From: Cystobasidiopsis lactophilus | Taxonomy: Eukaryota; Basidiomycota; Agaricostilbomycetes; Agaricostilbales; Chionosphaeraceae | NCBI GenBank assembly: GCA_001599975.1 | Contig: BCIO01000002.1 | Coordinates: 744,001 to 808,000 of the forward strand | Direction: 5' to 3' | Length of the DNA: 64,000 nt | Shown here: piece by piece, positions 1-64,000 of the stretch | Layout of the letters: every line of letters begins with the position of its first letter | Numbering within the stretch: the stretch's first letter is position 1 | Notes under the pieces: generated by a model | The model's database searches: none | What the model was told of the DNA's origin: nothing | What the model saw: the letters and a program-made list of their open reading frames with translations, nothing else | Program-made: the position numbers and the translations under genes

Positions 1-1646
1 CCAACGCGGACACCGTGAGGAGCTGGTTGGTGTTCATCTCCGGCGGGTCCATTAGCCTCTGGACGGCCTCGAAGACGATGAAGATGGAGATGAGGATGAG
101 GAACAGGCCGTTCGCGAAGCCGGACAAGGTCTCGACGCGCGAGTAGCCATAGGTGAAGGTCGAGTCTTGCGGCCAGTTGGACATGACGGACGCGAACAGG
201 CCCAGAGCCAAAGCGGCATTGTCGAAGAACATGTGAATCGCTGTGCGTTCATGTTCAGCAAACTCAGCCATACTTACTTGGCTAGAGAGGAGCAACGAGA
301 ACGCACAGTCAGAGATGAGGCCGAGCGAGTTTGTCCAGATGCCCCAGACCATTTGGACGCCCATGTAGCCAAAGTTGAGGCAGAGGAAGTAGTAGATCCG
401 GCGCGAGTCGTCGTTCTTGAGGATGACTTTGACGACGGAGCGGACCTTGCGCCAGAACAGGAGCGTGGACTCGAGCAGGTTGGTCGGCTGCTCTTTCCCG
501 CCGCTGGTGTGCGAGTGCGAGTGAGAGCCCGGTGGGAGCGGCGAGGAGTCGGGTAAGGAGGACATGATTGCTCCAATCACTGTGCGCATCAGAGCATGGC
601 TATAATCAGCCACGGTGGATGGATGATAAGGTAAACAGGCGAGGGCGCACCAGCTCGCGAACCAATGACCAGCCCCAAGTCCATCCAGCTCCACCTTCTA
701 CCGAACGCGACCATGCCCACGAACCAAGCGCTCAGACACGCGCAGAGCCAGCCATTGTTCACATGCCTCGCCCGGGCAATATGACCCGCGGCCGTCCGGT
801 CCACCGTGGGGTCCAAAATGCACAACGTCAACCCGGCCAACAACAGCAAGGGAAACAGCGAATTGGGCGCTTCTGGAGTGAACGCAGAGTGGAGGGAGAA
901 GACGTAGGAGTAGACCGCGGGCGGCAAGGCCAAAGCAGCGGAGAGGATCAAACCCAAGTTGTGTAAACGCGGCGCGGTTTCAGGGTGGGAGTGGAGCATG
1001 GAGGATTGCTGGACTGTTAGAATAGAGTGGGCTAGCAAAGCAGAGTAGCCTAGGTATGGGGTCGGCAGGGAATCGGTGAAGAAGCAGGCTGAGAAGAGGA
1101 AGAGCACGAGCAGAAGGGCGTTCTTGGCTGAGGAGTGTTTGAGGGACGAGGGACACCATTGGCCAGAGTACTGGGACAGCATGAACACTCTGTGGGATGG
1201 AGGCCCATGAAGAATTGCCAGAGTCAATAGAGGAGCACAAGCAACACCCACTTTAAGACGGACAGTTTGGACACTGCGGTCCACCAACACGCCCAAGCTG
1301 CGACGTTGATCACAGCGTACAGCGCGACCTGCTTGCCGGAGAGCCTGCCCTTGCTGTTGCCCTTGCTGCCGCCCGCTTTGCTGCTGGAGCCAAAAGACGA
1401 GAAGCACAGCGCTCCGACGGCGCCGACCAGCAAGCAGCCCGAGTTGACAGCGAGCACCGGCAAGCCCGCGTCCAGCAGCCAGATCTTGCACGTGTGCGTG
1501 GCGATGGCGGCCAGAGCCTTGGACAGGAGCAGGGAGAGCAGCAGATCCGAGGGGATCGACCCGCCAGACGCTTGCGGCGACACCAGGTTCAAGGACACCC
1601 GCCCTCGCACCGACGCGTTCGTGTACGCTTCAGCGACGGCCACCAT
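1..1646 (-). CDS. MSC2: Zinc transporter of the Msc2/ZnT5 type (CDF family), 3' end outside the window
   Basis: Cation diffusion facilitator that would move zinc into secretory-pathway compartments. The start at 1646 follows an upstream in-frame stop and opens MVAVAEAYTNASV. The long N-terminal half (about 600-1646) is a series of hydrophobic segments, as in Msc2/ZnT5, which carry extra helices before the CDF core. The core begins near 250 with HMFFDNAALALGLFASV, whose H-x3-D is the typical first metal site, followed by FTYGYSRVETLSGFANG and EAVQRLMDPPEM. These are standard Msc2/ZnT5 signatures. The frame is interrupted by several short introns, and the gene runs off the left edge, so the C-terminal domain is not visible. 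A 152-nt piece covering its 5' flank and first 22 or so codons recurs at 4889-5040. Family assignment is secure; exon limits are approximate. Confidence 0.85.
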
Positions 1647-1735
1647 CCTTGCGTCCTCGTTGAGCTGCTGGCTGCTGCTGGGGAAGCCGAGGAACGCGCC
1701 CTCTCACTTGGGCGGAAGCGGATCGGGAGCCGCGC
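1584..1735. repeat. Dispersed duplicate, copy 1 (5' end of the zinc transporter gene)
   Basis: This stretch aligns without gaps to 4889-5040 at a constant offset of 3305 nt, with only about four differences that I can count. It covers the transporter's start codon, roughly 20 codons after it and about 90 nt of upstream sequence. Copy 1 is the functional context. Confidence 0.9.
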
Positions 1736-1895
1736 AGTTCAAAGACTTGGGTGGCGAACAAGACCAGACAATGCAACAAGTGCCAAAAGCCAACTGGCAA
1801 TGAACCATACAATGCGTCCGAATTATGCAAAACAATAATGAGAGAGTTCAATGAAAAGCGAAGCAAAGAGTAGCTAGCGTTTGGGGAATCCCGCT

Positions 1896-4473
1896 CTAGT
1901 TGCCCATATTGTTCTGGATGGCGTTGACCCACAAAGGCACCATCTTGGTATTAGAGCCAGTAGTAGCAGTCCAAGGGTAAGGGCCGGGCGTGAGCGAGAT
2001 GTCGTCGTAGTTGTAGATCCCATGAGCGTAGTCGTCCGGGTGGAAGGCTTGTGTGTTGCCAGCATACCAAGCCGTGAAGCCGGCAAAAATGTCCTTGTTG
2101 GTCTTCATGTAGCCCAAGGCTTCCTTGACAGCAGCGGCGCAAGCTGGGTATTGACGGCCGTGGCATTAGATTTGACGGAGAAGCAAACAAAAGTGTAGAA
2201 CGTTTCGACTCACAATTGCTGTTAGGCTCACCACCAAACTCGGACAAGAAAGCGCGCCGGCCAGATCCGGACAAAGTTTTAACGACGTTCTTAAAGTCGT
2301 CCAGCCGTGAGTGGCAATCGGCCGGGTCAGTCTTGCCGTCTCCATTGACATTGAAATCTGGTCGTTGGGGTTAGCTTTGAGCCGGTACGAATCCTCCGTA
2401 GCGTAGAAGAAAAACACGCCGTACAGCCGTGAATGTCGTATACCAGCAAGCCGCTCGAGCTGGCATGCGTGTCTGTCACGGCCTTCATGGTCGTGTACCA
2501 AGATGGAAAGCTGCCAATGCCGGTGTAGCCCGTTCCCGGAAGCAAGATCATCTGTTGAGTGGCGCCAGTCTGCCGGATGGCATCGACCACCTTTTGGCAG
2601 GTTCGCGCCCAGATGCCCAAGCTTTGTTCCGTCGTGGTCAGCAACTGCGTTTTGTTGTTTCGGGATAAGACGAGCTCACTCGAAATTTTGGGTGGCCTTG
2701 CTGGGTCCGAAAGAGGAAGGAACACTGTCCTTAGAGCAATCATAATCGCTGTGGGGCTCGTTCATCTGATCAGGTCAAAAGAAGCCCAACGGTCAACTTG
2801 TTCCCTTGTTGGCTAGAGAACAACGCACTAGGCCAAAAATGACTCTGGGAGAGCTCTGGAAAGCTGAGGCTAGCTGCTGCCAGAGCTTGACAAAGTGGTC
2901 GTCCGTCGGCGCTCCTGCCCCGGTGCCAGACTGGCCGATGATTTTGTAGTTCCAGCGAGCATAGCTGTATGAAGTTGAACACAATTAGAATCTTACACAA
3001 AGACGCAACATAACGACTTTACTTGTGAACATCAACAATGACGTGAGGCTGGGAAGGCAAATCCAGAATCGCCTGGATCGTTTCTTTGTACAGGCCGAAG
3101 AACGTGGCATTAAGAGACCCCTGGATTCAAAATTATTCGTCAGACCAGAGCAGGTTTGGGTAGGAGGACAAGAACTTGCCCCGAGTACGCGGCCAGTCAA
3201 CCATTGCCAGGCGACTGGGACTCGGAAAACGGTAGCACCTACCACAGGAGGTCAGCTTGCGCGATTAAGGTGTGCAAGATGCTCACCGGTGAGCGCAAAC
3301 TGCTGTGCGAGTGCTTGGGTGAATGCCACGTCAGTCAACTCAGGCGCACGGCCTTGAGACTCCGGATAGCCCAATACGCCGCCTTCGCACATGTTAGATT
3401 CAAAGCCGAGGCCCAAGTTGATGCCGCCCATGTAGTTCGAAGAGGCCGTGCAGGCCGGTGTTGCTACGACTGTGGTAGAGATCGTTCTCGTAGACGTCGC
3501 AGGAGGAGCCGTAAGAACTTCTGTCGTTGTGGTGAAGACAGTCGCGCCAGAAGCAGACGAACACAAGCCGAATTCTGAAAGTTGCATCTAAGCTTGGGAA
3601 GCAAGGCGAGGGAAAGATCACACTGACGAGGTTGACAGCCCACGCCACAGTAAGCATCGGATGTTCCGCAGAAACCGTATTTGGAACAGCACATGTTAGA
3701 CTTGCACCTGGAAGGAGCTCCAATGATTCGTGCAACGATGACAATTATTCAAGGAAGAGATGCGCACTGGTAGCCTTTGAGGACGCCGTTCACGTCGTAT
3801 CCGCACTTGCTGGTTCCGCGATCAATCGGCAAAGTGGTCGGCTTGGGCGTTGCTGAGACTGTTCTGTAAGACGTGATAGTGGTCGTGACTGTCTTCGTTT
3901 TGGCTGCCGCACGTCGTTCCAAGGTCCCGTAAAAGGTCAAATCGCGTTTGGCAAGGCCGGTACAGGCAGCGTAAGAAGTGAAAGTCTGGGTAGTAGATGG
4001 AGTAGATTGGTAGATGGAAACAGTGGTAGAGGTGACCGTTGTCAGGCCGCCACCCGCGGACGAGCATAGACCAAATTCTGATATTCGGTGATCAGAGCCA
4101 GGTGTAGAGCGAAACGAGACTTGAGCGGCCTACGGGGTTGGCAGCGGCTTCCACAAAAGGCATCACCAATGTTGCAGAACCCAAAGTGGGAACAGCACAA
4201 GCCAGGAGCGCATCTGCGAAAGGACTTTCAAGGACTCGGCTCGGTGCAGGTAGATGACGGCACTTACTGGTAGCCTTTGAAAGCGCCGGTATAATCGTAG
4301 CCGCACTTGGGATCAGTGCCTTGCGGGTTGGTGTCAATTGGGAGATTACGGGGGACAGGCGTGACGCTTTGTGTTTTGACAATTGAGACCGTTCTTGTGG
4401 CCGTCTTAGTGGGGGCCGCAAGCACGGACAGCCCACCAACGAGCGCGCATACCAGCACAGACTTTGATAACAT
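1896..4473 (-). CDS. Secreted GH5 endoglucanase-like enzyme with two N-terminal CBM18 chitin-binding modules
   Basis: Predicted secreted beta-glucan hydrolase. From the ATG at 4473 the order is: signal peptide (MLSKSVLVCALVGGLSVLAA), a hevein-type module at about 4100-4330 (CCSHFGFCNIGDAFCG), a Ser/Thr-rich linker, a second hevein-type module at about 3640-3870 (CCSKYGFCGTSDAYCG), another linker, then a GH5 domain from about 3570 to the stop at 1896. Each module is introduced by a similar KCGYD...GYQ segment, so the pair looks like an internal duplication. GH5 signatures seen are FGL-MNEPH, bearing the acid/base Glu and joined across an intron near 2766, and FLSEFGG, bearing the nucleophile Glu. 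Both catalytic residues are present. Several introns split the gene. CBM18 usually binds chitin, so the true substrate could be mixed wall glucan rather than cellulose; this is inference. Confidence 0.82.
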
Positions 4474-4584
4474 GGTGGATGTAGAAGCAAGCGAAGAGCG
4501 AAAGCTCGCCAAACGAGCCAGAGCAAAACAACGCGAGTTTAATCGCAAGATCGACGGCCCCGAAGCGATCATTACGAGAAGTCG

Positions 4585-4625
4585 ACTGCTGCCCCAAAAT
4601 CATGCCATGATTTTGGGGCAGCAGT
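4585..4625. repeat. Perfect 41-nt palindrome (20-nt arms, 1-nt centre)
   Basis: The left arm 4585-4604 is the exact reverse complement of 4606-4625, with a single C at 4605 between them. Each arm carries CTGCTGCCCC followed by an A/T-rich inner part. It lies 112 nt upstream of the GH5 start codon, so it could fall in the 5' UTR or promoter. Confidence 0.9.
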
Positions 4626-4888
4626 AGTAGTACTACTCACGCCGCATCCAGGTCAGAAAGCACTACTACATACTGGGCACTTTCAGAGGAAGTGAGCCTG
4701 ATGGTTTAAAGTAATATTGCCGCGCACGCGTCGCGGAATTGCCACCCAAACCGCAAGGCTTTGCAGAAGCACGGAAAGAAAGAGAGACGCGGGCAGCTGG
4801 ATCGCGCAACATGTTGGTGACCAGAGCTCCGAGGGTCCACAAGCTTGGAGCGACTCAAAATGGAGTCCATGTCCTGCAGGCTCGACAT

Positions 4889-5040
4889 CAGGTTCAAGGA
4901 CACCCGCCCTCGCACCGACGCGTTTGTGTACGCTTCAGCGACGGCCACCATCCTTGCGTCCTCGTCGAGCTGCTGGGTGCTGCTGGGGAAGCCGAGGAAC
5001 GCGCCCTCTCACTTGGGCGGAAGCGGATCGGCAGCCGCGG
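4889..5040. pseudogene. Second copy of the zinc-transporter 5' end, detached from any gene body
   Basis: Gap-free near-identical copy of 1584-1735. It keeps the ATG (at 4951, minus strand) and the first 22 or so codons (MVAVAEAYTNASV...). The reading frame then runs into unrelated sequence and stops at 4706, giving an 81-codon chimeric frame with no transporter features. It is best read as a recent partial gene duplication whose copied 5' flank may or may not still be active. Confidence 0.8.
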
Positions 5041-5307
5041 GTCGCCACCGACAGGCTTCTTTCGTCTCTTGTTCCTAGACCTAGGGTCTCTCAGAAGCGG
5101 TGGCGAAGGGAGTGCTTTGTCGTGGTCTGGATATGGGGGGTCTCTCAAAGGCCACGGAGGAAAGCGCTGGGTGGCGAGGCGGGTGGCGAGTGGCGGAAGT
5201 TTCGGTTTCAAGGCTTACCATCGTGCTGCACGTTCTCTTTGTAAACCTTGTGATGCAACCATTCCCGTTGAGGGTCATATCGGGCGTGCCCAGCTTGGTT
5301 TCGCATT

Positions 5308-6284
5308 TCAATGGTTGAGCGAGGAGAGCTTCTGGGAGATGGCCGCCTCCACAGCTTCGCCGACCGGGGTGCTACCGCTGACCAAGTCGAAAGCAAAGCC
5401 CACTGCATCTTCCCTTTCGGCCAGCGCTGCGAGGACAGCAGCCGCATCCTCCCGCTGATCGTCGCGGAAAACTCAATGTCAGACTTCTTTCTTCCTCAAG
5501 CGGACAAAGCAAAGTCGGCTCACAGAGACGCTTGTAAATCGCGTGAGGCCCAAATCCACCAGACCTGTCCCAGGGTCGGCGGTGTAGTAGCCTGGGCGCA
5601 AGATGACCCAAGGGAAGGAGCGCTTGACCAAGCTCTTGTCCGCTTCAAGCTTGCACTCTGCACACTCACGTTACTCTTTGCACCACACACATGATGAATA
5701 GGAGCGACTTGCCGCAATAGAGGGGAACAGCACCCCAGTACTTTTTTGAAGCTTCGATGTCTTCTGGCGTCTGCATGCGACCAAGCATTTAGTTGTTCGT
5801 ACATGGTCCTAAGAAAAAAGAAACATCACATAATGCGCAGGAGGTGGTTTGGATCGGTCACGGATGTCGATAGCGGACAGCAGGACGAATCGAGGCTTGG
5901 AGCTTCCGGGCAAGGCGTCGATAGCGTCCATGGCTTTGATGGCTCCTTGTGCGTCGATGGCCTATCGCACAACAACATCAGAAGGACTTTCAACTACGAA
6001 GGGTGACTTACCTTGGTCCCTTCGGGTCCTTGCCGGCCGCCTGAACCAGCAGCATAAATCACAACCTTGGCTCCAGTGAAGAGCTCCGTGAAGTCCGCGA
6101 CCGAGCTGTCTTCGATGGACATCACATGTGGAATAGCACCCGCTTCCTCGACGGCCTGGGTCTGACTGGCACTCCGAATCACTGAGTGCACCTGAAATTT
6201 GGGCGCGAGCAGTTTGGTGGCGAGCTGGGCCACTTGGCCAGCACCCCCTAGTAGAATCAGCTTAGGCAGGTTGTTGATGGTCAT
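5308..6284 (-). CDS. NAD(P)-binding Rossmann-fold protein (atypical SDR / NAD(P)H-binding family)
   Basis: Predicted cytosolic nucleotide-binding oxidoreductase or NAD(P)H sensor of the YwnB/NAD_binding_10 type. It starts at 6284 with NLPKLILLGGAGQVAQLATKL, a beta-strand followed by a Gly-rich GGAGQVA loop, and continues with KVVIYAAGSGG. The later exons give SKPRFVLLSAIDI, FPWVILRPGYYTADPG and a C-terminal GFAFDLVSGSTPVGEAVE ending at 5308, all in the order expected for the family. There are at least two introns. The last join, around 5475-5525, is unresolved: the convincing upstream frame offers only phase-0 GT donors, whereas the convincing last exon needs phase 1. This could mean an unusual donor or a frameshift. 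Confidence 0.7.
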
Positions 6285-6450
6285 GATAGTGTGCGAACAG
6301 GTGGACGAAGCAGATCAAGAGCGTAATTTGTTGATTTGGTCGCCGCGGACCAAACTGGCGCCCGCGGACGAAATGAACTCCGCGGAGCCAGCCAGCGCCT
6401 GAGGCTCCTCCCTCCTCTTGTCCGCAGGCAGCCACGCCAACGCGCTCCAA

Positions 6451-7588
6451 ATGCGGCAAAAAGTGCAGCTTCCGGTTGAGATCATCCTCGAGGTCATCGC
6501 CTACCTCGAAAATCCGGCGGACGCGCTCCATTTTCTGTGCAAAGCGACCCTGTCCACCGTTCGACAAAAGCTGTATGGATGCATCAGGCCCATTCCCCCC
6601 TCATGGTCGCTCACGAGGCAACGTCAGCTTCTATGGTCCATCTCCAACAACCAAGAGTTAGCCATGTTGGTCAAGGAAATCGATCTGACACAGGTTGGCG
6701 ATTACGCCGATGCCGGTGGTGTGGGTCTTGTGCACGAGCTTGCGCCGCTATGCCACCAGTTGCAGAGGCTGTCCTTCAAGGTATTCCTCTCTGGTATTTT
6801 CCATGCTCTTGCCACGGTGCGTTCGTCTCGCTACTTTGCTCGTTCCATGGTCCAAATTGAAACAGAAGCACCACTTCACCAAACAGTCTTGGAAGTCGCT
6901 TGCCCCGAGATGCGTTCAGTCCAATCTGGTGGACCTCTCGATTGCAGGGGCCTTGAATTACGCCGTCGACTCTATATCCCCGTTCCAATTCCTCGCGTTG
7001 ATTACGTCTCTCGAAAGGCTCACCTTCAAGGAAACTACGTTCAGGCCCTCGTACAAGCCCCCGCCAGCGCTGGCACCGATTCACACCCTCCGGCTAGAAC
7101 GCTGCGCGAGCGACGAACTCTGGCCATCCGCTCTTCTTTCGCTGCCGCTCCGTCGCCTTGAGCTCGTCGACACCAACCCCGACTTTGTTGCTGGTCTCAG
7201 AAACGATTGCTTAGAAGACTTGGATATCTCGTTCACCTCGCGTAACTGGGCGCCTCCCTTGAACCCCTTCCTCATCATGCATGACGAGCTCCGGACCTTG
7301 CGCCTGGCCTACTTTGCCCTTTCCTTCTGCCAGCTTCAACAAATACTCCGCACCGGTGCTCTACCAGGCTCTCTGACCCGGCTTTTCGTTAAAGGTTCCT
7401 TCAATGATGAGGTGGTTTTCGGAGATTGGTCCACCCTCGAATTCCCACCCCATCTGCGCAAATTCTACCTCTTCTCGCCATCCGAAGAAGTCGTGTCCAT
7501 TCATCGTCTCGACACGAACCCGCATCTCACCGTCTACTTGGGCTTCAAGGGTTGGGAGAGGTTTGGACTTGGTCCTCCAGTGGGCTAG
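6451..7588 (+). CDS. F-box/LRR-like protein
   Basis: Likely substrate adaptor of an SCF ubiquitin ligase or a structurally similar leucine-rich protein. The first ATG in frame is at 6451. The N-terminus MRQKVQLPVEIILEVIAYL followed by hydrophobic helices resembles a fungal F-box (LP.EI...I..YL). An intron at 6781-6865 (85 nt) joins LSFK to KHHFTKQSW in phase 0. The rest reads as irregular leucine-rich strands, for example LERLTFKETTF, IHTLRLERC, LRRLELVDTN, LEDLDISF, LRTLRLAYFAL. The stop at 7586-7588 overlaps the stop of the convergent reverse frame. Target unknown. Confidence 0.7.
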
Positions 7589-8920
7589 TCTTGACAAAGT
7601 TGACCTGAGGGTGGGGAGAGGGAGGCGGAGAGGGTTTCCAGCGAAACGGCAAGAGATGCACTGGATTTCACATTGGGAGGGCTTTTTGGGATGGCAGGGG
7701 AAGCAACAAAGACGGTCACCGTGGAAGTGGATTTGGCAAAAAGATTGTGACTCTGCCAATACATGGATTGTACAAGGTGGAAGTTGCGAGAAGAAACAAA
7801 CGACAGAAAGCACACAACGAACCCTATACCCTGCAGACTGTGGGCATCAGCCCTAGCAAGCAACAACAGGGCCGACGACAATGGGAGGGCAAAGGCTGGA
7901 GGCATCTCCCAGCGAGCTGTCGCCATTGCACCCCTTGTACGCTCGAACCAAGCCATTCTGGTCAAAGGGGGATTCAGCGTGTGCCAAGCGGGCAAGCCAA
8001 ATGGCAGACTGACAGGAGTGTAGTCGCACTCAATACTGTTTGCCACTCCGTTACAGGCGGCACCAGTGCCGTAAGAGCTGTGGAAATTGCAGTCACACAA
8101 ATCGGTGCCGAAGGTATTGAGCAGAAAGGGAACTAACGGAGAATTGTAAGAGCAGAGTTCCAGGCTAGCATGCTTGGCGCCACCGCTATAGGCCGTGTAG
8201 ACAATGCCGGTCGAAGGATCGGTGATGGATGGAGCACAAGTGCGATGGCGGCAGCTATGGACCGCTTGGTCAGGGTCTGCGAGGAGCGGGTGGGGCACGT
8301 TGGGGAACACCTACAAGCTGACGGTCGAGACTGCTTGAGTATAGGTCGTCGTCGAAGTGGTGAACTGAGTAATAGTGGGTGATATGGTGGTCTAGCTTGC
8401 TGGACGATAAGAAAGATCACTATCCCGGAAGTAGGAACCTGCCCACCGTGCTTTGTCCCACCAGCAGCGCACACGCTGCTGTCAAGAATTTTGGGTCGGC
8501 TCGCTGTAGTTGGTTGAAGATGGAAGTGACCAAGTCGCGCTTGTAGCCGATAATGTCGTAAGTCAGGGTAGCTACCCAAAGTCGCTTCAGCGAATGAGCT
8601 CCAATTGGCCAAATACCGCAGACGCACTGGTTCCAGTATCAATTTCAAGCTGCATACTTTGTCAAAAATGGCAACACGCTATATGATGAAGGTCTTAACT
8701 CACAAAAGTAGTCGTTGTTTCAAAGTCCGTCGCAGCCGCTGCCGTTCTCGTCTTTGGCTGCAGGTACGATCGACACAGCGACTTGACTTGCTTGAGGTCT
8801 GAGATCAAGCAAGCAGCCCAATTGGACTCGGAGGAGCTTCGAGGGACGACTGCGGCGGATGCGAGAGCAGAGGCGGCGAGGCCACGGCGACAGTGGATAA
8901 GCGGACCATTGGATGGATTG
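7585..8920 (-). CDS. Hypothetical cysteine-containing protein, exon structure unresolved
   Basis: Not recognised. The most solid part is the frame 7585-8310, which contains a Cys-rich segment (LCDCNFHSSYGTGAACNG, then IECDYTP) and hydrophobic stretches nearer its end. Upstream fragments in other frames also look coding and would need introns: a Thr-rich linker near 8320-8385 (TTISPTITQFTTSTTTYTQ), a segment near 8440-8620 (WVATLTYDIIGYKRDLV), and one near 8710-8900 (SNWAACLISDLKQVKSLC). Thr-rich linkers and paired cysteines suggest a secreted or wall protein, but I could not find a consistent start or signal peptide. Its stop overlaps that of the upstream convergent F-box gene. Confidence 0.35.
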
Positions 8921-9566
8921 TTCAAGGTGATGCAGGGAGATAGAAGAGGGTGACAGAAAAACAAGCGAGCAACAGTACAAACAAACGGATCGTCTGCTTC
9001 GAAACTTCCGACACACACCAAGGCACAGGGGCAGCCTCATTGATCAGACCTGTGTGATAGGCGGCTCGCGAACCGTGGGGAGCGGAGTGGAATCATCTGA
9101 TCAGGTCGTTTCGACTCGTTGAAAGCCCGAGGCAAATGTCTAGGTGCAAGCCAAAGAAAGCCTGAATCCGCGATCGAGCAGGCTGCAGCAAGACATGGCC
9201 TAGAAACGACCGTGTTGTCCACATAAATAGCCCGACGAGAATGCGAAGCCGGCTGATGATCACAATCACATTATAGAGTAGGGGGAAAGCAAGGAGATAG
9301 ACTATCGGGGCAAGGAGCAAGTTTTCCAGCTGAGCGAGAGAGCGAGAGTCGGTGGCAAAATTGAAGCGAGACCAAGAGGAGGTCCGGAGATGCACTTCTC
9401 GTCCGTCCATTGGATCCTTTTCCAAGGTAGGTCAAAGTGGACATGATGACTGACCGCAAGCAACGTGGTGGTGCCGAACAAAAAGATTCGGCTTGGAGGC
9501 TGGCGAATCTGCTCCTTTTGTTCTCGAGCAGCCTAAGCAGTTTGGTGTGGTTTCACTCGTTTCACG
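8921..9566. other. Interval with no assigned gene
   Basis: About 650 nt between the unresolved reverse gene and the DUF155 gene. A reverse frame at 9093-9425 contains a hydrophobic run (LLLAPIVYLLAFPLLYN), but no start, homology or neighbouring exon supports it. The part nearest 9566 probably carries the promoter of the forward gene. Confidence 0.4.
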
Positions 9567-11290
9567 ATGCAGAGGAACAGCAGCAAGGCAAAGGCAGTGG
9601 CCACAGGCCAATGCCTTCTGCTGCTTCGTCCTGTTCCGCTTCGCCAACTTCCTTCGGGAGCTGCCTCGCGAATACAGCGGCTGCCTCTCACCCAGTATGA
9701 GAAGACTCGACTACGGACCTCCTCTGCCGCTTCCAAGAAGTCTTTTTCTGCCTCTTTTGCGTTGCCGAAGCGCACTGTCGCCATTGGGTCGCTCTTGGAA
9801 AGATCAGCAAAGTTCTTAGCAGCAGGGCCGCTCGCCCGGCGCTCCTACTCCTCTGCTCCCTCGGAAACATCAGCACCTCAGCAAGAGGCAGGCCCTTCAA
9901 CGCTGACCTCACCGCCTGCCGGTGAAGGATCAAGGCCGAAAAAGACGGGGAAAAAGCATCGCCAGCAAACGCGGCCCACTTACGCCCGGACGCTGGGCAA
10001 GATCCAATCCTTTGTCGGTGTCTCCCTGTTTTATCAAATCATAGAGGTTGCCTGATGAAATGTCGAACAAGGCTACTGCGGACGAGTACAATTTGGAAGC
10101 TCTGCAGCGCACTTTGTACGGCCTGGGCCTAGTGAGGACGGGCAAGCGCTCAGAAGCCATCAACCTGTCTGGTGAAGCGATCTACCTGCCTGAATGGGGG
10201 GAAGGCGGCGAGGTTTTCATCTTCCCGACGCTGGGCACCTTTACAGCGTGGAATATGGACAATGCAGCGGTGGAGGATTTCTACCAGAGAATCATCGCGG
10301 GTGAGCCTTATTTCCTTGCCAAATGAAACCTGGCGCTTAACGACGAGCGCTCTGCAGCGAAAGGAGTCACAGTGGCACCTTATGCGATCAAGCAAGAGGA
10401 GACGTTCGAGTACACTCTCGATCCCAGCGGAACTCCGACTCGCCTGTTGAAGGACCTCATCTTCATTCACACTCCGCCGTCTGAAGGTGACAGCAAATAC
10501 TCCTCCTTGAGGTACAAGTGGGATCAGGCCAACCAGGTGCCATCGGAAATTGTTGATCGCCTCGAGCCTTTGCCTTCGCCCAGCCAGCGCCTGTTCACGG
10601 AAGACTCGAAGGCCCTCAACTTACCCACCGATAGCTCGAGCGGCTTGCCAAAGACCGAAATGTCCATCTTGGCCCGTCTGGCCTTTAGTGCAGGGATAGG
10701 CCGGAGTTGCAAGCTAGCGGTGTTCGAAGAGCTTCTCGAAGACCAGCTGGAAGAGTGCGCCTTTTTCTCCGTTTCCCCACGCCAAATTCTACCCTGACAC
10801 GCTTTCCAGAGTTTCGGGCATCCCTCAAAAGCTTCAAACTTCGCCTTCATCAGTGCCATCCAAGGAAGAGATTGTCATCCGAGTCGGCACCTTGCTTTCA
10901 ATCAGGCAAGAGATCAACCTCACCGAATCCAACCTTTTGGACCCGCCTGAGATCATCTGGGATGCTCATGATCTGGAACAGCTCTACGAGCGCATCGCAA
11001 AATCCGTCGATCTGAGCAAGCGGCTGGACATTCTCAACAAGAAGATCGATTATGCAGAGAACCTCCAGAACATGCTGATGGACCTCCAGAGCACGGTGCG
11101 TTAGAGAGCTTTTTTTCTTTCTTCTTCCACCCGTGTCTTAAAAGCGCTATTGCTTTGATAGAAAACCTCCCATCGCTTGGAGTGGATTATTATCGTCTTA
11201 ATCGCTGTCGAAATCCTGCTTGGGCTGTACAAAGAGACCCCTTGGTCTAGGTTCCACGACAAGGAGAAGGAGCGCAAGGTCGCTGTATGA
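9567..11290 (+). CDS. DUF155-family mitochondrial protein (Rmd1/Sif2/RMND1 type)
   Basis: Membrane-anchored mitochondrial protein of the family that includes yeast Rmd1 and Mrx10 and human RMND1, linked to mitochondrial translation. The ATG at 9567 opens an Arg/Ser-rich, acid-poor leader (RPVPLRQLPSGAASRIQRL) suited to mitochondrial import. The conserved core is spread over several exons: EVFIFPTLGTFTAWNM (about 10210), EEFEYTLDPSG-like and IFIHTPPSEGDSKYSSLRY (about 10460), SLIRQEINLTESNLLDPPE-like (about 10900), then LYERIAKSVDLSKRLDILNKK and AENLQNMLMDLQST. An intron at about 11098-11170 leads to HRLEWIIIVLIAVEILLGL, the C-terminal transmembrane anchor typical of the family. It ends at 11290 after a short basic tail. 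Confidence 0.85.
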
Positions 11291-11343
11291 AACACAAGTC
11301 TATACGGTAACAGCTACTACCCCACCACTCGCTTTGCAATGCA

Positions 11344-13698
11344 CTAGAGACTGCCTAATAGAACGGCTTCCGCTATTTGGCCCTTTTCGAACGACTTGGC
11401 TTCCGCACTCCCGACGGGCAGGCAAACAAGGCCGTTGGCGGTGGCCATGCTGGAAGCCTTGGAGCTCCTCTGCCCTCCAGTAGAAGAAGCCTCGAGGTAC
11501 GGCGGCTCGGAAATGGGGCCGATGAAGACGCGGTGGAACTCGGGCCGCGAGTTGTCCAGCCTCATCGATTGGGCTAATCGCACTTTGAGCCGGCTCAGCT
11601 CCCAGGACGACTGAGCATAACCGGACATTTTTCGGAGGCAAGGAAGGACGAAAAGATTGTAGCACACCAAAGCCGAGGCCGGGTTGCCCGGCAGCGAGAA
11701 GACGATCTTGAGCTTGTCAGGGGAAGAAGGCAGGCGAAAGGTAGCAAACGTCGTTGGCTTCCTGTGAGTGTAGATCGACACCATGGGCGAGTCAGTAAGG
11801 TGGCTTTAAATGAGCACAACAACATACCCAGGCTTCATGGCGACGCGCCCAAAATGAATCGTGCCTTGGAGGTGGCGCTCGATGATGGGCTTGATCAGGT
11901 CCAGCTCTCCCATACTGGTGCCACCAGTGACAATCAGCACATCAGCCAGTTCCGCTCCCTTCTTGAGTGCTGACACTGTCGCCTCGATCTCGTCTTTCGC
12001 GATGCCCAGGTCGAAGACTTCGAAGCCCGAGGCATGCAAGGCAGTTGACAGGGCTGGGCGGTTCGTGTCGAAAATGGCGGTAGCTGGCGGACTCGTCGTC
12101 GACACATCGTAGATTTCGTTTCCAGTAGATAAGACGGCCACCTTGGGACGTTCTACAACCGCTACCTGTGTGCCACTAATCATTGATACTACTACATTTG
12201 ACTAAGGAACGGAGGTTACTGACCTTTTGGCGGCCTACAAAGCACAGCGTGCCAACTTCGCCGCCCGTCTCGCTCACAACAGTGCCCTTTTCCAGCACCA
12301 AGTCGCCCTGCTTCACGTCGCTTCCTGGTTTCCTCACATTCTCTCCCGGATCCACTTGGGCCAAAATCCTCACGGTTGCTTCCTCCCGTCCTTCCGCTGA
12401 GGTAGTGCCAATCTCCGTGTCCTCGACCATTACAATCGCATCGGCACCTCGGGGAATCGGCCCTCCTGTGTTGACCCTAAAGACTGTTTTCGGCGGCAGC
12501 TCTTTGTCCTTGGCCAAAAGATCGGACGTCGCCGACGTAAGGACATGATAGGCGCCCGGCCCGTCGGACGAGTGAACCGCATAGCCATCGACATTGGTCG
12601 TGTTGGTGAAAGGAATTTGGAAGGTGGCATGAACGTCTTCCGCTAAGACATGGCCCCTGAGGAACGGGGAGATGGCTTTCTCCGCTGGTTCCAGGACGGG
12701 AGTGTGTTGGAAGATGAGGGCGAGGGCCTCTGCCATGCTGATGATTGGGTACGGGCTGGCTCTATGCCTTGCTGTGGCTGTTTGAGAAACATCAGTGTAC
12801 GCCATTTCCTCATCGGGGCTCTGGGACGCACCTCCGTCCGCAGGATTATGGGACCTCAGGGTGCGAGAGACGGGCGCAGCATGGCCATGGGAATGTGAGT
12901 GATCGTGAGTGTGAGTATGGGCGTGGGCGTGAGAGTGAGAAGAGGTAGACGGCTGAGATGGGGTACTAGCAGGTGATTCCGATTTGTGCAGAATCCGGGA
13001 GTTGTCGCCGGCAGCCAATTTCAAGGCGTGAGGCAGAATGGGCAAGATGGCTTCCAAGTTCTCTTTGGCTCCTTTAGGGCTGCCGGGAACAGTGATGATG
13101 AGGCAGTTGTCGGCCGTCAAACCGCAGACCGGGCGAGCGAGGGCGGCCATGGGAGTGGCTTTCAGTGAAGCGGCCAACATGGCTTGGGTGATCCCCGAGG
13201 CGTCTTTCTTGATCAGAACTTTCACAGCCTGCCCCCCGTGGTCAATTTTCGTTGCCAGAGAGGGGGAAAGGGACCTGCCTCGGGAGTGACATCTTTCGGA
13301 GCGAAGCCAGTGCCGCCGGAGCACACGATCAGGTTGCATTGTGGGCTCCATTTGGTGATTTCAGATTGGATGGCAGAGATATCATCAGGCACAATGGCTT
13401 TTGAGAGCACGGTAAAGGCCTCGTGAGCGTCTAAGATGGAAACGAGCGCAGGGCCGCTGGCGTCTGTTTCTGGCTTTTGCGAGGCGGTCTCCGAGATGGT
13501 CAGAACTACCGCATGAAACAGGCGTTTGCCTTGGTCCTCGCAGGCGCCGCACATTGGGGTTGCTGGCCTCTCGGGATCAAAAGCGGCGGGGCCCTTCGTT
13601 GTCCATATATTATATCCAACCGAGATCTTCTGCACAAAAGTGCCGCCATCGCGTCTTGTCAGTCGCAGCTGCACCCAACGGATCTTGCCCTGCCGCAT
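11344..13698 (-). CDS. Gephyrin-type molybdenum cofactor synthase (MogA-MoeA fusion)
   Basis: Bifunctional enzyme for the last steps of molybdenum cofactor synthesis: the N-terminal MogA-like domain adenylates molybdopterin and the C-terminal MoeA-like domain inserts molybdate. Start at 13698. MogA signatures are [16 protein letters not shown] and [17 protein letters not shown]. MoeA signatures are [41 protein letters not shown] and [15 protein letters not shown], and the C-terminus ends at 11344. The domain order is that of gephyrin and fungal CnxE, opposite to plant Cnx1. The interdomain linker is extremely His-rich (12886-12942). The first intron, near 13285, seems to use a GC donor (GAG|GCAGGT), because only that join keeps the normal spacing [15 protein letters not shown]. 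Another intron near 12190-12230 splits the MoeA part. Confidence 0.92.
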
Positions 13699-13808
13699 CA
13701 GCTCTTCTTGAGGCCTCTGAACCAGACGCGTCCCTTCATTTAATTCTTTCTTGCCGGCCTTTCTTGCGTCTTGACTGCGACCTCCCAGCTGCCTTTGCGC
13801 TTCCAGAA

Positions 13809-14993
13809 ATGTCAGACCGGACTCTGAACCTGCAGATCATTTGTACAAGCGGCTTGGAGCCGATCGTGCCTCCTTCGGTGCGCCAGGTCTTGGTGCCAGC
13901 GCATTATAATTTGCTGGAATTACACTTCATTACAGCTGTAAGCCCCTTTGCTGGCCTTTATGTGTTTGAGTGGCACGTTGACAAATGGAACTTGCAGCTC
14001 TGCTGTTCTTTGGAGCCGCACGTCCTCTATTTCTCCTTCGAGGAGCGCGACTCGGTCGGCGCCTACTCGACTACCGAACCCGAATACTCGATTACGGACA
14101 ACTACTTCGACAGCGAGTTGTCTGATGAATCAAGAGGGAACGGGATTTTCACCTCTGGCTATGGCTTTGCGGAGCAGACCCTGAAGTGGAACAAGGTACG
14201 CGGCATGCACCGGAGGTGGATGCGAGCCTGAACCACGAAGGACAGGATGTGCGAAGCTACAAACTGGAAGATGTCTTCCTACGAGAAGACTCGCCAGTCC
14301 AAGTTCTTGACTACGACTACACGGCCGGGAAGGCCTTGAGCGCCAAAATTGTGCTGCTTCAAGTCCTGGATCTAGAGAGCGATGTCCCCTGCGTCACATC
14401 AGTCCAAGGTTCTAGTGTCATCTACGACAGGGGACGATACTCCAAGAAGCGTGCTCCTCAGGTTGCACCCCTGCAAAGGAAGATGGACGCCATTTTCGAA
14501 AATCGCCTAATGGCGACTTCGTCGAAAGGCAAATGCACTTATTGCAAGACCACAAGGGAAGAGTGCAGACTGCCTTCGGGTCAAGGTTGTCTTCGTAAGT
14601 CCACGTCCTTCCTTTACCTTTTGGCGCCCACTGAAATCATCCGCACAGTCAACTCGGGCACCTTCTGCTGTCGATACTGCGCCGGCAACCCGCAGTTTGA
14701 CGAAGTGGTACTGGAAGGAGCTGCCCTCGCGCAACGCATCCAAGAGCTGGAAGTGATCTGGGACCGCGAGAGGGAGGAGTGGCGACACTGATGCTTCTTC
14801 CAACAATCGAGGCCATCAACAGGAGCGGATCAAGCGGAGGGACATTGTTCAAATGGACATCTTCTTTCAAGCTGAGAATGGTCCGCCGCCTGTTCCGTCA
14901 GAGTATGAGCCTTTGGTCGACGCCCGCGGCCAGCCAGTCCGGCTCCGTCCCCAGCGCTCTAAAATGATCTCGGAAAGCGTTAGTGCCTTTTGA
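13809..14993 (+). CDS. PRiA4_ORF3-domain protein with C-terminal cysteine motif
   Basis: Function unknown. The start at 13809 leads into a region matching the plasmid pRiA4b ORF-3-like domain: PIVPPSVRQVLVPAHYNLLELH, then an aromatic FEWHVDKW, and after an intron at about 14197-14243 the segment LEDVFLREDSPVQVLDYDY and IVLLQVL. A Cys cluster follows (CTYCKTTREEC ... GC, then FCCRYC after another intron), which could bind zinc, as in fungal relatives that pair this domain with MYND-like fingers. I infer a last intron at 14753-14822 with a good branch site (CTGAT). It links QRIQELE to ERIKRRDIVQMDIFF and ends at 14993. Without that splice the frame would stop at 14791. Confidence 0.6.
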
Positions 14994-15447
14994 GAGGATC
15001 TTCACCACGATGCAGAATTGTGTAGTCAGCACGGATAGCGACGCGCTGGCGTCAAGGTTATGCCGAGCCGAGGGGGAGCACGAGGCACATGAGGTGCCGC
15101 TCAATCGTCTGGGGCGCCTCGAGATTTAATTCTTGCTTCAGCACCAGCCCCAGCTGCCCACCCGTGCATTCAGCTTGCCTTGCTCATTGACAGCATTCCT
15201 GCAAGCCAACGTCCCGGCCGGCTCAAAAGCACGCTACGATAAGAGCGGGACCAGGCGTCTGTTGATTTGCGTCACTGCCTGGCCAAAGTATTTTCGGGCG
15301 CCCTCCTCCTGTCTTCCAGCAGCAACCAGCGAATGCATCGACGGCCATAGCCTGCCGCAGACGCAGAACCAGTCGGGTGAGACAGCCGCACGCTATTATC
15401 GGCTGGCCTTGATTGCTCATGTCCGAGGTCGAGCACATGCAGTCCAG

Positions 15448-17742
15448 ATGGTCCTCCTCCAAAGGGGCAACGGCAACACCGGGACTGAGCTCCTCGTCAA
15501 GGCGGACGTCAACATCCAAATGCAGCCCTCGAACAACTCGTCCGCCTCGCTGAACGAGGACGGCGGCCAGGACGCCCATTCGAGGTCGCTCTTCGTGCGC
15601 TGGCGCTCCTCCACCATCTCGAAACTGCTCGCCAACAACTTCTCCACCTCCTCCTTGCCCGACGAACACTCCCCCAGCTTGTCCGGTGACAGCCCGAGCC
15701 CGACGTCTGATCATGGCTCCTTCTCGTACCCAGATCGTAGCGCGCGCGGTGCAGGCCGGCGCCGCTCGTCTGCCGCCTCCCAAACCTCGCAGATCTCGGT
15801 GGCGGAATCCCAAAGGTCCGGCAGAGAACCCAGGCGTTTCAGCGTCGGCCAGAGCGACAGCCCCGGTGGATCCCCGCCTCTGCTGCGCCGACCGCCAGCT
15901 GCTCCCTCGGCCGCCTATTCGACTCGCAACGTCGGTTCTTGGCATCGCCATGCTCCCGCCGACTCCCCAGAGCACACGGCCCAGCGCCTGCGGGCCTTGC
16001 CTCGGCTCATGTCCTACTCCTCTTCAAAAGCGATTCCCACCGTGACTTCCCCTCCGGTCTCCTCTCCGCCCTTAGTCTCACCACCAGCAGCCACCGATCG
16101 GAGTCCGGGCGAGCAAACAGACGCAAGTCCCCCGCCGTTCGAAGAGACGCTCGATTCCGGGGTTGACAGCCATGCGTCGGAAACCGAGGAGGACGACATG
16201 GACCACCGCAGCGACGAGGAAGACGCCTCGCCTCCGCTGGTGGCCGCACTCAATGCACCGTCGACCGATTCGCTCCAGATGATGGAACCTCAAAGGCCGA
16301 ACTGGGTGACTTTTGCGCCCGCAACGCCGATGGGCACGGCTCGCCCGCGCCGGGAAGAAGGCTCGACTTCTTATTTCGACATTCGCCCCAGAAGCAGTGG
16401 GCAAGGGGCGGAAGCGGTCACTCCCAAAGGGCTGCCAAGATCACCGGCGACGCCGATTCGCACTCCTCAATCGTCCTCGCCTGCGCGGCCTATCATGCCG
16501 GCTACCATTCTCAGAGAGCAAGTGGAAGACATCATCCAACCTGCGCCGCCTGTAGCCTCGCTCACGCCCAGAGCTTCGCCAAACATGCCGCGCCGCCGGT
16601 CCTCCATGTTCGAATTCAAGACGGAGTCCATCACGCCACCGGCCTATAAGCCAGGCACACACCGAAAGTCGGTCGGCGCCATGGATGTCTTGCCAAGGGA
16701 CGACGAGGGGTTGGAGGAGTTGCCCAGCTATTCGTGCGCCGTGCACATCGAGGGCTGGATGCCGCGCAAGGTCGAATTCACGGCACCCGGCAAGCAGGCC
16801 AGCAACAGGACGTGGAAAAGGCAGTATGTCATCCTGCACGGCACCAGCCTGAAGGTATTGCGCTACGATCCCAAAGAGAGGGAGGGCCAGCCGGTCCCGG
16901 TCGCGCCCACCGCGGTCAGGACGTCTTCTCAAGATGGCACAGCCGCCGCTCTTCGGGCCTCCTTTTCAGCTGGTTCTGATGGCCCACACTCGCCCATTGT
17001 TCCTAGCAGCAGGCGCGGCTCGCTTCAGAGCACCAACATGGAAGCGCCCACTTCTCCCGTCCACAACCCCGATCCAAAATTCACCGACGCCGTCACTGGC
17101 GAACCCGCATCTGCTGTTTTGTACGCAGTAGACACTAACACCCCAAACGGCAATGGCAACCGGGTCATCCACGTCCACGAGGGCCATTACGATGGAGCGC
17201 CTTCCTCGCTGTCGACGTCCATCGCGACCAAAGTCCTAACCAGGGCCGAACGCCAAAGCCCAGTCCTTCGCCACTACACTCTCCAGGGCGCAGAGTCGGG
17301 TCTGGCGGCCGATTATCTCAAGCGCAAGCACTGCATCCGGATTCGAGCGGAAGGCGAGCAATTCCTCATGCAAGCTGCGGACGATCGGGGCGTTATCGAC
17401 TGGATCGAGGCGGTTGGTTTCTTTGGACCTAATGTTCCCGGATGATTTTTTGACAATGCGCCAACAGCTGCAAGCGGCAACTAACATTGCGTTGGACCTC
17501 GACGCCCGCCCTCTGCCAAAATTCATCACTCTGCCCCGCCGGCGCCGTAGACGGCGACCAGTGGATGCCGCCAATGTCAGCGAAGCCACAGCCGCAGCGC
17601 GAGAGGGCCAGGCTGGTGGCGCGATGGCTGCCGAAATCGAAGCGGATCAGGTTGGTGACTTTCTTCGTATCATGAGGCCGCATTTCTGACGTCCGTGGCA
17701 CCCTTGCAGATCGCAAATGCCCGCACCACAACTGTAACTTGA
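15448..17742 (+). CDS. PH-domain protein of the yeast YHR131C/YNL144C type
   Basis: Large Ser/Pro-rich cytoplasmic protein with a C-terminal pleckstrin homology domain, probably binding phosphoinositides at the cell cortex. The first in-frame ATG is 15448 (MVLLQRGNGNTG); the open frame extends upstream to 15133 without one. Residues up to about 16700 are low-complexity Ser/Pro/Asp sequence typical of phospho-regulated proteins. The PH fold starts near 16730 with VHIEGWMPRKVEFT and TWKRQYVILHGTSLKVLRYD, is interrupted by a Ser-rich insert, and resumes at HYTLQGAESGLAADYL, ending in VIDWIEA. A 55-nt intron (17413-17467) joins WIEA to LQAATNIALDLDARPLPK followed by a polybasic RRRRRRR. A last short exon ends at 17742. 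Confidence 0.75.
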
Positions 17743-18058
17743 TCATGGACAATTTCCTCTTTCCTCACGACATGAACTCCTCGAGCACGCTTGTCCTAAC
17801 CATCCGCAAAAAAGTCCTTCCATCCCAATTCGATTGTAGTTCCTTTTTAGACGGCATAAACCCTATGCCCAAACACGTAAACTAAGCTTGTCAATGTCTA
17901 TTGTAGCACAGCTTGTCTTGCTTGTCCGCCCATGAGTTCGACGCCACCGCACAATTTTGGCACGTTCATCGCTTTCTTCCTCCAGCGGCCCATTTGCTGT
18001 CAATTTAATCCTTTAATCTTTTGCATTATGTATCTCTTGTAAACCCCAACAACCGCAA
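17743..18058. other. Intergenic, forward-strand promoter region
   Basis: About 316 nt between two tandem forward genes, AT-richer than its flanks, with pyrimidine tracts close to the SYG1 start. No further feature was seen. Confidence 0.5.
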
Positions 18059-21000
18059 ATGAAGTTCGCACAGCAATTGAAGCAGGAGAAGGTGCCAGGT
18101 ACAGTCGGATGGATTCACGAAAGCGCCGTTGTTTTGCTCAACGTGTCGTTTCGGGAAACACAGAATGGTCCAGGGCATACATCAACTACTCGGGCTTGAA
18201 GAAGCTGCTGGTAAGTGGCCCACTCCCGCTGATTGTGGCCGGTTCGTTTCTAAATTGGCAGCTGCTCGCGATTACGATTTGCAGAAGAAGGCGGCCGCAA
18301 CCCAGGGAGAGCCTAAGCAGGATGACGACAGCGACGAAGAGGATGAGATGGAGGCAGTGAACGAGGCACTTCGCCAGGACTTGGAAAGTGGACTGCCGGT
18401 ATCCAACATGGGCAACTATGCGCGGCGGCAGAATTTGGACGAGGATGGCGGGATCGAAGCACCCTACTCGCGCACGCCTTCGACGCACACGCTGGAAAGG
18501 AGAGACAGCCGAGCTTCAGCCACTTCAATCGCCTCGCGCAATGCCAGGGATGCCAACCCGACGCTCCGCTGGCGCAAGAACGTGTCCGCCAGCGCCAGCA
18601 GCCTCAGAGGCAAATTCCGCTTCCCGATACAGCCTATTCAAGATCTCATGCCGAAACTGAACAAGAAAGAACGCGCCTTCTTCACGATGCTGTTTTCGGA
18701 ACTCGACAAAGTGTCCACTTTTTACAACGAGCGCGAGGTGGAAGCCGTTGAGCGCCTTGCTGTTCTGGAGCACCAGCTAGAAGAACTACAAGAGCACAGG
18801 CAGGCGTATCACGACTCTCACCTACGAAGTCGCGCCAGCCGACTGCCTATCCCGCAAGCGAGTCTGGTCAAACCCATGTCCAAAGTCGTCTCTCGCTTTG
18901 CCGACTCCACAGCTTGGAATCGCCACCCTCCGTATGAAAGCGTCAACCAATTTCGCCCCGAGGCTTACGTCGCCGCCAAAAAATCCCTCAAGTCTGCCTT
19001 GCTGGAAGAGCACAAGCTGTTGGGTTTTATCAAAGCCTATAGACAGATCAACCGAACTGGCTTTTCTAAGGTTAGTACAGCAATTTTCGTTGAAGATGCA
19101 GGACGCAGCTGATACCGAGAGCACAGATTTTGAAGAAGTTTGAGAAGGCCACCCACATCCCGTGCTCGGTGAAGTTCATGGAGCGCGTCAACCAGTCGCA
19201 CTTTGTCACATCGACTAAACCGGAAGAGTTGAATTCGAAGGTTGAGCAACTCTACACGACGCACTTTGCTGGTGGCAACAAGAAGCGCGCTCTGTAGGTC
19301 TTTCTCGACACTTCCAGCACGGCACTTAATTTGGAAGCCAGCGAGCGATTGCGCTTCCAGGGGACACACAAGACTCACCATTTCTCCACATGGCGAGCCG
19401 GACTGTATATTGGCCTGAGTAAGTTTGAAGGGAACCGCCGAGAAAGTAGACTTAGCGATGTTCGCAGGCATTTTCCCGCTTGTCGCTGGATTGGTCAAGG
19501 CGATACAACCATCTCCGTCTATGGCGCCTCTGGCAGCACCTCTCTGTCAGCTGTTCAGTGCCTTTTCGTTGCCGGTCTTTTTTGGCGTGCTGGTCTCCAT
19601 GAACTTGCTGGTTTGGCGCAAGGCCCGCATCAACTATGCTCTCATCTTTGAGCTTGACGAACGCAGCTCGATCGATTATCGAGAATTCATGGAGCTTCCG
19701 GCGTTCCTCGGCATGCTTCTCTGCTATTGTTTTTGGCTGAGGTGGGAGGACGTCCTCGTTCGCTTGCTGACTGAACTGACAGGCCGGGCAGTCTTTCAAA
19801 CTTTTGGCCGGACAAGATAGCGCCTTGGAACTTTGCTTACGCCTGGTTTGTGGCCGCTCTGCTCGTCATGCTCAACCCGTTCCCCGGGTTTCACACCTCG
19901 GCTCGCTGGTGGCTCATTACTCGCATCTGCCGAGTCTTCACTGCGGGTTTCTACCGCGTCGAGTTCACGTATGGGTTTCTCTTTTGACTACTAGAGCCGC
20001 TCTGATGATGGCGCTGTGTCCCTAGTGATTTCTGGCTGGGCGATCGTAGGTTGGGCAACCATTCATGAAACAATACTGAACCTTCGTGAACAGAACTGGT
20101 TTCCCAAGCATACTTTATGTACAACCTCGGTTTTATGATCTGCACAGTGCGTTCGTAGGCTTTGGATTTGAGGCAGGGCTAACCACTCCAACCCAACAGT
20201 GGAGGAACAATTTCGACGGCATGCCGGGTCGATGTAACACCAATGCCACCTGGATGAGCCCTTTCCTGGCGAGCTTGCCCAGCATGTGAGACCTTTGGTT
20301 CAGTGAATGAGGACTCTTTTGAGATATGATTGCTAGGCTTCGAGCGGGCCAAAGTCTGCGACGTTACCGAGATAGCGACTGGACCCGCATCCACGCCCTC
20401 AACTTTGGCAAATACTGTGCAACTGTATTTTTCTACTTCTTATACTTCAATTGGCGGATACACGGCTCGCATCACCACCACCCGACCTTTCCAACGTTTA
20501 TCGTCTTCGCTATCATTAATTCGCTATACTCCCTCGTCTGGGATCTCGTATGTCACTTCTGTCTCTAAATGTGTTCTTGTTGATGCCGTGGACAGCTCCT
20601 GGATTGGAATCTGTTCAAGAAGAATTCTCGCCACCCATTTCTCCGGAACGAAGTTGCCTACAAGGACGAAGTGTGGACTTACTATGTAGCCATTGTGCTG
20701 GACGCCATCTTGCGCTTCAGCTGGCTGTTGTATATTTTTAACGCGCCGACCCTGTCAACTCAGCTCCGGGGGTACTGCGTCGGCCTGCTCGAGATCTTTC
20801 GGCGATGGATGTGGAACTTCTGTGAGCAACTTGGTTTCTCCGTCACAAATAACTGTCCACTCAGACGTGCCCCGAAAGACCGAGTGGAGTCAGAGCACAT
20901 GGTCGGCTTCTTTTTCAAGTATTTTATCGCTTTGCTCAAATCTTTGCAGGGTAACGTCGACGGTTATCGAGTCACTAGGGTGCGTCTCGGATACCGCTGA

Positions 21001-21417
21001 CTTACTTCTACCCCTAAATTGCCAACGCAGGATGTGCCGCTGCCCTACTCCATAACCCCGACGGCCGCTATGGAAGCTGCCGTCGAAGCAGAGGACGAGG
21101 AGGCCCTGCAGAACGAGATCGAGTCGGCTTCTACCGTCAGCCCGCTCCACAAGATCCACAAGGCCATGGTCAACCGCGTCCGCCTCGTTCAGCCCATACG
21201 AAAAGGGTCTCGGCGGCGCTTCACCGACCGAGGGCCGGCATTCGAAAGCGACAGTTCTACAGATCACCACGACGAGGATTCGCAGTCCGACATCACGGGG
21301 TTTGCCGCTAGGGGTGCGCAGCCAAACCAGGAGGATGCTAAGGAGGACGTCGAGTCTCCCACCGACAATGACCCCAGTACCGACGCCATCAAGCCCGATC
21401 CGCGTCCTACCGTATAG
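18059..21417 (+). CDS. SYG1: SPX-EXS phosphate transporter of the Syg1/Xpr1 family
   Basis: Multi-pass membrane protein whose SPX domain senses inositol pyrophosphates and whose EXS domain is linked to phosphate export. The first exon is very short (MKFAQQLKQEKVP); the first splice gives E-WSRAYINYSGLKKLL, the canonical SPX N-terminus. SPX continues through FRFPIQPIQDLMPKLNKKER, AFFTMLFSELDKVSTFY and, after an intron near 19072, ILKKFEKATHIPC, the conserved Lys-rich surface. Transmembrane segments begin near 19450. The EXS part at about 20330-20990 contains DWTRIHALNFGKYC, SHHHHPTFPTFIVF, WTYYVAIVLDAILRFSW and VESEHMVGFFFKYF. It ends with an acidic Ser-rich tail at 21417. Seven or more short introns. 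No strong alternative assignment. Confidence 0.9.
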
Positions 21418-21738
21418 ATGGCTTTTGCAATTGATTTTCATGATGTTAGTTTGCTATGCAGGGAGTTAAATCCCTCGAGATTAGATTGCAGTTGCGACAC
21501 AAAAAGTGCGAGTTGGGGGTATCGAGAAGTGAAAAGGGGATACACAGCCGCCGATGAATGGTATGGAGCACATATGAGCAAAATTAGGAACCTAGGTTCA
21601 AGAGGCCCGCTCGAGTAGGACGCTGTGCATCACAATGAGTCGAGGACTTCAAAAGCGAAACAGAACAAAACCGCACAAGTCTGCGAAGTGCTTTGCGTTC
21701 CCAATATGGGGTTGGAACTTTTGTACTGATGCCTGTCG
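21418..21738. other. Intergenic between convergent genes
   Basis: About 320 nt between the stops of the SYG1-type and GT90 genes. No ORF or repeat of note; it must hold both 3' UTRs and polyadenylation signals. Confidence 0.5.
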
Positions 21739-23238
21739 TTAAAGAAAGTCAAGGTCAGCTTCGCGAAGGGGTAGATGATGGAGCAAGTAACAAACGTAGG
21801 CTCTAATCGCGCTCCTCCAGTAACACGCCAGCGCTGCTGGACTGAGGTAGCGCCGTGCGAAGACGTTGTGTGCATTCTTGGCTATCCGTTCAGCTCGATC
21901 CGGGTTCGCCATCTGTCGGCAAGCGCGGTTTTTCAGTCCCAGCACGAGAAGTAAGGGTGGCAGAGCATGCGCACCAAACTCCGCATGGTCTGGTCCAAGC
22001 CTTCCCACACAGGTCCTGGGACGTAGACGATGTTCTGCTTGGAGGAGCGGTCATCGAAGTTAAGGGCGTGATGGAAGTGCTGGGTCCACTCGCGCTTGTG
22101 CGAGACCACCACCGAGTTGCACTGTTCGGAAATGAGCATGAAAAATGAACCAGTGAATCAACGGCGGATGTTCTACAAACATTCAACAGGTATTTGAGCC
22201 GTCTGTCAAGACGTAAAGGGACGATCAGCCAATCTGGCAAGGAAGCAAAGCGTGCGGTAAACTCACCCGCTGTAGCTCCCGCCCTCTGTGCCAGCCAAAA
22301 ACTGATGCTTGCATTGTTCGGGCAACGAAATGATGGGCCCTCGGTCGGGATTGCCTGTGAGAGAACGTGAGGCTTGAAGTCAATGAATGGACGGACGGGA
22401 GCGCCACTCACCCCAGTCAATCTCTGAGATGTTGGACCACGGCTTGCCCGCCGCCTCTCTGAACAGCTGCTTCCTCTGCTCGGTCATGGGCACCCCTCTC
22501 CAAAAGAGGTCCTGCACTTTGTTCCGCCACGGGTTCTCGTTCACATTGAACTGGGCCCACCACCGGAAGCTGAAGTAGTTGTACGTCCGGGCTTCCGGCC
22601 ATGACCAAAAGCCAAAGTCGACGAGCAGGAAGGTGGAGGGCTCCTCGTCCACTCGGTGCGTGAGCTCCCATCGCCCCAGCTGGTTCCGCCCGATGTCGTC
22701 CACCCCAAAGCTGAATTCGACGTCCGGCAACGGCTCTCTGGAGCTAACCACCTGTGTATGAGAAGACTCAAGACAAATTCACGAGTGAATGGGGAAAGTA
22801 AGAGAAACGCACGGCAGAATTTAAAGACTGGATGACACTCATGGCCCTGCTCTGGAAGCCCAGCCGGTACTGATCCACGTAGACCTGGTTGGCCTGGACC
22901 ACGATCCTGGCGTTGGGGTCGCTGGCAGCCTGGTCGGCCATCTCCCTTGAGATGCCGCCTCGATCGTCGAACCACTTCGCCGTCCTGCGAGCGGCGACTG
23001 CATTGTTCGGGAACGCGGCCTCGCAGACCTCCTCGCCCAGCGTCAAGTCGTTGAGGAAGTAGTCGTCCAGCACGGCGTACTTGGACGGCGTAGAGGCGCC
23101 GAACGACAGCAGCGTGAACACGAGCAGAGCAGCGGCGCCAAGGCCAAGCAGGCGCCAGCGGGTGACGGCCGGCGACTTTGGCGAGAAGAAGGCGTCGCTG
23201 CTCGAGTTGTAAGGATCAAACTTGGGCTCGATCCGCAT
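21739..23238 (-). CDS. GT90 (CAP10-like) glycosyltransferase, type II membrane protein
   Basis: Golgi glycosyltransferase related to Cryptococcus Cap10/Cap59-type and xylosyltransferase proteins of family GT90. The ATG at 23238 (MRIEPKFDPYN) is followed by one N-terminal anchor, WRLLGLGAAALLVFTLLSFGA, typical of a type II Golgi enzyme. The catalytic region shows VNENPWRNKVQDLFWRGVP, HQFLAGTEGGSYSGRLKYLL, CNSVVVSHKREWTQHFHHAL and NIVYVPGPVWEGL, in family order, and the C-terminus FARRYLSPAALACYW. Introns lie near 22400, 22230, 22180 and elsewhere. The acceptor and sugar cannot be told from sequence; wall or capsule-like polysaccharide synthesis is an inference from the family. Confidence 0.85.
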
Positions 23239-24002
23239 GGCAACGACGGCTGCGAGGCGTTCTGGAGCCCCCCGCTGCTTTTTGGGTGTGGCTGCGCGCT
23301 GAAAACAGCTTCGGCGTCCCTTGCGCAGGCCCGGCCAACTGGGATCAGTAATTGTGGCTTGCTGACACCTTCTACTATCTACTGAGATGCCGTGGAGAGT
23401 CGGTGTGGCCAGCTGTTGCTTGAATTGACCTTGCAGACTGCCCAGCGACTCGCCTGTGGCAAATGCTCTCCCGCGCGCGACCTCGGTCTGGCAAGACTTG
23501 CTCAGCGCTGTTGCCAATGCTACTCAGTCACTTGATCTGACCTAAAGAGCAGTGTGCCGGGCCTTTGGGCGCTAGTGATTCGACGTCAGCCACCGTCTCG
23601 GCCTCGTCTGTTGCCGTCAAGCGACTCACCCACCACAAGAGGCCTTTCGTCTACAATTGGGAATCAGTGTTTCTTGATATGTATGGCGCTCATGGACTGC
23701 CTCCAAATGCGCCTCGGACAAAGCTTTCTGCTTGCTTCCTGGATGCCTTCTTGCACCTTTTCGTGATTCGCGTCCTGGATGGTCCATGATTCGCGTCTTG
23801 ATTCAGGCGTCGCACTTACCACGCTCCAATTGAGACACAGACCAGCGAGTTCTGGCTCGACCCGTATTGGAAGAGGGATAGCTCCCTTTGTCCCAAAACA
23901 CTCTGTCCAGCCCTCGAACACCGTCTCACTGTCTCATATCCTCTCCCTCCACGACGACCACAGGCTCCCCCAGCTGAACAACTTTCCCCCCTCCGGCAAA
24001 TC
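23239..24002. other. Divergent promoter region
   Basis: About 760 nt between two divergent genes. The long reverse frame entering it from 23238 has no ATG and is probably 5' UTR. C/T-rich tracts precede the start at 24003. No other feature was seen. Confidence 0.5.
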
Positions 24003-24700
24003 ATGAAGCTGCTTTCGACCAGCGCCTTACTCGGGTCCGCCCTCGCTCTCACCGCCCTGGCCGAGCAGAATCTAGACAATCCGCTCTGGGCTTGTCCTCA
24101 GAACGTAAGCGTGCCTTTCTTGAGCTCGGGAAGAGTCTTGGCTGACGCACAAATATCGAAAACAGCCGGAGCTCTGCGTAAGTTGGATTTGCCACCGCTC
24201 ACGCCCAGGGCTCAAGAACAGTTTCTGCGCTTTGTTCACAGGTCGCCTATAGCTATAATGGCGCAGGAGCAACAGCCGTCGCCAAGGTACCCGACCCTGC
24301 TGTTCCGACAGTTGTGGCGACCACTGCAACCCTAGTCCCGACCGGTTCCCTCACCGCGGCGCCGACTGGCCCTGATGTCGTCCCAACCGGCACCAACATC
24401 TCGGACACCTCGCTGCCGACAGGCAATGGCACGAACACGACGTTGCCGACTGGGAGCGGGGGCCTCAATGACACGGCGCCGACTGGGACGGAGACAGGCG
24501 ACCTGGGCAACCTCAGCGCCACCGCCACCGGCAATAACTCGATCATCTCCGGCGGCTTCTCCTCCACCGGCTCCTCCTCCGCCTCATCTCACACCTCCTC
24601 GGGCCTCAAGAGCCTCAGCAGCTCGGCCCGCTCGCTCGCCTTGGAGCTGTCCTTCCCCTTGTTGCTCGCCATCTTCGTCCTCGTCGCCTTCCGCCAATGA
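24003..24700 (+). CDS. Secreted Ser/Thr-rich PTG-repeat protein, probable GPI anchor
   Basis: Predicted wall or plasma-membrane surface protein. A signal peptide (MKLLSTSALLGSALALTALA) is followed by EQNLDNPLWACPQN. The next exon appears to be only 12 nt (24166-24177, Pro-Glu-Leu-Cys), flanked by introns 24105-24165 and 24178-24241, and is joined in phase 0 to VAYSYNGAG. This creates a paired-Cys motif ACPQNPELC. The rest is Thr/Ser/Gly-rich with about seven spaced PTG triplets and several N-glycosylation sequons (NIS, NTT, NDT, NLS). It ends in a Ser tract and the hydrophobic tail ELSFPLLLAIFVLVAF, as expected for GPI attachment. It resembles the downstream array in general design but lacks that family's core motif. 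Confidence 0.75.
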
Positions 24701-24958
24701 GCGTTCACTGCCGCCTCTTGAAGAGCTGCCGTTGTTGCTGATACAAGTTTTTGGACTTTCTTTGCTAGAATAGCTTGCCAGAATAGCCTCGCTCTTGCCT
24801 TACCACTTTTACATTCTTGTCAAGTAGCCTCATTCTTAGACCCCGGACAATCGTGTTAGCCATCTTTTCGTTGTAGCTTTTGACTTTTGCCTGTAATTCG
24901 TATTATAGCATGTAAAACGAAAGCCAAAACGAAACAGCCGGCGCAATGGAGGCGCCTT

Positions 24959-25439
24959 TTAGAATTCGATCTCGTTGATGGGGTCCGCCCTGACCTCGCT
25001 CAGGTCAATCTTGGCGTCTTCCTCTACGTCCAGTTCCCCGACCAGTGCTCTGTACATGACGGACGGCTGAGTGAGCACAGATCCAATTGCTCGAAAGGCG
25101 GCCGAGAACGTACACATTGTCTCCTCTGACGATGTAAAGCCCCAGCGGCTGCTCCTCCGCCCCTTCGTCCGCGCTGAAGATGCGCTCGATGGTGTCCGAC
25201 AAGATGCAGTTGCCCGTTTGGTCGAAGCCGACCAGGTTGCCCTGTGGAGGGAGCACCACACGAAAATTATTATGCGGCTGGCTGCTGAGCAGGGGATGGG
25301 CACTCACAACTAGACACCGGCCATCGTAGGTGAGCAAAAAGACTTTTTCTGTACGTCAAAGTCCCACATCAGCACTGGAACGATACAGATGAAGCAGAGA
25401 GCGAGCCGCACTGTCAACGTAGGGCGTCAAGCCAGACAT
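24959..25439 (-). CDS. LSM8: LSM8, U6 snRNA-associated Sm-like protein
   Basis: Subunit of the nuclear Lsm2-8 ring that binds the 3' end of U6 snRNA in splicing. The ATG at 25439 starts a ten-codon exon (MSGLTPYVD). Splicing in phase 1 over about 70 nt yields D-KKVFLLTYDGRCLVV, then GNLVGFDQTGNCILSDTIERIF (Sm1 motif), QPLGLYIVRGDNV (Sm2 motif) and the tail DLSEVRADPINEIEF with stop at 24959. Length, order and the LYIVRGDNV signature match LSM8 rather than LSM1. It has three introns, one of them right after the GDNV motif. Confidence 0.9.
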
Positions 25440-25724
25440 GGCCGCCTTCCCAAAGCCGGTCGGCGCCGCTCTGCTTTGCGTCTAGGTATTTGGTGTTGTA
25501 CTTGGGGAGGGGGGAGAGGAGGCGAGAGACCAGAACAACAACGAGGGTGGACTTTGCGAGCTCGTCAGATCCGCATTCTGCTCAGGTTGGTCGCCGGCCA
25601 GGGTCAACAATCACTCAAGTGGCGAAACCCCCCGTTTTCTGGTCGGGAACATTGCAGAAATGGTAGACTCGTAGAGTAGTAACGTCCGTGTGTCGTCAGA
25701 ATGAGAATTTCCAGCCCCGCTACT

Positions 25725-26428
25725 TCAGAGCACCATCATGGCGCTCGCCACCGCCACCAACAAGATGCCACCCAAGCCCACTGCGCTTCCACCGTAGAGT
25801 AAGGAGGTGGACGAGGAAGACTGGGAGGAGGTGGACGACTTGGACGTGGTGGTCAAAGGCGGCAAAGTGGTGGGCGTGGCGGCCACCAGCTCAAAGGTCG
25901 TGCGCACCGTCTCGACCGAGGTAGTCGGGCTCGAGAGGCCAGCGTCCACTGTGCTCCGCCATTATTAATGAGCCTGGAAGGCATTGGGTGCTATGGAAAA
26001 CTCACCCTGGCAGTCGCCCACCGCTCCGTCCATCTTGCACGCGTAGTGGAAATTGATCATCTCCTCGTCCACCCTCACGTCCAAAGTCGACGGGCCCTGC
26101 ACCAAGGTGGCTCTGTGGCCTTCGAGGAAGCGGGCCGTGGTAGGGCCAGTGGCTTTAGGCGTCTCGGTGCCCGCGCCAATGATGTAGGTAGTTCCGTCCG
26201 CTCCCTGTTATCGCATTGAGCACTCCGAATCAGAGGATTGAAATTCAGCTCACCGTTCCGATGGCCTGGGCGTAGTAGTCGCCCTCTTCCATAAATCCGG
26301 GCTAGAGCCGACGTTTTCAGAACCTGTCAAGGGACGGATGGGACAGCACACACCTTGAAGAGCGACAGGGCAGGGGCAGCAGCAGCCATTCCAGTCAAGA
26401 GGGAGAAGACGATCAAGGAGGCGTGCAT
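25725..26428 (-). CDS. Array family member A: secreted GPI-type protein
   Basis: Small surface protein of unknown function and the first member of an eight-gene array. The ATG at 26428 gives a signal peptide MHASLIVFSLLTGMAAAAP. After introns come DYYAQAIGT-GADGTTYIIGAG, RATLVQGPSTLDVRV and a two-Cys segment C-KMDGAVGDC, the core seen in all members. A Ser/Thr-rich stalk ends in a hydrophobic tail, YGGSAVGLGGILLVAVASAM, fitting a GPI signal. The core is most like member D. No catalytic motif is visible, and the family is not one I recognise. Confidence 0.75.
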
Positions 26429-27175
26429 TTTGGGTGGTGGACGATGGGTTTTCTGGACGGGAGGGAAAGAAAGGAAATCATCGCGAGACACTGGGGAAGC
26501 ACGCGGTTCGTCAAATCTGGGTTCTAGCGCATCGTACAGCCACAATTCTGCCACGTCGGCAGGTCCGTTGAATGGTCAGACTGTTGATGGCGTTAGCCTT
26601 CGGTTTCGGGAAGGGCCAGTCAGTGCGCTCCTGCCTTCAAACACGTCCAAGGTGGCGGTGACAGAGCTCTAAAACTTCGACTACTGGGTTCGAGAAGAAG
26701 AACGATCCAATTCTGAAGGCCGTCCCGCGACGGGGTTGACGAAGTCGGCCCTCATCGCCTCAGCCTATAGCCATAGCGGGGAGGAAGCGAGGAAGCCAAA
26801 AGACCAGAGCGAGAATGAGGGCAACAAGATCAAAGCCGGATGGCTCATGAAGCAATGCACAACATGGGCAGAGCAAGTTACAAGATTGGGTGGTGGGCGA
26901 GGACTGAGAAGCCAAAAAACGACGAAATGGCCCAGAGGCTCTGGAAGAATTGGAATGCTTTGCATTGAACGAATGAATTGTGTGAAGAGCCACTAGGGAA
27001 GTAAAAAAGGAATGTCTGCGCTATAGAACGATTGTCCGTGCCCGAGGTCGTCGCCACCATCACAGCCTGTCGAGTCCACAAAATGCGCCACCGTGGCAAC
27101 TCAGATCCCCAAAATCCACCACACCAACAACTGCAAGGAGAAAAGAATCGTCCGTGCGAGAAAGAACGACAGAGG
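26429..27175. other. Intergenic in array; start of tandem unit 1
   Basis: No gene. From about 26655 the sequence is similar to that from about 28921, which marks the left edge of the first copy of the duplicated module. Forward frames here are not protein-like. Confidence 0.6.
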
Positions 27176-27877
27176 CTAGAGGAGAAAAGCGGCCAGGACC
27201 GATGAAGCCACAGCCAGAGCACTGAGTCGAAGACCAGTGCCGTCAGAAGTGGCGCTGGTAGAGGTAGTGGTCACAGCTTTGACGGGCGTGAAGTTGGGGA
27301 AGTGCGTCGGAGTGACAGGGAGGCGCTCGTCGAAGGCGATTCGGGTTGGGCGCGCCTTCACTGTCCCTTGATCTGGTCCGACTGTCGATAGATTAGCACA
27401 CAGTATGGTCAGTGAATGAAAGGGAAACACACCACATTCGCCGACGTTCCCATTCAGTGAACAATGCAAGTCGACATCCACAACAGAGTCTCGGGCCTGA
27501 ATGTCCAGATGGCGAAACCCTTGGACGACTGTTGCTGTTACCGTATGCCCCCCTTGCAATACAACTCCTCCATCAGAAGCGGCGGGTGTGACCGCCTCGA
27601 CCAACCAAGTCGTGTCCTGCCCGTTGGCCCCCTGTTCCGCTCTTCTGCTTCAGCACCCAAACCCCAAACAGCACAAGACGGCATGCACGCACTGTCCCAA
27701 CGGCTTCAACGAAATGATTGCCTGCGGTAAGGACCGAAGGCTGCAAAGGCGCAAGTAGATCCTGGTCAGAGGCGCGCTCGACCAAGGCAAACAAACATCG
27801 CTCACCAAATACAAGGGCGTTGTGTAAGTGGCAGCGGACAGTGCTACGAAGGAAGCGAACAGCAGTGACCTGAGCAT
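27176..27877 (-). CDS. Array family member B: secreted GPI-type protein
   Basis: The signal peptide from 27877 is MLRSLLFASFVALSAATYTT. Middle exons carry the family motif in a variant form, HFVEAVGT then a Gln-Asp-Thr-Thr-Trp-Leu segment, followed by VVLQGGHTVTATVVQGFRHL and the Cys pair C-SLNGNVGEC. The C-terminal part, PTHFPNFTPVKAV, Ser/Thr stalk and hydrophobic LRLSALAVASSVLAAFLL, ends at 27176 with no charged residue after the hydrophobic run, as in GPI precursors. Its nearest relative is member B' at 29450-30149, with near-identical layout. Confidence 0.75.
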
Positions 27878-28413
27878 GGTCAACGCGTAGTTGAGAGTGA
27901 GGAGCACTGGGGAGGGATGGGGAGCGCGTAAGGCAGCCGATGAGACAATCGTTTCTGAGCAAGAAAACATGGAGGGCGGTGTGCACGCCAAAAAGTCTTT
28001 TGGACACAGCCTCTCCAGAAAGACGTTTGAACTCCAGGCCATCTGTTAGCGAATATGCTAACGCCCATACCCATTCGCTAATACATAAGGTTTGCGATGC
28101 GCATGTATTTGGACCGACGATTCCGCCGAAAAGAAGCCGGTTGACCTCTCCATCAAAGCCGGTCTCTAGAACGACGCCAAAGAGAGCGATCCAAAGCGTC
28201 GTGTAAGCGACAATTACATTATCGAGAACCGGAGAAGATCGGCTCCAAGCGAGAGCATGAAATGAGAAACGTTGACACAAGAGGCCAATAAGGCCCTCGT
28301 CCTCGTTCTCGCACCAGAGCAACCATCACCGGTGTATCATTGGTGGAAAGAAAGAAGGTAGTCGGCAGTAAGAAAGGTGAATCCACTGTCTGTGAGCAGG
28401 AAAGAAAGGGAGT
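27878..28413. other. Spacer between members B and C
   Basis: No gene seen. It is related to the B'-D spacer 30150-30661, for example the shared AGAAAGACGTTTGAACTCC. It should contain the promoter of member B. Confidence 0.5.
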
Positions 28414-28936
28414 TTAAGCCTGAAGAGTCGTCAACGAGCCCACCATCAGCACCATCAACAAGCCACACAAACCGAGAGCAAGCTCGCTAGAGGACAGAGC
28501 AGAAGACAAAAAGGACGAGGAAGAGTGAAGGGGGAGCCCATGGTCTGATTGGCATCCCACTTGAACAAACAGTTGGTTTGGCGAGATTTCGTTGCGCCAA
28601 AAATCACTGTTGTGCCAGCGATACCCGCCTTGACGAGGTTCGGGATGCCGGATATCGTTCCTTGCAGAGCCAAATTCAGCTTGCGACCTTTGTACGCAAT
28701 CAAGCTGCCGCTCACCATCACAAGCTCCAACCGACCCGCTCATGGAGCAGTCTTGCCCGTATCGTAAGATGAGTCGGAGACTTGCATCTCGAGGTGTGTT
28801 GGCCCTTGCGCAACAGTGGCCGTATGCCATCCGGCGAGGGCATTGCCAGTTGCTGGGCAGTCGCGGGCGCGCCTATCAGGAACGTCGTTTCGTTCTCGTC
28901 TTGGTCCTGGGCGACACTTGTAGGTGACAGAGCCAT
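28414..28936 (-). pseudogene. Array family member C: decayed copy of member D
   Basis: Aligns with member D over its second and third exons and the stalk (DGERQLDC, SGIPNLVKAGIAGTTV, KWDANQTMGSP, LHSSSSFLSSALSS). Compared with D it has lost a base near 28847, so the frame shifts in the motif region. It has lost another near 28531, between the TMGSP and LHSSSS segments. A block around 28755 is rearranged. Homology stops inside the intron after exon 1, so there is no signal-peptide exon. It is best called a pseudogene produced by the same duplication that made unit 2, unless it is spliced unusually. Confidence 0.75.
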
Positions 28937-29449
28937 AAGACTTCGACTACTGGGCTGGGAAGAAGAACGATCCAGTCCTGGCGGCTATCGCGAGAGAGCC
29001 CGGAATTTGATGAAGTCGGCCTTCAAGATTGATTTTCGTCGCCTCAGCCGAAGGGAGACAGCCAGGGAGTCAAAGAACCAGAGCAATAATGGGAGCAGCA
29101 AAATTAAAGCCGTGCGTTCACGAAGAAATGCACAACGCTATTGCAGAGCAAGCAAGGTTGGGTGGCGGGCGAGGGGCAAGAACGCCGATACCAGTGGCCC
29201 GGAGGCTGCGGAATTGCAATGCTCTTCATTGAACGAATGTATTGTGTGGTTGTGTGAAGAGCCACTAGGGAAGTAAAAAAGGAATGTCTGCGCTATAGAA
29301 AGATTGTCCGTGCCCGAGGTCGTCGCCACCATCACAGCCTGTCGAGCTCACGAAGTGCGCCACCGTGGCAACCCAAATCCCCAAGATGTACCACACCACC
29401 AACTGTAAGCGAGGAAAGAAAACGTCCGTGCGAGAAAGCTCGATAAGGG
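28937..29449. other. Spacer between C and B'
   Basis: No gene. It is homologous to 26670-27175. Short open frames on both strands shift between the two copies, arguing against coding. Confidence 0.5.
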
Positions 29450-30149
29450 CTATAGGAGAAAAGCGGCCAGGACCGATGAAGCTACAGCCAGAGCGCTGAG
29501 GCGAAGACCAGCGCTGTCAGACGTGGCGCTGATAGATGTGGTTGCTACAGCGTTGACGGGGGTGAAGTTGGGGAAGTGCGTTGGAGTAACTGCGAGACGC
29601 TCGTCGAAGGCGATTCGGGTCGGGCGCGACTTCGCTGTCCCTTGATCTGGTCCGACTGTTTCTAGTTCAGCTCACAGTATGCCCAGTGAAAGATAAGGGA
29701 AACACACCACAATCACCGACGTTCCCGTTCAGCGAACAATGTAACTCGACATCCACAACAGAGTCGTGGGCCTGGACGTCCAGCTGGCGAAACCCTTGAA
29801 CGACTGTTGCTGTTACCGTATGGCCTCCTTGCAGTACGACTCCTCCATCAGAACCGGTGGGTGTGATCGCCTCGACCACCCAAGTCGTGTCTTGCCCATT
29901 GACCCCCTATTTCGGTCTTCTGCTTCAGCACCCGACCATCACAAGACGGCATGCACGCACAGTTCCAATGGCTTCAGCGAAATGCTCGCCTGCTGTGAGA
30001 AATGGAGGCTGTAGAAGCGCAGGTAAAATACTGGTCAGAGTCGCGCTCGACCAAGGGCAAAAAACACGGCTCACCAAATACAAAGGCGTCGTGTATGTGG
30101 CAGCGCACAGTGCCACGGCACAGGAAGCGACCAGAAGTGACTTGAGCAT
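29450..30149 (-). CDS. Array family member B': secreted GPI-type protein
   Basis: Sister copy of member B. Signal peptide MLKSLLVASCAVALCAATYTT from 30149; then HFAEAIGT, VVLQGGHTVTATVVQGFRQL and C-SLNGNVGDC; and a C-terminus with PTHFPNFTPVNAV, a Ser/Thr stalk and LRLSALAVASSVLAAFLL, stop at 29450. The reading frames, introns and tail are intact, so this copy looks functional. Substitutions versus B are scattered but keep the hydrophobic ends and both cysteines. Confidence 0.75.
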
Positions 30150-30661
30150 GGTCAACGCGTACTTGTGAGTGAGGAGCACTGGGAGGGATAGGGACGCAGG
30201 CAGCAGATGAGACAATCGTTTCGGAGCAAGAAAATATGGAGGCGGTGTGCACGCCCAAAATTCTTTCGAACACAGCCTCTCCAGAAAGACGTTTGAACTC
30301 CAGGTGGTTTAGAATTGTATGTGCTAATGCCCGTACCAGTTGGCTAATACGGATTGCGACGCGCAAAGCCGGAGGATTTCGCCGAAAAGAAGCCGGTCGA
30401 CTTCGCCGTCAAAGCCACTCTCTAAGAGAACGCCAGAGAGAGAGAGATTCAAAGCTTTGTGTCAAACGACAAGGTATCCACCGAGATCGGAGAACATCGG
30501 CTCGAAGCGGGAGAATGAGAAAAGTTGACAAGAGGCTGTGACCTTCGTCCTTGTTCTCGCACTAGAACCACCATCAACGAGCTATCATTAGCAGAAAGAC
30601 AGAAGGTAGTCGGTAGCAAAGGGAGTGATTCAAATGTCCGTGAGCAGGAAAGAAAGGGAGA
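30150..30661. other. Spacer between B' and D
   Basis: No gene. It is related to 27878-28413 and presumably carries the B' promoter. Confidence 0.5.
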
Positions 30662-31376
30662 TTAAGCCTGATGTATCATCAACGAGCCCACCATCGCCAC
30701 CACCAAAAAGCCACCCAAGCCGAGAGCATGCCCGCCAGAAGACAGAGCAGAAGACAAAGAGGACGAGGAAGAGTGAAGGGGAGAGCCCATGGTCTGATTG
30801 GCATCCCACTTGGTGAACACAGTTGGTTTAGCGGGATTCTTTGTGCCAAAAGTCACTGTTGTAGTAGCGGCGCCCGCATTTACGAGGTTCGGAATGCCGG
30901 ATATCGATCCTTGAAGAGCCAAAGTCAGCTTGCGACCTTTGTGTGCAATCAAGTTGCCGCTCACCATCGCAAACTCCAACCGACCCGTCCATGGAGCAGT
31001 CGATGTCCATATTGTAAGCGGAGTCAGAAATCTGCAGTTCGAGGTGGGTCGGCCCTTGCACAAGAGTGGCCGTATGTCCGGCGAGGGCATCGCCAGTTGC
31101 CGAGGCAGTCGCAGGCGCGCCTATCAGGAACGTCGTCTCGTCTTGACCCTGTGTGATACTTGTAAAGATGAGCAGAATGGACGGCTTGAGGGGCTCACGG
31201 TTCCGATGGCTTGGGCGTAGAGGTCGCCATTCTGTCCTCCAAAAATGGGCTGTTGTCGTCGTTAAAAAAAGTGGCTGATTGGCGTTGAAGGTTAGACCTA
31301 CCACATATAGAGACATCTGGGCAACTGAAAGCCCGAAGGAGGAAGCCAGAAAGAGGGCAGAGAGGGCACGCATCAT
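30662..31376 (-). CDS. Array family member D: secreted GPI-type protein
   Basis: Tandem start codons at 31376 and 31373 lead into the signal peptide MMRALSALFLASSFGLSVAQ. Exon 2 gives DLYAQAIGT, then ETTFLIGAPATASATGDA, HTATLVQGPTHLELQI and C-SMDGSVGVC. A 55-nt or so intron (donor GTGAGC, branch GCTGAC) begins near 30973 and joins DG to SISGIPNLVNAGAATTTV in frame. The tail has a Ser-rich stalk (LHSSSSSLSSALSSGG) and a hydrophobic end, LGLGGFLVVAMVGSLM. This is the intact counterpart of decayed member C and the closest relative of member A. Confidence 0.75.
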
Positions 31377-31964
31377 GATACAGGCTGGGTTGGTGGTGGG
31401 AGAACAAGGCAGACGCGACCTGAGCTCTGCGCTCTGCTTCCTTGCCTGAAACACGTGGTGGCCAACAGGCTCATCGCCACAGCAATTCGTGCCTCTAAAC
31501 TTTGAGACGGCCTTCAATGGGCAGAAGCCGCTGAAATCGTGTGGGCCTCCATTTTGGGCGAGGGAAGGCACTCGAGCCAGCTGCCTTCCTGGCCTCACAT
31601 TTGAAGAGCGCAAGAGTCATAAGAGAGCAAAGAAGGCGCATGCAACGGTGGCGAGAGAACGGAAACGAGAACTTGAAGAGTGGCCGCCCCCTCTCTGAAT
31701 CAGATCTGCTCGGCTGTGACGCGCAAGATCTTCCAAGCAATAGAAAAGCAACTCCACGGTTCTGGTATCTGCTAAAAAGGACCTGGAACCCGAGATGAGG
31801 GCATGCGGACGGATGTCGCTCCTGCGGTCCAAAAGCTTTGTGCGGCGTCGGTGGCACTAGCATCGAAATTTTTAAGCGACTTGCAGGTGAGCCCATTCCC
31901 GTTGAGTTTCTAGAAGTACAAAGTCCAACAGCGTGATTGGACGACAGACATCGTCGTCCCACAG
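31377..31964. other. Intergenic in array
   Basis: About 590 nt with overlapping frames on both strands and none with family motifs or a signal peptide. I see no gene. Confidence 0.5.
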
Positions 31965-32623
31965 TCAGAACGCTAAGCCCAACGCCAACAGTCCTGCCAC
32001 CATCAGCCCTCCGTTGATGCACACGGTGACAGCGCCAGAAGAAGACGTGGACGTAGATGATGAGTCTTCATCTCCGGTCGAAGAGGTGGAAGAAGTGGCA
32101 TCGGTCAGAGTAGACGAGGAAGATGTTGGCGTAGGTCCGGACTTGTCGTCGAACGTCGTGAAAGTGGTCAGTGGGACATCCACGTAGACTCCAGTGACTG
32201 TAGCAGTGACTGGTCCAGGCTGTCCAGCACCTCCGCCGCTGACTGTTCAGAAGAAAATATCAGACGTTTGGCACTCTCACCAAAGCATTGAAGCTGCGAA
32301 ACTCACCAACGCACGCCGCCACGTTATCACTGAGAGAGCATTCTATCTGCTCCTGTTGACCTCCTTGACTCACTCCCGCCGAATAGTAGTCGCTTCCCAA
32401 TACGATAGTGCCGGTCACGCCCTCGTCGACGACCAGGTAAGAGGTGCCTAGACTTCCAGTGCCAATGACCTGAGCTCCTTCGACTGCAGCGCTCTCAAAC
32501 TGCAAGCGAGAGACTGTCAGGCCCGGCTTGAGGGGTCCTCGCATGTAAACTCACCCCGAAGATGGACACAGAAGCCGCAGAAGCCAGACCCAGCAGGCTC
32601 ACAATCGGCATAAGACAGTACAT
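31965..32623 (-). CDS. Array family member E: secreted GPI-type protein
   Basis: The start near 32623 opens MYCLMPIVSLLGLASAASVS, a signal peptide. The core is EGAQVIGTGSLGTSYLVVDE, then GTIVLGSDYYSAGVSQGG and ECSLSDNVAAC, matching member F strongly. An exon near 32030-32183 carries a Ser/Thr/Asp-rich stalk (about 35 residues) and the hydrophobic tail INGGLMVAGLLALGLAF. Spacing to member F is only about 200 nt, so the F stop and the E start region nearly abut. Confidence 0.75.
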
Positions 32624-32824
32624 ATCGTTCCTTGAAATAGAAAGTAGAGGTGGACGAGCAAGAGCAAGGGATGTAGAAGGCATCCGAATGTTCCACCTTC
32701 AGAAGTCGTATCAACATGCGAAGTCCTGACGTCTCGAGACACGACGTCCATTCCGTGTGTCTAGGAACAAGCCAATGCAATCCATGGTTTCAAGACCAGG
32801 ACAGAGACAGATGTTGAAACGCTG

Positions 32825-33473
32825 CTAGAAAAGACACAGAGAAACCATCCAGACGAGGCCTCCGGCGACCAACGCCACGGACTGAGTCGACATCGGCATC
32901 GCCCCCGATGAAGAAGCTGGAGATGACGCATCTCGAGCGCTAGCTGAAGATGTCGGGGAAGCCCCCTCGTCGCCGCCACCTCCGCCGCCTAGACTGGTCA
33001 GAGCCACATCGACAAAAGCGCCGGTCACAGTCTGCGTGGTGACACCAAGGTCAGAATCGGCGCCGCCAAAACTGACTGAAGCACGGATATAGCGATCAGA
33101 TCGATCCTGACAAAGACGCCAGAGGGAAAGAGCGACCTACTGACACAATTGCCAACGCTGCCCGTCAAATCGCACTCGACATCCGCCTCTGATCCTCCTC
33201 CGTTGACTCCGAGGCTGTAGTAGTCGCTCCCTTGAACAACCGTTGCAGTGGCTCCCTCTTGCTCGATCAGATAAGTGGTGCCTTTCGAGCCAGTGCCAAT
33301 GGCCTGGGCGGCGTCGGGCGTTTCGCCGGGAAGGAACTGTGCTCGATATGCAGAGGCGTCAGCTTTGTCGATTCCGTGACTACATCTGGGTGAGGACATA
33401 CGTTCAAGATCGACACAGAGGCACAATGGACAAGACTAAAGAAGGCAAGGGGGACGAGCTTGTAAACGAGCAT
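32825..33473 (-). CDS. Array family member F: secreted GPI-type protein
   Basis: The ATG at 33473 starts the signal peptide MLVYKLVPLAFFSLVHCASV. The core reads AAQAIGTGSKGTTYLIEQEG, ATATVVQGSDYYSLGVNGGG, then ECDLTGSVGNC, the clearest version of the family consensus. The C-terminus has a Gly tract (SLGGGGGGDEG), a Ser/Ala stalk and a short hydrophobic tail, VALVAGGLVWMVSLCLF. At least two introns of normal fungal size. Confidence 0.75.
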
Positions 33474-34192
33474 GTTGTTTGGCTATGGTCGCTAGATTTT
33501 CCGGAGCAAAGAGCAGGAAGAAGAGATGATGGAGGAGCAGGAGCAAGAGCAAAAGTGTCCTCGAAACATCACCTTTGCTCAGGGGCTGAGCGTCGTCGAC
33601 AAGGTACAGCCTCGTTTCAGGCGGCAGTCCTCCAACGCCTGCATGTAAGTGTAGGGACAGTCTGCGTCTGTTTTTTCGTAAGATCGTGGGTGTAAAAAAC
33701 ACGACGCGGCCAAAGCGATAAAACTTTTGAAGGGGCAACTGAGGCAGCATGACGATCGCAGCCCTTGGTTTCAAGCCTGGCGTGCTTGCCCTATCTTTTC
33801 TGACCCAGACTCGGAGAGGCCTCTTTTCGTGGATATGCACGCAACAGACCAACACGAAACGAGACGACAAAAGAGCATGACGCCCGCCAAGCGCAAATTA
33901 ATCGAGTGAAACTGGCAGGTCGCGCTTGAAGCGAATGCTGCAAGCCGATACCAAGGCCGAGTGGACGACTGAGAGCAAGCAGCAGAATGAACGCAAAGGG
34001 CAGACGGAGGACTTGAGGCTTAGCAGCCTCGCAGGCTCGCGAGGGGATCGTGGCGGAAGCTGTCCAAACTAGCTCGACGGACCCGAGAGCTCGCTCTCGC
34101 GCTATACACTTTCAGACTCATTCTGTGTATTCATGGTAAAATCTACAGAATAGAAACTATCCGTTCATAACGACGAGCGCTGAGATGCAATA
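33474..34192. other. Intergenic in array
   Basis: About 720 nt between members G and F. No family motif or convincing ORF on either strand; it probably includes the promoter of F. Confidence 0.5.
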
Positions 34193-34912
34193 TTAAGCCA
34201 AAAGAGCGATGAGGGAGGCGAGCAGTCCAGCTGCTCCCGCTCCAAGTAGTCCCGACACCCGGCCAGCACCAGACGAAGAGTGATCCCCACCAGAAGACGA
34301 GGATGATGACGTCGCAGAGTTAGTGGGAGAGTTGCCGGGCGACGAGTCGAATGTGGTGGTGCCCGCGTCCGTGGGGCCAGCAGCATCGCCAAAGCTAGTG
34401 AGAGTAGCTGGCAAAAAGGCGCCCGTGATAGTCCCCGTCGCAACGCCGGGATCGTTTGCCTGAGCGCCACCGATACTCTCTGTTGGCGAGGTTGGTGAGC
34501 TCGCCGTAGACAAATTCGAGCGACAAAAGGGCAGACGCACCGACACACGTTCCCACATTGCCATCCAGACTGCAGACCACGTCGGCGGTCATCCCGACGG
34601 CGGCGTAGTGCATCGAGACGTAGTCAGCGCCCTGCACCACCGTCGCGGTGGCTCCACCGAGGCCAGCCTCGTCAGCCGGCAGATCGGTTGGATTGGCAAC
34701 GAGGTAGGTCGTCCCGGACGGGCCTGTTCCAATGGCTTGGGCGACGAGAGGTTGGTCATCAAAGCCCGGCTGGAATCTAATCTCAGCGTCGAGGCCATTG
34801 CAAGTGGGAAGGTCCCTTGGCAGTCGGTAAGCTCACCACAAAAAGCGAAACCTGAGCCGCACACAGACCCGAGAGGGCGAACAAAAGAGTGAAATGGGAG
34901 AGAGCGTGCATT
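34193..34912 (-). CDS. Array family member G: secreted GPI-type protein
   Basis: The most upstream member. Signal peptide MHALSHFTLLFALSGLCAAQ from 34912. The core has VAQAIGTG-PSGTTYLVAN, a longer loop containing Asp/Glu and Gly, TATVVQGADYVSMHYAAV and C-SLDGNVGTC. The stalk is Ser/Thr-rich and the tail LLGAGAAGLLASLIALLA is hydrophobic to the stop at 34193. Like E and F, it lacks the extra sequence seen in A and D between core and stalk. Confidence 0.75.
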
Positions 34913-35640
34913 TTTGGGAGCAGATGGCCGAACGCAAAAGACCGGTGCGCCATGCGAGTGACCTCGGGCTTGATGCAAGATTGTGACCAATGGTGGGTTT
35001 CGACCTAAGACAGGCTTCGTTCAAGCTGCACGCCAAGCCAATACAGACCTGTAAGGGGAGACAGAGAACCAAAAGAACCAGACCAGGTCGGAATGCGAGA
35101 AGGGGCCCGAGCGCGTTCTCTCAGCCATCTTGACACCGTCGAGACGTGAACGCCTTCAAGACGTAGAACGAGAGTGGTAGACAGAAGTTGGAGACGCAGA
35201 ACAGACGAGGCTCGAAGGTTCTGAGAATCAAGCTGAAGGGCGAAGCTGGGAAGGCCATTCTGAGGCGTCGATGCCCTGGGCGCGTCTCTTCTCTTTGGCT
35301 TATGCGATGCTTGTATGGCCCAGGAAGCCTATTGAACGAGTGGCGTCGCCGGCAAAGGGCAGGGGGATGCAAGCGGACGCGTTGACGCCGAAGCGGACGA
35401 TCGCTGCGGCCACAAACAACAACAAAAACAAGCTCAGCCTGGCTTTCTCCCGAACGATCAAAAGGCTTCTTTTCTTCAGCCCACATCTCCAGTCGTCTGC
35501 CTCAAGGTGCCAGCGACACCTTGGCCCTTCGTCTCGCAATCCAATCTTTGTTGCTGTGCTTGAATCTGTTGCTTCGCTCATTTTTTGGAGCCGCCGCTTG
35601 ACCTTGCTCTGCCACGACGACGCCAGCTGCTCAGCCACTA
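34913..35640. other. Intergenic, end of the array
   Basis: About 730 nt between the divergent member G and the next forward gene. Open frames exist on both strands but none has a credible start or family feature. This is the right-hand limit of the paralogue array. Confidence 0.5.
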
Positions 35641-36265
35641 TGTTTTTCCTCAAAAAACAAAAGCCGCAAGAGCCACAGCTGCCACTAACGCCAGCCGAGC
35701 AGAGAGAACTGCGGCGTAGGCAGGTTAGCTCGTTTCCCTCGATGTGACCGCACCGCTTTGAATATTGACCGCTGCAACTTTTGCAGAAAGAGGCCAACAA
35801 AAAGGTCATGTAGGTCGACTTGAAGAAGCTCAGTTGCTAAGGTCGAAGCCTCGTGCTGATCGAGGGCATTGCGAACCAGGCAAAACTTGGTGGACGCCGG
35901 GCTTTTGAGGGCGCAGGAACCGGAGGACGAGCAGGCAGCAGCTGAAAGGAGGCAACGGAGAGAACGGCGGCGAGAACGAGGTGGGTTTAAGGCTCCCACC
36001 GTTTGTCACGTCAGTGCCAGAGGAGCTCACGATTTAAGGTGCGGCTGCAGAGGAATGGGCGAAACGGCAAGCCATGCGGGCGCCTCCATTATACTCTCCC
36101 AACCCGTCGGACAACGAGAGCTGCTTCATGTCCAGCGAACCGCCCCTTCCCTACGAAGCGTTGGACCACCCTTTCGCAGCGCCGCAATATCGCTCCCCAA
36201 GTCCCGTCAACTCTCCAGGCCTCAACTCGCTCAATTCGTCTGGCAGCAGCTGCAGCCCACTCTAG
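35641..36265 (+). CDS. Small basic coiled-coil protein, hypothetical
   Basis: Not recognised. The ATG at 35641 opens MFFLKKQKPQEPQLPLTP and then AEQRELRRRQ. Splicing over about 65 nt gives KEANKKV. A phase-2 donor (GTAGGT near 35811) then joins across to MALRTRQNLVDAGLL, with a following Glu/Arg-rich helix (EPEDEQAAAERRQRRERRRE). A last intron leads to EEWAKRQAMRAPPLYSPNPS and a Ser/Pro-rich C-terminus ending at 36265. Strong charge and helix character suggest a coiled coil. The multiple consistent splice joins support a real gene. Confidence 0.6.
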
Positions 36266-36508
36266 ACTTCGTTGTACGTGTTTTGGTTGTTCGCAAGGCA
36301 GAGACGGTATTTGTAAGACCATTCATTTTTGTAAAGTAGTACAATTTGGCTTTAGGCCTCTAGCATAAATGATACCCCTTCATCGCGTTTTCTACCATCT
36401 AGATGTTGGTTTGTCCAGCAGACGCGCGCCGGGTCGAAGGTGCCAGTGGCGGTCTATTCAGCTTCAGAAATATTTAGCGCCAAGGTAGCAGTTCTGCAAG
36501 CCGGTTGC
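36266..36508. other. Intergenic between convergent genes
   Basis: About 240 nt of AT-richer 3' flanking sequence; no feature was seen. Confidence 0.4.
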
Positions 36509-37591
36509 TCACCGCCAAGGCCCAAATGAAGCACCAATGTCAACCGACATGCCACGTTCCTTTGCAATAGCGCGGACATTTGACAAAGCGGCTTCGTTCA
36601 AGTCTTGGTCGTACACCTCTTGCATAGCGTTGAGGACCGCCAGCGAGGTATTCTGACCCAGCAACCAGGCTTCGATGTCTTCAAAGGAGATGACGGAGCA
36701 CCAGGTCAGGTCTAGGCTGTCCAGCTTGGCCAATCGAGGGAGCGAGAAGATGGAGGCGTCGAAGATCTGGCCATGCAGGGTGAGACTATTTAGAGTCGGG
36801 CACCTCTTCAGCAGATTGGTTCCAAAGGTGTGGTCTCCGCCATCAGGTCCGACCCAAGGATAGTGGATCTCGAGGCTTCGCAGCGAAGACGGCTTCGCCA
36901 AGACCTGGCCCACAGCTTCCAAGCTGGGCGAATTGGCCGTCGCCAGGCAGATCTCGAAGGATTCGAACGTGGAGTGTTCGAACATTGAAATAAAGGCAGG
37001 ATCACTGAGCTCGCAGGTATTGAGATGTAGGCTGCGGAGGTGAGAGAATGAAAGATGAGAAGCCTGCGAGTCGTCCTCGGGAGAGAGGCAAGAGAATTCC
37101 GACAGCGTCAGCTCTTCCAGCGTCGATGCCCATCTCTTCAAATGCGGCAGCAGGCTGCCACCAATGGAGCCAGGAGCGCCGAAAAGAGAGAAAGACTGCA
37201 GCCGGGAGACGCAGGCCAGAGCCGTCCAGAAGCGGTCGCTCGACATGCTCTCGACGTCGCGCTGGTCAATGGAAAGACATCGCAGATTGCCACAGAAAGG
37301 CGCAAGGAGGGTAAAAGGCCGGCCGGCCGTATCAGCTTCCCGAGGAAGGGCCAAGCCCAGAGCGCAGTCAACCTGGAGCCGTCGCAGGACTCGGGTTCCT
37401 GTCTCCCCGAATGCTTCCAAAGATAGGGCCAGGTTGCCAGCAGAGATGTCGTCGACCACGGCGCTTTCGTAAAGGGCGTTGAGGGAGCAGGAATTGAGCT
37501 TCTTCGAGACGAGCTGCACGGCCAACAGGCTCTCTCGGTCCAGAAGGCACGAAATCCTTAGCAGGAGCTCGGGGCTGAGTTCAGAGAGCAT
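36509..37591 (-). CDS. F-box/LRR-like protein
   Basis: Probable SCF ubiquitin-ligase adaptor. The first ATG in frame is at 37591: MLSELSPELLLRISCLLDRE, a good F-box start, followed by SLLAVQLVSKKLNSC. The remainder of the 360-residue, apparently intron-free frame is built of leucine-rich units (LRCLSIDQRD, LQSFSLFGA, LEELTLSEFSCL, LRSLHLNTCEL, LRSLEIHYPWVG, LNSLTLHGQIF, LDSLDLTWCSV). It resembles the F-box gene at 6451-7588 in design, but the sequences are not close. Confidence 0.75.
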   Translation of the reverse strand: MLSELSPELLLRISCLLDRESLLAVQLVSKKLNSCSLNALYESAVVDDISAGNLALSLEAFGETGTRVLRRLQVDCALGLALPREADTAGRPFTLLAPFCGNLRCLSIDQRDVESMSSDRFWTALACVSRLQSFSLFGAPGSIGGSLLPHLKRWASTLEELTLSEFSCLSPEDDSQASHLSFSHLRSLHLNTCELSDPAFISMFEHSTFESFEICLATANSPSLEAVGQVLAKPSSLRSLEIHYPWVGPDGGDHTFGTNLLKRCPTLNSLTLHGQIFDASIFSLPRLAKLDSLDLTWCSVISFEDIEAWLLGQNTSLAVLNAMQEVYDQDLNEAALSNVRAIAKERGMSVDIGASFGPWR

Positions 37592-38060
37592 TTCGAAAGC
37601 AGTGGTGGCTAGAAACAAGGTGGCGAATGCGGCCAGGGCCTTGCCCAGTCGAGCGAAGGGAAGGGGCAGTGCTCTCGTCTAAGGCAGTCGGAGCGCAACA
37701 CAGGCAACGAACTCTCCTGCGTCATCTCTTGTTGAACCTTCTATAACACCACCCTCCATTGGACCTGTGCGGCAGTGGCAAATCTCCACATCATGCTTCA
37801 CGATCCCGTTTCTAAGAAGAATCGCCTTCCAGGCAAAGTCGCGGGCTCAATTGAGCAGTAGGCGCTTAAGCTCTGACTATTGGGAATGCAATAGGCCAAG
37901 AGCATCCAGGAGAGAAGCATGGCTGTGATGGACGCAGAGTCGAAAGGTCGTAAAGCTGCACTCAGCGAGCCGGATCGTCTCAACGAGTGGTATGTTATTG
38001 AGCACACGGGCATAGACAGTAGTACATGGTTAGAAATGTCGCGGTAGGCGCAAAAGATGA
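37592..38060. other. Intergenic
   Basis: About 470 nt between two tandem reverse genes; no ORF, tRNA or repeat that I can support. Confidence 0.4.
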
Positions 38061-40463
38061 TCAGGAAGACGGTTGCCCCCGCTGCGCGTTGACCTGCTGC
38101 AGCAAACTGAGGGCCTCTTCCCTGCATTCGTTGCCGCTGCGGAAAATGCGGAATACTATGCCTTCAGGTAGCCCCTCTTCAGCCGTAGCAACACGTCGGT
38201 AGAAGGCGGCAACCAACTTGGGCAGCGTCGCATCGGTGTTGGACAGCGGATTGTTCGGCGACAAAGCGTCGCTCTGAGGCTCTGACATTTGCCTCACTGG
38301 CGGCAAGACCTGCGCCGAATTGGTGCGGGAGATGGACCGGGGAGCTGTGAGCTTGTTGAGGCGCTTGGCCTTGGGCCGAGACATGGCGTCGTCCGAGTTG
38401 GTGCTGTTGAGTGCAGGCCGGTCTTTCAGGCTGTCGTACACTTTGCTCGTGGGCGGTGTGGTAACGTCTCGGATGAAAATCGCGAGAATGCGCTGCTTGT
38501 ACTCCTTGGCCAGGGCGGTGTACAGCTCCAGATCTTGCTCGCCAGAGTCACCGACCAGGATGAACTGCGAGTCGGGAAAGTTCTTGAACACCTCTTCGAC
38601 ATTTCCGCGCTTGCGAGCCGCTGCAGACGACCACATGTCACCCAACATGCCCGAGCTTCCGTACTCCTTGAGCTTGATCTGGCCTGGCGGCAGCTTGACA
38701 TTGGCCATGAAGTTCTTCACGACTTCTGAAAGCTCCCACGGGCCATTTGAGACGTAGTGGATGGACACCCCTTGGTTGATCATGTCCGTGTACCAGTCGC
38801 ACATGCCGTCCACGGCGATGCGATCGAATGGCAGGGTGAAGACATTCTTGAAGACGGAACGGATGCCACCGAGCACATGCGTGTGTTTACTAGACGAGCC
38901 ATGGGTAAATAAAAAAGGAGCCCGGAAGGATCGAAGCCAGCTCACCAGGTATCGTCAATGTCGGAGATGACCCTCGGAATGTCGGGTTTGTGCACCTTCA
39001 GTAGAGAAGAGTCTGTGCGGCCAGGGGCACTCGGAGCTGTCGAATCTTCATCTGCTGGCAGGAGCTCTGTGATGACCCGCAGCAGGGCGCCATCAAGGTG
39101 CTCGCCGGTGTCTTCGAGGACGGCCGGAAAAGAGACCGTTTGCTTGAAGCCACCCCCAATGACCGTCACCACCGTCCCACGAGCCAAGCACCGCGCCCCT
39201 TCAATGCTGGCATCTTCCGAGTCCACCAAGTAGACCGAAATGCGAATCCGCCGCCCGTCGAGCTTTTGGGAAAAGAAGGCACGGAGCCGTTCTGTCAGAT
39301 TCGAGTGGAGATGGACGAGGTCTTGCTGGTCCGCCGTCAACGTGGAAGTTGCTGAGCCAGTCGAAGCAATGGTTGAGGTGGAGTCCTGCCGCGGGAACGA
39401 ATTGGGCAGCGAGCTAGACAAGGTGCTACGTCTGGAAGGTGAGCTCTCCGCTGAACGACTGAGAGTCGAGCTGCCGCTATCGGACCTCTGGGGGTTTTCC
39501 AGCGTCCGCGAGCGTTGGCGAATGGGCCGAGGCCGCTGCGGTAAAGGTGGTGGCTCTTGCTCCATACTCTCCGGCTCTTCGGTCAACTTTAAGCCTTTCA
39601 ACGCAGTCTCTATATCTTCATCAGTCGCTGTCGGCCTGGTATAAGGTCTTTAAGTGAGCCTTAAACATTAGTGGCCGCGCAGCACTCGACTTACGGCAAG
39701 TTGCCCAGCGCCATGAGCTGGGCGAAAGTCGCCGTCTTCGGATCAAAGTTAGGGTTGGTACCAGCAGCCTGAGGAAGGCTGATATTTGACTCGGAGGCGC
39801 CTTCGCTCATCGATGAGGGCAGCGATTTCAGCCCGGCCAACTGCCTGGCCATCGAGACGAAAAGCCGCTGGGTCCGGGTAGCCTGATTGATGGGTCGAGT
39901 CCTAAATGCATAGCCAGCCGCTTCCACCTCGACGAAAGCTGCTTTTTCGTTGAGCCTGGGAGCGAAAGGATTCAATTGAGGGCTGACGCACTCTTTCCGC
40001 TCTTTGTTCTTAGAACGGCGTACTGTCAATATCGAAGCCTTGAGCACTATGCAAATGACACCGAGAGGTCATCTCACGCCTGGGAAGCTGATGCATCGTT
40101 CTGAAAGTGGAGCAACGGTCAGACCGAGCCGCACGAACGGTCAAATCGAACAAGCTCCTTACCTTCAGTGTAGGAAGCTGCGTTTCGGAGTTCTCGCTGG
40201 GCAGAGGAGAAGTACTGCTTCACGGTGCTGTAGCTGGGCCGTCTCAGAGGGGCAGAAGGCCGGAGGTTGGTAACGCCCTGGGCAGCTTGGTTGGCAGCCA
40301 GGCTTTCTGAGGTGGTGCGCGCAAAGACGGTGGCCTTGCCCAGGCTGTCGGCGATCGAATGGTGCTCCCTGCTAGCTGCTGCCTCTTGCGCCTTGGAAAG
40401 CAGCGCAGCGGCCTTGGTGAGGGCCGAACGGCGAAATCCCATGTTGGTCTGCGAGGAGTCCAT
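38061..40463 (-). CDS. APP1: App1-type phosphatidate phosphatase (DUF2183)
   Basis: Mg-dependent phosphatidate phosphatase of the HAD-like App1 family, in yeast found at cortical actin patches. The start at 40463 (MDSSQTNMGFRRSALTKAAA) leads through an N-terminal region (EVEAAGYAFRTRP), a Ser/Pro-rich linker, and LRAFFSQKLDGRRIRISVYL. The catalytic exon has PRVISDIDDT, the D-x-D-x-T motif, split by an intron near 38944. It is followed by GMCDWYTDMINQGVSIHYVS, SNGPWELSEVV, GSSGMLGDMW and FILVGDSGEQDLELYTALA, the remaining conserved blocks. An unstructured tail ends at 38061. All catalytic motifs are present. Confidence 0.9.
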
Positions 40464-40806
40464 GCTGAGGCTTAGGGCTTCATGATCCAGCCCGTCTTGT
40501 TCGGGACTGGACTCTTCTAATCGAGTTCAATAAGCCTGCTCTGCTTCTGGACGCTGAGGAGGTGTTCGCGGAGAAGAAGCGAGTCGCGGCCTCGCCACTT
40601 TGCCCGTGCCCGCTCTGAAAATCGCAGCCTGCGGTTTCGCATCGTAAAGCTCTAATTGAGACAGTTGCAGCTCTTCTGTTATAGGTATCTTTCCAAGGTA
40701 GTTGTACAATGGAGACTGTCCATACACAATCAAAACTCGAGGACAAAAGCGGAATGTCCAAAGAACACGTCGTCAAGGAAGAAGCGAAGGGAAAGGAACA
40801 GAGAAA
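40464..40806. other. Intergenic
   Basis: About 340 nt between tandem reverse genes; reverse frames here show no domain. It should include the APP1 promoter. Confidence 0.4.
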
Positions 40807-42826
40807 TCATTGCCTCCCTGCTTCAGAGTAGGTGGGCGGCAAACTTGAGGGCGAGGGGACGAGGTAAGGGGAGGGCGAGTCGAGTTCTTCGGGTTCAGCG
40901 TGATATCGCCGCTGCTGCTGCCCTTGCCCTTGAGGCGGCGGCGGACTCGGCGCTGGCCTTGGCGATGCGTACCGCCTTTCTTGTTGATGGGAGGCCGGTT
41001 GGTGGACGAGGATTTGCGGTTGATAAGGAAACGAGGGCTGCTCGTGGGAGGAGGGCTGGCGGGAGGAAGTGGCGGAGTAAGGGTGTTCGGGAGCTTCGTA
41101 ATATTGCGTGGCGTCTGTGGGGAACTGGGCGTGCTGCCGGCTGTCGAACCGGGGAACAGGGGCGTGGAGGGAGACTTCCGAGGCCTCAGAGTCGGACCGG
41201 TCCATCCTGGTTGCCTGGTACTGCCGCTGCGCACGAGGCGACTCGTCGGCCAGAGTGGCGTACTGCTTGCGCTGGGTCTTGCCGGCAAAGGGCCGGTCCA
41301 GGTCGAGGTCAGAGGGGTTGTTGCCGAGGAAGGGATCTTGCGGCCCGATGGTCTGCAAAGCGCGCTCCTCCAAGATGATGGGCCGCCACTTCGCCATTTG
41401 GCGATAGATGTACCACGCCGCGCCGATCGTGACGAGGAAGGACACTGCAAGCACGACGTCTGTGCGTGCATGAACACGGCCTGTCAGAGGAAGTTCGACC
41501 TCTGAGGTTAGGCTCGGACGCACCTGAGACGATCTTGCCAGTGGTGGACTGCGAGCTGCCGGTGGAGCCACTGCCGCCCTCGTTGTCAAAGATGGTGCCT
41601 AGGTAGACGACCTGGAGCTGCTTGGGCAAGGTGAGGACGGTGGCGAGGAAGAAGCTCCAAAAGTTGAGGCCGCAAGTGGCGAACACGGCGGTGGTTAAGT
41701 GGCCCGGGATGGCGGACAGGCGGGCGAGGAAGACGATCTTGAAGCCGCCCTCTTGGATGACGCGCACCATGCAGCCGTAGTTGATGTCGTCCTTCTCCCC
41801 TGTGAGACAAAAGCCGTTCAAACAAGCCCAACCGGCAGATGAGCTCTAGGCAAACTGCTCTACTCACATTTTCGCGCTCTGCCAGAGCAGCACCCTTTGA
41901 AGGCGTAGTACGTGCCAATTTCGCCGAGCAAGGTGCCGGCAGCTACAATTCCGAACTGTGGCAACGGTGGTGCTCTGGGTCAGACTTCCGCCGAGAAGGT
42001 TCGGTGCTATTCAACTTACTCCTTCCCACAGTCCGTACTGTTCGTGGATCCTGATGCACTTAGCAAGACGGAATTGCTAGAGTGAAAGACAAGGGACGAA
42101 CGATAATGCCACACAGAATTGCTACAATCTCGTGCCCTGTTCGACGTTGTCTCCTCCCTTAGCACCGAAGCCACTGCTTAGAGTGGGATGCCACGAACCA
42201 AACAAGGGCGGGAAAGAGATGACAAAGAGGATGCCAATCGGGATCAGCCAGCCAGCGGGCACCGCTTTGACTTTGGCGGCTTTGGGCTCCATCCACTGTC
42301 CAACACACTACTTGGTACATGCACACAACTGCATAGGGTGGGAGTGTAACGAACGGCTACTATTTGGTGATGCCAGATGGTCATGGCGGCCACCAGACCG
42401 CAGATGATGAAGAGCGCAATATACCTGTGCGACTTGGCCCATGAAATACAGACCAATTGTCTATCAGGGGAGCCAAACGCACCACTTGATGTACCTGTAC
42501 GTCGACGACTTGGGATTAGGCCAAAGGTCTAAAGGGGCAAGGCAGCCAAGGACGCACTTCTTCTTTAAGAACATCTTGACCGACAAGGGCCCAAACGCCG
42601 TGTCCAGCTCCTTCTCGTGCCACCGCCTCTTGGCCAAGACAGGCTCATGCACGCTGTTGCTGCTGCCCGGCCCCAAGTCGTGCAGGTCCAAGGTGGAGGC
42701 CGAGTGCGCGGGACTGGAATGCGCGGACGCTGAGGGCGGGTAGCTGCCGTACGACGGCTTTTGGAGGTAGGCGCCCTGAGGTGAGGGCTTGTAGGACATC
42801 TGAGCCCCGTCATAAGGCCGGTCCAT
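40807..42826 (-). CDS. Tvp38/TMEM64-type VTT-domain membrane protein
   Basis: Multi-pass Golgi/late-secretory membrane protein of the Tvp38 (SNARE-associated, VTT domain) family. The ATG at 42826 (MDRPYDGAQMSYKPSPQG) begins a Pro/Ser/Tyr-rich cytosolic N-terminus containing KRRWHEKELDTAFGPL. After several introns the core appears: INYGCMVRVIQEGGFKIVFL, LARLSAIPGHLTTAVFATCG and LPKQLQVVYLG, which are Tvp38 signatures. A further transmembrane segment follows (VVLAVSFLVTIGAAWYIY). The long Gln/Ser/Pro-rich C-terminal tail to 40807 is a fungal extension. The catalytic or scramblase role is inferred from VTT relatives only. Confidence 0.8.
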
Positions 42827-43207
42827 CGCTGCTGCTGCCGAAGCAACTGAAACCCAAAGGCTGGCTGGCGGTGCAGCTTGCTCGCCTAAATGAGCGGCGC
42901 CCAACGGACTAGGGCCGAGACTTTTAGGTCTAACAAAAACGGGTTAACGCGTGCAGCTTCTTGCAGATCCCTGCCTGCTCGAATTGGCCGTCGACAAGCC
43001 AAGGGGAGCGGGAGAGGGTCGTTGGCAGGGAGAGAAAGGCCGTCGAGAGGAGGTGACTGCCAGAAATGGGCTTGGCAACCGCGCCAACCTTCGATTCCAC
43101 GCGATGTGCGGCTGAAGAGAGTTGTGCAGCAATGGGGACATCTATGATAGTAGTGCAAGAGTACGTGGGTAGAGCTGCCAAGCTTGGAGCCCCAGTCGGT
43201 GGCAAAA
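42827..43207. other. Intergenic
   Basis: About 380 nt between tandem reverse genes. No supported feature. Confidence 0.4.
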
Positions 43208-44594
43208 TCAGTGATCGACAATCTCGATGCCCTCCGTGTCGTTGAAGCGGGCGAAGATCTCGTCAAAGTCGGTGTAAGCCGTGGCGTTGGCCTGTTGCTC
43301 AGAGAAACAGTTGAGCAAATGCGGGTGGCGAATGGAAGCGAAAGAAGTTTCCTCACCTGAGCCTCAGCGTTGAAGAACTTGCCGTGCCCTCGCAGAGCAT
43401 ACTTTTGGGCGCAGAAGCTGAGCGATTGGCCTGTAATAACTGTGAGGAAGTGAATGTTGGCAAAGGAGAGGGGAACGGACCGGTCAACTTTGATTTCGGG
43501 TTGACCAGGATCTCGATGAGCTTGTCGGCCAAGAAACCAATCGGAGTGAGCGCCCCTCTTAACTCAGCCGCATCCCAGATCCCAGGGTGATTGCCTGCAA
43601 TGCCAGTCTTGACTCTGCAGGAAGCGATAGATGAGATCGGAATCGAGCTGGGAACAACATCCAACGAACTGGTTAGGAGAGTAGCAGTTGACGGTGATGT
43701 CCTCGTGGATGAGCTTGGCAGCCCATGCACGACCAAGCCAGAGCGTGTTGGCCTTAGCGCAAGCGTAGAGGATGTCGGCAGGGAAGGGGATGAACGAGGC
43801 CTCGGAGGCGGCGAGGAACAGCTTGCCGCGCCAGCCGTCGGCGTCCTTCTCTTGGTTGCGGAAATGAGCGACAGCTAGCCAAGAGGTGATGATGGGGCCG
43901 TCGCCGTCCACTTTCTAAGGTTCCGCCACAGTGGCTAATTGAGTCTTCTGTGGAAGGCCTTTCAAAGCGAAGAAACCAACCTGGCAAAGCAAGTTCGGCG
44001 CGCCAGCTTCTCCGGCAGCGTCCTGTATCCACTATCAAAAGCTGTAAAGACGACTCAAAGGTGGATGAAACTGACCAGATCTTCCAAGCTCCCCTTGAAA
44101 TCGCCATAGCCCTTGGTGTCCATAACGCCGGCATTGGCAAAGACTAACCGCGCTTTTAGATTGAAGTTTCGTTCATAAGAACGAAGACAAGCATACCATA
44201 GTCAATGCGCTTGCTGGGGTTGAAGCTGGGGTCGCGGGCCGCCTGGAACGCCTTCAAGGTCGAGCCGTAGCTCGTCACGTCTGCAAAAACAGCGATGGCC
44301 ACTTTCTCAGATTTCCTAACAACCCAATGTTGAGCTTGACCCAGCACAAAGAAGTAAGAAAAAGAAGCGAACCCCGAGTTGAGCTCTTCGGCCACCTTGT
44401 TGGCGTTCGCTGTGCTCGCATCGGCCAACACGACCTTTGCGCCACGCTCGACGAAAGCAGTCGCAATGCCAGCGCCGATTCCAGAGCCGCCACCGCTGTT
44501 TGCAGTCGCACTCAATTCAGCGCATGCCTTTCGAACGAGGCTGGGGAGAGACCAACGTGATCAAGGCGACCTTTCCGCTCAAATCCACAGGCAT
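43208..44594 (-). CDS. Short-chain dehydrogenase/reductase (classical SDR)
   Basis: NAD(P)-dependent oxidoreductase. The first exon at 44594 is MPVDLSGKVALIT. A phase-2 donor (GTTGGT) joins it to GGGSGIGAGIATAFVERGA, completing the TGGGSGIG cofactor loop. Next come KVVLADAS, an Asn-containing RLVFANAGVMDTKG (the NAG motif), and the active-site helix with ILYACAKANTLWLGRAWAAK, giving the Tyr-x3-Lys pair. The C-terminal exons end in EGIEIVDH at 43208. At least six introns. It resembles the 15-hydroxyprostaglandin-dehydrogenase-like group in fungi, but the substrate cannot be assigned. Confidence 0.8.
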
Positions 44595-44809
44595 ATTGTT
44601 CAAACAAGTAGTGATATAACGGGTAAAAGCGAAGTTGTACAACGACGAAAGATATGGGCGAAAGATTGATTTCAGCGCTTGCCGGCGATGCAGTTGCTGC
44701 GGGGGATTTCACGCGTGTTCACAAACCCCACTTGGATGTCACGGGCCAGCAACGCTCAAGGTGGCAAACTGTGGCTAAAGCACCCCGATTACATGTCAAT
44801 ATCGTGGGG

Positions 44810-46330
44810 CTAAGGAGATGGGTCAGTGCAAGCACCAAGAGAGGAAGCGAAAAAAGAACGCACGATGAACGCAAGACGAGATTGGATGCGGCCGGCCTTC
44901 ATCTCCTGCATCCAGTGTGCCAGTTCGCTCATGGGCGCGGTTCTATGGGGAAGGTCAGAGAAGCCAGAAGCCAAGTGAAGGGGAAAGCGGCTTGCCTGAC
45001 CACCGGCTTCAAAAGGCCTTGGGCGATGCAATCCAGCACTTCAATCAAATCCTGCAGCGAACTCAGCTTCCGATTTGGTAAAAGCAAGACGATTGGGCCA
45101 CAAGTTTACCTTTCGTGTCCCCCAAAAAGTGATCGCAATCGTCACTCTGCACAAGAAATCAGCAAGCTCCACCAGACACTTGCGACATCGGACCCACTCT
45201 TTGCCAATACCGATCTTGGTGTTAAACGGCAGCGAGCGGTGGTGGAGCCTACGAGAGATCAATGAGCATGCAAACATGCGCGAGGGAAGTGGACCAACCC
45301 GAGGACCAAGATGCGACCTCCGATTCCCACAATGTCCTGCGCCGTGTTGAAAGTGCCCTCTGAGCCAACACAGTCGACCACCACATCAATATGTACGCCC
45401 TCCAGAGATTTGACCAGCTCCGCTGTTGGCAAGGCAATCGCACCAGATTTCTTGGCGGCATCCAACGCCACTTGCTTTAGATCCGTGGCGTACACTTTCG
45501 AGCCGAACATCTTGGCGATTTGGACGGCATTCTGGCCTAGTCCACCCAGTCCAATGACAACCGTGGTAGAACGAGTTGAGAGGTCGGCGCGGTTGCGAAG
45601 CATGTGATAAGGCGTCAACAGAGCATCAGCTGCTGCAGCGGCGACCTCAGGCTTACTGTAAATCAGAATCAAAGGAAATCTGTCAGCAAGAGGTAGAGTA
45701 TAGGGACACAGGAGCCTTCTTCGGCACGCACATTCCTGCAGGCACCGGCACCAAGGAAGAGAAAGGGACGCAGACGTAGTCCGAGAAGCCGCCATCTCTT
45801 CCCAGGCCAATGAAGTTGCGCTTTGCAGTACAGCAGTTATCTCGACCGCTTTGGCATCTGCGGCGCGAGAGCGAAATTCAGGGACAGCCCTTGAGAGCAA
45901 ACAGCAAGATAAGACGCCTCACAGTTTACATTTAAAGCACGGATTGGTTCCAAGAACGACATAGAGCTGTCCCAGAGAAGCCTGAGCCCCTTTGCCATTC
46001 GTCACGGCCTTGCCGCAGATTTCGTGGCCCATGTTGTATTCGCACTCCAGAGCCGCACCTGCGCCAGCCGAGCCCTCCAGAATATGGACATCTGCACATC
46101 GGATAAGCATTTCGACTTGATTGGAAGGGCACCTTTATTACCAGAGTGGCAAAGGCCGCATGCTGGACGGAACTTCAGATTGCCGACCCTTCGCTCGGCA
46201 TGAGCGACAACTTACCTTGTACTTGCAGGAGGACTTCGTCTTCAGCTGGTTCAGGAATGTCTTGCTCTTCGTAAGAAATCGATTTTGCGTGAGCGTGATG
46301 TCGCCACGCCTGGTTGAAGCCAGCCGGCAT
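44810..46330 (-). CDS. Zinc-dependent alcohol dehydrogenase (MDR family)
   Basis: Medium-chain dehydrogenase. The start at 46330 is MPAGFNQAWRHHAHAKSISY, followed by PEPAEDEVLLQVQ. The next exon carries IRCADVHILEG and YNMGHEICGKAV, so the GHE catalytic-zinc motif is present. Splicing restores the structural-zinc loop CFKCKLCQSGRDNCC. The cofactor domain has VVIGLGGLGQNAVQIAKMFG, VVVDCVGSEGTFNTA and ILVLGLVHF. The final exon, MKAGRIQSRLAFIV followed by a short extra tail, stops at 44810. The first zinc-site motif looks one residue short (C-A-D instead of C-x-x-D), which may reflect an imperfect splice choice. Substrate unknown. Confidence 0.8.
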
Positions 46331-46635
46331 CAGCACCCTTCGGAATTGATAGGGAGATAGCGCAGCCGTTTACCTTCTGTTTAGACATTGCCGCTTAAGG
46401 ATATCACACAAATGGGATGCTAAAAGCCAGGGAAAGCAGTCCAAGGTATAAATCCACAGATGTACCGGGTCAATATGGCGGGGACGAAAACAAAGTGTTG
46501 TTTGGAGGCCGAGACCAAGTTTCACGTCATTGTACAAGTGGTCAAGGTCCGCAATGCACAAGTGGGCGAATGGTGGCCATGGGAGCATACAAAATGCGAG
46601 GTCATGCAAGGGGCAGAGCGCGTCGGGAGACAAGT

Positions 46636-48374
46636 TTAAGGGATGGGTTGCTCGTAGAAGATGGACAGCGCCTTTTGGGCACGCGCGAGCCCAATGTTAA
46701 AGATTGGATGGGTAGGAAGCTGTTCAACGGATCATCAGTATGCTGTCCGGGACCCAGGAAGAAGAGAAGACCAAAAGGTCGACGCACAACCAGATTTTCC
46801 TCGGCACCAACCACGACGCGAGTTTTGGGGTCTGCTGTCCAGGCACACAGACTGGCCCAGCATTTTTGTTCCCTTGCACTTGCTGCCTCAGAACCTTCAC
46901 CTTTTCCGGCGAATGGCTGGCCTTTGATCCAAGTCTTGGCCAGGGCAGACGCCTTTTCCGATGAGTAGGTGACTTTATGCTGAGCGGCGGAGTACCCAGA
47001 CAGGCCATAGCACGTGTGATATGTATCATTGGCCCTGTGAGGAGGTTGGGAACTCAAAACGCGAAGATGTCTGCAGTAATGACCGAGCTCACTTTCCAGG
47101 CTTGTCCTGCAACCCACCGACTTTGGACTGCGCCACAATCAGGACGTACTCCTGCAGCGCCTCTGTATCATAGAGCTGAAATAAGTGGATTTCTAGATGA
47201 CTGGCAGAATCACAAACCTCGATCGAAGAGCTCGATGCCCGGGGACGAAATACCATCGGGCACGATGTAAGGCTCGATGAGCTGGAATAGCCCGCCATTC
47301 CACCACGAGTAGCATCCATCCACCAGCTTGTTCGTCCTCCCTCGAAAGCCACCGCCCTCGATGGGCAAAGCATGCATGTGTGCGGCCCACCGGTACAGCG
47401 CTTCAAAATCGATCGCAGAGGAGCCGGTCCCAGGTGGGGATATCGCAAAGTAGGCCGCCAACGCACAAAAAGCGTATCCACCGTGCGCCTCGGCTTGTGG
47501 CGGGTTTTGTTGAGGGCTGGAGAGCGACGAAGGAAAAGCGGCACACGCGAAGCCGCCTTCGTAGGTCTGGCAGTTGGTGAGAAACTGTGCCGAGTTTTCG
47601 GTGAGATCAGGCGTCAGAATATTGAGCAATGTTGCCACCGTCACGGCGCAATACGAAGCTCTGGCGAAAGATGGAGGTCAGCTTGGTGCCGCTAACAAAA
47701 GAGACTTGACGCCGCACCGGACATCCACTTCTCCATCTTTGTGCATCACGAAGCTGCCGTCCGGCTGCTTGAGACTGAGTAGCCAATCGTGCATGGCCTG
47801 GCGGTCGATGAGGGCGTCCCACTCCTGCCGGGTCTCGAGCACGTTGGCCAGTGCCATGACAGCCGCATAAGTTGGTGCCAGATGCATGATCTGACCCGGG
47901 CCACCACCGAACCCAGCCTTTGGCACGGCTTTCGAGGGAGACTTGGCAGATGGCGTTGGCCGGCATTTCGCCAGAGTGTCAACCACCCGCTCCTTCAGCT
48001 CTTCTTCTAGTTCGAAACCAAGCAATCCGACAAATGCATGGGTGCACCAATACGCTTGCCAAGGCCGAGAGGCGTCCAGGCCGGTCGCTTGGTGAGGCAG
48101 CTCAAAGGACAGATACCAGTTGATGAAGCTTCTGTGCAGTTCTCGAGCCAGTAAGACCCTACTCGCATCATGAGCCCTCATTTTGAGTTGAACTGCACGA
48201 GAGAATGACCCACTTTGAACGGTCGACAAGGTCCTCCTCGTCCACCAAGCCGGCCTTGAACTTTTTGAGCTTGTCGAAGATGAGCAGCTCGGTGACCCGC
48301 TGGTCTTCAGAGGTGACGGTCATCACGCCCTCATTGCTGCTCCAAACGAGATCGTGGGCTAGAGCGCCGGGCAT
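46636..48374 (-). CDS. RAM1: Protein farnesyltransferase beta subunit
   Basis: Catalytic beta subunit of protein farnesyltransferase, which prenylates CaaX proteins such as Ras and mating pheromones. The start at 48374 is MPGALAHDLVWSSNEG. It contains HRSFINWYLSFELPHQA, APTYAAVMALANV, LLSLKQPDGSFVMHKDGEVD, CQTYEGGFACAAFPSS, EAHGGYAFCALAAYF, GGGFRGRTNKLVDGCYSWW, VGGLQDKPGK, YHTCYGLSGYSAAQH, and the last exon NIGLARAQKALSIFYEQP with stop at 46636. The three zinc ligands expected for the family are present: Asp and Cys in VDGCYSWW, and His in YHTCYG. Repeated QPDGSF/GGF units give the alpha-alpha barrel. About seven introns. Confidence 0.93.
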
Positions 48375-48490
48375 TTTGTACAAGAAGGAAAGGCTGGCGG
48401 TTGCCGAAAGAGGTCTCAAAAGAGCTTCGCTCGAACAAAAGAAAACGTGATTTCATCCATGGTCAGGCTCGTTCTAGTCAATTGTACATG

Positions 48491-50948
48491 TTACATTGTG
48501 GCTTGCAGGTCCAAGAGAAGGAGGTCCAGCTGCAATAAGGTTCAAGGGTCAGGCGAGACGAAAGTGGCGGCGCGAAGGTGAAGCGGGCTTACGTCTTTCC
48601 AGCCCGACGGCGTCTTGGTCATGACCTTCCTGAGCACCTGCCCGCCTCTTGTGCGCTGGATGAGCTTGCACTGAAGCGGCTTGTGCTCCGCGGACCCAAA
48701 CACATAGGCTGCCGTCCATTCCTCTGGTTTCTGGTTGAGGCCGGCCAGCTTGGTCAAGGGCAAATCGACCCTGGAAACGGGGATGTGCAACGGCTGCGCA
48801 TTGACCACTGCGGCAATCTCCTTGTCGAGCTCGTCCCATTGGTTCGGGCGGTACGCCTCGCCCTCGGGCTGGAAACCGAAATGTGGTGGCAAGCTGCCTT
48901 TGGCCGATGGCTGGCGGGAGGTCGACAAGCCCAAAGGACCGCCGCCAGCAGAAGACATGCGGGAGGAGGGGCGCTGCATACGTGATATGCGCGACGCTTG
49001 GGCCCGTAGTTGGGGCTCCGGGGTGAAGAGCTGGTTGCGGTAGCTGGCGATCCGCTTGGGCGTGCTATCTTCTTCGGAAGCCAGCACCTCCTGGGGTTCG
49101 GTGGAGGAGGATATAACGCGGGACTTTGGCTCGCGGAAGGTGGGTAGGGAAGGCGGTGGCGACATGGCCCGCTGCATCATGGATGTGCTCGACGCTAACA
49201 GGTCGTCCAGCGAGTCGTCCCCGACGCCCGCACCTGGATCCGACATGCCGCTTCCAAAGGGACTGGAAGGTCTGAATCTGGCTGTAGAAGCCGACGCCGG
49301 CTGCGGGATCTTGCTATTGGGGGAGTGTGGACGAGGCCGTGGTGAGCTCGGCACTCGGAATTGCGGAGGGGAGGTGGCGGTGGATATCTGACTATTGGCC
49401 GGCGATACTGGTCTTCTAGCAGGGCTAGGGGTGACCGACCGACCAGTGATTGAACGCGGTGGCGTCTGGCTCTGATTAAAAACGGGTGAGAGCGGGCGCG
49501 ACGGTGGTTCTTGGAAAGCGGCCTGGGTAGAGGGGCGCGGCTTGCGCTTCATGACCACAATAGAGTCTGATGGATCGTTGACTGGTTTCGGCAAGGAGGC
49601 GTTCCATCGTGGCTTGTCGGCCGAGGACTTCACTTCCACGAAGCGAGAGTTTGGCGTAGACACGGTTCGTGAAGGCGTCGGGGTCGTCGGTGGTGCATGA
49701 TGAAGGGTTCTAGAGGAAGATGGGGGAGACGGAGTGGATTTCGAGGCTCCCAAAGAGGGCCGCAAAGAAAAGCGCTTGCTCGACTTGAGAGCGGGCACCG
49801 GTGGAATGACCGAGTCGTTGGTGGTGTTCGAGTCCGAACGGGCCCTTGAGCTCGTAGTGGAGGTGGAAGTAGACGACATGCGGTTGGCCAGCTTGCGGAA
49901 CGGGCTGACGGACCGCCCAATCGTGCCGTACTTGGTGGGCGAGATTTGCTTGGGCGGCGTCAACATTCCTCCTGCTGCCAACATCCCAGCGCCCGCGTCC
50001 ATGTTCCCATCCGGTGGAGTCTCCCGGATCACATCCTCAATGGAAGCCATCTCCCGCTCGACCCTGGCCATGCGCTCCTGCAGGTTGCGGAAGCGGGCCT
50101 TCATCTCGCTGAAGCGCCGGAGCACCTCGCCGTTGGTCGTCTTGCGGTCTGAGATACCCTTGTCTAAGATCTTGAGCACGCGCTCCGTCGAGGGCTCGTA
50201 GTACTTCTTCTTGCTGTACAGGGACTTGTGCAAGGAGACGTATTGGGCCAAAACCTGCTGGGTCGTCTCGGTGGACGTTTGCAGCTCCCAAACAAACGTG
50301 TGACAGGCGCTCTGTTGAGGAATGAACGTCAAATGTCTGCCCCGCGACGCCGGACGGCCAGAAGGAAGAAGCGACTTGCAAGCACTTTCTCCAGACTGGA
50401 CATCATGTCGTTGGCGTTCCCCGATACGGCTGCGCACGCGGTCCATTGGAGTGAGCACAATCGACCAAAGCGAAGAAGATCACGGCACTGGACGCACTTC
50501 GAAACACGACGAGCCATTTGTCCTCGCTGAACTCGTCTCGAAGCAGCTGTGGCCGCTGTGTGAGCCTGCCGCCTGTCAAATCGGCCACAGACGAAGTAGA
50601 ACGCACGTCTGCATCCTTCTGGGTGCTGTCCAGCTGCTCCTTGATGGAATCCAGCTTGGGTCCGAGCGGATGTCCTTCGTCCAGCTGAGCCGCCCTTTCC
50701 TGAAGCCCGGCAAACTCCCCATGTGCCGCCTCGAGCTTGGCGTTGAGCTTGATCAGCGCCTCGTCCAGGCTGCTCGAGCTCGCTGGGTCGGCGCCAGAGG
50801 TGTGCCGGTGCTCTTGAATCTCGAACAAAGTGGTCGACGCTTCACTCAAAGTGAGGTCGAGCGAGGCCAGCTCAGCGCCCAGAGCCAGCAGTGCCAAATC
50901 CTGCTGGCTGCTGGCTGGCCTCAGCGTGCGGCCGGGAGAGGCATTCAT
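48491..50948 (-). CDS. KAR9: KAR9-family spindle-positioning protein
   Basis: Cortical/microtubule adaptor that links Bim1/EB1-bound microtubules to actomyosin for nuclear positioning. The start at 50948 (MNASPGRTLRPASS) opens an N-terminal helical domain (LASLDLTLSEASTTLFEIQE, LQERAAQLDEGHPLGPKLDS, STERVLKILDKGISDRKTTN, FRNLQERMARVEREMASIED). A long Ser/Pro-rich disordered region follows, with many SP/TP sites and basic SxIP-like stretches. The C-terminal segment (LHIPVSRVDLPLTKLAGL, CKLIQRTRGGQVLRKVM, SGWKD) matches the family's Gas2-like end. I infer a last intron (donor GTAAGC near 48591) joining WKD to LDLLLLDLQATM and ending at 48491. Without it the frame stops at 48542. Confidence 0.82.
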
Positions 50949-51101
50949 GTTGGGATCATGGCGGCGTGCGAAAGAGGTGGCAAATTGAAACGAGGTCAAG
51001 TTTCGCTTTGGGTGGCGACTTGAGATTACAGAATGCTGGTGTCGTTGCGAGGAGAAGTGCTATAGTACATGATACAGATATGACGAGAGGAAAGGAGAGG
51101 G

Positions 51102-52788
51102 TCAACGTCTGGGGCCCGGACGGTAGGCAGCGCCGAGGTGAAGAGGATCCTCCAAGGCGATCTCGTCTGGCGTATTCGGGTGATGGGGGAAAGGCTTGCC
51201 AACATAATAGATGCGCGCTGCCCGGAGCATGTTGTCGGCCTGGGCTTGGGTGATGTGGCGAAACTTGACCTCTTCTGACAAGAACGCTTCGAGCTCGTCC
51301 ACATAGGGCTGAGGGTGCGCTTTGCGGGTGCGGTACTCATCGAGGTTGAGGGGACGGGTGAAAGAGTCAAAGGCGTACTTCTTGTTGCGCAAGACATCGT
51401 TGAGCTGGCCGAGAATGGCAGGAACATGGGTGCCGCCCGTCTCTTCGGCGTCGTAGCCTTGGTGTAAGCTATAGACTCATTCAGTTGCGTTCAAAAGCAT
51501 TGAGGACTGAGTCCTACCGTTCATAAGTCTAGAGATCAGCTCCCATCTCTTCATACGTTCTCGCTCTTGTTCCTTGGCTTGTTTGAGCTTTGAGATCTGG
51601 GCTGGGTAGTCCTTCTTCAAGATCTTGTCCAGCTGCTTCTTGAAGTCCTTGCCCTCCTCAATCTCGGCCAAGAAACCTTCACGCGCCTCGGCCCACTCCT
51701 CTTCTTTCTCGGCTAACTTCTCCTTGGCCCGCGAGATCCGGCCCTGCAGCTTTGACTTCTGTTGTCCAACTCCCTCGGTGAGCATCTTCTTGTATGTGGC
51801 TTGGTCGTCCATGATGGAAGTCAGGCTCTCGAATGTGTTGAGACCCGAAGTAATGTCGCCCTTCCAAGATGCCCGCGTTGCCGCCTCGACGTTCAAGTCT
51901 TGGCTGATATCGTTTGCCAGAGCGGAGAACGAGTTGACGGCTTTCGAAGCATAGATCTTTTTGATTTTGTCGATCTTCAGGCGAGAACCAGAAGGGAAGA
52001 CCGAGAGGCCAAAATGGGCGTCTTCGTATTCTTCGCCAACGAAAGACTCGTCAGAACCGACGTTCGAAGGTTCAAAGCTGAGATCGATCGAATCCTCTGG
52101 GTCCGGGTCCGAAGTCGAAGCCGGATGAGGTGGCCCAGCGACACGCTCCATTTCCGGGTGCAACTCGTCCCTCCACTTGCGCATGAAAACAGTATGGCTC
52201 TCAGGTGGAGCCTCGAGAAACCGCTTCAAGGCTGGGTAATGGCGGTGCTGAGCTGGGAACAGAATGAGCTTGTGGCGGCCGTTGCGCTCAACGGTTTTGC
52301 TGTGTACGTGCGGACCGCCAGCCCCCGGCACAGACTTGTAGGTGCTGCTCATCGTGTCCGAGAATTGTACTCGGATGCTGACAGCGTCCTGTGTGCAAGT
52401 GCGTTAGAGTTGGTCGATGCAATGATAGGAGCTGGTACCTTGGACGCTTCGTCTTCCCTGGATGAGGCAGCCCTCTTGGAGGTCTTTGGATGATATTCCA
52501 ACTGCATAGATGCATAGAATAGGGAATCAGAGGCCATTAATGATATAGGGTTGTAGGGAAAAGGCTCAACGGCGCCGTTGTCGTAAACCTGCTCGGTCAG
52601 AGGCTGGCCTTGCAAGGGGCCATAGCCCGGGTCCGACGGCTCCTGATAGCTCTGTTGAGGTGTTAGTGCTAGCTCACGCAAGTGGAGAGCCCCAGAGACG
52701 CCTACGAAGTATTTTGAAAGTCTGGGGAAGAGCGGCTCGTTGTAAGTTTCTGGTGTCGCTCGCAGGTCCGCAAAGGCCACTTACGCAT
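51102..52788 (-). CDS. Coiled-coil protein of unknown family
   Basis: Not recognised. The best start is the ATG at 52788, forming a 4-nt coding exon (ATGC). Donor GTAAGT and an acceptor after CACCAG join it in phase to TYNEPLFPRLSKYFVGVSG. Later exons give EPFPYNPISLMASDSLFYAS, a segment HKLILFPAQHRHYPALKRFL, an acidic linker (PDPEDSIDLSFEPSN), LKIDKIKKIYASKAVNSFSA and a long charged coiled coil (KLAEKEEEWAEAREGFLAEI, KQAKEQERERMKRWELISRL). The last exon, beginning SLHQGYDAEETGG, ends at 51102. The many compatible joins argue for one gene, but domain function is open. Confidence 0.65.
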
Positions 52789-53723
52789 TTCCCATGGTTG
52801 CTAGAGACACTGCAGCTTTCAGAAGGAGGTTCTACTAGCCTGCGCTCGCGTCTCGAAGGCTGCACAGGACCAAAGAGCCAAGCTTGGCGCGAGGGCGAGC
52901 GGTGGTCACGAGGCTCGAAAAAAAATCGCCGCCTGCGAATCTTCCCGCCTGTTCCTTATCGCTCGAGCTCGTGAAATGAATTCAATGACGAAACCTGAAA
53001 TTGAGCATACGATATAGCACAACAATCTGGCGTTATCAATCACATCAGACGCGCGATTTCTTTTTTTCCAATGGGCGGGCCCTTAACAGCCACGTACAAA
53101 GTCGCGCTGCCAGAAGCACAAGAGGTACAGCCAGATGGGCCAGACCTGACTCGCCTCAACCCTTTTTGCCTACCCATACTGCCACCATGTTAGTCGAGTG
53201 GTCCGGCCAGACGATACAGGGAAAGCCTCTGCTTCCTCGAAGCCCCTTCCCACCAAGAGAAAGACCCGGCGGCAACTGCTCTGATATATTGTGTGGTTTG
53301 TAAATCCTGAAGGACACTGGCGGATACGCAGGAGACCGGCGGAATTGAGCAGCGGATAGCGGAGTACAGTAGCAGACTTTTGCAAAGTTGCGGGCGAGAC
53401 GTGCTGAGCTTCAGGTTTCGGACCAAAATGCTCATTAAGAACCCCTATTATTGATTTGGTGAAAGAAGGGTCGAATGCAGGCAATAGAGCGGAAGAATCA
53501 GCATCGAAGGCCCACTAGGGAATCTGCTGTGTCGATGGGATGATCGCTGCATGGTATTCATAGACCACGGGCGAGCAGACGTCACTGTGCACATCCAAGT
53601 GGTGAATCTATCAACCGACTTCCTTGATGGCGACCTCTTCCAGCAAGAGCGCGCTAGTAACCGGAATCAAAGGCGGGCAGCGAGAAAACACTCCGCGCGC
53701 CGTCGCGGCTTCCTATCCCTGAA
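52789..53723. other. Interval with unassigned coding-like fragments
   Basis: No complete gene could be built. A reverse frame at 53170-53484 (SFTKSIIGVLNEHFGPKPEA, then ATVLRYPLLNSAGLLRIRQ) and a stretch around 53530-53600 (IHHLDVHSDVCSPVVYEYHA) look coding and share a frame, but carry an in-frame stop between them. They may be exons of a small reverse gene or a decaying one. Confidence 0.35.
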
Positions 53724-54078
53724 TCACTTCTCCATTTTTGTCGAATGTGCATTGATGACCAGCACACGCCTCTGTGCAGAAAGAAGGGAGATCCGGACAG
53801 ATGGTGAGCTCGGACTTGGACTTCGAGGCAGCAGGGCGTCTTACCTTGCCAGGAAGAGGGAGGTTTTCACAACAAAACTCTGACCGCATATCAGTCCGAG
53901 TACACCGACCCGATGGTGTAGGATGCTTCAGCCTGCTCATAGATTCCTGCAAGCGCACTTGGTTCGGTTGCAGCGTTCCGCCTTTATCGCTCTGCTGTAA
54001 TCCCTCGAAACACAAACGAAGCCAGAAAAGAAGGCATCCACCAAAATGACGTGCGAAAAGCAAGACCGGCAAGATCAT
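53724..54078 (-). CDS. Hypothetical small protein with hydrophobic N-terminus
   Basis: The ATG at 54078 starts MILPVLLFARHFGGCLLFWL, a possible signal or anchor segment, then GLQQSDKGGTLQPNQ, TDMRSEFCCENLPLPGK. A phase-0 intron (donor GTAAGA near 53852) would join to RRVLVINAHSTKMEK and stop at 53724. No known domain. The frame and splice sites are compatible, but the N-terminal helix is more basic and aromatic than a clean signal peptide, so the gene is tentative. Confidence 0.35.
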
Positions 54079-54424
54079 CGAGCTCGGGAAAAAGTGCACT
54101 GGCGCCGCCGGGAGAGAAAGAAGTGCGCTCTGCGATACTCAAAACGGAATTGCTCGACAGTCTAGAGTGAAGGATGGGGTCCGGCCTTCAAAAATCGGCT
54201 TTCAAGAGTCTCCGGCTTTACAGCGAAGGCGCAGCGGGTGGCAGATGTGGCAAATGAAAAATTGTTGGTCGACGCGTCGCACAGCTCATGTGGGCGAAGG
54301 AGAGAACGATGATAAGTCATGGGTTCAAAGTGTCTAATACCCTCTCCGGATAGTATAACCCAAGCCCCTTAGCTTCTCGCACGCTGGGAGTGGCTCCCTC
54401 CTCAGCCGAAGGAGCTCCTCCCGA
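54079..54424. other. Intergenic
   Basis: About 345 nt. No ORF of note. A short tRNA-like string near 54342 did not fold as a tRNA on inspection. Confidence 0.4.
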
Positions 54425-55813
54425 TCACCTCCAATTCCCCAAACCCCTTGCCTGTTCAAGACTCCTCGTCAGCCTTGCCCCCAAAGACCAAGGAAAGAGA
54501 GAGAAAGGAACGCACGCTCGCTGCATTTTGCGGAACTGCACGTCGTTTTCGTTCTCGCATTTAACTCGCAGCACATTGAGAAGCTGGCTCTCGACCCTCG
54601 CTTCGAATTCGGTGAAGGAGGTGGGATAGGCCACCTTCTCCGGCTTCTTGTCCACGGTGGGCTCGGCTGTCAGCACTTCAGACGCCAACTGGTCCGCGAT
54701 TGCCGGGTTGGACGCGAGCAGCTCGGTGAAGACATGCGACTGGCGATAGTCCGAGGGGTTGAGGTAGTACTCGGCCTTGAGGTTCTGTGTAAGTTGGCGG
54801 ATGGTGTGCACTGGGGTGGGTTCGAAAGAGTAGGATGGGTCAGGCGGGGGCGGAGAGGACAAGAGGGATGGGAGTTGGGTCAAGAGCGAGAAGGCGAACA
54901 GCAGCAGCAAGGGTAAGAGCTGCACCCAGACCGGCGTGTTGCCCCCTCCACCTTGCTGTTGTTGTTGTTGAGGGCGACGCCGAGGTGGTGGGCCGCCAAA
55001 TGAGAAAGTGCGCATGCCCGGCCCGCCACCGAAAGCCATGCCGGACCCAGCCCCGCCGAAGAACATGTTGAACAGGTCCTCAGGCGAGACTTCTGGACCT
55101 CCTCCGCCGAACTGGGGCCCAAAGGGAGAGCCACCGCCGGAGAAGCCGCGTGCTGTTGGGCCGGGGCCACCACGAGAGGGCAGGTCTTCGCCGTACCGGT
55201 CGAAGTGGGCGCGCTTGTCTGGGTCGGAGAGGACTTGGAAGGCGGTGCTGACCACTATGAGCCAACAAACCACAGGCAGCTTCAGCGCAAGGCCATAGCT
55301 AAGAGTGGAAGCCAAACGCACTCTTGAAAGCCTCGTCAGCTCCAGGTGCTCCGCTCTTCTGTTCGTGGTCGACATTCCTCAAGATTCAGAGATTGATCAA
55401 CAAGGAATGAAATAAGGGCCAACACGAACATCAGGGTGCACAGACAGCGAGTGCTTCCGGTAGGCCTTCTTGATCGCCACGTCGGTGCAAGACTTTTCCA
55501 GCTCCAAGATTTCGTAGTAAGCCTGTTCGACCACTCCGCATATGTGAGATACAGTACAATGTCAAAAGATAGGAGAGCAACGGACCGTAGTACGACATGC
55601 CCGAATCCGCTTGACGGCAGCAACCTGAGCTGGGGTGTAGTCCCTCTTAGTCGGCGCCGGCGCCGGCGTGGTAGCAGGTTTGGAAGCTGCTGTAGTCCGT
55701 TGCCTTAAGTTCGAAGCCGGGGTAGTGGAGGAGGAAGAAGTGGAGGCGGCCGGTGAAGCTGGGGCGGAATCGAGCACCGAAATGAACGCCTTTGCCTGGG
55801 CCGTTTCGTGCAT
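54425..55813 (-). CDS. ER membrane J-protein of the DNAJB12/14 type (DnaJ + DUF1977)
   Basis: Hsp40 co-chaperone anchored in the ER membrane with a cytosolic J domain, acting with Hsp70 in membrane-protein quality control. The ATG at 55813 opens MHETAQAKAFISVLDSAPAS and a Ser/Thr/Ala linker. J-domain exons give AYYEILELEKSCTDVAIKKA, YRKHSLSVHPD with the essential His-Pro-Asp, and AFQVLSDPDKRAHFDRYG. A Gly/Phe-rich region and a glutamine run follow. A single transmembrane span, VQLLPLLLLFAFSLLTQLPS, precedes the DUF1977 region (PTPVHTIRQLTQNLKAEYYL; VESQLLNVLRVKCENE). The frame ends at 54425, though an extra intron near the end is possible. Confidence 0.85.
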
Positions 55814-56322
55814 AGCTGTTCGACACCATGCACCCTGATTATCAGAGCTCTAATATATGCGAGTGTAAGGGCATGGCACGGACACAAGGATTTATTCGCC
55901 AATCGCCTGGCTTTGGCTGCGTCGCCCGAGCTCAATGCCTGTTCGTTGCCAACGCCTTACGAATCAGCCCCGGGCTCCGGTGAACTGATGATGTGGAAGG
56001 CCAAGACGAACCTCTTTAGCGAGCGCCAGAGCGCGCAGGGCCTCGTCCGAGTTGTCCATCGCTCCCCAATCCTGCTTTGTCCTGCAAAAATGCGCCCCTT
56101 TGACCTTGATTGCGTGTCAGACCCGCCCAGCTGCTGCTCGTCGCTGCCCGTGTTCTGCGCTGCTCGTGTCCAATCTGCGATAATCCAAGCCAAGCAAGCA
56201 CCCAAAGCCGCGCGAGATAACCCAAAAGCAGCGAAGTCGGTCGAGCGAGAGCAGGACCATCCCGAAGCGACTTTCCTCCCAGCTCGACGACGATCTCAAC
56301 TGCTGGGTTGGTTCTGTTACAG
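55814..56322. other. Divergent promoter region
   Basis: About 510 nt between divergent genes. A forward frame runs through it but has no support as coding. A splice acceptor (TTCTGTTACAG) directly before the ATG at 56323 hints at a 5' UTR intron or an upstream coding exon. Confidence 0.45.
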
Positions 56323-56991
56323 ATGCTGGACCCAGAAACTCGGTTGCTGTATGGCTTGGGGCCGCGGACGCGCGCCAAGGCCATCCACTCACACCAAGAG
56401 GCGCTCCTGCGAAAGCGCTTCTTGACTCTCGAACCGGAGATCTTGGCCCAAGTCCAAGCTGCGGCTGCTGCCCAAGCTGGTGGCTCGGAGAACAAGCAGG
56501 GAGTCAAGCGGAAGCGGCGCACGCTGTTCCCTGACGAGCCTTCGCCCGAGAATGAGGAGGAAGGCTCCCAAGCCCAGGAGGACCAAGAGGACGGGTTCGG
56601 CTTGGATTCGGCGCATCTACAGGCACTGACTTATGTCTACTCCACTATGGTGAGCTCCCTTGCCTTTGGCCTTCGGAGAAGTTTTGTCATGCTGAAAGTT
56701 TGTGTCTGCGCGCAGGGCTCATTCAAAGACTCGGTCCCGCTCCCACCGAAACCTTTACTGGCCAAATTGATAGAGACCACTCGCGCCTCTCCCTTCTACG
56801 ACCCTTCTTCCCTCACGCACCACTCGCTCGTCCAATTATCAGACGCAGCTTGGTCCGATGACCTGCCCGACTTCGAAGACAAGACGGCCAAAGAAGCGAG
56901 GAAGGAGGAGGAGCTCTGGGAGAAGGAGCACGAGCAGGCGTTTGGGGAGAAGCTCAAGATCTTGAAGGCCACCGAGAGGCTGCTTGCTTAG
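56323..56991 (+). CDS. Hypothetical nuclear-type protein
   Basis: Not recognised. The ATG at 56323 sits immediately after a good acceptor, so an upstream exon may exist. The protein starts MLDPETRLLYGLGPRTRAKA and IHSHQEALLRKRFLTLEPE, continues with an Ala/Gln run, a basic KRKRR patch (possible nuclear localisation signal) and an acidic segment (ENEEEGSQAQEDQEDGFG). It splices over about 66 nt from YVYSTM to GSFKDSVPLPPKPLLAKLIE. The frame ends at 56991, but the following bases (TTGCTTAG) also look like an acceptor, so the gene might continue. Confidence 0.5.
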   Translation: MLDPETRLLYGLGPRTRAKAIHSHQEALLRKRFLTLEPEILAQVQAAAAAQAGGSENKQGVKRKRRTLFPDEPSPENEEEGSQAQEDQEDGFGLDSAHLQALTYVYSTMVSSLAFGLRRSFVMLKVCVCAQGSFKDSVPLPPKPLLAKLIETTRASPFYDPSSLTHHSLVQLSDAAWSDDLPDFEDKTAKEARKEEELWEKEHEQAFGEKLKILKATERLLA

Positions 56992-57402
56992 CCCTCACTT
57001 TCGCCGGAGTGGATCGGCTGGGAAAGGTGAGCTGGAAGCCGGCAGTCTAGACCTCGCTCGCATGCTGATCTCGAGCTTTTTTCTCCCCGCAGACCATAGA
57101 AGTATCCAATGGCAATGTGGCAAAAGCCGGGTGAGGGCGCCTCCCCTCCCCCAGATCTCCCTTCGCAGACTGATCTCTTCCTCTTGTGGTGTTTTCACAG
57201 CTTGGAGAATCTTTCAACAGACCTTCCAAAACCTCAAACGCTAGTCGACTGACCACTTGGCGTATGAACCGGGTGGCGGGGGCTCGCGCATCATTGATAC
57301 GCCTCTCTTGTACTCTGACCTCCAATTCTTGTATCACTTTTTGCCCTGGAAATGACTTTCAATTGGTTGAATGGTTCCTCTCCCTCTCCCCTTTAGCCAT
57401 CC

Positions 57403-58156
57403 TTGGCTGCTGTTGACTTGAAAGGAACAGAGCCGGACATCATCCTGTTCGGCGGTCAAAATCGCTCCTCCTTGAACTACCTCGACAACTTCTTCCTTCA
57501 CCCTATGCACTGCGATTCTGAAGGGATCTACCAGACCATCGAGCATTACTTCCAAGCCGCCAAGTTCCCCCATGACCCGGAATACAAAGAGCAAATTCGG
57601 AATGCCGCCACGCCTGCGGAAGCTAAGAGGTGCGTCTTCGCCTCTTACCGTACCTAGTGATAGGTATAAAAGTGGTCACTGTACAGACTGGGAGCTGCCA
57701 AACGCTTACCGCCTGATGTGTTGACGAGGTGGAAAGAAGGCGAAGCAACGAACGCGATGGACCGCGCTCTGGCTTTCAAGTTTGATTTGGGCTCCGATTT
57801 GGCGGGCAAGCTGGTAGTGGATACCAAAGGCAAGACGCCGGTGGAGTTGGTTACTGAGTGGGTCGTTCGCATTTGGGAGTAGGACGAGAGCTGATGTGGG
57901 TTTGGAGCAGTGATCCGAGTAGGCCTCCTCTACCTTAGCCTTTCTGTGGAGGCTCAGATCTTGGAAATAATATACAGCATGGGACGACAAGATCTGGGGC
58001 TGTGGCAAAGACGGTGAGGCTCGCCACCACTCGAAACCTTCTGTGACCAGACTGATCTCGTTTTTGATTCGATGTCCTCACAGGCTATGGCGAGAACCGC
58101 ATGGGTATAAGGCTTAAGATCAGGCGGGACTGGCTCGCGGCGCAGATAGAGTCATG
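57403..58156 (+). CDS. NADAR-domain protein (YbiA-like), N-terminus unresolved
   Basis: Member of the NADAR family, whose characterised members are N-glycosidases acting on ADP-ribose-type or riboflavin-pathway compounds. Domain blocks in order: IILFGGQNRSSLNYLDNFFL, GIYQTIEHYFQAAKF (the EHYFQA.KF signature), ATPAEAKR-LGAAKRLPPDV, AMDRALAFKFDLGSDLAGKL and TPVELVTEW. Across a splice of about 130 nt follows IWGCGKD, and after one more intron GYGENRMGIRLKIRRDWLAA, stop at 58156. WGCGKDGYGENRMG is the canonical end of NADAR. No ATG precedes the domain in frame, so a 5' exon must lie upstream of 57403, possibly within 57000-57390, where frames look coding but do not join cleanly. Confidence 0.75.
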
Positions 58157-58762
58157 AACTTCCTCCCTAAGTGGGTTCTGCTTGCTTTCTCACAGTGGCC
58201 AAGTAGAAGGGTTGTAACTGGAATGCGAATCGTGCGATGCAAAAAGTGATCTATAATTACAATTTACAACGTGCGAAGAAGAATTGGCTGGACAAGCGAA
58301 AATGTCGAAGGAGGTTGATATCCTTGGTGGGCAAGAGGTCGGTGGCGAACGCGAAGTGGTCGGCAACTAAGGTAGACAACGCATGGAAGGCATTGTTCTA
58401 AACTGACTGACTGAATGAGCTGTGAGCGGATAATTGAAGCATCGTGCTAACCTTGGGAGCTGCGAGGGTGGTGGGCGTTGTGGCCGATTTTTGGTCGCAG
58501 CTTATTTCTGCGCCAAGAAACGGCGCTTGCAGCTTCCAATGGCTGAATCCAAGCCAGAAAACCGACCGAAACTTGGGTAAGGTGAGCTACTCATGATGTT
58601 CTGCCTTGTGCTTTCCATAGATTTTGTCAAAGTCTGCATCAACTCCCCAATCAGAGCTGAAGAACCTGAATGGAAAACAAACAAATGCTTACGAGGCTGA
58701 CACTGAGGACGTCCGTTAGCATTGAGCAGATTTGCCTGACTGAAAGAAGGGAGAACCAATAC
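58157..58762. other. Interval with no assigned gene
   Basis: About 600 nt. A reverse frame at 58502-58759 could be a further exon of the next reverse gene, but nothing confirms it. Confidence 0.35.
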
Positions 58763-59287
58763 TCACCGGGTCCCCATTTTGATACCAATGTGTATACTTA
58801 AGATGTCTATGGGTCCAGAAGTACCAAATGATGGGACATGATATGATGACGGCCGAGAAATCTGTTTCGCGCCTCCGGTCAATGGGTGGGATTTTGCTGC
58901 CGAGAAATTACGCCCACAAAGTCCCCAGAGACTGGCGTCGGAGTGGATGTCAGAGGGCATGATAGTCATTATGGAGACCACGTACACGCAAAAGGTCGTC
59001 GAGGAAAAGGGGTCCGCTATGCTGCCACAGCAGCCGCCGCCGCTGCTGCCGCCACCGCCATGATGTCCTCCTCCCCAGGCTGTACTCGTGGAAGATGTAT
59101 TCCCATGGAGCGTGGGCCAGCCCACGTTGGAGGAAGTGGTTGTTGTAGTCGACGAGCTACTGTGGATTGTCGGAGCCCATCTGCGCCAGGGTGCATTTAG
59201 GAATCGCTTTGCCACCAACGCCAGGACGACTTACCCAGGGTCGTTCCGCTTGGAAATGATATCATTGACAGATGCAGTAAGGCTCAT
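58763..59287 (-). CDS. Hypothetical Ser/Thr- and Gly/His-rich small protein
   Basis: Not recognised. The ATG at 59287 gives MSLTASVNDIISKRNDPG; a phase-2 donor (GTAAGT) and acceptor CGCAG join it to WAPTIHSSSSTTTTTSSNV. A low-complexity GGGHHGGGGSSGGGCCGS stretch follows. The frame continues to 58763, but much of the distal part may be intronic. The clean join of exon 1 and exon 2 is the main support. The Gly-rich CC segment is reminiscent of small cysteine-rich membrane-associated proteins, without enough to assign one. Confidence 0.4.
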
Positions 59288-60390
59288 GCCACGCCTCTGG
59301 CATGGAAGGGAGGAAGGGCTCTCTCTATCGGTGGTCGTCGGGAGGCAGCCCAGGAAGGTGGCGGTGAGCGTCGACTCCCCGGTACGAGATTGACTTGTGG
59401 GCAGTCTGGCACGGTTCAAGACGGACTCTCAAGGCTTGTCATAGTGAAGATGCCACATGAGGATTGACAGATCGACAAAATCCCTCGAGAACATTATAAT
59501 GCAAAGCAAGCCAATTCGACGAGATGCATGAATGCAGTAAAAAGAGAGGACAGGGTCTCGTTCCTGGAGAACAGGGACAAGAGCAACTGCGAGGCCAGCG
59601 CAGATGCGAGCAATCGCCGAACGCGAAAGAGGGCTTCAGACAAAGACTCGAACGAAATCGGCAGGACATGTAGGGACATTAGTACATCACATCATCAATA
59701 GTTTGTTGGTAAAGTCTACATGTCAATGAACCAGATCCAACATGCCGCCGATGTCCTGGCTCGGGATGTCCAACGGATGCACGCCTGAGGGGGGCCGCCA
59801 CGTTCTGAAGCAAAACGGCTTTAGCTTGTACTCTGAGAATGCTTGATTAGCAAAATTTCATACGGCAGACACGACGCCACTGGTGGAAAAGACTCTGGGG
59901 TTACAGAGAGGCCAGAGTTTCGAACCAACTGGGCAGCAGCACTCCTGCCAGGAGACAAAGAGCCACTAGCGAACAGAGGAGCTGTCCAAAAGAGCTGGAG
60001 CGACGAATGCGTTGTCGTTGCTACCGGAAACGCGACTAGGCAGATGAAACCAGAGGCGATGTCCACTTGTTCGAAAACTTCTCAATCATGGCTCTCAATC
60101 ATGGCCATGGTGATTGTGCGACCTCGACTTTTCCGAATAATAATGGAAGTTGTTTGGAGGAAGGTTGCTGGGGTCTCCTTGCCGGCCGAGGAACTTGCCA
60201 TGGTCTGCCGCCACGAGTGAGAAACGGCTTTCAAGAGGCCAAAAAGTAGACATACGATGATTGCACTGCATTCAAACAGTTGAATGGTAAGCAGTCTTGT
60301 TTTGCGAGAACGGCGGAAGCACGCACGTCATCGCCGTTCTTGTACCAATGGCGGTAGCGCAAATGCCGATGGACCCTGATTTTCCGACTT
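59288..60390. other. Gene-poor interval
   Basis: About 1.1 kb. Reverse-strand fragments look partly coding, such as YRHWYKNGDDV and DCLPFNCLNAVQSSYVYF at 60240-60370 and a hydrophobic frame at 59821-60066. The first could be an alternative 3' end of the Cys-rich gene that follows. Nothing else was supported. Confidence 0.35.
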
Positions 60391-60913
60391 TCAGATCCCC
60401 CACGGACACGCTTCCATAGGCATTTTTACGCACCAGAAGTACCTATGAGACTCGCCGTCAGCGTAAAATGGGCATACTCGACCGCGCGATCCCCTTACCT
60501 GAGCTCCGACCAGAGACGGCTCGGATTAGGACCGCATCAGTAGCCGCGTAGGACTCTCACCATGTAATGGGGCACAACAAAGCATTGATGGTGACGTAGA
60601 GACCCCAAGTTCTGTCCGGGCAGAAGAGGATGAGCAAGCCGAGGACAAAGACCAGAGACGCTGGTGGCAAATCCTCGAACTCGCATGTTAAACCAGCATA
60701 CCCAGATGGTGTCGCACGTCCCATCTGGCTTGTACTTTTTGCATTTCGGGGCAGGCTCGTCATCGCAATCGTCGCAGCGAATTTCATTGTGAGCCAGCAC
60801 TCTGTTCTCCGGACAAGGGCTTCGGTCTTAGCGGAACTAGGCGCGCTTCTTGGGGCAACGTACATAGAAATGGAAGTGAAAAGAATGAGCGTCAGGAGCA
60901 TCCAGCGCGCCAT
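60391..60913 (-). CDS. Small secreted cysteine-rich protein
   Basis: Unknown secreted protein of about 100 residues, built from four exons whose phases all agree. The ATG at 60913 starts MARWMLLTLILFTSISI; a phase-2 intron (donor GTACGT) joins VLAHNEIRCDDCDDEPAPKC, completing a good signal peptide with cleavage near VLA. KKYKPDGTCDTIW follows, then a phase-0 intron to NLGSLRHHQCFVVPHYM, and another phase-0 intron to VRGSRGRVCPFYADGESHRY and FWCVKMPMEACPWGI, stop at 60391. Eight cysteines in the mature part suggest four disulfides, typical of fungal secreted effectors or antimicrobial-type proteins; role not inferable. A different 3' splice could extend it. Confidence 0.55.
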
Positions 60914-61567
60914 GGCGTCTACGGGAAGAGGAGCGGTCGGCGTGCCAGCCCTCGCCGAATGGAGAGGCGGTGTGCTCCAAGTTCTCGACTCGACTTATGG
61001 GTCAGTCAAACAGAGGCTCCAAATGACAGAATGAACACAATGTCCAGGCCAGAAGGCAACCAAAAAGAGACCAGCCGCCAGCGCTCCTGAATGACGCAAA
61101 CGCGAAGGCCCACGGCTCGAGGAACAGCTTCTGTCGTTGCTGGCGCACGACGAGACCAGGCTCTACTTCAGTCCACAAGGCATCCAAAAGCCGCTCGGAG
61201 AAGCAAACGAGACCAGAGCACCTCCAGGTTAAAACCTTTTGACTTTGACCAACCGCATCCCGAAGTCACACGATATCCCAATTCTCGCGTCTCTCTCAGG
61301 CCAGAGTGTTTGTTACCAGCTTGCAAGGACGACGTGCTGGCCACAAAGCCATGGGCCGGCAATAACGCGTTTCTCCAGAAGGCGCCAAGCGAAGGAAGAA
61401 AGAAAACAGAAGCGCACGCACTGGCCGTCCTCTGCCAACAACGATTTTAATCGATCTAAGGCTGCAGTTCGCCACTTGTGACTGGTTGCTGTGTAATAAG
61501 AGCCGGGATTGGGGGGCGATAGCAGAGGGGATCGAGCTAGGGCGACCGGCGGACGAAGACAGCAAGC
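60914..61567. other. Divergent promoter region
   Basis: About 650 nt between the secreted-protein gene and the CSC1-type gene. Several frames are open, none convincing. Confidence 0.45.
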
Positions 61568-64000
61568 ATGGCAGACGTCGAGCACCGCGACTATAGCACC
61601 AGCTTCCATGGCCTCCTCACCGACCTGTACGTCTCACTGGGCATCATGGCTTTTGGCATCGTCGTCTTCGAGGTGAGCATCCTTGCCCGATTTACACGCG
61701 CATGGGTCAAAGCTGATGTTTGCCCTTAAAATCACGTCAAGACGCTCCGGCGCTGGCGGAGGCATGTCGACCAGCCAGAGACGGACAGCGAAAAGTGGCA
61801 GATGACCAGCTATCTCTACTCTGCGCGGAGTTTTGTGCCGTGGAAGCCCTCGCCCATGCTGAGCAAATACCCGTTTGGCTGGGTGTGGCAGGTCATCAAG
61901 CTCAAGGAGTCGTTTTACGTCGAGCACACCTCTGTCGACTCAGCCTCCTACATTCGCGTTCTGCATGGCTGCCTTCTCTTCACGCTGTCCCAGAGCCTGA
62001 CTGTCCTCCCGGTTCTGCTCGCCATCCATCTTCACTACAGCCCCGATACGTACCTCAGCACCGACATCAACCGAGCCTCACTTTCTGCTCTGGTGTCGGA
62101 CGAGGGCAACGTGCACTTGCTTTGGGTGCACACGCTGTGCCTGTGGTGGATGAGCATTGCCTGGGGTCTGTGCGTGATGTGGATCGGAAAAGGGGTCTTG
62201 CAGTTCCGGCGGCAGTCGCTCAAGGCCCTGGCCGAGCAGTCGGCGGATGCTTCTGGAGCACAAGGGGAGAAGGCGGCGGCGGCAAGCGAGCTTCGGGGGT
62301 GGCAACATCGCACGCTGATCATGACCAACATCCCGGTCCACATGCGCTCCGAAGGCCAGATCTGCGACTACCTGGCCGAAGTGCTCGTCAGCGTGCCCAA
62401 GTCGTCGCCCAATAGCACTGCTTCTTCGCCTGTCACGACGATGCCGCCGTCATTCCCTCCTCCTCAGCACCCAGCCGAATTTGCGAGGAAACCGAACCCG
62501 CCCTCTCCGACCCAGCGTAAAGGAAAGCAGAAGATAGCCCTGGGCCCAATATCCAAAGTGTGAGTTCGTCTCGGCATTTGCCACCGTACTTTTGCGAGAA
62601 GCGCTCGGTGGGAGAGAATAGTAACCGTGCTGATTATGAGCATGTGACAGTGTTCTTGTGCGGCGAACCATGCAGCTGCACGACATTTATCGGAAGCGGG
62701 AGGCGGCACAGACCGAACTGGAGGAAGCTCACATCGAGCTCGCCCGTGCTGCCCTCGCTGCCGCCAAGCAATACCTTCAACAGCAGTCTAAATACCCTCA
62801 TCGCGATAAAAATCAGCATCTTTCTCCACCAGATCTAGAAAAGTTGGCTAGCGCCGACATGGCCATGCTGGCCGAAAAGCTCGAACCCTACTTGCCCTCC
62901 ACCTCCTCTAAAAAGTCGCCGCCGCCGGAAGTCACTGTCTGGGAAACCTTACGGCTGCTTCCACCTCATCTCCTAGATCGGTTCCAGCCTCTACACAAAC
63001 TTAGACACCTCTTCAAGGGCCAACGCGTCCCCGCCATCGACTACCACTTAACTCGCTTTAACCTCTACACCGCCTTGCTAGAAGATCTCAGAGCTAGCCC
63101 AGAAGTGTCTTTCAAGCCGTCTCCGACCGCTTTTATTACGTTTGAACGGGCCATCGATGCTCGCCGCGTGATGCGACTCTGCCCAAAGCACCCGACCCGG
63201 ACTTGGGCTTGTTTGACAGCGCCTGCGCCGGATGTTAGAGACATCGAGTGGGACAAGCTTGTAGCCACTTCATTCAAGGGAGACGTGGTACGGTCGGTTG
63301 TCGTGGAAGGCCTTGTGTGGTGAGCGTCAACTTCTGTGCCTTAAGAACATGGATTGACCTCATCTTCCCAACCTAGGCTCTTTATAAGTAAGAGTTTCAG
63401 TCCTCAAGCCGGTTCGATTCTGATCTGTAGCTGGTGCGAGCAGTCTTTTGGATCATTCCGGTCTCCCTGCTGCTGGCGTTCGTCTCTGTCACCAATCTTG
63501 GCAAGGTGTGGCCAGCACTAGCGAGATATCTGGCCGATCACAAGTCGACAAATGCGTTGTTGGAATCACTAGTGCCCACGGTTCTGCTGTCGGTCAGTCA
63601 GCGGCTTGACCTGGGCTGAGCCTCCTGCTCACACATTGCTTTTGCAGATTTTGCTATTCCTGGTGCCTACAAGTCGGTGTTCTCTGACTGAATTGCCCCT
63701 GCTTCCGAATCTGAAAGCCAGCCCACAGTGATCATCCAGTTCTCCAATCACGGCCAACACTTTTTCACCGTCAGCTCTCTCCACAACGCTGTACTTGGCC
63801 GCTATTGGAAGTTCCTGATGACTGATGTCATCATCTTGTTCTGCGTCGGCACGGTAGCGGTCGAGTCGGTGTTCACGGATCCCGGCCAATTCCTTGCGGC
63901 GTCGAGCCTGCTCAACCGCGTCGCTTCCGCCTTCCCCGCCGGCGCAGTCTTCTTTGTCGGTTGGCAAATTCTGGTTTGCGGCTTACATCCTTTTTTCGAG
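61568..64000 (+). CDS. CSC1/OSCA/TMEM63-type cation channel, 3' end outside the window
   Basis: Osmosensitive calcium-permeable channel family (DUF221/RSN1_7TM). The ATG at 61568 begins MADVEHRDYSTSFHGLLTDL and the first membrane helix, YVSLGIMAFGIVVFE. Splicing leads to TLRRWRRHVDQPETDSEKWQ, YLYSARSFVPWKPSPML and WVWQVIKLKESFYVEHTSVD, typical of the family. TM segments follow near 61960-62180. A cytosolic loop has HRTLIMTNIPVHMRSEGQIC, an insert rich in Pro/Ser, and after an intron LHDIYRKREAAQTELEEAHI. Then come PSPTAFITFERAIDARRVMR, PDVRDIEWDKLVATSFKGDV and the channel core AVFWIIPVSLLLAFVSVTNL. RYWKFLMTDVIILFCVGTVA is the last conserved block before the right edge cuts the gene. Confidence 0.88.

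What the first reader, a model, noticed from the sequence alone, without database searches (positions are those of the whole stretch)
25725..34912. Eight-gene same-strand array of an unrecognised GPI-type surface protein family
Members A, B, C, B', D, E, F and G all encode, in order: a signal peptide, a core with (A/V)QAIGTG...GTTYL(I/V), a VVQG(S/A)DY-like strand, a Cys pair around L-x-G-x-VG-x-C, a Ser/Thr stalk and a hydrophobic tail. They fill 9 kb with nothing else between them. Such arrays usually mark fast-evolving surface diversity such as adhesion, host contact or wall remodelling. I do not recognise the family, so it is a candidate for a new lineage-specific surface system.
Basis: partly seen in the sequence, partly recalled or inferred. 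Interest (0 to 1): 0.78.

Follow-up and report, generated by a model that had tools for sequence, protein, structure and literature searches.

The report
Tandem fungal surface-protein gene cluster
A fungal chromosome carries a row of related genes for small proteins that look anchored to the cell surface; the protein type is shared with many other fungi and has apparently not been studied, so this is a local expansion of a known but unexplained family rather than a new kind of system.

Summary
The array is real. On the minus strand between 34911 and 25725, seven complete spliced genes (A, B, B', D, E, F, G) share an N-terminal hydrophobic signal, a beta-strand core, an exact C-x8-C pair, a stalk, a hydrophobic tail and two introns at matching positions and phases. 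The eighth, C, is a pseudogene: a 5'-truncated, frame-broken copy of D, left by a ~2.27-kb tandem duplication that also produced the B/B' pair. One more intact copy lies on contig C4. The "unrecognised, lineage-specific" reading fails at family level: the core is homologous to a family of four Pezizomycotina classes, part of it named "GPI anchored (cell wall) protein" (shuffle control). No Pfam or NCBIfam model matched in the scans made. The expansion is particular to this genome: its eight intact copies fall on one side of a 100/100 branch. Predicted structures give an all-beta meander in a relative and in G's core exon, without a convincing PDB match. Best reading: GPI-anchored wall mannoproteins with a small beta head; ligand and phenotype unknown.

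The parts
25725..26428 (-). Gene A, 181 aa, exons 26428-26354, 26301-26254, 26204-26006, 25948-25725
   Evidence: spliced model; own-genome exon matches
27176..27877 (-). Gene B, 174 aa, exons 27877-27806, 27740-27693, 27631-27433, 27381-27176
   Evidence: spliced model; own-genome matches
28414..28922 (-). C: pseudogene, 5'-truncated copy of D (exons 3 and 4 only), frame-broken
   Evidence: (one stop inside the match at 28557-28859)
29450..30149 (-). Gene B', 175 aa, exons 30149-30075, 30008-29961, 29906-29708, 29655-29450; 87.2% CDS identity to B
30662..31376 (-). Gene D, 185 aa, exons 31376-31302, 31249-31199, 31148-30965, 30909-30662
31965..32623 (-). Gene E, 179 aa, exons 32623-32555, 32499-32307, 32242-31965
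32825..33473 (-). Gene F, 172 aa, exons 33473-33402, 33336-33141, 33075-32825
34193..34911 (-). Gene G, 196 aa, exons 34911-34837, 34769-34541, 34479-34193; shortest branch of the eight and the only copy hit by the ascomycete protein P0001
26657..28922 (.). Tandem duplication unit 1 (B plus truncated D copy C)
28923..31164 (.). Tandem duplication unit 2 (B' plus the 3' part of D)

Best explanation
A tandem expansion, with one further copy on contig C4, of a Pezizomycotina-shared and here more widely found fungal family of small GPI-type cell-surface proteins. Inferred path of each product: signal peptide to the ER; the ~110-residue core folds as an antiparallel beta meander, probably closed by a C-x8-C disulfide; the tail is swapped for a GPI anchor; the Ser/Thr part is O-mannosylated and acts as a spacer; the protein is then held at the plasma membrane or linked to wall glucan by Dfg5/Dcw1-type GH76 enzymes, which this genome encodes. 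The set gives the wall several related small heads. Shown: gene structure, homology, duplication history, predicted beta core, GH76 genes. Inferred: anchoring, glycosylation, wall linkage, disulfide. Unknown: ligand and phenotype.
For: Models with shared intron positions and phases (C4 copy by eye). N-terminal and C-terminal hydrophobic segments and C-x8-C in 8 of 8 copies. Homology: P0001 from Tricladium the only hit of the window profile (E 8.5e-5; hhalign E 5.5e-9); 23 proteins from P0001's first 145 residues; 103 from the 17-row core alignment; window profile against 46-row family profile, probability 98.8, E 8.3e-17; 85 of 95 true cores against 0 of 950 shuffles. Names 'GPI anchored (cell wall) protein' on at least 19 of 103. 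Tree: 8 copies on one side of a 100/100 branch, E+F 95/95, extra-intron copies A, B, B', D, C4 together 99/96. Structure: nine strands in P0020, six in G exon 2 in the same order and at the aligned places. GH76 matches over the cut-off at two loci.
Against: No signal-peptide or GPI predictor could be run, only hydropathy. No expression or proteomic data. Stalks of B, B', F and D are only 26-31% Ser+Thr, and D ends in five less hydrophobic residues. Ascomycete relatives have a first cysteine pair (invariant in 46 rows) that the window copies lack. The first, uncombined profile search found a single relative among 7997 scored candidates, and P0020's core found nothing in this genome, so the link rests on few direct pairs plus profiles. 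The 95 cores had been collected with profiles that included window rows or P0001.
Confidence: 0.82

Rival explanations
1. The array is a diversifying adhesin or host-contact system of the FLO/ALS/EPA kind, with each copy binding its own ligand and under selection for variety.
For: Tandem same-strand copies, deep divergence between most copies (27-47% identity to G), stalk plus tail architecture.
Against: No adhesin domain in Pfam scans of the 7 members; proteins are short (172-196 aa) with short stalks (50-78 residues); the only measurable pair is constrained.
Confidence: 0.15
2. Redundant structural wall mannoproteins: spacers and coat proteins without a specific ligand, kept for dosage.
For: Small heads, glycan-type stalks, copy-number change still going on (B/B' and pseudogene C). 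In the A. fumigatus GPI-protein deletion library, passages of PMC9960506 say that only one of the unknown-function members affected growth; whether that library holds a member of this family was not checked.
Against: The core is conserved across classes in its strands and cysteines, more than a bare spacer would need.
Confidence: 0.4
3. The head is a small barrel that binds a ligand (calycin-like, as in avidins, lipocalins and fatty-acid-binding proteins), used for capture of a sugar, lipid or cofactor at the surface.
For: Both models are all-beta meanders; the weak PDB lists hold many avidins and retinol/fatty-acid-binding proteins and lipocalin-like lipoproteins.
Confidence: 0.2
4. The similarity to the ascomycete proteins is only shared composition of short secreted Ser/Thr proteins.
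For: Identity is low (about 33-42% over the core for most) and low-complexity tails are common to both.
Against: Core-only profile without signal and stalk: 85 of 95 against 0 of 950 shuffles; alignment runs through the cysteines and to the strand after them; strands agree.
Confidence: 0.03

Closest known systems
Pezizomycotina proteins named 'GPI anchored (cell wall) protein' (e.g. Tricladium P0001, Hyaloscypha P0020, Lachnellula P0013, Aspergillus P0060)
   Same: Signal, VSLF-PG strand, TTY strand, C-x8-10-C stretch, G-x-N-x-PG-x-x-T strand, Ser/Thr tail, hydrophobic end
   Different: Relatives have a further cysteine pair (C54, C60 of P0020) that the window copies lack; the window genome has at least eight intact copies, seven in one array, while I did not count copies per relative genome
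FLO/ALS/EPA adhesin families (recalled, not fetched)
   Same: Clustered GPI-type surface genes with Ser/Thr-rich parts
   Different: No matching domain in Pfam scans, far shorter proteins
Calycin-type barrels: avidins, FABP, lipocalins
   Same: All-beta meander in the predicted models
   Different: Only weak fold matches, no sequence match; the single A1 profile hits in PDB, 6gxs and 5flv, are a short stretch of 21 residues (E 0.0033) and E 0.61

Membership tests
Family of Pezizomycotina 'GPI anchored (cell wall) proteins' | Core profile similarity along the whole core | tested here: met
Family of Pezizomycotina 'GPI anchored (cell wall) proteins' | Second cysteine pair and the strands around it | tested here: met
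   invariant in 17 of 17 rows and 53 of 53 rows
Ascomycete subfamily within it | First cysteine pair (QC..DCG) | tested here: not met
   present in 46 of 46 rows, absent in the 8 copies of this genome: they are a sister branch, not members of this subfamily
Fungal GPI-anchored proteins | N-terminal signal and C-terminal hydrophobic tail | tested here: met
   hydropathy only, 8 of 8 copies; no predictor was at hand
Fungal GPI-anchored proteins | Omega-site processing and attachment to GPI or wall glucan | not testable with these tools
   needs biochemistry
FLO/ALS/EPA-type adhesins | Named adhesin domain | tested here: not met
   no Pfam match for 7 of 7 members apart from two chance-level ones, E 0.15 and 0.49
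Calycin-like barrel | Closed up-and-down barrel | tested here: inconclusive

The most novel reading that the evidence does not exclude
An undescribed, fungus-wide domain family: a small surface-displayed beta barrel that binds a ligand, older than the split between this fungus and Pezizomycotina, and in this genome expanded into a set of heads with separate ligands.
Probability: 0.15. Interest if true: 0.55.

Novelty: new member of a known kind. Interest (0 to 1): 0.3.

Why it matters
It turns a claim of a new system into a testable family: a conserved small domain that no model of Pfam or NCBIfam named in the scans made here, present in four ascomycete classes and expanded in this genome. The cluster shows stepwise tandem growth with a young duplicate and a dead copy, a handy case for how wall-protein sets grow. 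Building a domain model would let many 'hypothetical' and 'GPI anchored' proteins be named together.

Tried and rejected
Rejected: eight intact genes (C is a pseudogene). Rejected: a family confined to this lineage. Rejected as chance: PDB profile hits 6gxs and 5flv; Pfam DUF1180 and MGC-24; NCBIfam serine-rich and alpha-amylase models at E 0.05-0.4.

Full report
What is there. The window lies in a 22.1-Mb fungal genome of 8 contigs. Between 34911 and 25725 on the minus strand, seven genes can be spliced into full reading frames (A, B, B', D, E, F, G; 172-196 aa). All introns are GT..AG and 49-67 bp long. An intron of phase 0 follows the first core strand, and one of phase 1 follows the second cysteine, in all seven; A, B, B' and D have an extra phase-0 intron inside QAIGT|G. 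The proteins align over the core with G-T-G, T, C and C columns invariant. Each has a hydrophobic N-terminus, C-x8-C, a stalk of 50-78 residues and a hydrophobic tail.

The eighth member is dead. A repeat scan and BLAST show two units, 26657-28922 and 28923-31164, 80.9% identical over 2315 columns. The junction falls inside the copied D, so C has only exons 3 and 4. It shows gaps that change the frame against D, a stop inside its best protein match and at least one stop in each frame of 28922-28700 (that stretch takes in a few bases of flanking intron). The B/B' pair made by the same event is 87.2% identical in coding DNA, with introns at 82-89% and intergenic DNA at about 86%. dN/dS is about 0.24 (NG86) or 0.37 (YN00), so both copies look constrained; exon 2 is the least alike (75%).

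Elsewhere in the genome. Searches with G, D, F, B and A cores find the array and one more locus, contig C4 near 114.5 kb. Read by eye it is an intact gene of 209 aa with the same three introns as D. These searches score only the best candidates, so more distant copies may exist.

Relatives. The profile of the seven proteins found one protein, P0001 of Tricladium varicosporioides (Helotiales), E 8.5e-5 among 7997 scored candidates. hhalign gives E 5.5e-9. P0001's first 145 residues find 23 proteins, and a 17-row core alignment finds 103 among 2819 candidates. Named hits include Pseudogymnoascus, Aspergillus, Paecilomyces, Fusarium, Epicoccum and Chaetomium; four species were looked up and belong to Leotiomycetes, Eurotiomycetes, Dothideomycetes and Sordariomycetes. 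At least 19 of the 103 carry a name with 'GPI anchored' in the cut listing. No precomputed Pfam domain is shown for any listed row, and scans of the 7 window proteins (Pfam), 5 relatives (Pfam) and 4 relatives plus G (NCBIfam) give nothing above chance level.

Controls. A core-only profile of the eight copies of this genome, without signal and most of the stalk, matches 85 of 95 relatives' cores (95 of 114 found proteins, chosen by length 150-300) at E<=1e-3, and 0 of 950 shuffled cores; 10 of 95 fail that level. The relatives had been found with profiles that included window rows or P0001, so this tests residue order, not independent discovery. Profile against profile, E is 8.3e-17. Turned round, P0001's core hits only G's two large exons in the whole genome, weakly (E 0.003 and 0.03), and P0020's core hits nothing.

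History. In a tree of the eight copies and 20 of the 114 found proteins, the eight lie on one side of a 100/100 branch; the root is not known. G has the shortest branch, E and F pair (95/95), and A, B, B', D and the C4 copy, which are those with the extra intron, group at 99/96. That intron was therefore probably gained or lost once. G, at one end of the array, best keeps the shared form; from there growth by tandem copying is the simplest account.

How it likely works. Signal, tail and stalk point to export, GPI anchoring and O-mannosylation; GH76 genes of the Dfg5/Dcw1 type, which link GPI proteins to the wall (abstract of PMC7902864 and PMC3372484 in the listing), occur at two loci. The small head is the conserved part and should carry the function, either a wall-building role or binding. 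Neither was testable here.

Verdict. What is particular to this genome is the expansion.

Noticed in passing
window 24003-24700 (+): Next to A, on the other strand, two overlapping open frames suggest another spliced Ser/Thr-rich protein with signal-like start and hydrophobic end; no Pfam match. It looks GPI-type but of a different family.
   Followed up: partly
window 25008-25355 (-): LSM-domain gene directly downstream of A (Pfam LSM, E 3.1e-10), which marks one end of the array.
   Followed up: partly
window 36512-37678 (-): F-box/LRR-like protein upstream of G; matches are below Pfam's cut-offs.
   Followed up: no
L011 1229-2047 (G000 contig C4 near 114.5 kb): Dispersed intact copy of the family with the extra intron, closest to D.
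   Followed up: yes
introns of A, B, B', D and the C4 copy inside QAIGT|G: An extra phase-0 intron separates two subgroups and agrees with the tree; gain or loss could not be told apart.
   Followed up: partly
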